Shown: positions 1-64,000 of the stretch, piece by piece
Layout of the letters: each line of letters opens with the position of its first letter
How positions within the stretch are numbered: position 1 is the first letter of the stretch
Assembly: GCF_003417465.1 (NCBI RefSeq)
Contig: NZ_QVMV01000007.1
Coordinates: 124,001-188,000, forward strand
DNA length: 64,000 nucleotides
Direction of reading: 5' to 3'
DNA from: Wenzhouxiangella sp. 15190
Lineage (GTDB): Bacteria > Pseudomonadota > Gammaproteobacteria > Xanthomonadales > Wenzhouxiangellaceae
Notes under the pieces: model-generated
What the model saw: only the letters and a program-made list of their open reading frames with translations
What the model was told of the DNA's origin: nothing
Database searches by the model: none
Made by a program: the position numbers and the translations under genes

Positions 1-1
1 C

Positions 2-226
2 CGGCAAGCGCAGCCGCACGGGCGGCTTGCTCTCGCTGACGGTGGCGATACGAACGGGTTGACCCGGTTCGGGCGCCGGTGCCTGCGTGGCTGGTTCATC
101 GGAACAGGCCGTGGCAACCGCCAGGACCATGATAAGGACCGGCAGAAGTAAAATGCGGTTGGCGTTGACCAATAAACTGGCCGGCCGGTCAGTTAATTGG
201 GCATGTGAAAGCGGTGCAGGGAACAT
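2..226 (-). CDS. RND efflux membrane fusion protein, N-terminal part (cut by window edge)
   Basis: Only the first 75 codons lie in the window. The translation has a lipoprotein signal: a hydrophobic run (ILLLPVLIMVLAV), the lipobox ending ATAC, a Pro/Ala/Glu-rich linker, then PVRIATVSESKPPVRLRLP, the usual entry into the first beta strand of an AcrA/MexA-type adaptor. Such lipoproteins bridge an RND pump and an outer-membrane channel. It begins 13 bases after the TetR gene, so the two are probably co-transcribed. The ATG at 226 gives an unusually long stretch before the hydrophobic core. A TTG at 172 (MVNANRILLLP...) would give a textbook signal peptide and leave a palindrome upstream of the gene. 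The family is inferred from the N-terminus alone. Confidence 0.6.
   Translation of the reverse strand, partial: MFPAPLSHAQLTDRPASLLVNANRILLLPVLIMVLAVATACSDEPATQAPAPEPGQPVRIATVSESKPPVRLRLP
175..194. promoter_or_regulatory. Second operator-like palindrome near the efflux adaptor start
   Basis: A 20-base imperfect palindrome on the core CCGGCCGG with one mismatched pair. On the minus strand it contains TGACCGGCCGG, close to TGACCGGTCGG in the operator at 886-907. It lies inside the first codons if the adaptor starts at 226, but just upstream if it starts at the TTG at 172. The similarity suggests the same repressor binds here. Confidence 0.4.
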
Positions 227-238
227 GATCGTTTGGCC

Positions 239-868
239 TCAGTTGCCGTCGGTCTCCGGCCCGGTCGCTCGCGGAGCCAGGCCGTCCATGAAGATTTTCA
301 GGAAATCGTCGAGGTATTCGTCGTCGCTGCCGATGCCCTCCCAGTTCTTGTGCTGCGGTCGCACCTCGAACCACTGCGAACAGGCATTAATGAACACCGT
401 GACGACGTGGGTCGGATTGACGTCGGAGCGGAGCAGCCCGGCGTCCTGGGCCTCGCGCACGCGGCGGGCGCCCAGTTCGACCAGTTCGGCGTCCATTTCG
501 TTGCAGGTTGTGTCGCCCTCGAGGTGCATCCAGGTGAACAGCCGCACGACCTGCGGATTTTCCTGGAGAAACCGGAAGTAGCGAGTCACGCCGTTTTTCA
601 GCAGCTCCGGGTCGGGTGAGTCCGCGCCTTCGAGCTCGTCTTTCTGCCCCTCGTAGTAACGCGCGAAAGCCGCTTCCTTGACGGCGTCCCACAGTCCTTC
701 CTTGGTTCCGAAATGATGGTGGATCAGGCTCTTGGTCACGCCCGATCGCTCGGCCAGCTCGCGCATGCTCACGGCCGCGAAGCCCTTGTCGACGAACAGG
801 TCGAAAGCCGCGTCCAGGATTCGGGCTTGGGTGAGATCCGGATCTCTTGTGGCGATGGACTCGTTCAT
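239..868 (-). CDS. TetR/AcrR-family transcriptional repressor
   Basis: 209 residues, normal for the family. Residues 15-60 form the TetR helix-turn-helix (ARILDAAFDLFVDKGFAAVSM, then RELAERSGVTKSLIHHHFGTK). The rest is the variable ligand-binding and dimer domain. It lies directly upstream of an efflux-adaptor gene on the same strand. A near-perfect palindrome of TetR type sits about 20 bases before the start codon. Both suggest a local repressor controlling itself and the pump, released by a toxic or hydrophobic ligand. The ligand cannot be read from sequence. The ATG at 868 starts the HTH at the usual distance. Confidence 0.9.
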   Translation of the reverse strand: MNESIATRDPDLTQARILDAAFDLFVDKGFAAVSMRELAERSGVTKSLIHHHFGTKEGLWDAVKEAAFARYYEGQKDELEGADSPDPELLKNGVTRYFRFLQENPQVVRLFTWMHLEGDTTCNEMDAELVELGARRVREAQDAGLLRSDVNPTHVVTVFINACSQWFEVRPQHKNWEGIGSDDEYLDDFLKIFMDGLAPRATGPETDGN

Positions 869-885
869 TTCAAGCTAATGCTAGC

Positions 886-907
886 ATTGACTGACCGGTC
901 GGTCAAT
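886..907. promoter_or_regulatory. Probable TetR operator upstream of the repressor gene
   Basis: A 22-base palindrome centred on ACCGGT with one mismatched pair; arms read ATTGACTGACC / GGTCGGTCAAT. It lies about 18 bases before the repressor's ATG, the usual place for an autoregulatory TetR operator. The core TGACCGG resembles a second palindrome at 175-194 near the efflux gene. Function is inferred from position and symmetry. Confidence 0.65.
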
Positions 908-940
908 TAGTAAGACCCGGGTAAAACTGCTCCGGCGCGG

Positions 941-1594
941 TCAACGTGCCGGGTCGATGGTGCCGCCGATCGACGTGTTGAGCCGGAACCAGCCGGCAAT
1001 GCTGGTGCGGTCGGTACGGGAGGTCAGAACCTCGTGGGGAATTTCCTCACTGAGAAACATCACGAACGTGCCGGCGCGCGGTTCGATCGTGGCCGATACC
1101 GTCTCGCCATCCTCCGAGTAGACCACGAGTTCGCCGCCGTCGCCCGGTTGCCAGCTTTCGGTCAGATAGGTCACGGCCGAGACGATACGGTTGGCCGCAC
1201 CCCGGAAACTGTCGAGGTGTTTTCGGTACAGCCCGCCGGGCGGGTAGTGCGCATAGTGGGCCTCGAACTCGAACAGGCCCAGAAACAGCTCGCGGTTGAG
1301 CGACAGGCGCAGTTGTTCCATACGCTCGAGAAAGCGAGCCTGTGCCGGTCTCCGGCGCGTCAGCCAGAAAACACGATCGCTTCGAATGTCGCGGTCGAGG
1401 TGATAGTCCTGTTCGCGGCCGATGCCGGCCCGGTGCAGACGGTCGGCTTCCATGAGTTCCTGCAGGTCGGCGCGAAGTTCGTCGACGAGCTCTCGGTCGA
1501 GCGCGTCCCTGCCGATCCACCAGCCTTGTTCACGCAGGCCCAGGGCGGCGGACTCGAAGGCATCCCGGTCAACCGGAAGCGGCGCGTCAGGCAT
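941..1594 (-). CDS. 2-oxoglutarate/Fe(II)-dependent oxygenase (prolyl-hydroxylase-like)
   Basis: 217 residues with the double-stranded beta-helix core of the 2OG-Fe(II) superfamily. The iron ligands are visible as HLD (in YRKHLDSF, about residue 125) and the distal His in EIPHEVL. The 2-oxoglutarate-binding Arg is in RTSIAGWFR. AGTFVMFLSEEIPHEV is the pattern of the PKHD/SM-20 group, which hydroxylates protein or small-molecule substrates; the substrate here is unknown. Its ATG overlaps the end of srkA by 8 bases, so the two are translationally coupled. Confidence 0.85.
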   Translation of the reverse strand: MPDAPLPVDRDAFESAALGLREQGWWIGRDALDRELVDELRADLQELMEADRLHRAGIGREQDYHLDRDIRSDRVFWLTRRRPAQARFLERMEQLRLSLNRELFLGLFEFEAHYAHYPPGGLYRKHLDSFRGAANRIVSAVTYLTESWQPGDGGELVVYSEDGETVSATIEPRAGTFVMFLSEEIPHEVLTSRTDRTSIAGWFRLNTSIGGTIDPAR

Positions 1595-2588
1595 GTTCGA
1601 GGTTCAATGGCGGTTCGGATAGTTCCGCGAGTTGCTCGCGCAACTGGCCGATAACGGTTTCCCAGTGACGGTCGTCGCCGAACCATGGAAAGGCGGCCGG
1701 AAAGGCGGGATCGTCCCAACGCCGGGCCAGCCAGGCCTGATAGTAGATCATTCGAAGGGTGCGCAACGCTTCGACCAGATGCAGTTCACGCGGGTCGAAG
1801 TCGTTAAATACCTTGTATTCCTCGATTAGCCAGCCCAGCTGCTGCTCGCGTTCGGCGCGATCGCCGGAAATCAGCATCCACAGATCCTGGATGGCCGGGC
1901 CGGTCAGGCAGTCGTCGAGATCGACGAAATGCGCATGCTCGTCGCGCCAGAGGATATTGCCCGGATGGCAGTCGCCGTGCAGGCGGATTCTTCGGTAGTC
2001 GCCGGCGCGCTCGAAGGTCGCGGATATACCTTCGAGCAGGTGTTCGGCCAGACTCGAAAATGCTTCTTCCAGATGCGGCGGCAGCCAGCGGTTCTCGACC
2101 AGCCAGTCGACCGGCTCGCGGCCCCGGTCAGCGATGGTCAATTCCGGTCGGTGCCGGAACCGTCCGGCCGCACCGACGGCATGCATTCGTCCCAGAGCAC
2201 GGCCGAGTGTGCGCAGGGTGGGCTCGTGAGCGGGTTCAGGCGCATGCCCACCGCGGCGTGGAAAGACGGCCAGGCGAAAACCCTCGTGTCGATGCAGCGT
2301 GCGCCCCTGGATCGACACGGGGGCGACCACGGACAGGCCCGCGTCGGCCAGCTCGATGGAAAAGGCGTGTTCTTCCTCGATCGCCTCGTCGCTCCAGCGT
2401 TCGGGTCGGTAGAACTTGACCACGACTGGCTCGGCGTCTTCGAGACCGACCTGCCAGACCCGGTTCTCGAAGCTGTTGAGCGCCAGCAGCCGCCAGTCGG
2501 CTCGCAACCCCAGCGCTTCGACGGCATCGAGCACGACTTCCGGGCCCAGATTTGCATACGGTCTGGTGCGTGCGGTCGGTTCATTCAT
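1587..2588 (-). CDS. srkA: Stress response kinase A (YihE/SrkA, APH-like fold)
   Basis: 333 residues from the ATG at 2588 (MNEPTARTRPYANLGPEVVL); the frame is open further upstream, but this start gives the family's normal N-terminus. The kinase signature is present: LHGDCHPGNILW (catalytic loop Asp and Asn) and FVDLDD (metal-binding Asp). NSFENRVWQVG at the N-terminus is typical of SrkA. In E. coli this cytoplasmic Ser/Thr kinase counters envelope- and ROS-linked death signalling. E. coli srkA is paired with dsbA; here it is followed by a 2OG oxygenase gene that overlaps it. Confidence 0.88.
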   Translation of the reverse strand: MNEPTARTRPYANLGPEVVLDAVEALGLRADWRLLALNSFENRVWQVGLEDAEPVVVKFYRPERWSDEAIEEEHAFSIELADAGLSVVAPVSIQGRTLHRHEGFRLAVFPRRGGHAPEPAHEPTLRTLGRALGRMHAVGAAGRFRHRPELTIADRGREPVDWLVENRWLPPHLEEAFSSLAEHLLEGISATFERAGDYRRIRLHGDCHPGNILWRDEHAHFVDLDDCLTGPAIQDLWMLISGDRAEREQQLGWLIEEYKVFNDFDPRELHLVEALRTLRMIYYQAWLARRWDDPAFPAAFPWFGDDRHWETVIGQLREQLAELSEPPLNLEHA

Positions 2589-2707
2589 GCCGGCGCCATC
2601 GTTGCTGACCGGTACGCGAAATCGCGGAGTTGTCGTATGATGCCAAGCATGCAATCGTGTCCGGGTCTTGTGCGTGCGGGTGGACAATATTCGATTAGGA
2701 TTGTGTC

Positions 2708-3943
2708 ATGAAATGGCGTGATCCATTCCTTCTCCTGGCGGCCCTGGTGGCGGTGGTGTCCGCCGCGGTGCATGCCGGCGATGAAACCTCGAAAGCCACG
2801 GAGAATCAGGACGAAGACAAGCAGGTCGAGGAGAGCGCGGCCGACGAGCAACGTGCCGAACGCCAGGCCCGACAGCAACGCCTGATGGAAATGTCCTGCC
2901 GCGATGAGGAGGGCAGGCCTGAAGGCTGGCTGGACCTGACCCACTCGTATCTCAACCAGCGCCTGTGCGAACCGGCGGCCTGGTTCGACGGGTTCTTCGG
3001 CGATCCGCGCACCCTGGAAGAAAACCCCGTCGGCAGCTTCGTGCGCTTGCGCAACGCCGTGCGCTGGGATGAGCACGAGGGCTGGCAGTATCGGGTCGGG
3101 GTGCGCGCCAACGTCATCCTGCCGCGCCTGTCAGAGCGGGTCCGGTTGTTGGTCGCGCGCGACGAGGATCTGGAAGGAGACTATACGGATCCGGCGGGCG
3201 CGTTCGACGATCCCGAGAATCAGACCCGGCTCGGCCTGCGATTCCTCGCCAGCGAACATGCGCGCAGCCGTTTCGATGTCGACGGTACCGTCCGCGTCAG
3301 CAGTGGCTCGCTCAACCCCCGCTTGCGGGGCCGTTACCGATACATTCGGGGGTTGACCGACCGGACCCTCGGGCGCTTCACGCAATCGGCTTTCTGGGAA
3401 CGCGAGGAAGGCCTGGGATTGACCACAAGGCTGGACTGGGAGTGGCTGCCGGATCGTAATCGCCTGCTTCGCTGGAGCGGGCGTGGTACCTGGTCAGAGA
3501 AGTCGGACGGCATCGATTGGCGCACCGGCCTGGTTTCGTTTCAACAGCTTGACATGAAGAGCGCGATTCGGGCCGAGGTCGGCGCCTGGGGTTATACCGA
3601 ACCGGAATTCGAGACGGAAGAATACTTCGTCGCATTGCGCTATCGCCGACAGTTCCTGCGTCACTGGCTCTACTACGAGATCGAGCCGGCCCATGCCTGG
3701 CCCAAGGACTTCGATACCGGCGAACGCCGCAGCGACTGGCGCCTGACCTTCACCCTGGAAATCCAGTTCGAGAATGAACGTTCACGCCAGCACCGGCTGC
3801 GCCAGTATCTCGACGAAGAGCCCGACGCCGAAGCCTGGGAGGACGAACCGATTCCCGTCGATGCGCCGGGCGACCGAGCCGATGATCCGGTCCTCGAGGA
3901 CAAGGACAACGGCAACGGGAACAACGGTGACGAATCCCGGGAG

Positions 3944-3955
<12 letters not shown>
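2708..3955 (+). CDS. Exported protein of unknown function, probably envelope beta-rich
   Basis: 415 residues, not recognised. It has a signal peptide (hydrophobic core about residues 7-22, cleavage near HAG), a charged Glu/Asp-rich linker to about residue 60, and two Cys (SCRDEEG and QRLCEPAAW) that could pair in the periplasm. A long region follows with alternating hydrophobic and polar residues (WQYRVGVRANVILP, TRLGLRFLASE, LRYRRQFLRHWLYYEIEP) suggesting amphipathic strands of a barrel. The tail is acidic and ends in Gly/Asn/Asp. An AGGA-type ribosome site precedes the ATG. It converges with gltD. No function is proposed beyond likely surface or periplasmic location. Confidence 0.7.
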
Positions 3956-5592
<1,637 letters not shown>

Positions 5593-5623
5593 TTACAGAT
5601 GTTTTTACACACACACATGACCA

Positions 5624-10108
<4,485 letters not shown>

Positions 10109-10249
10109 ACGTCAGCGTATGTTCGGGGAACCCAATAGGATACCGTGTTCGATGTTCTGATGCGTCGGGATTACCGCATTTGCCTTGATAGTGGCCTCTG
10201 AAAGCCCAACAATCAATATCGAAACTCACTCAAGCAGGATCTTGCACGC

Positions 10250-11152
10250 ATGTCTCTAGACTCCGCCGTACGCGAAAAGATCGAATCGCAGATTGCCTCC
10301 CACCGCGTGGTGCTCTACATGAAGGGCACGCCGAAAATGCCGCAATGCGGGTTTTCGGCCCGCACCGCCGGTATTCTCGACCAGTTGCTGGAAGGTGACT
10401 ACGCCAGCTACAACGTACTCGAGGATGAAAGCATCCGCGAAGGCATCAAGGCCTACGGCGACTGGCCGACCATTCCGCAGCTGTATATCGATGGCGAACT
10501 GGTCGGCGGCAACGACATCATCGGCGAGATGTTCAACACCGGCGAGCTGCACGAAATGTTCGGGCTGGAAAAGCCCGATCGCACCCCGCCGGAGATCACC
10601 ATCACCGACAAGGCGGCCGAGAAGATCCGTGAGTTTCTCGAGGCCTATCCGGGCAACCATCTGCACTTTGCCATCGATTCGGGCTGGGATGCCCAGTTCC
10701 AGGTCGGGCCGAAGCAGGGTACCGAAATCGAGACCGAGTCGAACGGCATCACCGTGCTGATGGACCTCGCCAGCGCTCAGCGCGCCAAGGGTGCGACCGT
10801 CGACTGGGTGGAAACCGTCCAGGGTGAGGGCCTCAAGCTCGACCTGCCGGGCGCCCCGGCGCCGGTCAAGCAGATGACGCCGGCCGAACTTCAGGAACGG
10901 ATCAATTCAGGCGAACGTATCCTGGTGATCGATACCCGCAACGAGGCCGACCGCGCCGAAAAGCCGATCGACTTCGCCGAGCCCCTCGATGCCGACCTCA
11001 TGGCCAAGCTCAAGGACGGCGATCCCAACCAGCCGCTGGTGTTCGTGTGTAACGTCGGCCAGACCTCGCAGCAGTATGCCGAGCACTATCGCAAGCAGGG
11101 ATACACGCAGGTCTACAATCTGGAAGGCGGAGCGCAGGCGATACTGGGCTGA
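10250..11152 (+). CDS. Monothiol glutaredoxin fused to a degenerate A-type carrier domain and a rhodanese-like domain
   Basis: 300 residues. Residues 1-108 are a Grx4-type glutaredoxin with the CGFS active site (Cys33) and the WPTIPQLYIDGELVGG glutathione-binding region; such proteins bind and transfer 2Fe-2S clusters. Residues about 113-205 look like an IscA/HesB fold (ITITDKAAEKIREFLE...) but contain no Cys at all, so this domain cannot hold a cluster in the usual way. Residues about 210-300 are rhodanese-like with Cys267 in VCNVGQTS. Similar three-domain proteins occur in xanthomonads (family knowledge). A possible promoter (TTGATA at 10185, AACAAT at 10208) precedes it. Confidence 0.85.
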   Translation: MSLDSAVREKIESQIASHRVVLYMKGTPKMPQCGFSARTAGILDQLLEGDYASYNVLEDESIREGIKAYGDWPTIPQLYIDGELVGGNDIIGEMFNTGELHEMFGLEKPDRTPPEITITDKAAEKIREFLEAYPGNHLHFAIDSGWDAQFQVGPKQGTEIETESNGITVLMDLASAQRAKGATVDWVETVQGEGLKLDLPGAPAPVKQMTPAELQERINSGERILVIDTRNEADRAEKPIDFAEPLDADLMAKLKDGDPNQPLVFVCNVGQTSQQYAEHYRKQGYTQVYNLEGGAQAILG

Positions 11153-11182
11153 GACGGCGTATCGCCTGGGTGCTCCGGGCGA

Positions 11183-13039
11183 TCAATCCTGCTCGAATCG
11201 ATCATCGAAGATCCCCCCGTAGCGCAGGGCATTGGAAAACTCCGAGGTATTGCCGTCAGCGTCGGTCGCAGTGGCGATGACTTCGCCCTCTTGGTAGATC
11301 GTGGGTAGTCCCGAGACGGTAACGGTCACCTCGGACTGAGCGTCAGTGTTCTCGTAAAGCGCCGATCCGAGCCAGCCGAGGCTCTGGCGTTCGGTGGTTG
11401 AACTATTGTCCCGGTAGAAATCGATTTTCAGATCGTAAGCCGAATTGCCCGTCGTGCTGTCGACCTTGAAGGTGACAGTCAGTTCATCCTGTTCAAAGTC
11501 GTAATCGGCAGTGATCAGCTCGGGGGAATTCTGGCGGTTGTTCGGTCCGGTATCGTCGTCGCCGGGATCGTTTTCGTCGACTCCGTCGTTACCCAGGTCG
11601 ATTCCGGGACCATCATTGTTTTGCATACTGTTGCGCTCGATACGGTTCTCGATCGCGCCACTGCCGACGATCGAGATTGCCGGGCCGTCGCATGCGTTGA
11701 TGATGTTCTGGGTCAACGCTGACGAGCTGCCGATGCCGTATTCCGAGCCGGTGATGTAGATGCCGGTGTTGTCGCAGGCGGTGATGTTGTTGTTGCTCGC
11801 GAAACCATCTTTGCCGTGCAATTCCATGCCCCGGGACCAGAACTGGTTGCCGTCATCAGAGCCGTTGCCGCCGATGGTGGTCTTTGTGCCATGATCGACC
11901 ATGCCCGGTCCGTCATTGGCGTGGATGATCAGGGGGCCGCCGCTGAGGTCAATGCCGCCGAGTTCATTTGCCGCGATGATGTTGCCGGTGGATCCCGAGC
12001 CCTCCAGCAGGACGCCGGCCCCGTTGTTGTCGGCCACCACATTACCCATTTCTTCCGGCGGCGCTTCGCCAACCTGACTCAGGTTTGTCCACCTTACCTC
12101 GATCCCCGGTCCGTCGTTGCCCATGGCGTCGCCGTCGGCATTGACGCCGACCAGGTTGCCCCGGATGCTGGTTTCGTCCGAGGACGTGGCAAGAATGCCG
12201 CGCCGACCGTTGTCGACGATCAGGTTGCCTTCGTTCTGGGTGCGATCGCCGCCGATGATATTGCCGTTGCCCTGATTGACGAGTATTCCTTCCATGAAGT
12301 TGCCCATTGCGGTCTTGCCGTCCGGGGCGGCGCCGATAATGTTCGACTGGATGGTGTTCATGTCGGCTCCGCCGAGGCCGATGGCAATGCCTCGCTGGGA
12401 ATTGTCGGAGATGACATTGCCTTGGCCCGGCTCGCCGATTCGATTGTAACTGCTGCCTTCAGTCAAGCGAATGCCGTTGCCGCCGTTGCCGGCCCGATTG
12501 CCCGCCGTGTCGACCCCGATGAGGTTTTCGGTCACGATGTTGACGCTGCCGTCGATAAAAATGCCGTCGCCATCGAATTCGATGATCGAGAGACCTCGAA
12601 TCTCGTTGTTGTCGCCTTCAATATGAAATCCGTCATGACTCGAGCCGGTAATTCCCGGCCCCCTGATTTCGATCTCCGGGTTGGGGGCAGTCGACTGGCT
12701 GCTTCCGTCGATCAGCACGTCGTCGCGCTGGATATGCAGAGAGCCGGCGTGGGAGTCGATGATGAACGGCGGTGCGCCGCTGAGGTCGAAGTCAATGATC
12801 GCTGTGCCGCCAATCAGGGCGTTGGCCTGCTCGATCGCGGCGCGCAGGGTGCACTCGCCGGACTGATCCACGCAGGCGCCGTCATTGAGGTCTGCATCAC
12901 CGTCATCGTCGGTACTGGTAACAGTGAAGGCAAAAGCCTGGGCCGAAGCGGTGGCGGTGAAAGCGCTCGAGAGCAAGAGAAACAGGAGCGTCAGGATTGC
13001 GGGTCGTGCGGTGCGGATCGTCTGGACGGGTCGTGGCAC
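11183..13039 (-). CDS. Secreted right-handed beta-helix repeat protein (CSLREA-like N-terminus)
   Basis: 618 residues starting at GTG 13039, with GGAG six bases upstream. A signal peptide (residues 1-34, ending ASAQA) leads to an N-terminal module with a CSLREA-like motif (ECTLRAAIEQANA). Next come many NosD-like coils in which Asn, Gly and Ile recur (NIITENLIGVD, GNVISDNSQRGIAIG, NIIGGDRTQNEGNLIVDN). A parallel beta-helix for carbohydrate or surface interaction is likely. The C-terminus is a small beta domain ending GIFDDRFEQD, like the IF.DGFE tails I recall on secreted proteins of this bacterial group. It is adjacent to another exported protein on the same strand. Confidence 0.8.
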   Translation of the reverse strand: MPRPVQTIRTARPAILTLLFLLLSSAFTATASAQAFAFTVTSTDDDGDADLNDGACVDQSGECTLRAAIEQANALIGGTAIIDFDLSGAPPFIIDSHAGSLHIQRDDVLIDGSSQSTAPNPEIEIRGPGITGSSHDGFHIEGDNNEIRGLSIIEFDGDGIFIDGSVNIVTENLIGVDTAGNRAGNGGNGIRLTEGSSYNRIGEPGQGNVISDNSQRGIAIGLGGADMNTIQSNIIGAAPDGKTAMGNFMEGILVNQGNGNIIGGDRTQNEGNLIVDNGRRGILATSSDETSIRGNLVGVNADGDAMGNDGPGIEVRWTNLSQVGEAPPEEMGNVVADNNGAGVLLEGSGSTGNIIAANELGGIDLSGGPLIIHANDGPGMVDHGTKTTIGGNGSDDGNQFWSRGMELHGKDGFASNNNITACDNTGIYITGSEYGIGSSSALTQNIINACDGPAISIVGSGAIENRIERNSMQNNDGPGIDLGNDGVDENDPGDDDTGPNNRQNSPELITADYDFEQDELTVTFKVDSTTGNSAYDLKIDFYRDNSSTTERQSLGWLGSALYENTDAQSEVTVTVSGLPTIYQEGEVIATATDADGNTSEFSNALRYGGIFDDRFEQD

Positions 13040-13094
13040 TTTGTCTCCTTTGAATCAGGCTTGGCGTCGGCGCAATCAGAGCGCCGTGCGTATG

Positions 13095-13123
13095 ACGGCG
13101 TCAGCAATTGCGACTGACGCCGT
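13095..13123. promoter_or_regulatory. Perfect 10-bp hairpin upstream of the beta-helix gene
   Basis: ACGGCGTCAG and CTGACGCCGT pair perfectly around a nine-base loop, 56 bases before the GTG start at 13039. It could be an operator, a leader hairpin or part of the preceding gene's 3' end. No T-run follows on the minus strand, so a simple terminator is unlikely. Confidence 0.35.
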
Positions 13124-13271
13124 GTTGGCCTGTTCGATTTTTCGGGCTTGCTCTGTCTACGAGAACTGGCCAGTAATCCTGCCAGACGCGCGGCGGCGGT
13201 TAGAGTTCTGCCACCACCGCCGCTTGATCACCGGCCGCCTGTGGGGGTGCGGTTCGGCGTTTTCGCCCGGG

Positions 13272-14711
13272 TTAGCCGCTTGCGTGCTGTCGATTCGATC
13301 GCCGTGTGATCGCAAGGATCGACAGGATCAGAAGCACTGCGGCGGGAAGGCCCAGCGTGGGCACCGGAAGCGGCGCCGGACTGGTGCCGCGCAGGCCGAC
13401 ACGATCCGGACTGGAAGGCGAATTGCTGAAGATCAGAATCTCGCCAGTGAACGATCCGGACCATGATGTCGGCGTCATCCTTGCCTCGATCGTGCAGCTT
13501 TCCCCGGGTGTGATTGTGGCCGGTAGCGGGTGACAGCTGCCGCCGGTGATCTCGAACGGCGGTTCGGGATTGTCGATGCCGTCGATGACCAGATCGGCGT
13601 CTCCGCCATTGCTGATCGCGATCGACCGGGTTTCACTCGAAGTGCCGAATGCGTGCTCCCCGAAATCGACATCGCCGAGGCTGAGGACGGTTTCCGCCTG
13701 GGTGCCGTTGCCTTGCAGCTCGAGTTGATGCGGTGCATCCAGGGCGTTGCTGTCCAACGTGATCGACTGGGAGGCGGCTCCGGTCGTGGTGGGGCTGAAG
13801 CTGTAGTCGAGCGTGCAGGTGGCGCCCGGGGTCAGCGTGAACGGTGCATTTCCGCAGGTGCCGCCGGCCGCGGCGAATGGCGCGGTGGGCGAGGTGATGC
13901 TGCCGACGTCGAGGTCGGCATGGCCGGTGTTTTCAAGCGTGACACTCAGGGGATCGCTGTTCATGCCCACCTCCTGATCGTTGAAATTGACCGGATTCGG
14001 GGACAGGTCGACCGCCGGGAAGCAATCCGCCAGCTCGGTCTCGGCGATATTGAATTCCGATGCAGCCTGCACCACCGCGCTGCCCGGATGCACACCCGCC
14101 CCAGCGGCCGCCATGGACCCCTGGAGTGAGAAGGATTCACCAATGGCGGTCAGAAAAGTACCGGAGTCGGAAAAATCTGCTGCCTCGCCACTGGCGATTT
14201 CCGTTGGACCGAAAGAAAGTACGTTGACACCTTCTACATCGATCCCGCCGGCCCCGGCCACGTTGACGTCGTAGCTAAAGGTTCCGGCATCCTCGTCTGC
14301 CTGTGCATCGGCGGAGAGGTCGCCGCCGCCGATGATGACCCCCGCCGTTGCCTGACCCGAACTCTCGGCCGAAATTTCAGCGACGTGGCTGTACTGATAA
14401 CAAACGGGGTCGCCCTCGGATTCACCTGCTTCAGGCTGAACCTCCCAAACGCCGCTCATAAAGCTCGTCCCCGTGATGGTAAAACTCGGGAACTCTTGTG
14501 TCGTTTCTGCCGAAACCATGAAGCTCACCGCCTCAGTGATGTCGGACGGTGAAGCCCTGCTCGTGCCTTGTTCCGAGTGCGGCACGGGCTGACCGTTGCG
14601 GGTCATTTCGAAGTGGAAGTCGATCTGGTGAAGCGTGGCAGCCTGGGCGCTACCCGCGAGCGTAGCGGCGGCGAGGACCGGCAGCAGTGCCGGTACGATA
14701 CGAAACGTCAT
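13272..14711 (-). CDS. Exported protein with choice-of-anchor D-type Ig repeats and IPTL-like sorting tail
   Basis: 479 residues from the ATG at 14711, preceded by a GGGGGAA ribosome site. A signal peptide (RIVPALLPVLAAATLAGSAQA) leads to an N-terminal domain of about 230 residues, then two Ig-like repeats of the ASPM/HYDIN type (PNPVNFNDQEVGMNSDPLSV; GDVDFGEHAFGTSSETRSI), each with a paired-Cys GGTC/GGSC...CT.. pattern. The C-terminus, PVPTLGLPAAVLLILSILAI followed by TRRSNR, has the proline motif, one membrane span and Arg cluster of IPTL/PEP-CTERM-like signals. A surface location is likely; the function is unknown. Confidence 0.8.
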   Translation of the reverse strand: MTFRIVPALLPVLAAATLAGSAQAATLHQIDFHFEMTRNGQPVPHSEQGTSRASPSDITEAVSFMVSAETTQEFPSFTITGTSFMSGVWEVQPEAGESEGDPVCYQYSHVAEISAESSGQATAGVIIGGGDLSADAQADEDAGTFSYDVNVAGAGGIDVEGVNVLSFGPTEIASGEAADFSDSGTFLTAIGESFSLQGSMAAAGAGVHPGSAVVQAASEFNIAETELADCFPAVDLSPNPVNFNDQEVGMNSDPLSVTLENTGHADLDVGSITSPTAPFAAAGGTCGNAPFTLTPGATCTLDYSFSPTTTGAASQSITLDSNALDAPHQLELQGNGTQAETVLSLGDVDFGEHAFGTSSETRSIAISNGGDADLVIDGIDNPEPPFEITGGSCHPLPATITPGESCTIEARMTPTSWSGSFTGEILIFSNSPSSPDRVGLRGTSPAPLPVPTLGLPAAVLLILSILAITRRSNRQHASG

Positions 14712-14810
14712 GCTGATGTTCCCCCTTTTTTCGATTATCTTTTCGGGTAACCGCCGGAGGCAGTGCGAAAAGTCTAGCACCACCCGGGTGTGATGTCTCT
14801 CGGTTGCCCG

Positions 14811-15578
14811 TCAAAGAGAAAACTCGGCCACCACGGGTGCATGATCGCTGGGCCGTTCGTTCTTGCGCGGTTCCTTGTCGACATAACTGGTGGTGCAGGC
14901 CATCTTCAGGGCGTCGGAGCAAAGCACCAGGTCGATGCGCAGGCCCAGGCCTCGGCGAAAGGCCGCCGCGCGGTAGTCCCACCATGAGAATGTGGCTTCA
15001 GGCTGCTCGAACAGGCGGAAGCTGTCGTGCAGGCCGAGATCGAGCATGGCCTTGAGCGCTTCGCGCTCGGGCGTCGAGCAGAGGATCTTCTCGTGCCAGG
15101 CTTCGGGGTCGTGCACGTCGCGATCATCGGGGGCGATATTGAAGTCGCCCATCACCACCAGCTTGTCATGGCGGGTTAGCTCGTCGGCGATCCATTTGCG
15201 TACCGCCTCCAGCCAGGCGAGCTTGTAGTCGTACTTGTCGGAGCCGACTTCCTTGCCGTTGACCACGTAGAGATTGATGACGCGCACGTTGCCGACGGTG
15301 CCGGCGATCACGCGCCTTTGCTCATCGGGGAAACCCGGAATTTCGGTGATCACGTCCAGAGGCTGTTCGCGGGCGATCAGCGCGACGCCGTTGTAGGTGG
15401 GCTGGCCGGCGTAGGCGACGTGATAACCGGCTTCCTCGATGGCCTCGACCGGGAAGTTCTCGTCGGTCAGCTTGGTTTCCTGCAGTCCGAGCACGTCCGG
15501 GCGCTGGTGTTCCATCCAGTCCAGCACCTGCGGCAGGCGCACCTTGAGCGAGTTGAGGTTCCAGCTTGCGATTTTCAT
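14811..15578 (-). CDS. xthA: Exodeoxyribonuclease III
   Basis: 255 residues from the ATG at 15578 ([15 protein letters not shown]). Endonuclease/exonuclease/phosphatase fold with all landmarks: NLNS (Asn), LQETKL (metal-binding Glu), [17 protein letters not shown] (catalytic Asp and Asn) and the C-terminal [10 protein letters not shown] (Asp-His pair). It cleaves 5' of abasic sites and degrades the 3' strand during base excision repair in the cytoplasm. Length matches the E. coli-type enzyme. It is divergent from the GGDEF-EAL gene. Confidence 0.95.
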
Positions 15579-15696
15579 GATTACGCAGTTTAGTCGATCG
15601 TCCACGTTCCTAGGGAGCAATTCGCAAGGGTGGGTGGCGGTGTAGTTTTCCAGTTGCCAGTTGGTCGGGATTGGCGCAGACTGCCCGTTAGCGGCT

Positions 15697-18261
15697 ATGA
15701 TGATGCATCAAAGTGCCATCTTTTCGGGGGAGGGGGTGATCGGTGGCGTCGATACTGACGACCAGGTTACCGAAATGACGGACTCCATTGCCAACCACGA
15801 CATCTTCAGTGCGCTTCGGGCTGAAGGCGCCGATCCTGAATTGGAGCAGGCGCTTTTTCGAAGGTTGTTTGAAAGCTCTCCCGAAGGAATTGTCCTCCTC
15901 GATAACCGAGATCGCGTCGTTCGGGTCAATTCACGATTCCTGGAGATGTTCGGCTACGCCAAGGAGGAAGTTGTCGGTCGGTCGGTCAACAGCCTGATCG
16001 TCGACGCATCTCTGAGCGAGGAGGCCAGCAATCTGACCCGCGCTGTCCTGGACCACGAGTCGATTCAGGTGGAGACCATGCGCTTCCGGAAGGACGGCAG
16101 CATGATCTACGTATCGATTCTCGGTCACCCGGTCATGGTGGGAGAGGGGCAAGCCGCGGTTTACGGTATTTACCGGGATATCACTCAACAGAAGCTGCAA
16201 GAAGAGATGCTTCGGCAGAGTGAAGACAAGTACCGCAGCATCATCGATACCATCGAAGATGGATACTTCGAAGTCGATCTGGCTGGAAATTTTCTGTTCT
16301 TCAACGAAGCGCTTCCACGGATGCTTGGCTACGAGGCGGGTGAATTCAGGGCGATCACCTTCCGGGACTTCACATCCGCCGAGACTACAGAACGCGTTTA
16401 CGAGATCTTCAACGAGGTCTACGAAAGCGGCAACTCAGTTCCTGGGTTCTCCTGGGAAGCCCAGGCCAGGGACGGTTCGAATCTCCATCTCGAGGCTTCC
16501 GTTTCCCTGCTCCGTTCCGGCAATGGGGAGCCGGCCGGTTTCCGCGGCCTGGTCCGGGACGTGACGCAGCGGGTTCATGCCGAGGCGGCACTGCGTGAGA
16601 GCGAGGAGCGATACCGCCTGATGGCCGAGAGCATCGGGCAGCTCATTTACGACTATGATCTGCACACGGGCGTGATTCAGTGGTCGGGGGCGATACAGCG
16701 CGTGACTGGCCAGACGCCTGAAGAGCTCGAAACTGTCAATATCGACGAGTGGATGGATCGCATTCACCCCGATGATCGTGACGCAGCGGTGACCCTGCTG
16801 GAAAAGGCCGAGAAGGAGGGCAGCCCCTATCACGTCGAGTACCGCTTTTGCACCGGGGCGGGTGAGTATTTCCACGCCGAAGACAATGGCACGTTCCTGG
16901 CCGACGATGAAGGCAAGGCCTACCGCATGATCGGGACGATGACAGATGTCAGCGAACGCCACCGGATCAACCAGGAAATGGCCTACCAGGCCGCACATGA
17001 CGAGCTGACCGGACTCTACAACCGGCGTAAATTCGAGCAAGTGCTGGGCGAGTTGTTGGCGCGACGCGAGTCAATGGGTGACTCGCATGCATTGCTCTAT
17101 ATGGATCTCGATCAGTTCAAGGTGGTCAACGATACCTGCGGTCATCATGCGGGCGATGAACTGCTGCGGCAGCTTGGTGCCGCCTTGAAGAGCCTGGCGC
17201 GAAGCTCGGATACGCTGGCACGACTGGGTGGTGACGAGTTCGGCCTGATTCTGCATGGCTGCTCTCTTCCGAAGGCCGAGGAGGTCAGTCAGAAAGTTCT
17301 CCGGATGGTCAACGATTTCGCTTTTGCCTGGGAAGGGCGTTCGTTCACCATCGGAATCTCCATCAGAGTGGTGGATGTTTCCGCACATTCCGGCGTCGCC
17401 GAAATTCTCATGGCGGCCGACCAAGCTTGCTATTCTGCCAAGAACCAGGGCCGCAACCGCCTGCAGGTCTATCACTTTGATGACTCCCACCTGAGCCGGC
17501 ACCAGTTGGAAATCGATGCTGCGGCGGAAATTACCGACGCGCTGCGCGAGAATCGTTTCGAACTCTACTACCAGCGAATCGAATCCCTGCAAAGGGATTC
17601 CGATGAAGAACACTGCGAGATTCTGCTTCGCATGAAGGATCGATGGGGTGAAGTGGTTCCCCCCGCCCGCTTCATCCCGGGTGCCGAACGTTACAACATG
17701 ATGTCGTCGATTGACCGCTGGGTGGTGTCGCACGTCCTCGAAGGTATTTGCCGGAGAATTGACGCGGGCCGGCACCGGGAAGGCCAGCGTTACTCGATCA
17801 ATCTTTCCGGAAGCTCCCTGGGAGAGTCGTCATTCTCTGAATTCGTCGCCGATGAGTTGCAGCGGACGGGCGTTCCACCCCGGGCCATTGCTTTCGAGGT
17901 CACCGAAAGCAGCGCCATCCTCAGCCTGGAGCGGGCGCTCGAGTTCATGCGCTCGGTACGTGCGCTGGGTATCAAGGTGATGCTCGACGATTTTGGTAGC
18001 GGCCTTTCGTCCTTCGGCTATCTCAAGACACTGCCGGTGGACTACCTGAAGATCGACGGTGAACTGGTCAAGGACATTGCCGAAGGACGTATCGACCTGG
18101 CCATGGTTGAGGCGATTCACCGAGTCGGGGAGATTATTGGCATCCCCACGGTGGCCGAGCATGTCAGCAGTCGCGAGATACTCGAGCGGCTTGAAGAATT
18201 GGGCGTGCAATACGCGCAGGGCTTCTATTTTCACGAACCCGAACCCTGGCGAGTGGATTGA
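15697..18261 (+). CDS. PAS-PAS-PAS-GGDEF-EAL cyclic-di-GMP regulator with an altered EAL motif
   Basis: About 854 residues. Three PAS domains (about residues 40-160, 165-290 and 300-415, the last with a PAC-like end) precede a GGDEF domain (RLGGDEFGL near residue 511, intact catalytic motif) and an EAL domain. In the EAL domain the signature is CEILLRM instead of .EALLR (near residue 640), but [24 protein letters not shown] and YAQGF are kept, so phosphodiesterase activity is uncertain. No membrane segment is visible, so a cytoplasmic sensor is expected. The start is unsettled: ATG 15697 (MMMHQSA) or ATG 15775 (MTDSIANHD). Confidence 0.88.
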
Positions 18262-18277
18262 CGCCGCGCCGCGGCCA

Positions 18278-18949
18278 TCAGTCATTGAAACTTGCTGAGC
18301 GTATCAGCCATCGGTGAAGGTCGGCGGCCAGGGGTAGCCGGTGGTCGTTGGGGTGCAGTGCGATACGAAGCGGCCACCGAACGGCCAGCAGTCGGTTGAG
18401 TGCATTGGAAATCTTCAGCGCCGGCATCTGCCAGGCGCTGGCGGCCTCGAAGCCGATCAGGGCGCTGCGCTGGAATCGGCCCGTGGCAAGGTCCAGATGG
18501 CCGCTGATCGTTTCCACCCGCTCGAATCCCGTCGGGCGTAGCTCCGTCGCGCTCACCGGGCCGAGCGCCCAGGCCGGGGGCACGTAGAGTTCCGGTGCCG
18601 GCAGGTGGTGGTCAGTGAACCACTGTCGGTTGCGCGTCATCAGGTCGACGATTTCGGAGGGAGACAAGGCCAGGTGCTCGGCACAGTCGCGCGAGATGAA
18701 CAGGCTGTGCAGGCGGTGTTTGAGTCCGCGGATGTGGCGTGCGCGGTGTGTCCAGCCGTGGCCGGCGAGCGGATGACCATCCGCTGCCCAGGCACGCAAG
18801 CGATCCAGGTCCGAATCTGTCCATTCCTTACCGGGCACGACCAGCAGCGTCACCGGGCCCGGACAGTGACGCTCGATGAGGTCGAGCTGCTCGGCCACCC
18901 GGTCGAGGGTTTCGGGCATGACGTCGTGTATGGAGATATCAGGCCGCAC
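18278..18949 (-). CDS. Polysaccharide deacetylase-like protein (DUF2334 type)
   Basis: 223 residues from GTG 18949 (RPDISIHDVMPETL), which overlaps the preceding glycosyltransferase by 11 bases; an upstream ATG at 18997 gives a longer overlap. SIHDV near the start supplies the Asp/His of the NodB-like metal site, and HGWTHRARHI is the second metal motif. The fold is that of carbohydrate esterase 4 relatives that remove N-acetyl groups from sugars. It is last in a run of glycosyltransferase, sulfotransferase and acyltransferase genes, so the substrate is probably the glycan made by its neighbours. Confidence 0.8.
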   Translation of the reverse strand: MRPDISIHDVMPETLDRVAEQLDLIERHCPGPVTLLVVPGKEWTDSDLDRLRAWAADGHPLAGHGWTHRARHIRGLKHRLHSLFISRDCAEHLALSPSEIVDLMTRNRQWFTDHHLPAPELYVPPAWALGPVSATELRPTGFERVETISGHLDLATGRFQRSALIGFEAASAWQMPALKISNALNRLLAVRWPLRIALHPNDHRLPLAADLHRWLIRSASFND

Positions 18950-20063
18950 GGGCCACCTCGACAAGGGTCTCGAGCCACGCCCGCCGCCCTTCGTCACGGA
19001 TGGCGGCGTAGGCGGCCACGCCTTGTTCGGCCCGCGCGCGCCGCGCTTCCTCCGGCAATTCGATCAGGGCATCCAGGGCATGCACCATGGCGTCGGGCTC
19101 GTCCGGGTCGAAGCGATACAGCACCGGATCGAGTTGTGGCCATTCGCCGATGCCGCAGTGCGTCGAAACCAGCGCGGGCCGGGCGCAGGCGATGGCTTCC
19201 AGCGCCACCGTGCCAAAGGATTCGACGTCCGACGGCAGGACCAGTGCGTCGTGTTCGGCCAGCAAGTCCGGTATCGATTCTCGCCGGACCCAGCCAAGGT
19301 GGCGGATGTTTTCGTAATCGCGCGCGGCGGCTGCGACAGTCTCGGTGAGCGGGCCCTGGCCGGCGAAGCCGAACGTGAGGCCGGGACGCCTGGCCGCGGC
19401 ATCGAGCAGGCGATCGATGCGTTTTTCGGCGGCCAGGCGGCCGACGAAGATGATCCTTTCCACCGGGCCGGACTTCGGTTCCGGCGAGCGGTCGAAGCGC
19501 CCGGGCAACAGGGTGGCCGCCAGTTCGGCACGGCGCGCGCCCAGCTTCCTGGCAAGCGCCACCATGCTGTCGGAATGGGCCAGCGTCAGGGCGGCGCGTT
19601 CAAACAGCTTGCGGTTGCGCGATTCAAGGTAGCGGGTGGCCACGGCCGTCATCAGCCGGCCCCAGTAGAGTTCGCTGAGCGCCTCGAAATGCGTGTGAAA
19701 GCCGTAGATGAACGGAATGCCGCGGCGTCGCGCCAGGCGGGCCCCGGTCATGCCGTAGGGGCCGGGCGTGGCGATGATGACGACATGGGGTTCGAGCTCG
19801 TCGAAGACGCGGGCCATTCGCCAGCCGGCCGGAAGCGCGGCGCGCTGGGTTCTGTCGCCCGGCAACGGAAAGCTCACCAGGGGTTTCGGGCCGTGCTCGG
19901 GTGCGATCAGTTCGATGGCTTCGACCGAGTCGCTGATTTGCTCGATCAGGTCGCCGTAGTAGGAACCCACGCCGTTGCGCTCGATCGCCGCGTCGCAGCA
20001 GATCAGCACGCGCAGTCGGCGGGCGTCAGTCACGGGAGGCGAATCGGTCACGGCTGAAGTCAT
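18939..20063 (-). CDS. Glycosyltransferase family 4 (GT-B fold)
   Basis: 374 residues from ATG 20063 (MTSAVTDSPPV), overlapping the end of the sulfotransferase gene. It has the N-terminal acceptor domain with NGVGSYYGDL near the start and the sugar-nucleotide half with FVGRLAAEKRIDRLL. The GT4 signature is ESFGTVALEAIACARPAL. Its closest style is that of lipid- or polysaccharide-modifying alpha-glycosyltransferases of the PimB/SqdX kind, at the cytoplasmic face of the membrane. Donor and acceptor cannot be read. Overlapping genes on both sides tie it to the sulfotransferase and deacetylase. Confidence 0.88.
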   Translation of the reverse strand: MTSAVTDSPPVTDARRLRVLICCDAAIERNGVGSYYGDLIEQISDSVEAIELIAPEHGPKPLVSFPLPGDRTQRAALPAGWRMARVFDELEPHVVIIATPGPYGMTGARLARRRGIPFIYGFHTHFEALSELYWGRLMTAVATRYLESRNRKLFERAALTLAHSDSMVALARKLGARRAELAATLLPGRFDRSPEPKSGPVERIIFVGRLAAEKRIDRLLDAAARRPGLTFGFAGQGPLTETVAAAARDYENIRHLGWVRRESIPDLLAEHDALVLPSDVESFGTVALEAIACARPALVSTHCGIGEWPQLDPVLYRFDPDEPDAMVHALDALIELPEEARRARAEQGVAAYAAIRDEGRRAWLETLVEVARAA

Positions 20064-21204
20064 GACGGGCAAGGATATCGGCAAACCGCTCTTTCAGCCA
20101 TGCCGGGTCCAGGTTGCTGTCGCTGAGCTCGTGTTTGTGCGCTGAGCGGTGCTGCCGCGACTCGTGCGCACGGTCTTGCAGCCTTTTTGCAAACGACGGA
20201 GCGGGGTCGAGCTGGAGCCGATCCAGGGTCTGCGTGACGGCCGCTTCAAGATGCGACCGGATTTCGACGTTGTTGAGCAGGACGATACGCTCGGCCGGCA
20301 GGCGCTCGGCCTGCTCGAACAGGTTGTCGAAGTAGAAGGCGAACAGTTCGACGAAATGCTCGTTAAAGCGCTGCGGCGCGCCATCGCTGGCGAACAACCG
20401 CAGTGAGTCGGACAGGGTGCTCAGTTGCGAGGAAAGCGCGCGTTCGGGTTCGCGCAGGCAGACGATGAATCGAGCATCGGGAAAGGTTTGCGACAGGCTG
20501 CCGACCATGCCGGCGAAGGATGCGTTCTTCGACAGGAAACGGTGTTCCTGCCCGTGTACATACAGGTGACGTTGAACGGCGCGGTGGTAGTAGTCGAGCT
20601 GTCTTCGCCGAAAGTGGGCATCGTCATCGATATCAAGCCGGGCCATGCGCCACAGGTCCGGACTGTCCGGAAACAGCACGACCAGCACGAAACAGGTCAT
20701 CGGCGGCAGCAGGCAGAAGAAATCTTCCTCGGGCTGGTCGAGGCGCACCGGGTGGGTGTCCTCGAAGCCGCCCGTCAGTCGGCGGATGAGGAAGCCGACC
20801 AGCCGGCCCAGAGGGCGGCCCACGCCCGCGTCGAGGCGGCCGACCCCGCGCCACAGTTTGCGCCACGTCACCGACAGGGCGAAGAAGCACTCCCAGGTCG
20901 AAAAAGTGGTGGTGCGTTCGTCTTCGGCCAGCACACCGTGAAGAAAGGTCGTGCCGCTGCGGGGTACGCCCACGACGAACAGCGGTCGCTCCACCGATAC
21001 CTTCCGGTAGCCGCGAAACAGGATCTCGTCGAGCGCCAGGCCGAGCCAGTGATAGAGATTGAGCAGGAATAGTCCGGGGATGAGCGCCAGAATGATCAGG
21101 GCACGGCGAAGCGAACGACGCCCCATGCCGTTGGCCGGTGGCCAGAGCGCGTGTGCGCCCAGGCGCAGAAGCCGCCATTGCGATTGGAGAAACAGGCGCC
21201 CCAT
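20026..21204 (-). CDS. Sulfotransferase family protein, membrane-associated
   Basis: 392 residues. After a basic N-terminus there is one hydrophobic segment (residues 35-60, LIILALIPGLFLLNLYHWLG), then the PAPS 5'-phosphosulfate loop GVPRSGTTFLHGVL (about residues 79-92) and the 3'-phosphate region RFIVCLREPERALSSQLS. These enzymes move sulfate from PAPS to hydroxyls of glycans or lipids. It lies between a DUF374 acyltransferase and a glycosyltransferase, all close or overlapping, which suggests a sulfated glycolipid or glycan product. The substrate is inferred from context only. Confidence 0.85.
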   Translation of the reverse strand: MGRLFLQSQWRLLRLGAHALWPPANGMGRRSLRRALIILALIPGLFLLNLYHWLGLALDEILFRGYRKVSVERPLFVVGVPRSGTTFLHGVLAEDERTTTFSTWECFFALSVTWRKLWRGVGRLDAGVGRPLGRLVGFLIRRLTGGFEDTHPVRLDQPEEDFFCLLPPMTCFVLVVLFPDSPDLWRMARLDIDDDAHFRRRQLDYYHRAVQRHLYVHGQEHRFLSKNASFAGMVGSLSQTFPDARFIVCLREPERALSSQLSTLSDSLRLFASDGAPQRFNEHFVELFAFYFDNLFEQAERLPAERIVLLNNVEIRSHLEAAVTQTLDRLQLDPAPSFAKRLQDRAHESRQHRSAHKHELSDSNLDPAWLKERFADILARHDFSRDRFASRD

Positions 21205-21210
21205 GGCCGG

Positions 21211-21873
21211 TCAATCAATGTCCGGCAGCATTTCCCGCGATTCGCGCCGGCAGCGGTTGATGGCATCTTCGAGGTATTGCGTCATCTGTGGCGAACGGGC
21301 GTCGCCTTCGCGGTCGACGACGATCGGGTCACCCCAGTAGATGAGAACCTTCGCGAACGGGATCGGCAGGTCCGTCAGGTCCCAGGACCGGTGCAGCGGA
21401 ATATGCCGGCTGCAAGCCATGGCGCAGGGAAAGACCGGCAGGCCGGTGACCCGGGCGAGCTCCAGCACACCGGGTTTGGCCTTGTGCACCGGCCCGCGCG
21501 GTCCGTCGACGGCAATCACCGGCGACCAGCCCTGGCGTGCCAGGCGCATCAGGCCACGCAGGGCGCGCGAGCCGCCGCGGCTGGAAGAGCCCCGGGTCGT
21601 GGCGAAGCCGGACTTGCGCAGGACGTAATCGAGCAGTTCGCCGTCCTTGCTCCGGGATGCCATCACGGCGAGATGGTAGAAGCGGCCGAAGCACACGAGG
21701 CCCAGTTCGTCGCCGTGCCACATGGCGACCACGAAGGGTTGCCCGCTCTCGAGGCGTTCGGTCAGAGCCCGCGGTTCGTGGCGACGCAACCGCCAGGTCG
21801 CGCTCCAGATGCGATAAACGCCGTAGATCAGGCGCGGAAGAATCGTGCGGCGAAACATGATGCCGCGCATCAT
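21211..21873 (-). CDS. DUF374 lysophospholipid acyltransferase-like protein
   Basis: About 220 residues from ATG 21873 (MMRGIMFRRTILPRL); ATG 21858 is also possible. WHGDELG near residue 50 and VIAVDGPRGP near residue 120 are the DUF374 signatures; the family is a relative of LpxL/PlsC membrane acyltransferases. It probably adds or moves an acyl or Kdo-lipid-type group at the inner membrane. It is followed after 6 bases by the sulfotransferase, and the M16 peptidase gene upstream ends 46 bases before its start, so all may share a transcript. Confidence 0.82.
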   Translation of the reverse strand: MMRGIMFRRTILPRLIYGVYRIWSATWRLRRHEPRALTERLESGQPFVVAMWHGDELGLVCFGRFYHLAVMASRSKDGELLDYVLRKSGFATTRGSSSRGGSRALRGLMRLARQGWSPVIAVDGPRGPVHKAKPGVLELARVTGLPVFPCAMACSRHIPLHRSWDLTDLPIPFAKVLIYWGDPIVVDREGDARSPQMTQYLEDAINRCRRESREMLPDID

Positions 21874-21919
21874 ACCCCGCCGGCGCCTGCTGGAGGAGCG
21901 GGCACCGGCGGGGCCGGGG

Positions 21920-24694
21920 TCAATTGTCCGCGTCGGACGTCGGTTCGTCTTCAGATTCGTCTTCGAAATCACCGGCCACGACATGGCTGAGCCGATCCGG
22001 CCGGAGATGCTCGCGTACGGCCTCGGTCACGTCCTCGGCGGTGAGCTCGCTGACGGCCTGCTCGAACTCGGCGCGGTGATACATGTCGCGATCGAGGTAG
22101 AGGTAATTGTTGAGCAGTGACATCAACTGGGCGTCCTCGCTGCGTTTCAGCTCGAGCTGCTGAAGGTAGCCGCGGCGACCCTGGGCCACTTCCTCTTCAC
22201 CGAAGCCGTTCTCGACGGCGTCGTCGAATTCCTCGAACAACACTTCGACCAGCCGCTTCCGGTTTTCCGGCGCATACATGGCGTAGACGAAGAAGCTGCC
22301 GCGCTCGTCGATGCTGTGGGCGTTGAACCCGCCGCCCACGCCGTAGCTCAGGCCCTCGGTATCGCGGATGCGATCGGCCAGGCGCGAGCTCAGGAAACCG
22401 CCGCCGAGCAGATGACCGGCCAGGGAGACGGCCGGATAGTCGGGGTGGTCGTCACGCATCCGGATCGGGTGGCCTCCGATCAGGCCGGCATTGGCCTTGT
22501 CGTCGAGCTGGTATTCCATGCTGGCTGGTTCGATGTCGCGATAGTCGCGCGCGATGCGTTCGAATCCGATTTCGGGCGTGAAGTCGTTGAACAGGACTTC
22601 GAGGCGTTCGCGTACTGCCTGCGGATCGAAATCCCCGACCAGGCTGATTGTCGTGCCCGGGCCGAAGCCGTAGTGGGCGGCATGGAAATTGACCAGCTGC
22701 TCGCGCTCGATGGCACGCAGGCGAGCCTCGGATTCATCGAAGTCGGGCACGTAGTCGGGATGCTCCGGCGGCAACGGCGTGTTGTGGCGGTTGAGCATGC
22801 GCGATGCAACGGCGATCGGCTGATCGCGCTGCTGGTCGAGCTGCGTGAGCTGCTGGCGACGCAGTTCATCGATCTCGGAATCGTCGAAGCTCGGGTTCTG
22901 CAGCACGTCGGCGACGATGTCGAGTATCTCGTCGAGATTGTCGCGCCGGGTTTCCATCCGGGCATTCACCAGATTGCTGCCACTGACGCTCAAGCTCGAT
23001 TGCAGGGCATTGACCCGGTCGCGGATTTCCTGGCGCGTGCGATTGGCGGTGCCGCGCATGAGCATGCTGCCCGTGAAGGCCGGTACGCCGCCGAGACCAG
23101 AGAGTGATTCGAGCGTGCCCAGGCGCATGGAGATCTGCCCCTGGACGCGGTCGCCGCGTGTCTCTTTGGGCAGCAGGGCGACTTTCGCGCCGTTGGCCAG
23201 CTCGAAACGCACGACGCGATCCTCGATATTCTCGGGCGTGGGATCGAAGGCCTCGCCCGCTTCGCGGTCCTCGCGGCCGGTGTAGTCGGCCAGCAGGACT
23301 TGCGGATCGGGCTCGGCCGGGATCACGGCGCGTTCGGGTTCGCTTTCGGGAATGAATTGGCCGATGGTGCGGTTGTCGCGTGTGAGATAACGGTTGGCGA
23401 CGCGAATGACGTCGGCGACGGTGACCGCCTCGATGCGGTCGCGGTTGAGAAACATCAGGCGCCAGTCGCCGGCGGCTTCCCACTCGCTGAGCTGGATGCC
23501 CACACGATTGGTATCGTTGAGCGTCTGCTCGATGTTGCGGGTCAGGGCGTTGATGGCCCGATCGACTTCCTCCTGCGTGGGCGGCGATTCCTCGAGGGCC
23601 TCTACAGCCGCCAGCATTTCGCGGCGGGTTTCGTCCAGATCCTGTTCCTTGTCGACCTGGGCGAACAGGGCCAGGAACGAGGGTTCGCCGAGCGCGCGGG
23701 AGAAGGCGCCCACCTGGCTGGCCAGCTTGTTGTCCACCAGGGCCTTGTGCAGGCGACCCGAAGGCGAGTCACCGAGCAGATGCGCCAGTACCTGGACGGC
23801 GGCGAAGTCCTCGTGCGAGGCCGCGGGCACGTGCCAGCTGCCGAGCAGGGCCTGGAATTCGCCCGAACGCCGCACGGTGACCGTGCGCTGGCCGTCCTGT
23901 ACGGGTTCGCGGGTGTAGGTCGGCCAGAGCTTCATGTCGCCGGTGCGCTCCGGCGCTGCGATCTGCCCGAACTCCCGATTGATGAGTTCGAGTGCGCGGT
24001 CAGTGTCGTAATTGCCCGACAGGATGAGCACGGCATTGTCGGGCTGGTAGTAGCGACGGTAGAAGTCCTGCAGGCGCTCGACCGGCACGTTCTCGATATC
24101 GGCGCGCGCGCCGATGGTCGAGCGGCCATAGCCGTGCCACTGGTAGGCGGCGGCTAGTACGCGCTGGAACAGTACGCCGATCGGGTTGGTTTCGCCGATC
24201 TCGAACTCGTTGCGCACCACCGTCATTTCCGACTCCAGATCCTCTGCGGAGATGGTCGAGTTGACCATGCGGTCGGCTTCCATGGTGATCGCCCACTCGA
24301 GGTTCTCCTCGCCGGCTGGCAGGGTCTGGAAGTAATTGGTGCGATCGAACGAGGTGGTGCCGTTGGCCTGGCCGCCGCGCTCGGAGATTTCGGCCTTGAT
24401 GTCCTCGTGGTCGGGGGTGCCGTAGAACAGCATGTGCTCGAGCAGGTGGGCCATACCGGTCTCGCCGTAGCTTTCGTGCTTGGAGCCGACGAAGTAGGTG
24501 ATGTTGATGGTCGCCGTGGAACGACTCCGATCGGGCATCAACAGAACCTTCATACCGTTGTCGAGGCGGTACTCGGTGATGCCTTCGACGCTGGCTGCGC
24601 GCTCGATGTCTACCGCCTGGGCGGCGGCAAGTACAGGCAGGGCCAGGATCAGGGCAAAAAGAATTCGTCTGCAGTGACACGCAAGTTGCTGCAT
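21920..24694 (-). CDS. M16-family zinc metallopeptidase, two-lobed, exported
   Basis: 924 residues. A signal peptide (residues 9-26, ILFALILALPVLAAAQA) is followed by an active M16 half with the inverted zinc motif HLLEH (His83, Glu86, His87) and a C-terminal inactive half lacking it (FTGSMLMRGT at the same place). This arrangement matches pitrilysin-like periplasmic proteases, which close over peptides and degrade them. The acidic C-terminus (EDESEDEPTSDADN) is a mild oddity. It is first in a run leading into the DUF374-sulfotransferase-glycosyltransferase genes, though the connection may be only transcriptional. Confidence 0.93.
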   Translation of the reverse strand: MQQLACHCRRILFALILALPVLAAAQAVDIERAASVEGITEYRLDNGMKVLLMPDRSRSTATINITYFVGSKHESYGETGMAHLLEHMLFYGTPDHEDIKAEISERGGQANGTTSFDRTNYFQTLPAGEENLEWAITMEADRMVNSTISAEDLESEMTVVRNEFEIGETNPIGVLFQRVLAAAYQWHGYGRSTIGARADIENVPVERLQDFYRRYYQPDNAVLILSGNYDTDRALELINREFGQIAAPERTGDMKLWPTYTREPVQDGQRTVTVRRSGEFQALLGSWHVPAASHEDFAAVQVLAHLLGDSPSGRLHKALVDNKLASQVGAFSRALGEPSFLALFAQVDKEQDLDETRREMLAAVEALEESPPTQEEVDRAINALTRNIEQTLNDTNRVGIQLSEWEAAGDWRLMFLNRDRIEAVTVADVIRVANRYLTRDNRTIGQFIPESEPERAVIPAEPDPQVLLADYTGREDREAGEAFDPTPENIEDRVVRFELANGAKVALLPKETRGDRVQGQISMRLGTLESLSGLGGVPAFTGSMLMRGTANRTRQEIRDRVNALQSSLSVSGSNLVNARMETRRDNLDEILDIVADVLQNPSFDDSEIDELRRQQLTQLDQQRDQPIAVASRMLNRHNTPLPPEHPDYVPDFDESEARLRAIEREQLVNFHAAHYGFGPGTTISLVGDFDPQAVRERLEVLFNDFTPEIGFERIARDYRDIEPASMEYQLDDKANAGLIGGHPIRMRDDHPDYPAVSLAGHLLGGGFLSSRLADRIRDTEGLSYGVGGGFNAHSIDERGSFFVYAMYAPENRKRLVEVLFEEFDDAVENGFGEEEVAQGRRGYLQQLELKRSEDAQLMSLLNNYLYLDRDMYHRAEFEQAVSELTAEDVTEAVREHLRPDRLSHVVAGDFEDESEDEPTSDADN

Positions 24695-24810
24695 GGGGAT
24701 GCTCCGTCAATTAAGGGTTGTAACGCCTGGTCGACCATCATGCCGCAAGGGCCGGGGAATCGAGTGTGACAAAAGTCACGGTTGCGCTCTGGCTCTTCGA
24801 GTCGAGTGCT

Positions 24811-25425
24811 TCAGCCGTCGGCCTCGTCGCCCCAGACTTCCTCGAGCCGCTCGTCGCGCCCGCAGCGCCAGCGATAGTACTTGTAGCGGACGGCGTTTTC
24901 CCGGTAGTAGTTCTGGTGGTAGTCCTCGGCCGGGTAGAAGGCCTCGAACGGTTCGATGGTGACCTCGATGGGCCGGTCGAACCGCGCCTGCTGAGTTTCG
25001 AGACTCTGCCGCGCAAGCCGCTCCTGGCGCTCGTCGTGCACGAAGATGGCCGGGCGATAGCTCTCGCCACGGTCGCAGAACTGGCCGCCGCCGTCGAAGG
25101 GATCGACGTTGGGCCAGTAGATGTCCAGCAGCTGTTGGTAATCGACCTGCTTCGGGTCGTAGATCACCTGGACGACCTCCAGATGCCCGGTGCCGCCCTG
25201 TACGACCTGCTGGTAGCTGGGGTCGGCGACGTGTCCGCCGCTAAACCCCGAGATCGTCTCGACGACGCCGTCGACCTGGTCGTAAGGCGGTTCCATGCAC
25301 CAGAAACAACCGCCGGCGAAGGTGGCATGCTCGAGCTCGTCGTCTTGCTGAGTGAAGGCCGAGCCGGCGTAAAGCGCTCCAGCGATGATGATCGCGGTCA
25401 GGGCGGGGAAGCGGGCGAGGTTCAT
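24811..25425 (-). CDS. msrA: Peptide methionine sulfoxide reductase A, exported
   Basis: 204 residues. N-terminal signal peptide (LTAIIIAGALYAGSAF), then the MsrA catalytic motif GGCFWCMEPPYDQ with nucleophile Cys in GCFW, followed by GYSGG-like ISGFSGGHV, and a later Cys (RWRCGRDE) that may serve as a resolving Cys. It repairs Met-S-sulfoxide in proteins, here probably in the periplasm. Its start overlaps the end of msrB by four bases (ATGA), so the two reductases are translated together, covering both sulfoxide epimers. Confidence 0.93.
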   Translation of the reverse strand: MNLARFPALTAIIIAGALYAGSAFTQQDDELEHATFAGGCFWCMEPPYDQVDGVVETISGFSGGHVADPSYQQVVQGGTGHLEVVQVIYDPKQVDYQQLLDIYWPNVDPFDGGGQFCDRGESYRPAIFVHDERQERLARQSLETQQARFDRPIEVTIEPFEAFYPAEDYHQNYYRENAVRYKYYRWRCGRDERLEEVWGDEADG

Positions 25426-25979
25426 GATCTCCTCAGGTCCGGAAGATCTTCACCTTCCGGCACGAATTCCAGCGCCGCGCCGTTGTTGCACCAGCGCTGT
25501 CCGGTCGGCTCGGGGCCGTCGTCGAAGACATGGCCCTGGTGGCCGCCGCAGCGGGCGCAGTGGTACTCGGTGCGCGGCCAGATCAGCCGGAAGTCCTTCC
25601 TGGTATCGATATGGTCGGGGTGGATCGGCTGGTAGAAACTGGGCCAGCCGGTGCCGGACTCGTACTTGTGCTCGCTGGAGAACAGCGGCAGGAAACAGCC
25701 GGCGCAAATGTAGGTGCCGGCGCGTTTCTCTTCGTTGAGCGGGCTGCTCCCGGCGCGTTCGGTGCTTTCGCGGCGCAAAACGCGGTACTCATCGTTGTCG
25801 AGAATCTCGCGCCAGCGCGCGTCACCCAAATCGAGCGGTTCGAACGACATTGGCATCGAAGTCATGGTCTCTCCTGCGAAACTGCGAGTGGGCAGGCCGC
25901 CCAGCCAGAACAGCGGCAGCGAACCGGCCGCCAAACCCAGCAGGCGCCTGCGCGAACGATTGCGGATCCGAGACTTCAT
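25422..25979 (-). CDS. msrB: Peptide methionine sulfoxide reductase B with Tat-type signal
   Basis: 185 residues. The N-terminus NRSRRRLLGLAAGSLPLFWL carries a twin-arginine motif and hydrophobic core, predicting Tat export of the folded, zinc-bound enzyme. The zinc Cys pairs are CAGC and CARCGGHQGH. The nucleophile Cys is in RWCNNGAALEF, a variant of the common RYC.N. pattern. SGTGWPSFY is the substrate-binding signature. It reduces Met-R-sulfoxide. It is upstream of and overlapping msrA. Confidence 0.93.
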   Translation of the reverse strand: MKSRIRNRSRRRLLGLAAGSLPLFWLGGLPTRSFAGETMTSMPMSFEPLDLGDARWREILDNDEYRVLRRESTERAGSSPLNEEKRAGTYICAGCFLPLFSSEHKYESGTGWPSFYQPIHPDHIDTRKDFRLIWPRTEYHCARCGGHQGHVFDDGPEPTGQRWCNNGAALEFVPEGEDLPDLRRS

Positions 25980-26021
25980 ATCCGCATTGGATCAGATCCG
26001 GCGTCAGTAGTTCGTCAAGGC

Positions 26022-27911
26022 TCAGACTTCGATCTCGGCCAGGTTGCCCTTTTCCTCCAGCCAGGCACGGCGGTCTGACGCGCGCTTCTTGCCCAGCAGC
26101 ATGTCCATCAGCGCGTCGGTTACGGCCGGGTCGTCGACGGTCAATTGCAGGAGGCGGCGGGTGTCGGGATCGATGGTGGTTTCGCGCAGCTGCAGGGGGC
26201 TCATCTCGCCCAGGCCCTTGAAGCGGGTTTCGGTGACCTTGCCCTTGAGCTTTTCGGCCTCGATCAGGGCGAAGATGCCCTGGCGTTCTTCGTGGTCGAG
26301 CGCGTAGTGGGTCTGCTTGCCGACGTCGATGCGAAACAGCGGCGGCATGGCCACGAACACGCGACCTGCGTCGACCAGCGGGCGGAAGTGCTTGAGGAAC
26401 AGGGCCGAAAGCAGGGTGGCGATATGCAGGCCGTCCGAGTCGGCGTCGGCCAGGATAATGACCTTGCCGTAACGGAGCTTGCTCAGGTCGTCTGAGCTGG
26501 GATCGACGCCGATCGCAATCGCCAGGTCATGGACTTCCTGCGACTGCAGCACCTGGGCCGGGTCGGTCTCCCAGGTGTTGAGGATCTTGCCCCGGAGCGG
26601 CATGATCGCCTGGTACTCTCGGTTGCGTGCCTGCTTGGCGCTGCCGCCGGCCGAGTCGCCCTCGACGAGAAACAGTTCGGTTTCTTCCAGGTCGGTGGAA
26701 GCACAGTCGGCCAGTTTGCCGGGCAGGGCGGGCCCCTGGGTCACCTTGCGCCGCGCGACCTTCTTGCGCGCTTTCTGGCGTTTGAGGGCGTTGTCGATGG
26801 CCAGCTTGGCGATCGCCTCGCCGTCGGTCACGTGCTTGTTCAGCCACAGCGCGAAAGCGTCCTTGACCACGCCGGAGACGAAGCTGGCGGCCGAACGCGA
26901 ACTCAGCCGCTCCTTGGTCTGGCCGGAGAACTGCGGGTCGTCGAGCTTGATCGACAGCAGGAAGTTCAGCCGTTCCCAGATATCCTCGGGCGCAAGCTTG
27001 ACGCCGCGCGGCATTAGACTGCGGATCTCGCAGAACTCGCGCAGTGCCTCGATCAACCCCGTGCGCAGGCCGTTGGTATGCGTGCCGCCGGCGGGCGTGG
27101 GAATCAGGTTGACGTAGGACTCCTGGGTCAGCTCGCCCTCGGGCACCCAGGTCAGCGCCCACTCGGCTTCCTGGTCGGCACCGGAGAACTCGCCCGTGAA
27201 GGGCTTTTCGGGCACGCACTCGAGGCCCTCGAGGCTTTCGGTCAGGTAGTCGGTCAGGCCGTCTTCGAACTGCCAGGTCTCGGTTTCATCATTGGCACGG
27301 TCGTCGAGCCGGACTTCCAGCCCGGGGCAGAGAATGGCCTTGGCCTTGAGCAGGTGCTTGAGCCGCGGGCGCGAGATGTTGGGCGAGTCGAAGTATTGCG
27401 GGTCGGGCCAGAAATGAACTTTCGTGCCGGTGTTGCGCTTCCCGACCGAATTGATCACGGTCAGCGGCGTTTCGGTTTCGCCGCCTGCAAAGACGATCTC
27501 GTGTTCCTCGCCATTGCGCTTGATGCGGCAGACCAGCTTCTTCGACAGGGCGTTGACCACCGATACGCCCACGCCGTGCAGGCCGCCGGAGAATTTGTAG
27601 TTCTTGCCCGAGAACTTGCCGCCGGCGTGCAGGCGGCTGAGGATCAGTTCCACGCCCGGCAGCTTGTGCTCCGGGTGTGGGTCGACCGGCATGCCGCGGC
27701 CATCGTCGGTGACCTCGACCGAGCCGTCCTCGTGGAGAACGACCTCGATGAGCTTCGCGTAGCCGGCCAGGGCCTCGTCGACGGCGTTGTCGACCACCTC
27801 GGCGACCAGGTGGTTGGGCCGGGTGGTGTCGGTGTACATGCCGGGCCGGCGCCGGACCGGCTCCAGGCCCTGGAGGACTTCGATATCGGACGCCTGGTAG
27901 GCGTTGCTCAT
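26022..27911 (-). CDS. parE: DNA topoisomerase IV subunit B
   Basis: 629 residues, the usual ParE length. GHKL ATPase motifs are EVVDNAVDEAL, DDGRGMPV and GGLHGVGVSVVNALS. The transducer domain follows, then the TOPRIM domain with EGDSAGGSAKQARNREYQAI and DADSDGLHI. The C-terminus has the conserved RFKGLGEM. With ParC (not in the window) it decatenates replicated chromosomes. ParE rather than GyrB is indicated by the length and the absence of the GyrB insertion. Confidence 0.95.
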   Translation of the reverse strand: MSNAYQASDIEVLQGLEPVRRRPGMYTDTTRPNHLVAEVVDNAVDEALAGYAKLIEVVLHEDGSVEVTDDGRGMPVDPHPEHKLPGVELILSRLHAGGKFSGKNYKFSGGLHGVGVSVVNALSKKLVCRIKRNGEEHEIVFAGGETETPLTVINSVGKRNTGTKVHFWPDPQYFDSPNISRPRLKHLLKAKAILCPGLEVRLDDRANDETETWQFEDGLTDYLTESLEGLECVPEKPFTGEFSGADQEAEWALTWVPEGELTQESYVNLIPTPAGGTHTNGLRTGLIEALREFCEIRSLMPRGVKLAPEDIWERLNFLLSIKLDDPQFSGQTKERLSSRSAASFVSGVVKDAFALWLNKHVTDGEAIAKLAIDNALKRQKARKKVARRKVTQGPALPGKLADCASTDLEETELFLVEGDSAGGSAKQARNREYQAIMPLRGKILNTWETDPAQVLQSQEVHDLAIAIGVDPSSDDLSKLRYGKVIILADADSDGLHIATLLSALFLKHFRPLVDAGRVFVAMPPLFRIDVGKQTHYALDHEERQGIFALIEAEKLKGKVTETRFKGLGEMSPLQLRETTIDPDTRRLLQLTVDDPAVTDALMDMLLGKKRASDRRAWLEEKGNLAEIEV

Positions 27912-28062
27912 GGACGGTGCTTCCTCGTGAAAATCACTGGCGCACCATTATGGCGCAATCGTTTGGATTCGGTCGGAGTAATCCTGGAAGCTTCGTTGCA
28001 TCTTCATTGAATACAATTTCCGCATGTCCAATATGGCATTCAATCCAGTACCGGCCAGTCAG

Positions 28063-28923
28063 ATGAAGATCATCCTCAGCCGCAAGGGTTTTGATTCGAC
28101 GGCCGGCGGCGTGCCCAGCCCGATCCTGCCGGACGGGCGCATCGTATCGCTGCCGATTCCCGATCCGCTTTCGCCGGTGCGCTATGGCGAGATCGGTGGC
28201 GAGGAGCGGGATATCGGCACGCTCGTCTCGAATCTGACCGGTGGACGTATCCGGCGCAATTCGCGTGGTCATCTCGATCCCGATCTGATTGCAGCCGACC
28301 GCCCGAGGCCGCCGGCCTGGCAGCCGATATTCGGCCAGGAGGGCGCGGCCCAGGGGCATTTGCGCAACCGGGGCGTGGGGCCGGGTGACGTGTTCGTGTT
28401 CTTCGGGCTGTTTCAGCAGACCCGCTGGCACCGCGGCCGGCTGGTGTTCGACTCTCGGGCGCCGCGCCAGCATCTGATCTGGGGATGGATGCAGGTCGAC
28501 CGGGTGGTGCCGGTGGCTGATTGCCCGGATGACATTCGAGGCTGGGCCGCGGATCATCCGCACTTGCACCATGACGGTAACCGCAACAACGTGCTCTACC
28601 TGGCGCGCGATCGACTGACCGGGTTTGGGACAAAGGCACCGTTGCCGGGCAGCGGCGTCTTCAGTCGCTATCGTCGCGCATTAAGGCTCACGCGCCGAGG
28701 CTCTCCGCGGCCAACGCTGTGGCGCGTTCCCACCTGGCTGCACCCGGGGCCCGGCCGCGCCGCGCTGAGCTACCACGAGCATCCCGGCCGTTGGCAGACC
28801 CACCAAGGCATAACACAGCTACAGTCCGCCTTTCGGGGCCAGGAGTTCGTCTTGTCGACGCGGGACTACCCGGCGTCCGTGGCCTGGCTGGGCGGCCTCA
28901 TACGTCGTCAGGTGCACGCATAG
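28063..28923 (+). CDS. Nmad3-like protein (nucleotide modification associated domain 3)
   Basis: 286 residues from the ATG at 28063 (MKIILSRKGFDSTAGG); in-frame ATGs at 28024 and 28033 would add 10-13 residues. The N-terminus MKIILSRKGFDS followed by GGVPSPILPDGR, and GDVFVFFGLFQQTR further on, match my memory of the Nmad3 family. That family was proposed from comparative genomics to accompany DNA base-modification enzymes. WHPHLHHDGN and NVLYLA are possible functional residues. No modification enzyme or restriction gene lies nearby; the neighbours are parE (divergent) and nhaC (convergent). TACAAT at 28012 could be its -10 box. Family call moderately sure; function unknown. Confidence 0.65.
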   Translation: MKIILSRKGFDSTAGGVPSPILPDGRIVSLPIPDPLSPVRYGEIGGEERDIGTLVSNLTGGRIRRNSRGHLDPDLIAADRPRPPAWQPIFGQEGAAQGHLRNRGVGPGDVFVFFGLFQQTRWHRGRLVFDSRAPRQHLIWGWMQVDRVVPVADCPDDIRGWAADHPHLHHDGNRNNVLYLARDRLTGFGTKAPLPGSGVFSRYRRALRLTRRGSPRPTLWRVPTWLHPGPGRAALSYHEHPGRWQTHQGITQLQSAFRGQEFVLSTRDYPASVAWLGGLIRRQVHA

Positions 28924-28939
28924 TCGTTTCAGCTGCGCC

Positions 28940-29179
28940 TCAATCGATGATCTGCGCCTGCCCTCGATGGCTTTGTGCATCGAACGATTGCACCTTGAGC
29001 ATCACGAGCTTGTCGAGCTGCTCCGGTTTGGCGCCACTGACTTCCAGGACGGAGTCGCCGATGCGCGCCTCGGCCCGGCCGGTGTCGGCGTCGAGGGTGG
29101 TCAGGTAGGCGTTGATTTCCTCGCCCGCCTCGAAGGTCGGGTGGTTGCTGCGGAATCTCCAGGTCTTGAACAGGCTCAT
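28940..29179 (-). CDS. Small conserved-looking protein coupled to the NhaC antiporter, possible TRAM/OB-like barrel
   Basis: 79 residues, MSLFKTWRFRSNHPTFEAGE to SHRGQAQIID. The pattern of short beta strands separated by Gly/Asp turns (EINAYLTTL, GRAEARIGDSVLEV, KLVMLKVQSFD, RGQAQII) resembles a small beta-barrel such as TRAM. No signal peptide or membrane span is visible. Its ATG overlaps the nhaC stop by four bases (ATGA), a strong sign of coupled translation and a shared role, perhaps regulating or binding the antiporter. The function is not known. Confidence 0.6.
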   Translation of the reverse strand: MSLFKTWRFRSNHPTFEAGEEINAYLTTLDADTGRAEARIGDSVLEVSGAKPEQLDKLVMLKVQSFDAQSHRGQAQIID

Positions 29180-30705
29180 ATCGTGTTCGCTCCCTTGCTG
29201 AGGCGGTCGGAGGTGTATTCACGGCCGAAACCGGTGATGGCGGCGAACAGGAAGATGAACACCAGCAGCCAGCCATGGAACACCCACGGCCATGCGGCCA
29301 CGGGGCTGACGACCATTTCCTGCGTGAACCACGGGTAGACGTCGACCAGCTCGTTCATCTGGGTGAAGGCGACGAGGACACCACCCGACCACGGGAAGAT
29401 GTAGCCCAGGGCCGAGGTGTTGGCGTCGAGGATATTGGCGCGCCGGTAGCCGTTGATATTGAACTTCTTGCCGATCTTGGCGATGTAGGGCGCGATCGCG
29501 ATCTCGGCCGCGGTGTTGATGGTCACGGCGGCGTTGATGCCGGCGGTGACGGTGACCATGGTGAGCTCGGCCGAGCGCACGGTTTTGGCCACCGAGCGCA
29601 GCAGCCAGTCCTGCATGGCCTGGAAGCCGCCGCCGCGAATCATGATCTGTGCCCCGGCGATCACCAGCAGGATCAGCACGCTCAATGTCACGAAACCGAA
29701 GGCGCCGTCGTAGATGCTGCCGCCCACGCTGGCCGACTCGGCCGTGGCGATCAGCGGCCAGCCGGAGAACGTCTCGGCCGCCCAGCTGCCTTCGGGTACG
29801 TTGAATACCAGCATGTCGCTGCCCGGCGCCAGGCCGAAGACCACGTTGAGCACGACCGCCACGATCAGGCCCCAGGAAATGGCCTCGATGATGTGGCGCC
29901 CGGCGATGGCGGTGAAGATCACCGTGCCCATCGATAGCAGGTGGAGCAGGCCGACGGGATTGCTGGTTTCGGCGAACAGCGCGCGCGCACTGGCGTCGAT
30001 ATTGCTTGCGGGCGTCATGCCGGCGGCCACGATGTAGGCGATCAGGGCAAGAATTGCCGCGGTAATGGCGTACTTGAAACGGCTGGCGACCACGCCGCCG
30101 ACGTCCGAATCCTGGGTGACGGCGCTGACGATGGTGGTGTCGGAAACCGGCGCCAGGTTATCGCCGAAGACCGCCCCCGAAAGGATGGCGCCGAGCATCA
30201 ACACCGGATCCGCTCCCAGTGCGACGCCGGCCGGGAAGAACAGGGCCACGAATGCGATGACGGTGCCGTAGCCGGTGCCGATGCCGGTGGCCAGCAGGCC
30301 GGCCAGGATGAAGGTGATGGCCGGAAACAGCGTCGGTCCGACGCCGGTCACCTGGGCGAGCCAGCCCAGTCCGTCGACGAAGCCGCCGACCTGTAGCGTG
30401 GCCGAAAACATGCCGGCCCACAGCCAGGCCACGATGGCGGTGACCGCGACCGGTTGTGCCATGCCTTCGAAAATGGCGTCGGCGTAGGTTTTCCACGGCC
30501 CCTTGACGAACAGCATGCCGATGATCAGGCCGATCAGCATGCCGGCGATCAGTCCGGCGGTGTCGCCGATGGCGAGAACGCCCGACTGGAAAATGGCCCA
30601 GGCAATGAAGAAGACGATGGGCAGGGCGCTCAGCGCCTTGCCGCCGCGGAATTCAATGGTGGTTGAAGTCGCCGACATCTGGCCGGCTGATTCAGGCTGG
30701 TTCAT
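29176..30705 (-). CDS. Na+/H+ antiporter, NhaC family
   Basis: 509 residues with 11-12 hydrophobic segments starting at about residue 26 (LSALPIVFFIAWAIF). Family signatures include GTGYGTVIAFVALF, AILSGAVFGDNLAPVSDTT (conserved polar residues in the transport path) and INTAAEIAIAPYIAKIGKKF. The protein exchanges Na+ for H+ across the inner membrane, controlling cytoplasmic pH and sodium. It is followed by a small overlapping gene. Together with the pyrophosphatase at 52.4 kb it points to life in salt. Confidence 0.9.
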   Translation of the reverse strand: MNQPESAGQMSATSTTIEFRGGKALSALPIVFFIAWAIFQSGVLAIGDTAGLIAGMLIGLIIGMLFVKGPWKTYADAIFEGMAQPVAVTAIVAWLWAGMFSATLQVGGFVDGLGWLAQVTGVGPTLFPAITFILAGLLATGIGTGYGTVIAFVALFFPAGVALGADPVLMLGAILSGAVFGDNLAPVSDTTIVSAVTQDSDVGGVVASRFKYAITAAILALIAYIVAAGMTPASNIDASARALFAETSNPVGLLHLLSMGTVIFTAIAGRHIIEAISWGLIVAVVLNVVFGLAPGSDMLVFNVPEGSWAAETFSGWPLIATAESASVGGSIYDGAFGFVTLSVLILLVIAGAQIMIRGGGFQAMQDWLLRSVAKTVRSAELTMVTVTAGINAAVTINTAAEIAIAPYIAKIGKKFNINGYRRANILDANTSALGYIFPWSGGVLVAFTQMNELVDVYPWFTQEMVVSPVAAWPWVFHGWLLVFIFLFAAITGFGREYTSDRLSKGANTI

Positions 30706-30961
30706 GAAGCGCTCCCTCTTGGCTGCTTCTTGACGACAGATTGGAAACGGAATCTACCCGTGGAGAATAGCCTTGATCGAAGGCGCGGTTCAAGGGCACA
30801 AGCGGGACGAGCGCTAAACTGGCTGCCAATTCCAGTTCTTGATTGCAGAACAGAACACCGCACAAGCACAACGATTTTCGATGCATGACTATTGGGGCAT
30901 TGATGCGGGAATTGCTGACCTCTAGCCTCGTACATGCGCTTCAATCGGAACTTTCAGGGAA

Positions 30962-31975
30962 ATGAAAAAAATCATCAATTTCTTGCTACTTCCCATTTTG
31001 CTTTGTGGCGGCCAGGCGCTTGCTTTGCCGACGCCGGCTGCAGACCACCACATGCACATACACAGCGCTGACGGCGGCAGAGTTTTACAGCAGGCTCGCG
31101 AAGTGGCTGGTAAACCGTCCGATGAAGCCAGCCCGGTAACGGCCGATCAAGTCGTCGAATCAATGGACCGTGCTGGGCTGGAGCAGGCGACCATCCTGTC
31201 CAATGCCTACATGTTCGGCATGCCGGAGCTGGATTTAGATGACGAGTACGGTCGGGTCCGGGCGGAAAACGATTACGTGGCGAGCCAGGTGGCCCGCTAT
31301 CCCGAACGGCTTGCCGGGTTTTACAGCGTCAACCCACTCGCGGAATATGCGCTCGACGAGATCTCGCGATGTGCCGAGAGTGAGCACCTCACCGGTTTGA
31401 AACTGCACTTGGCCAACTCTGACGTGGACCTCCGCAATCCGGAGCATGTCGTGCAGCTCGGGCGAGTTTTTGCCAGGGCCAACGATTTGGGCCAGCCGAT
31501 TATTATCCATCTGCGTACCCGGAATGGTGCGTATGGCGCGCACGATGCCCGCATCTTCATTGAGCAGGTCCTTGCACGCGCACCGGATGTCGTGATCCAG
31601 GTAGCCCATTTGGCCGGCTGGAGTGGTATGGATGAAGCTACCCTAGAGGTGGTCGACACCTTTGCGGCGGCGATGGAGCAGGACGATGATGGTTCGTTTG
31701 ACGGTCTGCTTTTCGATATGTCCGAGACCGTCATCCCTGAGTCGCGCGCCAATGGCAAGGATGAATATCTCGAACAGGTTCGCAAGATCAATCGGCGCTC
31801 CGCCCGGGCAATCAAGCGGTTGGGTGTAGACCGCGTGGTTTTCGGCAGCGACTGGGTGTCGCCGGGCAAGTTGAAGCCGAGGGCCAGCACCTTGGCCAGG
31901 AATCTTCCTCTGCCGGCGGAGATGGTCGCTGAAGTGGCAGCCAATCGCGCCCCCTATCTGGGGAATCCGCAATGA
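30962..31975 (+). CDS. Exported amidohydrolase-family metal-dependent hydrolase
   Basis: 337 residues. Signal peptide (INFLLLPILLCGGQALA). The mature part begins with the metal-binding DHHMHIH, followed by GLKLHLANS, IIIHLRT, QVAHLAGW and the Asp in FGSDWVSPG, the ligand set of the amidohydrolase-2 (PF04909-like) TIM barrel. These enzymes hydrolyse or decarboxylate small molecules; the substrate is not apparent. Periplasmic location is unusual for the family. The DUF5694 gene follows 147 bases later and also encodes an exported protein. Confidence 0.82.
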   Translation: MKKIINFLLLPILLCGGQALALPTPAADHHMHIHSADGGRVLQQAREVAGKPSDEASPVTADQVVESMDRAGLEQATILSNAYMFGMPELDLDDEYGRVRAENDYVASQVARYPERLAGFYSVNPLAEYALDEISRCAESEHLTGLKLHLANSDVDLRNPEHVVQLGRVFARANDLGQPIIIHLRTRNGAYGAHDARIFIEQVLARAPDVVIQVAHLAGWSGMDEATLEVVDTFAAAMEQDDDGSFDGLLFDMSETVIPESRANGKDEYLEQVRKINRRSARAIKRLGVDRVVFGSDWVSPGKLKPRASTLARNLPLPAEMVAEVAANRAPYLGNPQ

Positions 31976-32122
31976 TCTTGACTCGGGCACTGGCTGCCGG
32001 AATTGGCATAGCGGTACGCCCGGACCGGCGTGCCTGGCCCGAGAAGCAAGATGAAGCGCGCAAGCTGGACCAGGCAAGGTTGCCCATGAGATGGGCACAA
32101 CTCGAATTTTTGGAGGTTATAC

Positions 32123-32962
32123 ATGCAACTCATTCGAAAATCATGGATGCCCGTGCTGGGGGGACTTCTCTTGGCCGTGGCTGCTTCGGCGCTTGCCCGC
32201 GATGTGCAAATCATGGTTCTGGGTACTTACCACCTCGCCAATCCCGGGCTGGACCTGCACAACGTTGAAGTCGACGACGTCACTTCCGAGTCGCGGCAGC
32301 GCCAGCTCGAGGATATCGCGACGATGCTCGCCGCCTTCGGCCCCGACCGGGTCGCCGTCGAGGCTGTGTCCCAACGCGAGGATCTTTCGCTTGCGGCGTA
32401 TTCGGAATTCGAGCCGGAAGTACTCGAGGAGACTCGCAACGAGCGCGTGCAGATCGGCTTTCGCCTGGCGCACAGGCTGGATCATGAGCACGTCTACGGG
32501 ATCGACGAGAAGGACGAGGAGAAGGATTACTATCCCTTCGACCAGGTCGCCGAGTTCGCCGAGGCAAACGACCAGATGGCCGCCATCGAGGCGATGAACC
32601 GCATGGGGTCGTCCTATGTGCAGACCGTCGGTCGGCTGCATGCCGAAGGACATATCGGCAACGCCCTGCACTGGATCAACCAGCCCGCGATGATCGAGCA
32701 GATGCAGGGTATCGGCTACTACGGCATGCTCGACGTCGGCGATGCGGACCGCCAGCCCGGGGCCCTGCTCAATGCCCGCTACTACGAACGCAATGCCCGC
32801 ATTTTTGCCAAGCTTATGACGGTGGTGGAGCCGGGTGAGCGCGTGTTGGTCGTCTACGGTTCGGGTCACAGCTACTGGCTGCGGCATTTCGTGACCGCAA
32901 CCCCGGGCTTCGAGCTGGTCGAGCCGAACGATTACCTGTCGGCGCTGGTCGGACACTATTAA
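32123..32962 (+). CDS. Exported DUF5694-like protein (TraB/ChaN-type fold likely)
   Basis: 279 residues from ATG 32123, preceded by a strong GGAGG site. Signal peptide MQLIRKSWMPVLGGLLLAVA with cleavage after ASALA. The core begins QIMVLGTYHLANPGLD, has RVAVEA, and ends with VLVVYGSGHSYWLRHF, the Gly-His pairs shared with TraB/ChaN-like putative metal hydrolases. Its stop codon TAA lies inside the terminal repeat of the MITE-like element. Joining the element's flanks would restore CAC-TAA, so the last residue (Tyr) comes from the insertion. Confidence 0.78.
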   Translation: MQLIRKSWMPVLGGLLLAVAASALARDVQIMVLGTYHLANPGLDLHNVEVDDVTSESRQRQLEDIATMLAAFGPDRVAVEAVSQREDLSLAAYSEFEPEVLEETRNERVQIGFRLAHRLDHEHVYGIDEKDEEKDYYPFDQVAEFAEANDQMAAIEAMNRMGSSYVQTVGRLHAEGHIGNALHWINQPAMIEQMQGIGYYGMLDVGDADRQPGALLNARYYERNARIFAKLMTVVEPGERVLVVYGSGHSYWLRHFVTATPGFELVEPNDYLSALVGHY

Positions 32963-33238
32963 CCCGGCGGCAATGTAGATTACATTCAGCCGCGCTGTGC
33001 CTTTCGACAGCAAGGCAGCGAAACGCCGCTGTAGCACTCCTACAGCAAGTTTCGCTAACGCCGTCTGTCGGGAGGCACAGCGCGGCCTGTCATGCAACAT
33101 CAATAAGTTAGGGGCTTCAATAATGGCCCGACTCGGCGTTGTCGCTCTTGCCAAGGAAATCACCCTTCCCGGCGAGCGACGCCTTGATTCGAGCCATTCT
33201 TGAAGCCCTGAATGCAATCTATATTGCCGCCGGGTTAA
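32959..33238. mobile_element. 280-bp MITE-like element with 31-bp terminal inverted repeats and TA flanks
   Basis: Terminal arms 32959-32989 and 33208-33238 begin and end with TTAACCCGGCGGCAAT / ATTGCCGCCGGGTTAA and pair with two mismatches over 31 bases. TA occurs immediately outside both ends (32957-32958 and 33239-33240), as expected for a target duplication of IS630/Tc1-type transposition. Inside are two further arms: 32989-33001 with 33074-33086 (13 bp, perfect, enclosing nested stems GCGAAAC/GTTTCGC and GCTGTAG/CTACAGC), and about 33110-33128 with 33190-33207. The three stems meet as a three-way junction. No transposase is encoded. It accounts for the gap between the DUF5694 gene and the SDR gene. 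Confidence 0.75.
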
Positions 33239-33266
33239 TAAAGGCGGCTTGAACCTGGAGAATCGC

Positions 33267-33956
33267 ATGACCGAGCAGCGACGAACCGCACTGGTGACCG
33301 GGGCCAATCGGGGCATTGGCCTCGCTATTGCCCGCGGTCTGGCCGAACGCGACATCCACGTGCTGGCCGGCGCCCGTAGCGTCGACAAAGCGCAGGAGGC
33401 TGTCGGCCAGATCGATGGCTCGGCGACCGGGGTTGCGCTGGATCTGAGCGAGCCCGGCGTGATCAGTGAAACGGCGAACCAGCTGGCCGATCATTACGGA
33501 CCGATCGATATCCTGGTCAACAATGCCGGTGTGCTGGTCAAGGACGACTTCGAGCAGCTGGGGCTGGCCGACTTCGTCCACTCACTGCAGGTGCACCTTA
33601 TCGCCGCATTCGAATTGATCCAGGTGTTGGGCGTGCCCATGAAGGAGCGTGGTTGTGGGCGCATCGTCAACATGACCTCTGGCTGGGGCGCCTTCGCGGA
33701 GAACCTGGAAGGCCCGCCGGCTTACGCCATCAGCAAGGCCGGGCTCAATGCCCTGACGGTCAAGGCAGCGCAGGCCCTGGGCGAGAAAGTGAAGGTCAAT
33801 TCCGCTTGCCCCGGCTGGGTGCGCACCGATATGGGCGGGGATCAGGCGCCGAATTCGGTCCAGCAGGGCGCCGATACCCCGATCTGGCTGGCCACGCTGC
33901 CCGATGACGGCCCGACCGGCGGTTTCTTTCGCAAGCGCCGGCCGATCGACTGGTAG
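33267..33956 (+). CDS. Short-chain dehydrogenase/reductase
   Basis: 229 residues from ATG 33267, with GGAG 6 bases upstream. Classical SDR: the cofactor motif TGANRGIGLA at residues 11-20, DLSEPG, NNAGVL, the catalytic Ser in NMTSGWG, YAISK (Tyr and Lys), and PGWVRTDMGG. ARS after the second strand suggests NADP(H) preference. Similar proteins act as carbonyl or short-chain ketone reductases. The substrate is unknown. Before insertion of the upstream element it would have started about 30 bases after the DUF5694 gene, so the two were probably an operon. Confidence 0.88.
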   Translation: MTEQRRTALVTGANRGIGLAIARGLAERDIHVLAGARSVDKAQEAVGQIDGSATGVALDLSEPGVISETANQLADHYGPIDILVNNAGVLVKDDFEQLGLADFVHSLQVHLIAAFELIQVLGVPMKERGCGRIVNMTSGWGAFAENLEGPPAYAISKAGLNALTVKAAQALGEKVKVNSACPGWVRTDMGGDQAPNSVQQGADTPIWLATLPDDGPTGGFFRKRRPIDW

Positions 33957-33960
33957 CCGC

Positions 33961-35040
33961 TCACTCCGTCCATAGACCCATCTGATCGCCGCTTCTCGTG
34001 GGCGCTCGGAACAGTTCGGTATTCAGCGGCGGCCGGTCGTCGCGGTCCAGGCCGTGGCGCCTGCGCGCGACCCGGAAACGGTTGGCGATCAGTTCGGCGA
34101 CCTGGCCGGCTCCCGTCTGGCGCCGGCCCCAGGTCGGGTCGTAGTCATGTCCGCCGTGCAGTTGCCTTACCAGGCTCATGACGTGGTCGGCGCGCTCCGG
34201 GTAATGAGCGCCTAGCCACTCGCGGAACAAGTCCTTGAGTTCGTGCGGCAGGCGCAGCACCACGTAGCCGGCTCTTGTCGCCCCGGCGTCGGCCGAAGCT
34301 TTCAGGATGGCCTCGATCTCGCGGTCGTTGATGGCAGGAATCACGGGCGCAAACATCACGCCCGGATGGATATCGATGTCGCGCAACTCCGAAAGGATTC
34401 GAAGTCTTGCGTTCGGCGAGGCCGTGCGCGGTTCGAGCGTTCGCTTGAGGTCGTTGTCCAGGGTAGTGATGCTGACCGAGACCGATACGAGGTTGTCGCG
34501 GGCGAGATCGGACAGCACGTCGAGGTCGCGCAAGATGGTCACGCCCTTGGTCAGGATGCTGACCGGGTGGCGGTATTCGACCAGCAGCTCCAGCAGCCGG
34601 CGGGTCAGGCGCAACTCGCGCTCGATCGGCTGGTAGGCGTCGGTATTGATGCCGAGCACGATCGGGCGGCAGTGGTAGCCGGGTTTCCTGAGCTCGGCCT
34701 CGAGCAGTTCGACCGCGTTTTCCTTGTGAAACAGCCGGGTTTCGAAGTCCAGCCCGGGGGAGAGATCCAGGTAGCTGTGCGAGGGTCGGGCGAAGCAGTA
34801 CACGCAGCCGTGCTCGCAGCCGCGATAGGGGTTGATCGATTGCTCGAATGGGACGTCGGGCGAGCCGTTGCGCGAGATGATCGAGCGGGCTCGTTCGGCC
34901 CTTACCGTGGTCCGGAGGGCGGGCAGCTCTTCCAGCTCCCGCGTCCAGCCATCGTCGAGGGATTCGACTCGGTGCATCGAGAAACGGGATTTCGGGTTGG
35001 TCGCGGCACCCCGGCCTTTTGTCTTCCTGTGATATCTCAT
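33961..35040 (-). CDS. Radical SAM protein of the PA0069/SplB-like family
   Basis: 359 residues from ATG 35040 (MRYHRKTKGRG). The 4Fe-4S binding motif CEHGCVYC is at residues 75-82, within NPYRGCEHGCVYCFARPSH. GINTDAYQPIE, ILTKG and ARDNLVSVSVSITTLD follow in the order seen in PA0069-type proteins, which are related to spore photoproduct lyase. The reaction is not established for this family. The frame is open upstream of the ATG, but that extension overlaps the divergent Lon gene and has no family sequence. It converges with the SDR gene. Confidence 0.88.
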   Translation of the reverse strand: MRYHRKTKGRGAATNPKSRFSMHRVESLDDGWTRELEELPALRTTVRAERARSIISRNGSPDVPFEQSINPYRGCEHGCVYCFARPSHSYLDLSPGLDFETRLFHKENAVELLEAELRKPGYHCRPIVLGINTDAYQPIERELRLTRRLLELLVEYRHPVSILTKGVTILRDLDVLSDLARDNLVSVSVSITTLDNDLKRTLEPRTASPNARLRILSELRDIDIHPGVMFAPVIPAINDREIEAILKASADAGATRAGYVVLRLPHELKDLFREWLGAHYPERADHVMSLVRQLHGGHDYDPTWGRRQTGAGQVAELIANRFRVARRRHGLDRDDRPPLNTELFRAPTRSGDQMGLWTE

Positions 35041-35160
35041 GCCAATACTATAAATAAATATAGCAGCAATTTCAGTGCCCGGTTTTTGATCTTTCTTCGC
35101 GCACCGGTGCCGCCGGGACGTTAAAGTAGGCCTATTCGAAGCAGAGACAGGGGATAGTGC

Positions 35161-37566
35161 ATGGCTGATATCGAGCCGCTCGGCGTTGACCAGGTTTATC
35201 GGCGTTGTTCCGAGAAGAGTCTTGAATTCGAAACCACCGATGCACTGGACCCACTCGGAGAGCCGGTCGGGCAAGACCGACTGCTCCAGGCGTTGCGTTT
35301 CGGCACAGGCATCCGGAACCACGGCTTCAATCTGTTTGTGCTCGGCCCTCGCGGCGTCGACCGGCATGCCCTGGTGCGTCGATTCCTGGAAAACCGTGCC
35401 GCCGACGAGCCGGCGCCGCCGGACTGGTGTTATGTCTACAACTTCTCGGAGCCGGACTGCCCACGCGCCCTCCGTCTAAAGGCCGGTGACGGCCGGCGCC
35501 TGCGCCGTGACATGGACGGTTTCATCGAGGAATTGCGTACAGGTGTCGCGGCGGTGTTCGAAAGCGAGGAATACCAGAGCCGGATGCAGGACATCCAGGA
35601 CGAGTTCGAGCAGCGTCAGCAGAAGGGTCTCAGTTCCATCGGCGAGGAGGCCAACGAGTCCGGCATCGCGCTGATTTCCACGCCCGGTGGATTCACGTTG
35701 GCGCCCATGCAAGACGGGGAGGTGCTGGAGCCGGATGAATACGAAAAGCTGCCGGATGACGAGCGCGAGAAGATCGAAGAGAAGGTGGCCGAACTGCAGA
35801 AGAAGCTCCAGCAGGAAATCCAGCGTGTACCCGCACTGCGCAAGGAGCTTCGCAACCGCATTCGTGAGCTCAATGAGGAAATGATCCTGTTCGCCCTGGG
35901 CGGGCCGGTGCGTGAGCTCAAGGACCACTGGTCGCACGAGCCCGACGTGATCGCCCACCTCGATGCGGCCCGCGAGCACGTCGTGGAAAATGCCGAAGCG
36001 CTGCGTGGACGCCGCGGCAGCGGCCCGCCCGAAGAGTTGCTCGAGCGGTTTCGCGTCAACCTGCTTGTCGACAATGCTGAGGCCGAGGGCGCACCGGTGA
36101 TCTACGAAGACCTGCCCACGCACCATCATCTCGTGGGCTGGATCGAACACCAGATGCGCAACGGTGCCCTTTATACCGACGTGTCGATGATTCGTCCGGG
36201 TGCCTTGCATCGGGCCAACGGCGGTTACCTGATTCTCGACGCCCGGCGGGTGCTCTCGCATCCGATGGCCTGGGAAAGCATCAAGCGTGTCCTGTTTTCC
36301 GGTGACGTGCGCATCGAATCGCTTGAGCGGCTCTACGGTCTGGTCAGCACCGCAAGTCTGCAGCCGGAGAACATGCCGGTTTCGGTCAAGGTCGTGCTGG
36401 TGGGCGAGCGGCTTCTGTATTACCTGCTGGCTCATTACGATCCGGATTTCCTCGAACTGTTCAAGGTGGAAGCGGATTTCGCCGATGACATCGAGCGCAG
36501 CGAGGACAATCACATGCTCTACGCGCGCATGCTCGCCTCGCTGGCCAAAAGGACGGAAACGTCGCCACTCGATCGCTCGGCGGTGGCGCGGATGATCGAA
36601 CATGCCAGCCGCCTGGCGGACGACCAGCGCAAGCTCACCGCCGACGACCGGGTGTTGCGCGACGTACTCATGGAAGCCGGTTACTGGGCCGATGAAGCGA
36701 AGTCGCAAGTGGTCACTTCCGAACACGTCCAGCGCGCCATCGATGAGCGAAACGTCCGCGCCGGGCGCCTGCGGCAGGCCAGCCTCGAGCAGATCGGCCG
36801 CGGCACCGTCATGGTCTCGACCAGTGGTGAAACGGTCGCCCAGATCAACGGGTTGTCGGTTATCCAGCTCGGCGATTTCCGTTTCGGCCGCCCGTCGCGC
36901 ATCACGGCAACCGCGCGGCCCGGTCACGGGCAGGTGGTGGACATCGAGCGCGAGGTCGAACTCGGCGGGCCCATTCACAGCAAGGGTGTGCTGATCCTGT
37001 CGCGCTTTATCGCCAGCCGTTATGCGGCCGAGAGCGAGTTGTCCCTTTCGGGTAGCATCGTTTTCGAGCAGTCCTATGGCGGCGTCGACGGTGATTCGGC
37101 CTCCCTGGCCGAGTGCTGCGTGTTGCTGTCAGCCATTTCCGGCGTGCCGCTCCGGCAACATCTGTCGGTGACCGGTTCGGTCAATCAGCACGGCCTTGTC
37201 CAGGCCGTTGGCGGCATCAGCGAGAAGGTCGAAGGTTTCTTCGACGTCTGCTGCCAGGCCGGCGAGCTCGATGGTCACGGCGTACTGGTGCCGGCGGCCA
37301 ACGTGGAGCACCTGATGGTAAAGCCCGAAGTGCGTGAGGCCGTGGCCGACGGTCGGTTCCGGATCTACCCGGTCGACAACGTCGACGAGGCACTCGAACT
37401 TTTGACCGGTCTTGCTGCCGGGGAACTCGACAAGGATGGCAGTTTCCCGGAAGACAGCTTCAATCGTCGGGTGGCCGATCGACTGAAAGAGTTTGCACGT
37501 ATTGCCCGCAAATCCCGCGGCAAGGGTGATGCGAACGGGGAAGGCGATGGGGAAGAGAACGGATAG
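35161..37566 (+). CDS. Lon-related ATP-dependent protease (AAA_32/LonB-like)
   Basis: 801 residues. The N-terminal half carries an AAA_32-type module (FNLFVLGPRGVDRHALVRRF, a Walker A variant without the usual GKS) and a coiled region at about 125-245. A second AAA region has HRANGGYLILDARRVL. The C-terminal protease domain has the Ser-Lys dyad: Ser646 in GDSASLAECC and Lys689 in GGISEKVEGF, spaced 43 residues as in Lon. It probably degrades damaged or specific proteins in the cytoplasm. The degenerate Walker A in the first AAA module is typical of this subfamily. A Usp gene overlaps its 3' end. Confidence 0.9.
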   Translation: MADIEPLGVDQVYRRCSEKSLEFETTDALDPLGEPVGQDRLLQALRFGTGIRNHGFNLFVLGPRGVDRHALVRRFLENRAADEPAPPDWCYVYNFSEPDCPRALRLKAGDGRRLRRDMDGFIEELRTGVAAVFESEEYQSRMQDIQDEFEQRQQKGLSSIGEEANESGIALISTPGGFTLAPMQDGEVLEPDEYEKLPDDEREKIEEKVAELQKKLQQEIQRVPALRKELRNRIRELNEEMILFALGGPVRELKDHWSHEPDVIAHLDAAREHVVENAEALRGRRGSGPPEELLERFRVNLLVDNAEAEGAPVIYEDLPTHHHLVGWIEHQMRNGALYTDVSMIRPGALHRANGGYLILDARRVLSHPMAWESIKRVLFSGDVRIESLERLYGLVSTASLQPENMPVSVKVVLVGERLLYYLLAHYDPDFLELFKVEADFADDIERSEDNHMLYARMLASLAKRTETSPLDRSAVARMIEHASRLADDQRKLTADDRVLRDVLMEAGYWADEAKSQVVTSEHVQRAIDERNVRAGRLRQASLEQIGRGTVMVSTSGETVAQINGLSVIQLGDFRFGRPSRITATARPGHGQVVDIEREVELGGPIHSKGVLILSRFIASRYAAESELSLSGSIVFEQSYGGVDGDSASLAECCVLLSAISGVPLRQHLSVTGSVNQHGLVQAVGGISEKVEGFFDVCCQAGELDGHGVLVPAANVEHLMVKPEVREAVADGRFRIYPVDNVDEALELLTGLAAGELDKDGSFPEDSFNRRVADRLKEFARIARKSRGKGDANGEGDGEENG

Positions 37567-38410
37567 CGCCAGGACCGACGGGCTCCGGCCTTCCCGTGTC
37601 GTCGTCCTGATCGATGCCTCCCCCGATGCCCTGTACGCGTTGGAAGCGGCAGTGGAACTGGCCGCCCGTCACGAGGCGCCGCTGTTGGCGGTTTCGGTCG
37701 AGGAGCCCGAGCGCGCCCGGAGCGCGGGGTTTCCCTTCGCCCACGAGGTAGGCGCGCTCTCCGGTGCGATTCGGCGCATCGACGAAACCCTGTTGAACCG
37801 GCGGCGCGAGAGTGGTCCGCTTTCCATTCGCCGCACCATCGAGACCGCGGCCGACCAGGCTGGCGTTGCCTGGGAGCTGGTCGTGGTACACGGGCACCTG
37901 GTCGAGGAGGTGCTTGCATTGTCCGGTCCCGGAGACCTGCTGATGCTCGGAAGAGTGGGATGGTCGGCACGTCTTGGGCGCAGGCTTGGTGGTACAGCGA
38001 TGAAGCTGGCTCGTCAATCGGTCGGCACCGTGCATATCTGTTCCGCCGACCCCGTGCGCCAACGAGGGCGAATCGCGGTCCTTATCGAGGATGGCGATTC
38101 GGCCCGGGCGGTGCTCACGGCAGCAGCCGGTCGAGCCCGAATGAGTGGGCGCGAACTGGTTGCGCTTTTTGCACCCCAGGTTCGAGAGACCGCCGCCGAG
38201 ATCTTGTCCAGGCTGTTCGGAAAGGAAGATCCCAGGTGCTGCCTGCGGGCACTTCAGACCACGGGTACCGGGGAATTGTTGCGAGTTCTGGCCGAGGAGC
38301 GAGCCGTCGAACTGGTGGTCGGGCGTGGCGGCGCCTGGCTGAACTCGCCGGCGGCCGACCGCCTGCTTACCTACTGGCGAATGCCCGTGCTGGTTACGCC
38401 CGCCGACTGA
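37547..38410 (+). CDS. Universal stress protein-like protein (tandem Usp domains)
   Basis: 287 residues from ATG 37547 (MGKRTDSARTDG), overlapping the protease gene by 20 bases. The first half (VVVLIDASPDALYALEAAVELAA ... GDLLMLGRVGWSARLGRRLGG) follows the UspA plan of a nucleotide-binding sandwich. The second half (GRIAVLIEDGDSARAVLTAAAG ... ELVVGRGGAWLNSPAADRLL) repeats it in weaker form. The ATP-binding G-2x-G-9x-G(S/T) motif is only partly kept. Overlap with a Lon-like protease suggests a shared stress role. Family call moderate. Confidence 0.7.
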   Translation: MGKRTDSARTDGLRPSRVVVLIDASPDALYALEAAVELAARHEAPLLAVSVEEPERARSAGFPFAHEVGALSGAIRRIDETLLNRRRESGPLSIRRTIETAADQAGVAWELVVVHGHLVEEVLALSGPGDLLMLGRVGWSARLGRRLGGTAMKLARQSVGTVHICSADPVRQRGRIAVLIEDGDSARAVLTAAAGRARMSGRELVALFAPQVRETAAEILSRLFGKEDPRCCLRALQTTGTGELLRVLAEERAVELVVGRGGAWLNSPAADRLLTYWRMPVLVTPAD

Positions 38411-38418
38411 AGCCGGCG

Positions 38419-38425
<7 letters not shown>
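38404..38425. terminator. Hairpin joining converging stop codons
   Basis: CGACTGA and TCAGTCG pair perfectly around an eight-base loop (AGCCGGCG). The TGA stop of the Usp gene and the TCA (reverse TGA) of the LysC-LysA gene lie in the two arms. No T-run is present, so it is a candidate bidirectional terminator only. Confidence 0.4.
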
Positions 38426-41013
<2,588 letters not shown>

Positions 41014-41158
41014 TAGGATATGCCGTTAATAAAGCTCTGATCCAATTAAGGGGAGATTCGCCGTGCCCGAAAAAATCAGCTATTCTGACCAAAAACACGG
41101 TAGGGGCCGGCCCGCGTACGGGGCGTGATTCCCCGGGATTTTACGCGATAGAGCCATA

Positions 41159-41959
41159 ATGAGCAGCGTCACGCAAGAGACGGGGAGCAGGCGTTCGGCT
41201 TCGGTCAGCGATATCGGGCGCGTCCGCAGGGAAAACCAGGATGCCGTCCTGGCCGACGATGAACTGGGTCTGTGGTTGGTGGCAGACGGCATGGGCGGAC
41301 ATGCCGGCGGTGCACGTGCCAGCACCATTGCCCGCGATACGGTTCGCGAGCGAATCTCGAGCGGTGCCGATCTGGCCGGTGCGGTCCTGGCGGCTCACGA
41401 GGCGATTCGTTCCGAGCAGCTCGACAACCCCGAATACAACGACATGGGTACGACCATTGTCGCCCTGGCCGAACAGAAGCGTCATTACGAGATCTGCTGG
41501 GTCGGCGATAGCCGCGCGTACAGAATCTCTCCCCGCCAGAACCGCTTCGAAATGCTCACGAGCGATCATAATGTTGCCGGTGTCCTGGTCGCTTCCGGTG
41601 CGCTCACGCCCGATGAGGCAACCCGTCATCCGCAGCGGCATGTGTTGACCGATTGCCTCGGACTGGCCGGTGAAGAGGCGCCGCGTGTCGATATCGTCGA
41701 AGGCGAGTGGCGGCCCGGCGACATGATTCTTCTTTGCTCCGACGGGCTGTCGGGGGAGCTCGGAGACGGTGAGATGGAACGCATCGTGCGATCGGCGGGT
41801 GAGACCGATGCCCAGGGCCTCGTCGATACCCTGCTTCAGGACGCCCTGGCCTCGGGTGCCCACGATAACGTGTCGGTCGTTGTGGTGGCGGCACCGCAGG
41901 AAGCGATCCATCCCCAACGCCCGCGTTGGAAGTGGCCATTCGGACGACGCTCCGGGTAG
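41159..41959 (+). CDS. PP2C-type Ser/Thr protein phosphatase
   Basis: 266 residues. Metal-binding PP2C motifs appear in order: RRENQDAVL, VADGMGGHAGG, LLCSDGLSGELGD and the final HDNVSVVVV. The core starts at about residue 15 (SVSDIGRVRRENQD) like Stp1/PrpC, and it is cytoplasmic with no membrane segment. It dephosphorylates Ser/Thr-phosphorylated proteins. An FHA-domain gene follows 27 bases downstream on the same strand, the usual reader partner. No Hanks-type kinase is in the window. Confidence 0.92.
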   Translation: MSSVTQETGSRRSASVSDIGRVRRENQDAVLADDELGLWLVADGMGGHAGGARASTIARDTVRERISSGADLAGAVLAAHEAIRSEQLDNPEYNDMGTTIVALAEQKRHYEICWVGDSRAYRISPRQNRFEMLTSDHNVAGVLVASGALTPDEATRHPQRHVLTDCLGLAGEEAPRVDIVEGEWRPGDMILLCSDGLSGELGDGEMERIVRSAGETDAQGLVDTLLQDALASGAHDNVSVVVVAAPQEAIHPQRPRWKWPFGRRSG

Positions 41960-41986
41960 AATGGTGACGACACGGAGGGAACAGTC

Positions 41987-42502
41987 ATGAGTCGTGAAAG
42001 TGGTCGATCAAGCCACAAGGATCAAGGCCCCCAGGGCACCCAGGTCTTCAGCCGCGATGAAGTCAACCAGCTTCTCCAGGAGACTTCCGATGAGCCGAGT
42101 TCGGGTTCCCGTGCGGAACTGACCGGAGTGAGCAGCGCTGTCAGCGGCCAGTCATTCGCGCTGAGCACAACACGCCTCATTGTCGGCCGGGCTGACAACT
42201 GCGATCTCCGCCTCGAGGATTCCAGCGTCTCTTCCGAACATGCCCGCCTTGTGAAGGATTCGGCGGGCTGGCGGGTCGTCAACCTGCTGTCGACCAACGG
42301 CACCTTCGTCAATGACCGAAAGATTTCGAGTTCGGGCATTTCGAACGGAGATCGAATCCGCTTCGGCCGCGTCGAATTCCGTCTCTATGATCCCGACGAG
42401 GCCGCTTCGACGGAAAGCGGAAAGTCCAGCTGGTTGCCCTGGGTGGCTGTGGCCGTTGCCGTTGCGGCGGTTGCAGCCGCTGTTGTGTGGGTGATTCAGT
42501 AA
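41987..42502 (+). CDS. FHA-domain protein with a C-terminal membrane anchor
   Basis: 171 residues. The FHA domain spans about 55-135 with the pThr-binding residues in LIVGRADNCDLRL, VSSEHARL and STNGTFVN. Residues 148-171 form one hydrophobic segment (WLPWVAVAVAVAAVAAAVVW), making a tail-anchored inner-membrane protein. Thr18 in GTQVFSRDEV resembles the phosphothreonine site of GarA-type FHA proteins (T..VF before acidic residues), which fold back on the FHA when phosphorylated. Adjacent to the PP2C gene, it is a likely phospho-reader whose state the phosphatase resets. Confidence 0.88.
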   Translation: MSRESGRSSHKDQGPQGTQVFSRDEVNQLLQETSDEPSSGSRAELTGVSSAVSGQSFALSTTRLIVGRADNCDLRLEDSSVSSEHARLVKDSAGWRVVNLLSTNGTFVNDRKISSSGISNGDRIRFGRVEFRLYDPDEAASTESGKSSWLPWVAVAVAVAAVAAAVVWVIQ

Positions 42503-42531
42503 AAAAGCTACCTGCCCGGCGACAGGTGGTT
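42501..42531 (-). terminator. Rho-independent terminator of the crp-like gene
   Basis: On the minus strand a nine-base stem (CCACCTGTC with GGGCAGGTAG, GU pairs allowed) around GCC is followed by AGC and six T. It lies 20 bases past the regulator's stop codon and abuts the stop of the FHA gene. Confidence 0.7.
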
Positions 42532-42551
42532 TCGCGGCGAGCCGCCATCAA

Positions 42552-43220
42552 TCAGCCGGGCGCACCCTTGTAAGTGCCGATAACGACCACCGTCTTGCCG
42601 GAAGCCCGAATCATGCCCTCTTCCTCGAGGTTCTTCATGACGCGCCCGGCCATCTCCCGTGAGCAACCCACGATCCGGCTCAGTTCCTGACGCGTGATCT
42701 TGATCTGCGTACCCTCCGGGTGCGAAATCGCGTCCGGCTCGCTGCACAGATCGATCAGGGTTTTTGCGACCCGTCCCTGGGTATCGAGAAATGCCAGGTG
42801 GTAAACCTTGCGGCGGGCGTAGAGCAGGCGCTGCGCCAGTTTCGAGCCGATGGCCGTGAGGATGTCGATGGCGTGCTCGCGCAAATCGCCTTCCAGGGCC
42901 TGGCGGAGACGTTCGTAGGAGACTTCGGCGACTTCGCACTTGCTACGGGTCCGCACCAGCGACTCGCGCTTCGCCGGCTTCATGAACAGCCCCATTTCGC
43001 CGATGAAGTCACCGGGATTGAGATAGCTGAGAATGAGTTCTCGACCGTCCTCGCCTTCGGTGGAGACCGATACCGATCCCTCGATGATGTACAGCAGGGT
43101 ATCGCTGGCATCGCCCGGTCGCATGATGGTTGTCTTGGCCGGGAAGTGCTGGCGCTGACAGATGGCGAGAAAGCGGTCCATGGCCTCTCGGTCAATCGGG
43201 TAGAACTGGAAATCTCTCAT
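42552..43220 (-). CDS. crp: CRP-family transcriptional regulator (Vfr/Clp-like)
   Basis: 222 residues. The cyclic-nucleotide-binding barrel spans about 10-120 (PGDASDTLLYIIEGSVSVS; GDFIGEMGLF with the phosphate-binding Gly-Glu, although the usual Arg-Ser lies in ..KRESLVRT). The long dimer helix follows. The winged HTH at about 165-205 contains ITRQELSRIVGCSREMAGRVMKNL. In Pseudomonas (Vfr) this regulator responds to cAMP, in Xanthomonas (Clp) to c-di-GMP; the ligand here is uncertain. A GGDEF-EAL protein in the same window would be a partner if it is the latter. Its own terminator follows. Confidence 0.92.
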   Translation of the reverse strand: MRDFQFYPIDREAMDRFLAICQRQHFPAKTTIMRPGDASDTLLYIIEGSVSVSTEGEDGRELILSYLNPGDFIGEMGLFMKPAKRESLVRTRSKCEVAEVSYERLRQALEGDLREHAIDILTAIGSKLAQRLLYARRKVYHLAFLDTQGRVAKTLIDLCSEPDAISHPEGTQIKITRQELSRIVGCSREMAGRVMKNLEEEGMIRASGKTVVVIGTYKGAPG

Positions 43221-43461
43221 CGCGTCTTCTTGTGGTATTTGGTAATGAATGCTTCCCTTTCCAGCGACCGCGCTTCATGCGCCGACTTGGGGGCCGCTGC
43301 GCGGTGTCGTGTCAGCAATTCTGCCCTCGGCTCGTGACGGACGTCAAACCCGCGGTGCCGGCTTGTCGGGCAGTGTAGCGGATTTCGGGGTGGAAACGGG
43401 GCTGGTCGATGGTTGATAATTGCGGCCCTTCAAACGGCGCCGGGTACAGGATATCTAGAAT

Positions 43462-44253
43462 ATGGTTTCACGCCGCATCAAGCTGCACGGATTCAACAAT
43501 CTGACCAAGGCGCTCAGCTTCAATATCTACGATCTGTGTTTCGCAACCTCGGCGGGACAGCGTGAGGACTACATCGCCTACATCGACGAGGCCTACAATG
43601 CCGAGCGACTCACGCAGATCCTGACTGACGTCTCGAACATCATCGGCGCCGACATTCTCAACATTGCCCGCCAGGACTACGAGCCCCAGGGCGCAAGCGT
43701 GACCATGTTGATCGCCGAGGAGCCGGTCGACGATGCCGGCGACGCCGCTTCGGCGGTACCGGGTCCGTTGCCCGAGTCGGTGGTCGGGCATCTCGACAAG
43801 TCTCACATCACGGTCCACACCTACCCGGAAAGCCATCCACACGACGGCATTTGCACGTTCCGGGCCGACATCGACGTGGCGACCTGCGGCGTGATCTCGC
43901 CGCTGAAGGCGCTCAACTACCTCATCCACAGCTTCGAATCGGACATCGTCACGGTCGATTACCGGGTGCGTGGTTTTACCCGTGACGTACGCGGCCGCAA
44001 GCATTTCATCGACCACAAGATCACCTCCATCCAGGACTACTTCAGCCGGGACACGAAGAAGGCCTACGAGATGATCGACGTCAATGTCTACCAGGAAAAC
44101 CTCTTTCACACCAAGATGCGGCTGAAGGACTTCGACCTGGACAACTACCTTTTCGGCATCAACGCCGAGGACCTCGAAAGGCGCGAGCGCAATGGCATTG
44201 AAAAGCGCATGCGCAAGGAGATGCAGGAGTTGTTCTATGGGAGGAATTTGTAG
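43462..44253 (+). CDS. speD: S-adenosylmethionine decarboxylase proenzyme
   Basis: 263 residues, the size of the E. coli-type enzyme. The self-cleavage site is Ser114 in [12 protein letters not shown], where backbone serinolysis makes the pyruvoyl cofactor. [16 protein letters not shown] at the N-terminus and [12 protein letters not shown] are family signatures. Decarboxylated SAM supplies the aminopropyl group for spermidine. The gene is alone on its strand; the second palindromic element begins within five bases of its stop codon and may act as its 3' end. Confidence 0.95.
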
Positions 44254-44257
44254 GGCC

Positions 44258-44471
44258 GCGATCGGGGCGAGGCCTGTTGTCGCTCGTGCGACTTGCTCAG
44301 CCGCGAACGATTCGCGGCTGAGTTCCCTGTGGTGCTCGGGCCAGTCGGGCTCCGCCTCAACTCACACTGGGCCTGCCGGCCCAGTGCTCAAACATCGGCG
44401 GAGCTTTTTCCGACTGGCCCTGCGCTCCTCGGCTGCGTCGAAGTCGCGACAACAGACCTCGCCCCGATCGC
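44258..44471. mobile_element. 214-bp palindromic element with 26-bp terminal inverted repeats and internal hairpins
   Basis: Arms 44258-44283 and 44446-44471 (starting GCGATCGGGGCGAGG) pair with a single mismatch over 26 bases. Inside are a perfect 12-bp stem (44296-44307 with 44311-44322, 3-base loop) and a long composite arm: 44338-44348 with 44410-44420 (11 bp), 44349-44356 with 44397-44404 (8 bp) and 44365-44373 with 44378-44386 (9 bp), all perfect. The layout is again a three-way junction like 32959-33238, but with unrelated terminal sequence. Direct repeats at its borders are not obvious, so it could be a MITE, a REP/BIME-like element or a structured RNA. Confidence 0.65.
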
Positions 44472-44481
44472 TACCGGTTAG

Positions 44482-47400
44482 TTAGGTATTGTTTGGGAGC
44501 GGATCGTCGATGGCGCTGACGATCCACTCGCGCAATTCGGCGGCTTCTTCCGGGCTCAGGCCAGTGCGGCTGGCCAGTTCGGCGGCGGTGATCGAGGGGG
44601 CTTCGCTTCGGCTGGCGAGATAGCGATTGTCGGAAAGCCACTGTTCCAGTGAGTCGGTCGTGTCGGTACGGAATCGGCTGACGCGGCCCTGGCGCAGGCC
44701 TTCGATCAGTGCCTGCGGGTGGCCATCGACTTCTTCGAGCAGGTCGAGCACCCGCGGCATGAAAGTGTCGGTGATCTGCCCGAAGGCGGCCAGGGCGCCG
44801 GCGTCCACCGGTCGGTGATGGCGGGTGCGCCAGTCGTCGAGAATCAGGGCCGCGGCGTTGCAGCGACGCTCGAGCATGTCATGTTCGCCGGCGTTGAGCA
44901 TTTCGTTGTCGTCACTGCTGTCGAGAAAGCCCGTCAGCTCGCCCACGCGCGACAGTTCCAGACGCATCAGGCGCGCGGCCAGCGCCAGGTCGTCGTGAAG
45001 CAGGTGGAACACCTCGATCATGCCCGTTCCCAGCCAGGGCCTGATCGGTCCGATGCCGGCCTCGCGCGCCCAATCCTCCGGAGAACGCTTACCCGGCTCG
45101 GGCACTTCGCGCTTGCGGCGTTCGCCGGCCGGCATGGACAGCCTCAGCGGTTCGATCTGGCCGCGGCGGACTTCCGCCATGTCGACGGTGTGCGGCTGTG
45201 GGCCCTTGTCGACCCAGGCCGCCCAGGCCGTGGCCTCGTCGCTTTGCGCCGTCAGGTAGAACATCTGGCGCCCGCCGGCGGCGATCTCCTGTACCGATTG
45301 GACGACCAGTTGGTAACGGTCCGGGTCGGAGGTGGTCAGCACCTCGTCCATGAATACCGGTAGCGGTTCTCGATTGCGCTCGGCCTGCTCGATCCAGGCC
45401 AGCCTGACGGCCAGCAGCAGTTGGGTGCGGGTGGCGGTGGAAAGCTCGGCCAGCGAGCGCGGCTGATCGGCGCGGGCATCGAAGGCCTCGAACCGTTCGC
45501 CGCGAAATCGCAGTTGATACCGGTGGTGGGTGAAGCGCTCGAACCAGTGGGCGGCGCGCCTCAGGGCGGCCGGTTCATTGTCGGCCTGGTGCGCGATGCG
45601 CACGTCCTCGATCAGCGTCTGCCCGGCGGCGGCAAGCATGTGCTGGTCGAACTCGTCGGCCAGGGCTTTGCGCTGTTGCTCGAATTCGCCGGTCAGCGAC
45701 TGCAGTTCCCGACGGCGAACCAGGTCCTCGTGCCGGGTATGGATGGTGGCGATATGCCGGTTGAGTTCGTCGCGGCGCTCGGCTTTCTCGGCCAGCGCCT
45801 CGCGGCGCTGGGCCAGGGCTTCCCGCTGCTGTTCCCGGGCCTGATTGAGCAGTTCCTTGTCGGCGTCGAGTTTCTGCTCGAGACGGGACACTTCCAGCGA
45901 GCGATCGCGGCGCTGCTGCTCGAGTTGACGCCATTCCTCGTGCTGTTCGATGCGCTGAATCAGCGTGTCGCGGGCGCCAGGCTCGATGCCGGCTTGCTCG
46001 AACACCTGGTCGTGGCGCTGCTGCAGCATTTCGATGTCGGCTTCCAGTTCGCCCAGACGATTGCGGTGCCCCTGGATTTCGTTGTGCAGCTCGGCATTTG
46101 TGCGCATGCGCGGGGCGAGCTGGTGCAGCACGCTCGCCAGGTTGCGACTCGATAGATTCTCGATTTCGTCGAAGCCGTAGCGCTTGAGCAGTTCAGCCGC
46201 CTGGTTGCGGCTCTTGGCATGGGCCGCGCGGTCGTGTTCGAGTTCGTGCTGGTATTGCGCCACCGCGCGGTCGGCCTGTTGCCAGTCGTGAAGTTGCCGG
46301 ACCCAGAGCAGGAAGCTCGTCTCCAGCCGCGCTTCCGGCCTCAGGCCCAGGGAATCGGCGGTTGCCTGCAGCTTCGCGCGCGCTTCTTCGAGCCGTGTGC
46401 GTTCCTCGTTGAGCCGTTCCCGGAGCTCACTGGCGTGGTTGTGCTGCACCTGCCGGCTGTTGGCTGACTCGAGTTCCTGCTCGAGCCGCTCGAGTCGGGT
46501 TTCGACTTCTTCCTCGCTCCAGCCCAGGGGTGGCTCCGCCTCGGTCTCCAGAAAACGGGTCCGTGCGGTGCCCAGATACCTGAAGCGCATGACGAAGCGA
46601 CCGAGCATGAAGGCCGGTACGCCGACGGCCAGCAGGACCAGCAGAACCAGTTCGCCAAAAGGTTCGATCGCCCGGGGTCCGAGCAGGCGCCAGCCGGCCA
46701 TCGCGCCGGCCAGCGTCAGCCCGCCCCAGAGTAGACCTTCCAGGCCGCTCAGGCGGGCGTGCTCCAGCCAATCCACCAGGGCGTCGCGAGCCTGGCGCAG
46801 GGTTTCGGGCGACTCGGCGGTACTCGATCGTGGCACATGCAGCCGCGCCAGTTCGGCGCTGATCGAGCGTACCTTCTCGCGCTGATCGAGCACGCGATCG
46901 ACTTGCCGTTCGAAGTCCTCGATCTGATCCAGCGGTAGTTCGGGCTGGGCGTCGGCATTCAGGCTTCCGAAGCGTTCGCCGGCGGTCTTGCGCTGGCGCA
47001 TGGCCTGGTCCATCGCCGCAGCGTGCTGATCGATTCTGCGCTCGATTTCGGCCAGTTCGTCGCGCCGGTCGGCCAGTTCCGCCTGTACCGCCTCGAGCTG
47101 CTGCGGGTCGACGCCGCCGGCGGCGCTCAGTCGTTCCTCCGCGGCCTTGAGCGCCTCCTCGGTCAGTCCCAGGTCCTTGCGGCGCTGGGCGATCTGCTCC
47201 TCGATCTGGTCTAGCCGGGTCAGTTCGTCGCCGCGCAGGCGGTCCATGCCGCCGGCGAATTCCTCGATGAGCGTATTCTCGAGCGCATTCCTGGCGGCGA
47301 TGGCGTCGGCCAGGGCGAGCGCGTCCTCGCAGGCGCGCAGCTCATCGGCGGCGAGTCCGGTTTCCTCGAGTTCGCGCTGCAGCGCGTCGAGCGTGTCGAG

Positions 47401-47928
47401 CTCGTCCTGCAGGTCGGCGTATTCGTCCTGCTTGTCCTCGATCGCCCGGCTCAGCTCGCCCAGTTCCCGGGCCCGCTTCTGCGGTCGCGGAGAGCGGGCC
47501 AGAGGTGGCTCGTCAAGGACGGCGTCGAGGTCGTAGCCGCCGGCCAGCAGCGTACGAATCTGGGCGGCGATATGGGCGTCGGTGTCGCCGAAGCGGGCCA
47601 GGTCCTCGGAACTGATCAGGTAGGCGCCGATGCTTTCGCTGCCCGGCAGCGACGGTGGCGGGGAGGGTTCGGTGCCTTCGAGCCAGGTGACCTGCTCGCC
47701 GTGGCGCTCGCACTCGAGTGTGTGATCGCCGACGCGCCAGCGTGCATGAATGTGACAGAAACCGGGCGTGAGTTCCGGGTAGAGCAGGGCGCGCACCGCG
47801 CGCACGATGCTCGATTTGCCCGACGCATTGGGGCCGGTGATGAAATTGATCGCGTCGGGCTCGAACCGGATCGAGATCGGCCCCTCCAGCCCAGCCAGGC
47901 TGCGAATGTCGATCCGCTCGAGCTTCAT
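44482..47928 (-). CDS. SMC-like ATPase of the YhaN type (SbcC-related)
   Basis: 1148 residues. N-terminal Walker A NFITGPNASGKSSIVRAV (about residues 29-46), a long coiled-coil arm from about 160 to 800, and a C-terminal Walker B PVFMDEVLTTSDPD near 855. Within the arm, at about 393-455, are two hydrophobic segments (LLWGGLTLAGAMAGW; LVLLVLLAVGVPAFMLG), as in YhaN, suggesting membrane attachment. A C-terminal extension of some 270 residues ends with a small helical unit (LASRTGLSPEEAAELREW). Its start overlaps the SbcD-like nuclease gene by four bases. It probably acts on DNA ends or chromosome structure with that nuclease. Confidence 0.85.
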   Translation of the reverse strand: MKLERIDIRSLAGLEGPISIRFEPDAINFITGPNASGKSSIVRAVRALLYPELTPGFCHIHARWRVGDHTLECERHGEQVTWLEGTEPSPPPSLPGSESIGAYLISSEDLARFGDTDAHIAAQIRTLLAGGYDLDAVLDEPPLARSPRPQKRARELGELSRAIEDKQDEYADLQDELDTLDALQRELEETGLAADELRACEDALALADAIAARNALENTLIEEFAGGMDRLRGDELTRLDQIEEQIAQRRKDLGLTEEALKAAEERLSAAGGVDPQQLEAVQAELADRRDELAEIERRIDQHAAAMDQAMRQRKTAGERFGSLNADAQPELPLDQIEDFERQVDRVLDQREKVRSISAELARLHVPRSSTAESPETLRQARDALVDWLEHARLSGLEGLLWGGLTLAGAMAGWRLLGPRAIEPFGELVLLVLLAVGVPAFMLGRFVMRFRYLGTARTRFLETEAEPPLGWSEEEVETRLERLEQELESANSRQVQHNHASELRERLNEERTRLEEARAKLQATADSLGLRPEARLETSFLLWVRQLHDWQQADRAVAQYQHELEHDRAAHAKSRNQAAELLKRYGFDEIENLSSRNLASVLHQLAPRMRTNAELHNEIQGHRNRLGELEADIEMLQQRHDQVFEQAGIEPGARDTLIQRIEQHEEWRQLEQQRRDRSLEVSRLEQKLDADKELLNQAREQQREALAQRREALAEKAERRDELNRHIATIHTRHEDLVRRRELQSLTGEFEQQRKALADEFDQHMLAAAGQTLIEDVRIAHQADNEPAALRRAAHWFERFTHHRYQLRFRGERFEAFDARADQPRSLAELSTATRTQLLLAVRLAWIEQAERNREPLPVFMDEVLTTSDPDRYQLVVQSVQEIAAGGRQMFYLTAQSDEATAWAAWVDKGPQPHTVDMAEVRRGQIEPLRLSMPAGERRKREVPEPGKRSPEDWAREAGIGPIRPWLGTGMIEVFHLLHDDLALAARLMRLELSRVGELTGFLDSSDDNEMLNAGEHDMLERRCNAAALILDDWRTRHHRPVDAGALAAFGQITDTFMPRVLDLLEEVDGHPQALIEGLRQGRVSRFRTDTTDSLEQWLSDNRYLASRSEAPSITAAELASRTGLSPEEAAELREWIVSAIDDPLPNNT

Positions 47929-49178
47929 CCCGTTTCCTCGCGTTGGGCGACGAGGCGGGTCAGGGCGAGTCGTCCGGCCCGGCGCAGCCAGGCGGCGATG
48001 GCAGCGTCATCGGGCTCGCTCTCGAGATCGCGGAACTCGCGGGCGCGCAGCACCGGTGACATGGATTCCCGCGCCAGGCGGACGAGTCGCTGGTACTCCT
48101 CGTCCCCGGGTGACTCCAGCGCCAGCAGGCGGCGCGCCAGCAGACCGCTGGGATCGGTCTGGCGCGACAGGCGTTTCAGGTCCAGCCTGGGCACGACGAG
48201 CGACTCGATCTTGTCGACGAAACAGGCCATGCCGTGCTCTTCCCAGGAACGACCATCGGCGGCCAGCTCGGCAGCGGCCGCACCCAGGCTTGCCGCAGCG
48301 GGCGTCTGTCCCGTCAAGGTGATGCGCAGACCGACCGCCGTCGGGGGGCAATCATGTTCGGCCAGGGGACGAAGGCGTTCGCGCGCGGCGTTCAGCACCG
48401 TTTCGCCCAGTTCGGCGGCGTCTTCGAGTTCGCTGCAGTCGATGTCGAGCGCTTCGTAGCGCAGCGGCGCCAGCGGCAGTTGGTCGACGGCGATGTCCCG
48501 GCCCTCGATCTGCACCAGCCAGGGACCGCGCTGACCGGTTTCGGATGCGCGCAATGCCGAGATCGAGCCGAGGTAGCCGATCGGCCGGTCTTCGTCGAGA
48601 TTGTCGGGGCGGTGAATGTGGCCCAGCAGCCAGGCGTTCACCGGAGCCTCCTCGAGTTCGCGTCGGCTGACCGGGGCATGGGGGCTGTCGACCTGGTCGA
48701 GATCGCAGTGAAGCAGGCCGATGACGGTGCCCTTCTGCGTCACGGACAGGCTTTCCAGTGGGCTGTGGCGAACCTGCGGGCGCGGAAAGGACCAGCCCAG
48801 GATGGTGACTTTGTCGACTTTTTGCGTCTGCCATTGTCCGTCCGGGCCCAGCAATTCCAGATGCTCGATTTCACCGGCGAGTCGCGGCAGGATTTCGGTG
48901 TCGTGGTTACCCGCGACGGCCAGAATGCGGATGCCGGCCGCGGCGAGTTCTTCCACGCCGGCCTTGAGCTGGCCGTAGGCAACGAAGAAATCCCGGCGGT
49001 GGTCGACCAGATCGCCGGCCAGGATCACGGCATCGACCTGGCGGCGAATCGCCTCGTCGACGGACCTCGACCAGGCTACCTCGGGACCCAGCTCGCCGCG
49101 ACGGCCACGCAGATCCTCGGGAATCGCCGCGGGCGGGCGTCCCAGGTGCATGTCACCGATGGCAAGCAGCGTGGTCAC
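47925..49178 (-). CDS. Metallophosphoesterase DNA exonuclease, SbcD/YhaO-like
   Basis: 417 residues. The five Mre11/SbcD-type phosphoesterase motifs are visible: AIGDMHLGR, LAGDLVDHR, VAGNHDTE, LLHCDLDQ and LLGHIHRP, supplying the two-metal site. A cap-like C-terminal region follows. It overlaps and precedes the YhaN-like ATPase gene, the standard nuclease-ATPase pair that opens or trims DNA ends. Whether it processes breaks, hairpins or foreign DNA is not known from sequence. Start is GTG/ATG at 49178. Confidence 0.88.
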   Translation of the reverse strand: MTTLLAIGDMHLGRPPAAIPEDLRGRRGELGPEVAWSRSVDEAIRRQVDAVILAGDLVDHRRDFFVAYGQLKAGVEELAAAGIRILAVAGNHDTEILPRLAGEIEHLELLGPDGQWQTQKVDKVTILGWSFPRPQVRHSPLESLSVTQKGTVIGLLHCDLDQVDSPHAPVSRRELEEAPVNAWLLGHIHRPDNLDEDRPIGYLGSISALRASETGQRGPWLVQIEGRDIAVDQLPLAPLRYEALDIDCSELEDAAELGETVLNAARERLRPLAEHDCPPTAVGLRITLTGQTPAAASLGAAAAELAADGRSWEEHGMACFVDKIESLVVPRLDLKRLSRQTDPSGLLARRLLALESPGDEEYQRLVRLARESMSPVLRAREFRDLESEPDDAAIAAWLRRAGRLALTRLVAQREETG

Positions 49179-49261
49179 GTGTCGGGGCCCTCAGAAACGA
49201 CGGTTCAACATAAAGGATTCGCGAAGGAGCGACAAGATCGAATCCGGACGGCTGACGTGAA

Positions 49262-51172
49262 TCAGTCGGTAGCCCGTTCGGCTTCGAGCGCCTCGGCGGC
49301 TTCCATCCACTCACTCTCGATCGACTCGAGCGTCTGTCTGAGCTCGGCCTGGCGCGCCAGCAACTGTTGCAGCCGGTCGGCCTGTTCTTCTTCGTAGAGA
49401 CCTGAATCGGCCAGTTCGGACTCGATGTCGACCAGCGCACGGTTGGTCTTCTCGAGCTGGCGGTCGAGCTTGTCGACGCGGTTTTGCAGTGGTTTGATGC
49501 GCGCCCGGCGGGCGGCCTGGTCCCGACGCCTGGCCTTGCGGGCGCCAGCGGTGTGCGGCGTTGGATTCTCCGGACTCGAGGAAGCGAGTCCGTCCGTTGC
49601 GCTTGAGCGCTCGGCCAGCCAGCGCCGGTAGTCGTCGAGGTCGCCCTTGAATCGGCGCACACCGCCGTCGGCGACCAGCCAGTAGTCGTCGACGGTGTTG
49701 CGCAGCAGGTGGCGGTCGTGGGAGACGGTCACCACGGCGCCCTCGAAGCCCTGCATCGCGACGGTCAGGGCGTGGCGCATGTCCAGGTCGAGGTGGTTGG
49801 TGGGTTCGTCGAGCAGCAGCAGGTTGGGCGCCTGCCAGACCAGCAGGGCGAGCACCAGCCGAGCTTTCTCGCCGCCGGAGAAGGGGCCGACCGGAGCGGT
49901 GGCCATATCGCCGCGAAAATCGAATCCGCCGAGGAAATCGCGGAGCTTCTGCTCGCGCTCGTCGGGGGCGATACGCTGCAGGTGCGTGACCGGGCTGGCC
50001 GCCGAGTCAAGTTGTTCGAGCTGGTGCTGGGCGAAGTAGCCGATTCTGAGATTGCGTGTGCGCGTGATCTGACCGGCCATGGGTTCCAGTTCGCCGGCCA
50101 GGGCGCGCACGAAGGTCGACTTGCCGGCACCGTTGAGACCGAGCAGCCCGACGCGATCGCCCGGTGCCAGGCTGGTCGAAATGCCGTCGAGGATGACCGT
50201 CTCGCCGTAGCCCAATCGCACCTCATCGAGATGAACCAGGGGGTTGGACGCGCGCGGCGGCTCGGGAAAGACGAAGTCGAAGGGCGAGTCGGCATGCGCG
50301 GGTGCGACCTTTTCCATGCGTTCGATCGCCTTGAGCCGGCTCTGGGCCGCGCGCGCCTTGTTCGCCTGGGCACGAAAGCGGTCGACGAATTTCTGCATGT
50401 GGGCGATCTGGCGCTGCTGCTTTTCAAAGGTCGCCTGCTGCTGGGACAGACGTTCGGCGCGCTGCTGCTCGAAGTCGCTGTAGCCGCCGGTGTATGTGTT
50501 CAGTTGGCGGTGTTCGATGTGCACGATGCGATCGACGACATTGTCGAGAAAGTCGCGGTCGTGCGAGATCACCACCAGGGTGCCCTCGAAACGCCTGAGC
50601 CAGCTCTCGAGCCAGACGACGGTTTCCATGTCGAGGTGGTTGGTGGGTTCGTCGAGCAGCAGGAGATCCGACGGTGTCATCAGGGCCCGCGCCAGGCTCA
50701 GGCGAATGCGCCAGCCGCCCGAAAAGCTGCCCACCGGTTTTTCATGCGCTTCGGATGCGAAGCCCAGCCCGTTGAGCAGCGAACCGGCTCGCGAGCGCGC
50801 CGTATAACTGCCGGCCTCGTCCAGCTGGGCGTGCGCTTCGGCGATGGCGTGGCCGTTCCCATTCGCTTCCGACGCTTCCAGCATGGCTTCGGCTTCCCTG
50901 AGGCGCTGGTCGCCGTCGATTACGTACTCTATTGCGGGCCTGTCGAGGTCGTCGATCTCCTGGGCCATATAGCCGATGGTCCAGTCGTCGGGCAGCGAAG
51001 CCTCGCCCTGGTCAACGGACATTTCGCCGAGAAGCAGGCTGAACAGGCTCGATTTTCCACTGCCGTTGGCGCCGACCAGCCCGACCTTCTGGCCGGGATG
51101 AATCGTTGCAGAGGCGTCTTCGAGCAGGGGCTCGGGGCCGTGGCGAAGCGTGATGTTTGACAGGTGAATCAT
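49262..51172 (-). CDS. ABC-F family ATPase (YheS/Uup-like)
   Basis: 636 residues, two ABC domains without membrane spans. First: GANGSGKSSLFSLL, signature VGSFSGGWRIRLSLARALM, Walker B LLLLDEPTNHLD. Second: GLNGAGKSTFVRAL, PFSGGEKARLVLALLV, LLLLDEPTNHLD. A charged linker lies between the domains (about 240-300), and a C-terminal coiled coil runs from about 545 to 636 (DKLDRQLEKTNRALVDIESELAD). ABC-F proteins bind the ribosomal E site to rescue stalled translation. The linker and coiled coil resemble YheS more than Uup. It stands alone on its strand. Confidence 0.92.
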   Translation of the reverse strand: MIHLSNITLRHGPEPLLEDASATIHPGQKVGLVGANGSGKSSLFSLLLGEMSVDQGEASLPDDWTIGYMAQEIDDLDRPAIEYVIDGDQRLREAEAMLEASEANGNGHAIAEAHAQLDEAGSYTARSRAGSLLNGLGFASEAHEKPVGSFSGGWRIRLSLARALMTPSDLLLLDEPTNHLDMETVVWLESWLRRFEGTLVVISHDRDFLDNVVDRIVHIEHRQLNTYTGGYSDFEQQRAERLSQQQATFEKQQRQIAHMQKFVDRFRAQANKARAAQSRLKAIERMEKVAPAHADSPFDFVFPEPPRASNPLVHLDEVRLGYGETVILDGISTSLAPGDRVGLLGLNGAGKSTFVRALAGELEPMAGQITRTRNLRIGYFAQHQLEQLDSAASPVTHLQRIAPDEREQKLRDFLGGFDFRGDMATAPVGPFSGGEKARLVLALLVWQAPNLLLLDEPTNHLDLDMRHALTVAMQGFEGAVVTVSHDRHLLRNTVDDYWLVADGGVRRFKGDLDDYRRWLAERSSATDGLASSSPENPTPHTAGARKARRRDQAARRARIKPLQNRVDKLDRQLEKTNRALVDIESELADSGLYEEEQADRLQQLLARQAELRQTLESIESEWMEAAEALEAERATD

Positions 51173-51220
51173 GCGTCTCTACGCGTGGTGTGGAAGTCGG
51201 TCAGGGGGGCATTTGAGAAA

Positions 51221-51392
51221 AGGTTTCAGGGTTCAGGTTTCAGGTTTCAGTAAAAACAAGGGACAAAATCGGAGACGCCAAAACCGAACTTGCCGGTATG
51301 GTATCGCAGTGCCATCCTTTCCAAGTGCGGAACCCGGAACCCGGAACCCGGAACCCGGAACCCTGAAACCTGAAACCTGAAACCTGAAACCT
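51221..51392. repeat. Inverted array of heptamers (GGTTTCA / GGAACCC / TGAAACC)
   Basis: The left part (51221-51250) repeats GGTTTCA and GGGTTCA. The right part (51327-51392) has five GGAACCC units followed by four TGAAACC units. The two are complementary, so the region can form a long hairpin around about 76 bases. Seven-base spacing recurs throughout. The right array ends five bases before the YgjP-like start at 51397 and so covers its ribosome-binding region. Confidence 0.8.
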
Positions 51393-51396
51393 CCCA

Positions 51397-52104
51397 ATGT
51401 CTTACCGTCTCCGCCATCACCCCCGCGCCCGCCGCCTGAAGTTGCGTGTCGACCGTGACGGTGCACTGGTGGTCACGGCACCGAAGGGCGTGCGGCGTAG
51501 CGATATTGATCGTTTCGTTCAGGGGCAGGACGCATGGGTGGCGCGGGTTCGCGAGCGCCTGGCGCGACAGCGCGAGGCGCGCGACCCGAAAGTATGCGGG
51601 ATGTGGCCGGAGCGGATCGAGTTGCCGGCGGTCGGGGAGGTTTGGGGTGTGGTTTATGGCAACCCGGATGGGAACGTGCCGCGGGGAGACGGGGTCAATC
51701 CCGGGTCGCTGGTGCACCTGCCGCCGAACGAAACGAGGGAGGCCGTTGCCGGCCGGCTGCAACACTGGCTGAAACAAAGGGCCCGCCAGACGCTGACGTC
51801 CCGGGTCGATGACCTGGCCGAAATGCACGGCATGAACTACGGCCGGGTGAGTTTCCGCAACCAGAAATCGCGCTGGGGCAGTTGTTCGTCCAATGGCAAC
51901 CTCTCACTCAACGCCAGGCTGCTCTTCTGCTCCCCCGAAGCCTGCCGCTACGTTCTAATCCACGAACTCGTCCACCTCGAGCACCCGAATCACTCGCCAC
52001 GCTTCTGGCAACGCGTCGGCGAACTCTGCCCCGACTACCGGCAACGAATGCGGGAGCTCAAGATCGTTTGGAATCGACTTCCGGACTGGGTGACGGCAAG
52101 CTGA
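51397..52104 (+). CDS. YgjP-like metallopeptidase (WLM/SprT-related)
   Basis: 235 residues. The C-terminal part has the zinc motif HELVHLEHPNHSPRFW (HExxH with a third ligand His), preceded by RFRNQKSRWGSCSSNGNLSLN-type sequence characteristic of the YgjP family. The N-terminal 100 residues (YRLRHHPRARRLKLRVDRDG) form a beta-rich module. Predicted cytoplasmic, substrate unknown. Its start lies directly beside the heptamer array, so translation may be affected by that repeat. Confidence 0.85.
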   Translation: MSYRLRHHPRARRLKLRVDRDGALVVTAPKGVRRSDIDRFVQGQDAWVARVRERLARQREARDPKVCGMWPERIELPAVGEVWGVVYGNPDGNVPRGDGVNPGSLVHLPPNETREAVAGRLQHWLKQRARQTLTSRVDDLAEMHGMNYGRVSFRNQKSRWGSCSSNGNLSLNARLLFCSPEACRYVLIHELVHLEHPNHSPRFWQRVGELCPDYRQRMRELKIVWNRLPDWVTAS

Positions 52105-52116
52105 TCGTCGGTAATG

Positions 52117-52325
52117 ACCAAGTACCAAGCACTAATTTTCAAACAAATCTCAATGACCAATGATCAAATGATCCAAACAAACCCCGGCTTCGTCTGAGTG
52201 ATTCTCGAAGACGGTAAGTTTCGAGGGCCGGTAGCCACTCACGGCGGGGCACGGCCCCGTTTCGATCATTGGAATTTCGGTCATTCGAATTTGTTTGAAA
52301 TTTGGTGCTTGAGATTTGGAATTTT
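52117..52325. repeat. Intergenic inverted repeat, copy A (CCAAGCAC..TTTCAAACAAA family)
   Basis: The stretch 52105-52426 has no gene. Its left arm carries CCAAGCACTAATTTTCAAAC and AATCTCAATGACC; the right arm (52260-52325) carries the complement (GTTTGAAATTTGGTGCTTG, GGTCATTCGAATTTG). Arms pair imperfectly around a GC-rich centre. The same words recur at 55895-56060. No open frame or TIR-type ends are visible. The remainder before hppA holds a terminator at 52370-52400. Confidence 0.75.
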
Positions 52326-52369
52326 CTGACGCGCTACATTCCCCCTGTTCCGCATCGACCAATCCCCGA

Positions 52370-52400
52370 TAAAAGAAACGCGGCCAGCGGCCGCGTTTCT
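52370..52400 (-). terminator. Strong Rho-independent terminator of hppA
   Basis: AGAAACGCGGCC and GGCCGCGTTTCT pair perfectly (12 bp) around three bases, 27 bases past the hppA stop on the minus strand. The strand then reads TTTCTTTTATC, a short T-rich tail. Confidence 0.85.
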
Positions 52401-52426
52401 AATGCACAACACTGAAGCTGAAGCAA

Positions 52427-54448
<2,022 letters not shown>

Positions 54449-54560
54449 GTTTTCTCCCGAAAATACAGGCGTTTTTGGCGGAAAAAGCGCGAGCATGCGG
54501 TCCCGACGAGGATGCGCGGGCCCGCAAAACCGGGTAATTGTAAGGAAAAACCGCGTTTCT

Positions 54561-54569
54561 TGCTATACT
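54561..54569 (+). promoter_or_regulatory. Probable extended -10 promoter
   Basis: TGCTATACT matches the extended -10 form TGnTATAAT with one change, about 98 bases upstream of the ACT-(Pro-Glu) gene. A weak -35 (TTGTAA at 54538) lies at long spacing. Confidence 0.45.
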
Positions 54570-54666
54570 CTGCCGCTTCCCCGTGGTCGTAGCCAGTCCG
54601 ATCGGTGCATGCGACTCGGGATCAGAACGACAAAATCCAGAATAGAAACAGAGGGATCGACCCGAC

Positions 54667-55251
<585 letters not shown>

Positions 55252-55300
55252 GGAGCTTCCCTCTAAAGGTGCCGCCGGCCGAGCCTTTAGCGAGGATGGG

Positions 55301-55306
55301 TATAAT
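55301..55306 (+). promoter_or_regulatory. Probable -10 element of ppa
   Basis: A consensus TATAAT, 34 bases before the ppa ATG, preceded by TGGG. No good -35 is seen at 17 bases. Confidence 0.5.
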
Positions 55307-55339
55307 CGCGACTGCAGTTTCCGCAAGCAGGCGCCATCC

Positions 55340-55873
55340 ATGAACGTCAACGACATCCCGCCAGGCGTCAATCCGCCTGACGACTTCAACGCCATCATCG
55401 AGATTCCGCTCGATGGCCCGCCGGTCAAGTACGAGGTCGACAAAGCGACCGGCGGCATCCACGTCAACCGGCTGCTGGCCACGGCAATGCGCTATCCGTG
55501 CAATTACGGCTTCGTGCCCAACACCCTGGCCGAGGACGGCGATCCCCTCGATGTGATGGTGCTCATCCGCGTGCCGTTGCTGCCGGGGTCAATCATCCGC
55601 TGTCGGCCGATCGGTTTTCTGGAGATGTCGGACGAGGCCGGGCGCGACGTCAAGATTGCCGCCTTGCCCATCGAAAAGGTCTCGCCGCTGCATGAGGACA
55701 TCCAGTCGATTGATGATCTGGCCAAGTTCAGCCGGCGCAATATTCGCCACTTCTTCAGCCATTACAAGGATCTGGAGATCGGCAAGTGGGTGGAAGTGCT
55801 CGGATGGCATGGGCCGGACGAGGCGCGTGGTGAGATCATGAAGGCGATAGAGGCGTTCGGGAAGGGCGAGTAG
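55340..55873 (+). CDS. ppa: Inorganic pyrophosphatase
   Basis: 177 residues from ATG 55340 (MNVNDIPPGVNPPDDF). Family-I pyrophosphatase motifs: AIIEIPLDGPPVKYEVDKATG, MRYPCNYGFVPNTLAEDGDPLDVMVL (metal-binding Asp series) and the C-terminal FSHYKDLEIGKWVEV. Hydrolyses PPi in the cytoplasm, pulling biosynthetic reactions forward. The frame is open far upstream through the hexamer repeat, but that reading is meaningless, so the start is chosen at the conserved N-terminus. It is near hppA, which uses the same substrate for ion pumping. Confidence 0.95.
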   Translation: MNVNDIPPGVNPPDDFNAIIEIPLDGPPVKYEVDKATGGIHVNRLLATAMRYPCNYGFVPNTLAEDGDPLDVMVLIRVPLLPGSIIRCRPIGFLEMSDEAGRDVKIAALPIEKVSPLHEDIQSIDDLAKFSRRNIRHFFSHYKDLEIGKWVEVLGWHGPDEARGEIMKAIEAFGKGE

Positions 55874-55894
55874 CAGAGGCGGTGGTGGGGCTCT

Positions 55895-56060
55895 GAAATT
55901 CCAAATTCCAAGCACCAATTTTCAAACAAATCTCAATGACCGAATTTACAAATGACCGAAACGAACCGGGGCGCTTCGAAAGCCTGGGGCCATGTTTTGA
56001 TCATTCGGTCATTGAAACATTGGTCCTTGTTTGAGAATTGGTGCTTGGAATTTGAAAATT
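55895..56060. repeat. Intergenic inverted repeat, copy B (same family as 52117-52325)
   Basis: The left arm begins GAAATTCCAAATTCCAAGCA and contains TTTTCAAACAAATCTCAATG and ACCGAA. The right arm contains TTGTTTGAGAATTGGTGCTT and ends TTTGAAAATT. Between them are GACCG-type words. Shared words with copy A show a dispersed family. It lies between the ends of ppa and the AlgX-like gene, and the latter's stop codon overlaps its right end. Confidence 0.78.
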
Positions 56061-57057
56061 AACGCTGGGGCAGGACCTTGTGTTCATTCAGGATATCGAC
56101 CAGTGCCCGGGTGAATCTCGCGCGGTCGCTCTGGTCGATGTGGGAGGTGTCCGGCAGTTCCAGGTTCGCCAGTTCCGGATGGTCTTGGAAGTGGATGGTG
56201 GTCGCGCTGGTCGCCTCGGCCAGCCGATCCCAGTAACGCTCGCGCGGATAGTTTTCCCGGTCGAGTTGCCAGTGCCTGTCGGCGGTGGGCATACGCAGGA
56301 AGACCACTCGGCCGCCGCGCTCCTGGATGGTCGATACGGCTTGCTCGATCCGCTCCAGGTCGCTCAACCAGCGCCCCGGCGAGGGCGGCGGATGCGCTTC
56401 GTAGTCGGCAGCCAGCGCTTGCGTGAAATGCTCGCGCAGTCCCGGCACGTCGGCCTGTTCGTAGTCGGCGGCGATGGTTCGGTCGGACTCCAGGGTCGTG
56501 TAACTCTTCGGTGGTGGCTGATTCTCGATCCAGCCTTCCAGCCGACGAACCAGGTTGAAGGGACTGCCGACGACGACCAGCCTTTGTTGCAGGAACGTGA
56601 GCAGGCGGCGTTCGATGCGCCGTTGCGGCCCGAAATCGCGGTGATAGTGACGCACCCAGGGCGAACTCATGTCGTGGTGCCAGTGGGCCAGGCCGCGCGC
56701 GTCGACGGCAACCATGAGCACACCGGCAAAATCCTCGTCCGCCGCCAGGTCCTCGAGCACCGCGACCGGGTAATGGCCGTTGATTGCCAGCAAGGTGGCT
56801 TCCCAATCCGGCAGGGTGTCTTCGAAGGCCCGGGTCGAGAAGGCCAGCTGGATGCGCGAGGCGCCGATAACGGTGAAATTGTGCGCCTGGTCGACGTTCA
56901 CCACCCGGTGGCGATGGGCCGCCCACAGGTCGCGGTCGTCGTAGAGTGCCGGCGTAAAGCCGCGCTCGCGCCAGAGCCATTCCCAGCCCCCCACAGCGGC
57001 GGCGGCGACCAGTCCGGCGATAACGATGACAGCGATGGCTTGCGCTTTACCAGTCAC
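56059..57057 (-). CDS. AlgX/SGNH-like O-acetyltransferase partner protein
   Basis: 332 residues from GTG 57057 (VTGKAQAIAVIVIAGLVAA). One N-terminal hydrophobic segment anchors or exports it. VIGASRIQLAF has the Gly-x-Ser of the SGNH first block, and DTSHIDQSDRARF has the Asp-His of the last block, so a hydrolase/acetyltransferase triad is likely. In AlgI/AlgX or DltB/DltD-type pairs such a protein transfers acetyl groups outside the membrane. The MBOAT gene is directly upstream. The reading frame extends to 57210, through the palindromic element, but the chosen start gives a clean signal anchor. Family placement is moderate. Confidence 0.72.
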   Translation of the reverse strand: MTGKAQAIAVIVIAGLVAAAAVGGWEWLWRERGFTPALYDDRDLWAAHRHRVVNVDQAHNFTVIGASRIQLAFSTRAFEDTLPDWEATLLAINGHYPVAVLEDLAADEDFAGVLMVAVDARGLAHWHHDMSSPWVRHYHRDFGPQRRIERRLLTFLQQRLVVVGSPFNLVRRLEGWIENQPPPKSYTTLESDRTIAADYEQADVPGLREHFTQALAADYEAHPPPSPGRWLSDLERIEQAVSTIQERGGRVVFLRMPTADRHWQLDRENYPRERYWDRLAEATSATTIHFQDHPELANLELPDTSHIDQSDRARFTRALVDILNEHKVLPQR

Positions 57058-57066
57058 GGACAGAAA

Positions 57067-57272
57067 GAGCCTCTGCAAAACGTAGCGAGCGATCGTCTGA
57101 TGGTGGCCGCCGGAGCGGAGAAACCGCAGTGTATATGCAAATACATGAGGATTTTGAGCACGCGCTTTACGTCGTTCCGCTCTGGCTTCTTTCCTTCGGA
57201 AAGCCGCCAAAGCTACTCTGCCTACGCTGCCGGACGCCGTCAGGCGGTCGCGCAGTAGTTTTGCAGAGGCTC
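57067..57272. mobile_element. 206-bp palindromic element with terminal inverted repeats, between the MBOAT and AlgX-like genes
   Basis: Arms 57067-57081 and 57258-57272 (GAGCCTCTGCAAAAC and its complement) match perfectly over 15 bases. They continue for 21 more with 14 matches plus several G-T pairs. Inside, 57108-57118 pairs with 57175-57186, and 57184-57205 holds a smaller stem (TTTCC/GGAAA, loop TTC). Layout recalls the elements at 32959 and 44258, but ends are unrelated in sequence. It lies between two genes of one operon and would be transcribed. Confidence 0.55.
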
Positions 57273-57278
57273 GTCAGG

Positions 57279-58691
57279 TCAGAACTGGAAGTAGATGAAC
57301 GCCCGGTTCTCACCGGGGCTCAGCAGCACGGCGGTCAGCAGCAGGCCGATCATTACGCCGCGTGCCGGCACGGCCAGGCGGGTGTAGACCCCTTCGATCT
57401 CGATTCGTCGTATGGCGACATGCCAGGCCAGTAGTCCGGCCATGGCGGCCAGGGCCAGCCAGCCGGCAGTGGTCATGGCCGATTCCGAGGCGGTCAGCAA
57501 TGCCCGGTAGAACGCGCCGGCCTGGGGCAGGTTTTCGGCGCGGAACAGCACCCAGGTCAGCGTGACGACGACAAAGGTGACAGCCATCCACACCGGCTGC
57601 ATCAGTCGGTTGCCCAGCCAGGTCAAGTGATTGCCAAGCGGCCGCAGGGCGTGTTCGATGACAAGCCACAGGCCGTGGGCCAGGCCCCAGAGCACGAAGG
57701 TCCAGGCCGCCCCGTGCCATAGCCCGCCCAGGCCCATGGCGACGATCAGATTGCCCAGCGTGCGGGCACGGCCGTGGTGGCTGCCACCGAGGCTGATGTA
57801 GAGATAGTCGCGGATCCAGGTCGACAGGGTGATGTGCCATCGACGCCAGAAGTCCGAGAAGCCGACCGCGGCGTAGGGGGCGTGGAAGTTCTTGGGCAGT
57901 ACGAAGCCGAACACCCGCGCCGCGCCGATGGCGCACAGCGAGTAGCCGGCGAAGTCGCAGTAAATCTGGCCGCTGAAGGCGGTGATGCTCGACCAGGCGG
58001 CCAGGGTGCCGATGCTGTCGGCCGCTGCAAACCCCGAGTCGACCACCGGTGCGAACAGGCTGTCGGCCAGCACCGTTTTCAGAAACAGGCCGGCTACCAT
58101 CAATGCCGTGCCGGTCTCCAGGTTCGCCGCTGTCATGTGACGCGGGCTGGCAAGCTGCCCGGCGAACTGCTCGTAGCGCACGATCGGCCCGGCCACCAGT
58201 TGCGGAAAAAAGCTCACGTACAGGGCGTAGTCGGCAAAGTCGTCGCCGGGCGTGATGCGTCGCCGGTAGACGTCGAAGGTGTAGGACAGGGTCTGGAAAG
58301 TGTAGAAGGAGATGCCGATCGGCAGCACGACATCGATCAGCGGTGCCTGGAACGCGGCGAGACCGAGCCAGCTTGCGAACTGGTTGTAGTTGGCGATGAA
58401 GAAGTCGGCGTACTTGAACCAGCTCAACAGGCCGAGGTTGACGACCACCGACAGCAGCAGCCAGGCCTTGCGGCGGTGTGGGTTCTCGCTGGCGTGAAGG
58501 CGCTTGGCCGCATTCCAGTCGACCACGGTGGAGACCACCAGCAGCCAGATGAAGACCGGGTTCCAGGCGGCATAGAAGAGGTAGCTGGCCGCAAGCAGTT
58601 CCAGCTTGCGTACCCGCCAGCCGCGCGACAGCCCGACCAGGCCCCACAGCGCGACGATGAACAGCGCGAAGGTCAGTGAATCGAAAGTCAT
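57279..58691 (-). CDS. MBOAT-family membrane O-acyltransferase (AlgI-like)
   Basis: 470 residues with about 11 hydrophobic segments. The MBOAT core is visible: FFPQLVAGPIVRYEQF, DFAGYSLCAIGAARVFG, NFHAPYAAVGFSDFWRRWH, DYLYISLGGS and the invariant His in GGLWHGAAWTF (about residue 325). It moves an acyl group, usually acetyl, across the membrane for attachment to a polysaccharide or similar acceptor. It overlaps the methyltransferase gene by four bases upstream. An AlgX-like gene follows after the palindromic element. Together they form an O-acetylation pair. Confidence 0.93.
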   Translation of the reverse strand: MTFDSLTFALFIVALWGLVGLSRGWRVRKLELLAASYLFYAAWNPVFIWLLVVSTVVDWNAAKRLHASENPHRRKAWLLLSVVVNLGLLSWFKYADFFIANYNQFASWLGLAAFQAPLIDVVLPIGISFYTFQTLSYTFDVYRRRITPGDDFADYALYVSFFPQLVAGPIVRYEQFAGQLASPRHMTAANLETGTALMVAGLFLKTVLADSLFAPVVDSGFAAADSIGTLAAWSSITAFSGQIYCDFAGYSLCAIGAARVFGFVLPKNFHAPYAAVGFSDFWRRWHITLSTWIRDYLYISLGGSHHGRARTLGNLIVAMGLGGLWHGAAWTFVLWGLAHGLWLVIEHALRPLGNHLTWLGNRLMQPVWMAVTFVVVTLTWVLFRAENLPQAGAFYRALLTASESAMTTAGWLALAAMAGLLAWHVAIRRIEIEGVYTRLAVPARGVMIGLLLTAVLLSPGENRAFIYFQF

Positions 58692-59842
58692 CGACGATGA
58701 AGTCGGCCGGCATAGATCAGGGCGCGCTCACCGTCTTCGGCCACGGCGCTCAGCGACAGCCACGGGGCCGGTGATTGCGGCAACGGAAGGGTGCAGGAGA
58801 ACCCGCTGTCAGCCAGGCCGGGCCGGCCGAGGACTTCGGCCACCTTTGGCTGCGGCTCGCCGACGGATTGGCGGTGCACCCGATCGTCGAGACCAATCTC
58901 GACGCAGTCGAAGGGCGCGGCATCCAGCGAGCCGGCCCAGCCGGCCAGCCACAGCGTGCCGGCCTCGTCGTCGATGTGCAGTTCATCCAGCCAGCCGCGG
59001 GTGCCGTAGCGAAAGCCGTCGAGTACGGAAAGATCGCGGTGGTCCTTTGCGACGACGTAGACATCCTGCTCGTGGGCGAGCAGACGCGGCAGGCGCTTTA
59101 TGGCGGTATCGGTGCCGAGGCGGGTGCGGATTGCGCGCTCGACGTAAGCCTGGCTGACGAAGGTCGTGCCGTAAATGGCCGGATCGAGGTCGGCGTTCTC
59201 GCTGCCGGCGATGTAGAGCACGCCATCGTCGGATACCGACATGTCGGCTGGCAGCGTCGCCTCGTCGTGCACGCTGAAGCACAGCACGCCGTTGGCGTCC
59301 AGCAAGTCGCCCAGTTGTTGCAGCCATCGGCCGAACAGCTCGTCGGGCAGATGGGAGAACAGGGAGGCGGCCCAGACCATGTCGAATCGCCGGCCGGGAT
59401 CGAAATCTTCCGGGACGGCGCTCGAGGCCAGGGCGTGGATGCCGTAACGCTGCCGCACCCACTCGACGGCATCGTGCTGGATTTCGGCGGCATGGATGGA
59501 TTCGTGGGGAAGGCGATGCACCAGGAAGCGCAGCAGGCGGCCGTAGCCGCAGGCGAAGTCCAGGAACTCGATCCGGTCGGGTTGGATGAAGAGCCGCTCC
59601 ATGAGTTGTCGCACGACCCGGTACTGCTGCAGGGCCACGGCGAAGTACTGGCTGACGGCGAGGTTGGCGTCACCGTGCGTCTTCAGGGAGTGGGCCAGCA
59701 TCTGGCATTCGGGATGAACGAGGGTATCGAGTCCGTCTGCCTGCAATTCCGGGCATTGGGCGGCCAGGGTCCCGGCCAGGCGTTCGTCGCGCTGGGCCCG
59801 GCGGGCGGCTTCGATCAGTTCGGGCGAAAGAGATTGGGACAT
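58688..59842 (-). CDS. SAM-dependent methyltransferase (class I fold)
   Basis: 384 residues from ATG 59842 (MSQSLSPELIEAARRAQ). The Rossmann core starts near residue 90 with EFLDFACGYGRLLRFLVHRL (SAM-binding motif I), AAEIQHDAVEWVRQRYG (motif II region) and FDMVWAASLFSHLPDELF (motif IV). A C-terminal beta-rich domain of about 110 residues follows, possibly substrate-binding. The stop overlaps the MBOAT start (ATGA). Its position in an acyltransferase operon suggests methylation of a glycan or lipid; the acceptor is unknown. Confidence 0.85.
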   Translation of the reverse strand: MSQSLSPELIEAARRAQRDERLAGTLAAQCPELQADGLDTLVHPECQMLAHSLKTHGDANLAVSQYFAVALQQYRVVRQLMERLFIQPDRIEFLDFACGYGRLLRFLVHRLPHESIHAAEIQHDAVEWVRQRYGIHALASSAVPEDFDPGRRFDMVWAASLFSHLPDELFGRWLQQLGDLLDANGVLCFSVHDEATLPADMSVSDDGVLYIAGSENADLDPAIYGTTFVSQAYVERAIRTRLGTDTAIKRLPRLLAHEQDVYVVAKDHRDLSVLDGFRYGTRGWLDELHIDDEAGTLWLAGWAGSLDAAPFDCVEIGLDDRVHRQSVGEPQPKVAEVLGRPGLADSGFSCTLPLPQSPAPWLSLSAVAEDGERALIYAGRLHRR

Positions 59843-59893
59843 GGCCGGGAAGTGTCTGCGGCGCGTCGGACTGACGCGGAATGCTATCACCGA

Positions 59894-60751
59894 TCAGTGC
59901 CGGAAGAGTCCTTCGACGCCGCGCCATAGAAGCCATTGTCCGGGATCGTGCTTCATGGCCTGTTCCATGTACTCCATGACCTGTTCCTGAACCGGGCGAT
60001 GGGGATCCAGTCGGGTGATGGCCAGTTCGCTTTCCCCCGTGTCCGGGTTGACGGTGACGACGAAGAAGGCCACGGGGGTTCCGGTCTGGCCGAAGCGCCT
60101 GGCCCCGCCGGATCGCAGCGGTATTTCAGCTTGACCGACGCGCATGCACCAGTCGCCTGGTTCCTGTGTGGGCGTGTCGAAAAGCAGCACCGGCGTCGAG
60201 CGGTCCTCGTGGAGCGCCTGACTGATTCGCTGGCTGGCGCCGCCGGTGGTGATCGGCCCATTCGGGCACAGTTGTTTGATCAGGCGGGTCCGCAATCGGT
60301 ACCAGGCCCGTTTCACCGGCCGGCCGGGCAGATCGTTCCGCGCCACGGGCCGGAAGACGAAACGCGGCCGTAGTCCGCAATGGCGCAGATGCCAGAGCGC
60401 AATGATCCCGGTGCCGTAATGCATTCCCGCTGCGATGAAACCGGGCTCTTGAGGCCAGTGCCCGTTGACCGTCAGGCGGGGACGCAATCCGAAGATGAGG
60501 CGCCAGGCTTGTGCCGCTTCCACGAGGGTGGTCCAGGCCCACCGCCGACGCAGGTCGGAAACCTCTCCGAAACAGGCGTTTTCGCTCGGCTCGATCGCTT
60601 GGGCACTGTCGGGAAACAGCCACGCCAGGCCGGCTGCTTGCCATAGCAAACGGTTCATCCATCGTTGCGGCAGGAGCGCTGCCAGCCCCGGCAGAACGAA
60701 ATCGCTCAGCAGGTCCGCGAACTGGTGATGCAGCCAGGTCAATGCCCGCAC
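59894..60751 (-). CDS. LpxL/HtrB-like acyltransferase with altered catalytic motif
   Basis: 285 residues from GTG 60751, one base after the prmA stop. It shows the overall plan of lipid A-type late acyltransferases: N-terminal hydrophobic patch, AAGMHYGTGIIALWHLR, RFVFRPVARNDLP, NGPITTGGASQRISQAL and VLLFDTPTQEPGDW. In the family the catalytic motif is HxxxxD/E; here HYGTGI lacks the acidic residue at that distance, so the enzyme may be altered in mechanism or not acylate by the usual route. It sits in the operon with MBOAT and AlgX-like genes. The family call is moderate. Confidence 0.7.
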   Translation of the reverse strand: MRALTWLHHQFADLLSDFVLPGLAALLPQRWMNRLLWQAAGLAWLFPDSAQAIEPSENACFGEVSDLRRRWAWTTLVEAAQAWRLIFGLRPRLTVNGHWPQEPGFIAAGMHYGTGIIALWHLRHCGLRPRFVFRPVARNDLPGRPVKRAWYRLRTRLIKQLCPNGPITTGGASQRISQALHEDRSTPVLLFDTPTQEPGDWCMRVGQAEIPLRSGGARRFGQTGTPVAFFVVTVNPDTGESELAITRLDPHRPVQEQVMEYMEQAMKHDPGQWLLWRGVEGLFRH

Positions 60752-60752
60752 G

Positions 60753-61682
60753 CTATCGTTCCTCGCTCGCGCGGCGTGAAAAGACCAGTCTGACCCATTC
60801 GTCCCGTTCGCTGTAGTCGATCGGTTGGCCCAGATCGGCGTACGCTTCGATCACCGACTCGGCCTGTTCGGGCAGGATGCCGGAGAGCACCAGCGTGGCA
60901 CCGGGGCGCAGGCAGGCGGCCAGCTTTGGCGCCAGTTCGACCAGTGGCGCGGCGAGGATATTGGCCAGCACCAGATCGAAATGCTTTCGGTCCTCCGGTT
61001 GACGCTCGAAGGCTTCCGGCAGCAGGCATTCGATCTCGCCGTCGAGGCCGTTGCGGTGGGCATTTTCCTCCGTGGCCAGCAGGGCCTGCGCGTCGTGGTC
61101 GACCGCCACCAGCCGGCCGGCGCCCTTGAGGCCCGCGGCAATGGCGAGCACGCCCGAGCCACAGCCGAAATCGAGCACGTCCTTGCCGTCGATATTCATC
61201 GAATCGATCCACTCCAGGCAAAGAGCGGTGGTCGGGTGGGTGCCGGAACCGAAGGCCAGCCCGGGATCGAGCCTGATTACCAGCGGCCAGTCGGGGTCGG
61301 GCTCGAGATGGGACGGGCAGATCCACAGGTCGCTGCCGAAACGCATCGGTTCATAGCGATCCATCCAGGCCCGCTCCCAGTCCTGCTCGACGAGTTCGTT
61401 AAAGCGCAGGTTGCCCGTTGCTTCACCGAGCCCGGCCTCGGCCAGGGCGTCGCCGATGAGCGATCGGTCCACGTCGGCGTCGAACAGGCCCTCGACGATG
61501 GTCTGCGGCCACATCGGCGTGCTGCCGGGCTCGGGTTCGTGTACCGGCACGTCAGCGGCGTCGAGCAGGCTCACCGCATGGGCCCCGGCCTCCGACAGCG
61601 CGGCTTCGGCCTCGTCGACGCTCGGCTCGTCGACGGTCACGCGTACCTGTAGCCAGCGCGGGGAATCGGATGGTTCGTTCAT
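60753..61682 (-). CDS. prmA: Ribosomal protein L11 methyltransferase
   Basis: 309 residues from ATG 61682 (MNEPSDSPRWLQVRV). The N-terminal L11-binding domain (to about residue 95) is followed by RLDPGLAFGSGTHPTTALCL, DVLDFGCGSGVLAIAAGLKG (SAM motif I), VAVDHDAQAL and LVLANILAAPL. It trimethylates L11 on several amino groups in the cytoplasm. Length is standard. The start overlaps rsmE by four bases (ATGA), a common rRNA/ribosome-modification pair. Confidence 0.95.
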   Translation of the reverse strand: MNEPSDSPRWLQVRVTVDEPSVDEAEAALSEAGAHAVSLLDAADVPVHEPEPGSTPMWPQTIVEGLFDADVDRSLIGDALAEAGLGEATGNLRFNELVEQDWERAWMDRYEPMRFGSDLWICPSHLEPDPDWPLVIRLDPGLAFGSGTHPTTALCLEWIDSMNIDGKDVLDFGCGSGVLAIAAGLKGAGRLVAVDHDAQALLATEENAHRNGLDGEIECLLPEAFERQPEDRKHFDLVLANILAAPLVELAPKLAACLRPGATLVLSGILPEQAESVIEAYADLGQPIDYSERDEWVRLVFSRRASEER

Positions 61683-62410
61683 CGCCAGTCTCCAAGGACG
61701 GTCTGCAGGGCGGCGATCGCTGCCGGCCCCGCGGTTTCGGTTCGCAATACCCGCGGGCCCAGGCGGGTACCGGTGCTGCCCTGTCGTTCGAGCCAGCTCA
61801 TTTCCTGTTCGGTCAGGCCACCTTCCGGCCCGATTACCAGTATGAAGCCGTCTTGATCGGGCGGCTCGATGCGGCTCAGGGCGGTTTCGGCCAGCGGGTC
61901 GAGATGCAGTCGTCGGCCCGGCGGCCAGTTCAATTCTGTAAGTTTGACGGGCGCTTCGATCGGGGGTACGCGGACTCGCCCGCTTTGTTCGCAGGCGGCG
62001 ACGGCCACCTGTTGCCAGTGACGCTGACGCTTGTCGGCGCGCTTGCCTTCCAGCCGCACCTCGGTGCGTTCCGTATACACCGGCCGGATTCCCGTCACGC
62101 CCAGCTCGCAGGCTTTCCGGATGCACCAGTCCATGCGGTCACCACGCGCGACGGCCTGTACCAGGTCGATCGACAGGGGCGATTCGACGTCGACTTCGAT
62201 GCGGCGTTCGATCGCCACGCTGCAGTGATCACCCGGCCCGGTGGCGGTGATTGTGCCGAAGTATTCATGACCGTCACCGTTGAAAAGGACCAGCGGGTAT
62301 CCTTTTCGCTGCCGCAGCACCCGGACCAGGTGCCGCGAAGGCCCGGGCTCGAGCTCGACCGTTCGCTCCGTCTCGAGCGCCTGTTCGGTGTAAATACGGA
62401 TCCTGCGCAT
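61679..62410 (-). CDS. rsmE: 16S rRNA (uracil-1498-N3)-methyltransferase
   Basis: 243 residues. SPOUT fold with an N-terminal PUA-like domain (RRIRIYTEQAL; SRHLVRVLRQRKGYPLVLFNGDG). The SAM knot motifs appear as ILVIGPEGGLTEQEMSWL and RLGPRVLRTETAGPAAI, which are RsmE signatures. It modifies U1498 in helix 44. The PUA region, length and order leave little doubt. It is first in the minus-strand operon running to 56 kb. Confidence 0.95.
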   Translation of the reverse strand: MRRIRIYTEQALETERTVELEPGPSRHLVRVLRQRKGYPLVLFNGDGHEYFGTITATGPGDHCSVAIERRIEVDVESPLSIDLVQAVARGDRMDWCIRKACELGVTGIRPVYTERTEVRLEGKRADKRQRHWQQVAVAACEQSGRVRVPPIEAPVKLTELNWPPGRRLHLDPLAETALSRIEPPDQDGFILVIGPEGGLTEQEMSWLERQGSTGTRLGPRVLRTETAGPAAIAALQTVLGDWR

Positions 62411-62489
62411 CAGCTTCTACTCATCTTGCCGGCAAATCGTTTGCGCGTATGATGGGGCCCCAACTGGCAGCAACAGCCCCGAAACAACC

Positions 62490-62927
62490 ATGAACACCAT
62501 CAGCAAGCGCGCTCACAGCGGTTTTTCCCTGATCGAAATTCTCGTCGTGGTCGTCATTATCGGCATTCTGGCCGCGGTCGTGGTGCCGCGCGTCATGGAC
62601 GAGCCCGAGCGGGCCCGCGTGACCAAGGCCCGGCAGGACGTACAGGCCCTGGTCACGGCGCTCAATATGTACAAGCTCGACAACTTCAATTATCCGTCGA
62701 CCGAGCAGGGCCTCGAGGCCCTGGTTCGTCCACCTTCGGGACAGCCTCCGGCGCCCAACTGGAAAGAGGGCGGCTATATTGACAACTTGCCCACCGATCC
62801 CTGGGGCAACGAGTATCAGTACCTCAACCCGGGTGTTCACGGCGAGATCGACGTGTGGTCGTTCGGGGCCAACGGTACGTCCGGCGGTGAGGGCAATAAT
62901 GCAGAGATCGGCAACTGGCAGGACTAG
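62490..62927 (+). CDS. gspG: Type II secretion major pseudopilin
   Basis: 145 residues. A class-III (prepilin) signal with cleavage after Gly in HSGFSLIEILVVVVII (Phe N-methylated, Glu at +5), one hydrophobic helix, and YPSTEQGLEALVRPPSG and DPWGNEYQYLNPGVHGEIDVWS, the loops typical of GspG, with Ca2+-binding residues at the C-terminus (FGANGTSGGEGNN). It builds the pseudopilus that pushes folded proteins through the outer membrane. It starts the gspGHIJ run; the palindrome-free gap upstream is 79 bases. Confidence 0.96.
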   Translation: MNTISKRAHSGFSLIEILVVVVIIGILAAVVVPRVMDEPERARVTKARQDVQALVTALNMYKLDNFNYPSTEQGLEALVRPPSGQPPAPNWKEGGYIDNLPTDPWGNEYQYLNPGVHGEIDVWSFGANGTSGGEGNNAEIGNWQD

Positions 62928-63399
62928 TGGGTTCACCCTGATCGAGGTGCTGGTGGTGGTGACCATTGCCGCCATTGTGGCCTCGCTGGTGATTCTTCGG
63001 CTGGGAACCTGGCGTTCGGGCGCCGAGCCGGTCGAGCAGCTCGATCGCCTGGCCGCATTGATCGACTACCAGTGCGAGCAGGCGCTGTTTCAGTCGAAGC
63101 CGCGCGGCGTTCGTCTGACTTCAGAAGGCTATGATTTCTGGCAGTCCACCGGCTCCGGCTGGGCGCCGTTGCCGGATGATGAGGTCGCCCGACCGCGCGC
63201 CTGGCAGGGCTCGGTCGATCTCGACCTGGTCGTCGAGGACCGAGCCGTGGCGCTGGAAGCCGAACCGGACGCGCCGCAGCTGGTTTGCCAGCCGTTGGGC
63301 GAGATGACCGATTTCAATCTCGAACTTCGCCTGGCCGGCCAAACCGCGGCACTGACCGGCGATCCCGCCGGTCAGCTGGCGCTGGAGAACCGGCAATGA
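62899..63399 (+). CDS. gspH: Type II secretion minor pseudopilin H
   Basis: 166 residues from ATG 62899 (MQRSATGRTSGFTLIEVLVVV), overlapping gspG by 29 bases. Prepilin site after Gly in TSGFTLIE, with Glu at +5. The C-terminal beta domain (SKPRGVRLTSEGYDFWQSTGSGW) fits GspH. It is part of the pseudopilus tip region. The frame stays open to 62779, but the earlier part is shadow of gspG. Confidence 0.9.
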   Translation: MQRSATGRTSGFTLIEVLVVVTIAAIVASLVILRLGTWRSGAEPVEQLDRLAALIDYQCEQALFQSKPRGVRLTSEGYDFWQSTGSGWAPLPDDEVARPRAWQGSVDLDLVVEDRAVALEAEPDAPQLVCQPLGEMTDFNLELRLAGQTAALTGDPAGQLALENRQ

Positions 63400-63755
63400 G
63401 GCGATCGGCCGGCTTTACGCTGCTGGAAGTGCTCGTTGCCCTGGTCGTGGTGGCGGTGGCGGTGGCCGCGCTGGGTCGGGCCGGCAGCCAGGTGCTCGAC
63501 AGCCAGGGTGAGCTGGAAGAGCGGACCTGGGCGCTGTGGGTGGCCGACAATGCCCTGGCCGAACTGCAACTCGAGGCCGGTGTCTCGACCGGACAGCGAC
63601 AGGGCAGTACGGACATGGGCGAACGCACCTGGTACTGGGAGATGCTGATTCAGCCCGCACCCGGCGGTGAATTGCTGCGCGTCGACGTCGCGGTCTACGA
63701 CGCGCCGCAACGCAGTTCGCCGGTGGTCATGCATACCGGGTTCCTGGCGCCATGA
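63396..63755 (+). CDS. gspI: Type II secretion minor pseudopilin I
   Basis: 119 residues from ATG 63396, overlapping gspH's TGA. Prepilin site in RRSAGFTLLEVLVALVVVAV; WVADNALAELQLE is the usual GspI helix. GspI forms the tip trimer with GspJ and GspK. The stop overlaps gspJ by four bases. Confidence 0.92.
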   Translation: MRRSAGFTLLEVLVALVVVAVAVAALGRAGSQVLDSQGELEERTWALWVADNALAELQLEAGVSTGQRQGSTDMGERTWYWEMLIQPAPGGELLRVDVAVYDAPQRSSPVVMHTGFLAP

Positions 63756-64000
63756 ACGGGCGAGTTCGTGGCTACACCCTGGTGGAGGTTCTGGTGGCCG
63801 TGGTGGTCTTCGGTATCCTGTCGGCCAGCGCCTATGTCGCATTGGACGCACTCAGCCGTGCCGCCAGCGGCCATCGCGACCGCAGCGAGGATTTCGGCGC
63901 ACTGCAGGTCGCCGTCGCCCGGCTGGATGCCGACCTGCGCCAGCTGGCCGCAAGGCCGGTAGCCGCGGCCGCCGGCCGTACCGAGCCCGCGCTGTCCGGG
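63752..64000 (+). CDS. gspJ: Type II secretion minor pseudopilin J, cut by window edge
   Basis: 83 codons are visible. Prepilin site after Gly in RVRGYTLVEVLVAVVVF, with Glu at +5; ARLDADLRQLAARPV follows as in GspJ. The gene starts at ATG 63752, overlapping gspI, and continues beyond the window. It is a tip pseudopilin. Confidence 0.88.
   Translation, partial: MNGRVRGYTLVEVLVAVVVFGILSASAYVALDALSRAASGHRDRSEDFGALQVAVARLDADLRQLAARPVAAAAGRTEPALSG

Follow-up and report, generated by a model that had tools for sequence, protein, structure and literature searches.

A 280-bp element in the 64-kb stretch of DNA analysed here (the window) is very probably a MITE of an IS630 subgroup that was inserted at a TA in trans and that carries a core kept by selection, with replaceable terminal inverted repeats (TIRs). 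MITEs are usually viewed as decayed transposons whose inside has little meaning. Here, the inside is conserved across a bacterial class and the ends are replaceable, which provides a testable case of what a transposase-free element needs besides its ends. MITEs of IS630 elements are known; what the sources searched do not describe is this variant, with a covarying core that extends across the class and sits between different TIRs. In the mechanism we propose, an IS630-type transposase of the TA-TTAACCCGGC subgroup, acting in trans, would insert the non-autonomous MITE into a TA. The core, laid out as TCAG and a bulged hairpin, a spacer, the same type of hairpin inverted, and CTGA, would be a unit kept by selection for its folding, swapping TIRs to suit the available transposase. 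TIR exchange could take place when window-type elements land in the TIRs of other elements.

The element, its insertion site, and its copies

The sequence-only reading had described a TA-flanked element of 280 bp with 31-nt TIRs and 2 mismatches, and its arms, TAs, and internal repeats were all recovered when measured again. The TIRs are 31 nt long with 2 mismatches, and with the TA included the two arms (32957-32989 versus 33208-33240, 33 nt) are 94% complementary, again with 2 mismatches. Internal inverted repeats (32989-33010/33065-33086 and 33112-33134/33186-33208) form two long hairpins. The element is short, has TIRs, and lacks a transposase gene, as is characteristic of a MITE. No Pfam family matched the 415-codon frame that runs across it on the minus strand, no promoter-like site was found in it, and it holds one terminator-like site, on the minus strand (0.7 expected by chance). 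A single strand is predicted by RNA folding to adopt a three-way junction, the shape that had been deduced from the two further hairpins: the fold energy of 284 nt as RNA is -173.2 kcal/mol, against a mean of -89.5 for shuffled sequences (z = -16.1), and 0 of 200 shuffles equal the window element. The same reading was right to call this shape untypical of simple MITEs, and the core has turned out to be the more interesting half of the element.

Table 1. Features of the window at the insertion site.
Feature	Position	Strand	Evidence and remarks
DUF5694 gene	32123..32962	+	Pfam DUF5694, 6.7e-38; last codons CAC-TAT-TAA include element bases
Left TA, target-site copy	32957..32958	.	Sequence; sister copies L116 and L120 show an exact TA duplication
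MITE, 280 bp	32959..33238	.	Inverted repeats, fold, copies in relatives
Left TIR	32959..32989	+	Ends in TTCAG (32985-32989); outer 22 nt correspond to an IS630 end
Hairpin 1	32989..33086	+	Core module R1 at 33000-33075 (+), E 1.7e-17
Inter-hairpin spacer	33087..33111	.	
Hairpin 2	33112..33208	-	Core module R1 at 33122-33198 (-), E 4.4e-22
Right TIR	33208..33238	-	Inverted-repeat comparison
Right TA, target-site copy	33239..33240	.	
Short-chain dehydrogenase gene, downstream of insertion	33267..33956	+	Pfam adh_short, 2.2e-41

The insertion has consequences for the gene upstream. When the element and one TA are removed in silico, the DUF5694 gene ends CAC-TAA, and in the window the ORF ends CAC-TAT-TAA. 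By duplicating TA the insertion would have kept an in-frame stop codon and added one Tyr, in line with the proposal that a stop TAA had become TAT-TAA. The window is a case in which TA insertion into a stop codon is able to leave the gene intact. For the dehydrogenase gene the start codon is ATG 33267, preceded by GGAG, or alternatively TTG 33249.

Matches to DUF5694 were found in 6 of the 30 genomes of the genus, and the comparison of the site itself is limited to the three that have the dehydrogenase beside DUF5694 (G003, G010, and G016); in G024, which also has a DUF5694 match, the dehydrogenase was not found in the stretch examined. Empty sites in relatives had been suggested as a check, and the element is indeed absent here in these three species. 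In G010 and G016 the dehydrogenase follows DUF5694, and the G010 gene ends CAG-TAG at the codon where the element-free window would end CAC-TAA. In G003 a 117-codon gene lies between the two; it has a tRNA-binding domain (L038 2286-2639, 5.5e-13) and overlaps the DUF5694 stop, so the junction between DUF5694 and the dehydrogenase is variable between species. The flanks of the window copy are identical to no empty allele, and the DUF5694-dehydrogenase spacers of the relatives differ in length. Since G003, G010, and G016 are different species, we infer the old allele at the window site.

The element has many copies in relatives. Of 41 genomes searched at the DNA level (the own genome plus 40 relatives), 15 had matches, every one of them a member of the same genus, and the 31-nt end pattern, with at most 3 mismatches, occurs in 16 of the 30 genus genomes (0 for a reversed-pattern control). 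We read 33 paired-end elements, including the window copy, in eleven genomes of the genus, these being loci selected for the ends found and not a full census. Most of them (25/33) are 280 or 281 bp long, and the remaining lengths are 80, 158, 159, 195 (two), 202, 346, and 777 bp. TA stands at the left in 30, at the right in 29, and on both sides in 26 of the 33, which leaves 7 copies without TA on one side. Copies in relatives are found in both orientations between unrelated flanks. In the complete genome G018, copies L116 and L120 are inserted inside another repeat. With the element and one TA taken out, 26 of 26 bases agree with the uninterrupted repeat present in L114, L119, and L121, and this empty-site match shows that TA was duplicated. 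The TA on both sides of the window copy suggests that it was duplicated there too. TTAA was rejected as the target, since the empty sites agree with TA in both length and sequence. The expectation of dispersed copies was thus borne out at other TA sites in relatives and failed in the own genome, which holds one full copy: a second was not found there, only lone end matches on three other contigs. With blastn, the window element matched no plasmids and a related element no phages; another related element gave one plasmid match, of 57 bases, in Azotobacter. The original observation of a TA-flanked element is confirmed, and the window element is a mobile MITE.

Some variants deserve mention. The 777-bp version in G018 (L116 555-1331) has a gene for a 155-aa IS200-like transposase (Y1_Tnp, 2.2e-42) between its TIRs, and the 80-bp version of the same genome (L125 339-418) is a near-perfect hairpin made of TIR and stem base only. 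In window-type ends, the four variable bases that follow TTAACCCGGC (bases 11-14) mostly agree between the two ends of an element (ACGA/ACGA, AGGT/AGGT, ACCA/ACCA, GGCA/GGCA; some elements differ), as though the two arms had been held to match each other.

Which transposase could have moved the element? The IS630 transposase domain (DDE_3) was found in 3 of the 30 genus genomes and not found in the own genome. Given that the own genome has neither another full copy nor this domain, the window element is probably stranded there. Autonomous IS630 elements with matching ends exist in the relatives G045 and G097. G045 has four IS630 copies of 1108 bp (three) or 1096 bp, with TA outside both sides and with ends, TA-TTAACCCGGCAGGAAAGTAGAT or TA-TTAACCCGGCAACCAAATAGCT, that match those of the window element. 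Their 347-aa transposase belongs to the IS630 family by NCBIfam (NF033545 transpos_IS630, 2.8e-69) and by Pfam. Hence, the IS630-type transposase with matching ends that the sequence-only reading proposed to look for is present in a relative, in these 1.1-kb elements. Its idea of a MITE mobilised by an IS630/Tc1-type enzyme agrees with the copies, the empty sites, and the IS630 ends, and finds no support within the own genome, where the transposase domain was not found. More generally, ends like TTAACCCGGC (at most 2 mismatches in 10) occur on both sides of 24 and on the right of all 29 related IS630 loci examined, out of 80 kept in a scan of named genomes. These shared ends identify the outer 22 nt of the MITE as a signature of the TTAACCCGGC IS630 subgroup, and a transposase of this subgroup probably moved the window copy. 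Among the module-rich genomes of the order, 4 of 15 have IS630, so a living partner is seldom in evidence; incomplete assemblies may hide some IS630 genes. The IS630 of G018 itself (L078) was rejected as a partner, as it has no window-type ends.

The core module and its spread

The inside of the window element is a reusable core without recognisable transposase remnant. Both of its hairpins are one module of ~77 nt in which the unpaired motifs are conserved and the stems covary, and simple DNA similarity revealed the same hairpin next to other repeats. In order, the module consists of helix A, CAAGGC, helix B, GC(C/A)G, helix C, and a loop, after which CAAG follows C' and AACGC(A/C)G follows B'. 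This plan is common to both window hairpins, both hairpins of a repeat with CTAGTGGGCCATGCGG... TIRs, and hairpins of further repeats. A MAFFT alignment of 20 modules has 13 invariant columns, 6 unpaired in the structure applied and 7 in short paired parts beside bulges; the motif invariance is partly built in, because these first 20 modules were collected by a pattern requiring AAGGC, CAAG, and AACGC. Outside this alignment the motifs are frequent, not invariant: 37 model-found modules elsewhere in the class have CAAGGC in 35, CAAG in 32, AACGCnG in 30, and GC(C/A)G in 35 cases, and 61 other modules have them, in the same order, in 54, 52, 50, and 54, bearing in mind that a few modules are cut by contig ends and that the model itself favours the motifs. 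On inspection, columns 1-10 of helix A vary freely.

The covariation score of the MAFFT alignment is 0.587, versus 0.192 +/- 0.017 when shuffled. Two model-fitted alignments, which lean towards the model, score 0.731 and 0.829 (0.177 and 0.199 shuffled), and in none of the three is the score reached by any of 500 shuffles. The count of pairs changed on both sides is a weaker measure than these scores: the 23 such pairs of the MAFFT alignment (20.4 shuffled) are reached by 3 of 500 shuffles, and the counts of the two model-fitted alignments by 18 and 31 of 500, respectively. In the alignment scoring 0.829, 334 stem cells are changed on both sides, versus 92 when shuffled. Two further observations support the module independently of the model and of the motif selection, with the proviso that many modules are related and their counts are not independent events. 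TCAG lies at most 22 nt upstream in 75 of 96 distinct modules (7 expected), at 13-14 nt in 65 of them. The TIR stems of 27 inverted module pairs have 21.8 of 26 positions paired, versus 6.3 when slid, a mean that includes 4 pairs scoring 3-12 of 26, at least 3 of them through a TCAG placed too far inside. The balance of G-T over A-C is 42:15 in the redundant module set and, counted outside the model, 17:10 (p = 0.25) among non-redundant modules; a call between DNA and RNA on this basis was dropped, since the excess is not significant once relatives are removed.

Over the 64-kb window, the covariance model of the module, R1, matches at E<=0.1 only the two hairpins of the element. Rfam gave 0 matches at gathering for window positions 32000-34200, and at E<=1 it gave 4 weak matches over 8 loci (three microRNA families and one sRNA), all below the cut-offs. 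No counterpart of the core was found in Rfam for nine stretches or in the open-access literature searched.

The module is widespread. At E<=0.001, R1 matches 25 of the 30 genus genomes (453 matches summed over the 30) and, in the order, at least 69 of 151 genomes and at least 27 of 64 genera. At E<=1e-6 in the class (Gammaproteobacteria), the matches cover at least 113 of 369 sampled genomes and at least 89 of 272 genera, the counts for order and class being lower bounds in which part of the candidates were scored. Among genomes searched individually, 18 of 27 have modules at E<=1e-6; with four set aside that were known positives beforehand (G000, G045, G286, and G097, the last a member of the window's own family), there are 14 new positives in 23. 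They include Candidatus Thiodiazotropha taylori (17 modules), the Olavius algarvensis Gamma 3 endosymbiont (29), Marinobacterium nitratireducens (17), Variovorax paradoxus ISL-3 (4), and Pseudomonas veronii (2). Desulfosarcina widdelii (2) and Desulfoluna spongiiphila (9, best 7.5e-7) are positive as well, and these two we take to lie outside the class. Nine of the 27 genomes, including Thiorhodospira, Halomonas cerina, and Chlorobium sp. N1, have no module at E<=1e-6. The own genome has 21 module matches at this threshold, two of them in the window element; two others (L332 and L333) have the TIRs TAATGAGATCCTTGATCAGCAGG and TTACTAATGCGGTCACTAATCAGCAG.

Different ends around one core

Inverted pairs of the module, mostly after TCAG, occur inside several TIR classes. 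The sets of TIRs around the core are TTAACCCGGC (window type), CTAGTG or CTAGTAC, TTACTAAGAC, TTACTAATGCGGTCAC, TAGGGAA, and others, and 29 of 116 modules are without an assignable class. A second IS630 subgroup has ends similar to the CTAGTG set: TIRs that start with TAGTG or TAATG are present in four relatives of the G070 transposase (L279, L280, L281, and L289), and six G097 ends (one end of each was seen) read CTAGTGTAGTGTCC, close to the MITE ends CTAGTGTAGTGCGTCC and CTAGTGTAGCGTCC. The AGGGAA set may, we presume, belong to IS5-type ends. For each of the 50 paired modules compared, the most similar module from another TIR class (mean best 0.67) is nearer than the sister module (0.46), a contrast between a best-of-many and a single value that we use as supporting evidence only. 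Because cores are shared between TIR classes, we infer that TIRs have been exchanged, and the same core between other TIRs, one set resembling those of a second IS630 subgroup, suggests a unit selected for folding whose TIRs change. Nesting is a plausible route for the core to gain new TIRs. By reading, 7 of the 11 window-type elements of G018 lie in or at the TIR of another such element or of a lone remnant: three of them in CTAGTG TIRs, another three at TTACTAATGCGGTCAC ends, and the last at an old end of its own type. For two of the three nests at TTACTAATGCGGTCAC ends, no core follows.

There could be a class-wide selfish family in which the bulged core is the recognised object and the lasting lineage, exchanging TIRs between transposase subgroups, a view for and against which we find the balance even. 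The likeliest task of the core, at slightly less than even odds in our view, is to fold, as single-stranded DNA or as RNA, join the TIRs, and present its conserved bulges to a protein that aids its spread or survival.

Three other readings concern the core only and overlap with our best explanation, and the likelihoods given for them are not meant to sum to one. The core could be that of an ordinary RUP-like IS630 MITE with passive hairpins, the repeated module being one old family whose TIRs have drifted. The hallmarks of MITEs are present, and a stable fold is described as usual for MITE transcripts (PMC2229807, PMC10969869). Nevertheless, drift would not readily yield 334 versus 92 doubly changed stem cells beside conserved unpaired motifs, or TIR sets that resemble different IS630 subgroups, and we regard passive hairpins as rather unlikely. 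The stem covariation, the insertion between two co-directional genes, and the ratio of 42:15 in the redundant set would fit a structured RNA, either an sRNA or a hairpin for mRNA processing, that has been spread by transposition and could be read through. However, the modules are inverted, so each strand carries one sense and one antisense module; the stretches tested match no Rfam family; the element has no promoter-like site and its sole terminator-like site is on the minus strand, with 0.7 expected; and the G-T excess loses significance without redundancy (17:10, p = 0.25). This makes a role as RNA doubtful in our view.

REPs and REPINs offer another model. REPINs are made of two inverted imperfect hairpins with a fixed short motif outside each and are associated with RAYTs; the REP tetranucleotide is GTAG/GGAG. 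The core might be REPIN-like, with single-stranded DNA hairpins for an HUH (RAYT-type) nuclease and TCAG as the tetranucleotide, placed inside IS630 TIRs. TCAG does stand outside most of the inverted bulged hairpins, an arrangement known from REPINs. We nevertheless think this improbable: the hairpins are far larger than REPs, most of the pairs read have TIRs outside the core, and no free core was seen. Set beside REPINs, the window element is distinguished by its TCAG, its ~77-nt module, and the IS630-like TIRs and TA outside the core. Finally, the fact that the own genome holds a single full copy would suit an immobile, conserved palindromic regulatory element of the window locus, but the element is absent at three related loci and relatives have dispersed copies at unrelated sites, with empty sites shown, which renders such an element hardly credible.

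Relation to known repeat systems

Integron attC sites are long bulged hairpins in which certain unpaired bases are conserved and the stem sequence is free to vary; the base of the stem carries paired R boxes that are conserved. The core resembles them in the long bulged hairpin, in the conserved unpaired bases, and in the freely varying stem sequence, and differs in forming inverted pairs inside TIRs, scattered over genomes. The RUP of pneumococcus, an element of 107 bp with TIRs like those of IS630-Spn1 (PMC2229807), shares with the window element the IS630-like TIRs, the TA target, the absence of a transposase, and the insertion into other mobile elements. It differs in its 107 bp and in its host, and the accessible part of that source describes no two-module core for RUP (PMC2229807). 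The CIR repeats of Caulobacter also have two hairpin arms with a linker and are conserved across species; according to the same part of the source, they are ~110 bp long, with other motifs, and are without the end-pairing stem that the window element has (PMC2229807). Outside window-type elements, the spacer between modules is often CCCTTCGGG or CCCGAAGGG (e.g., in L174, L176, and L187).
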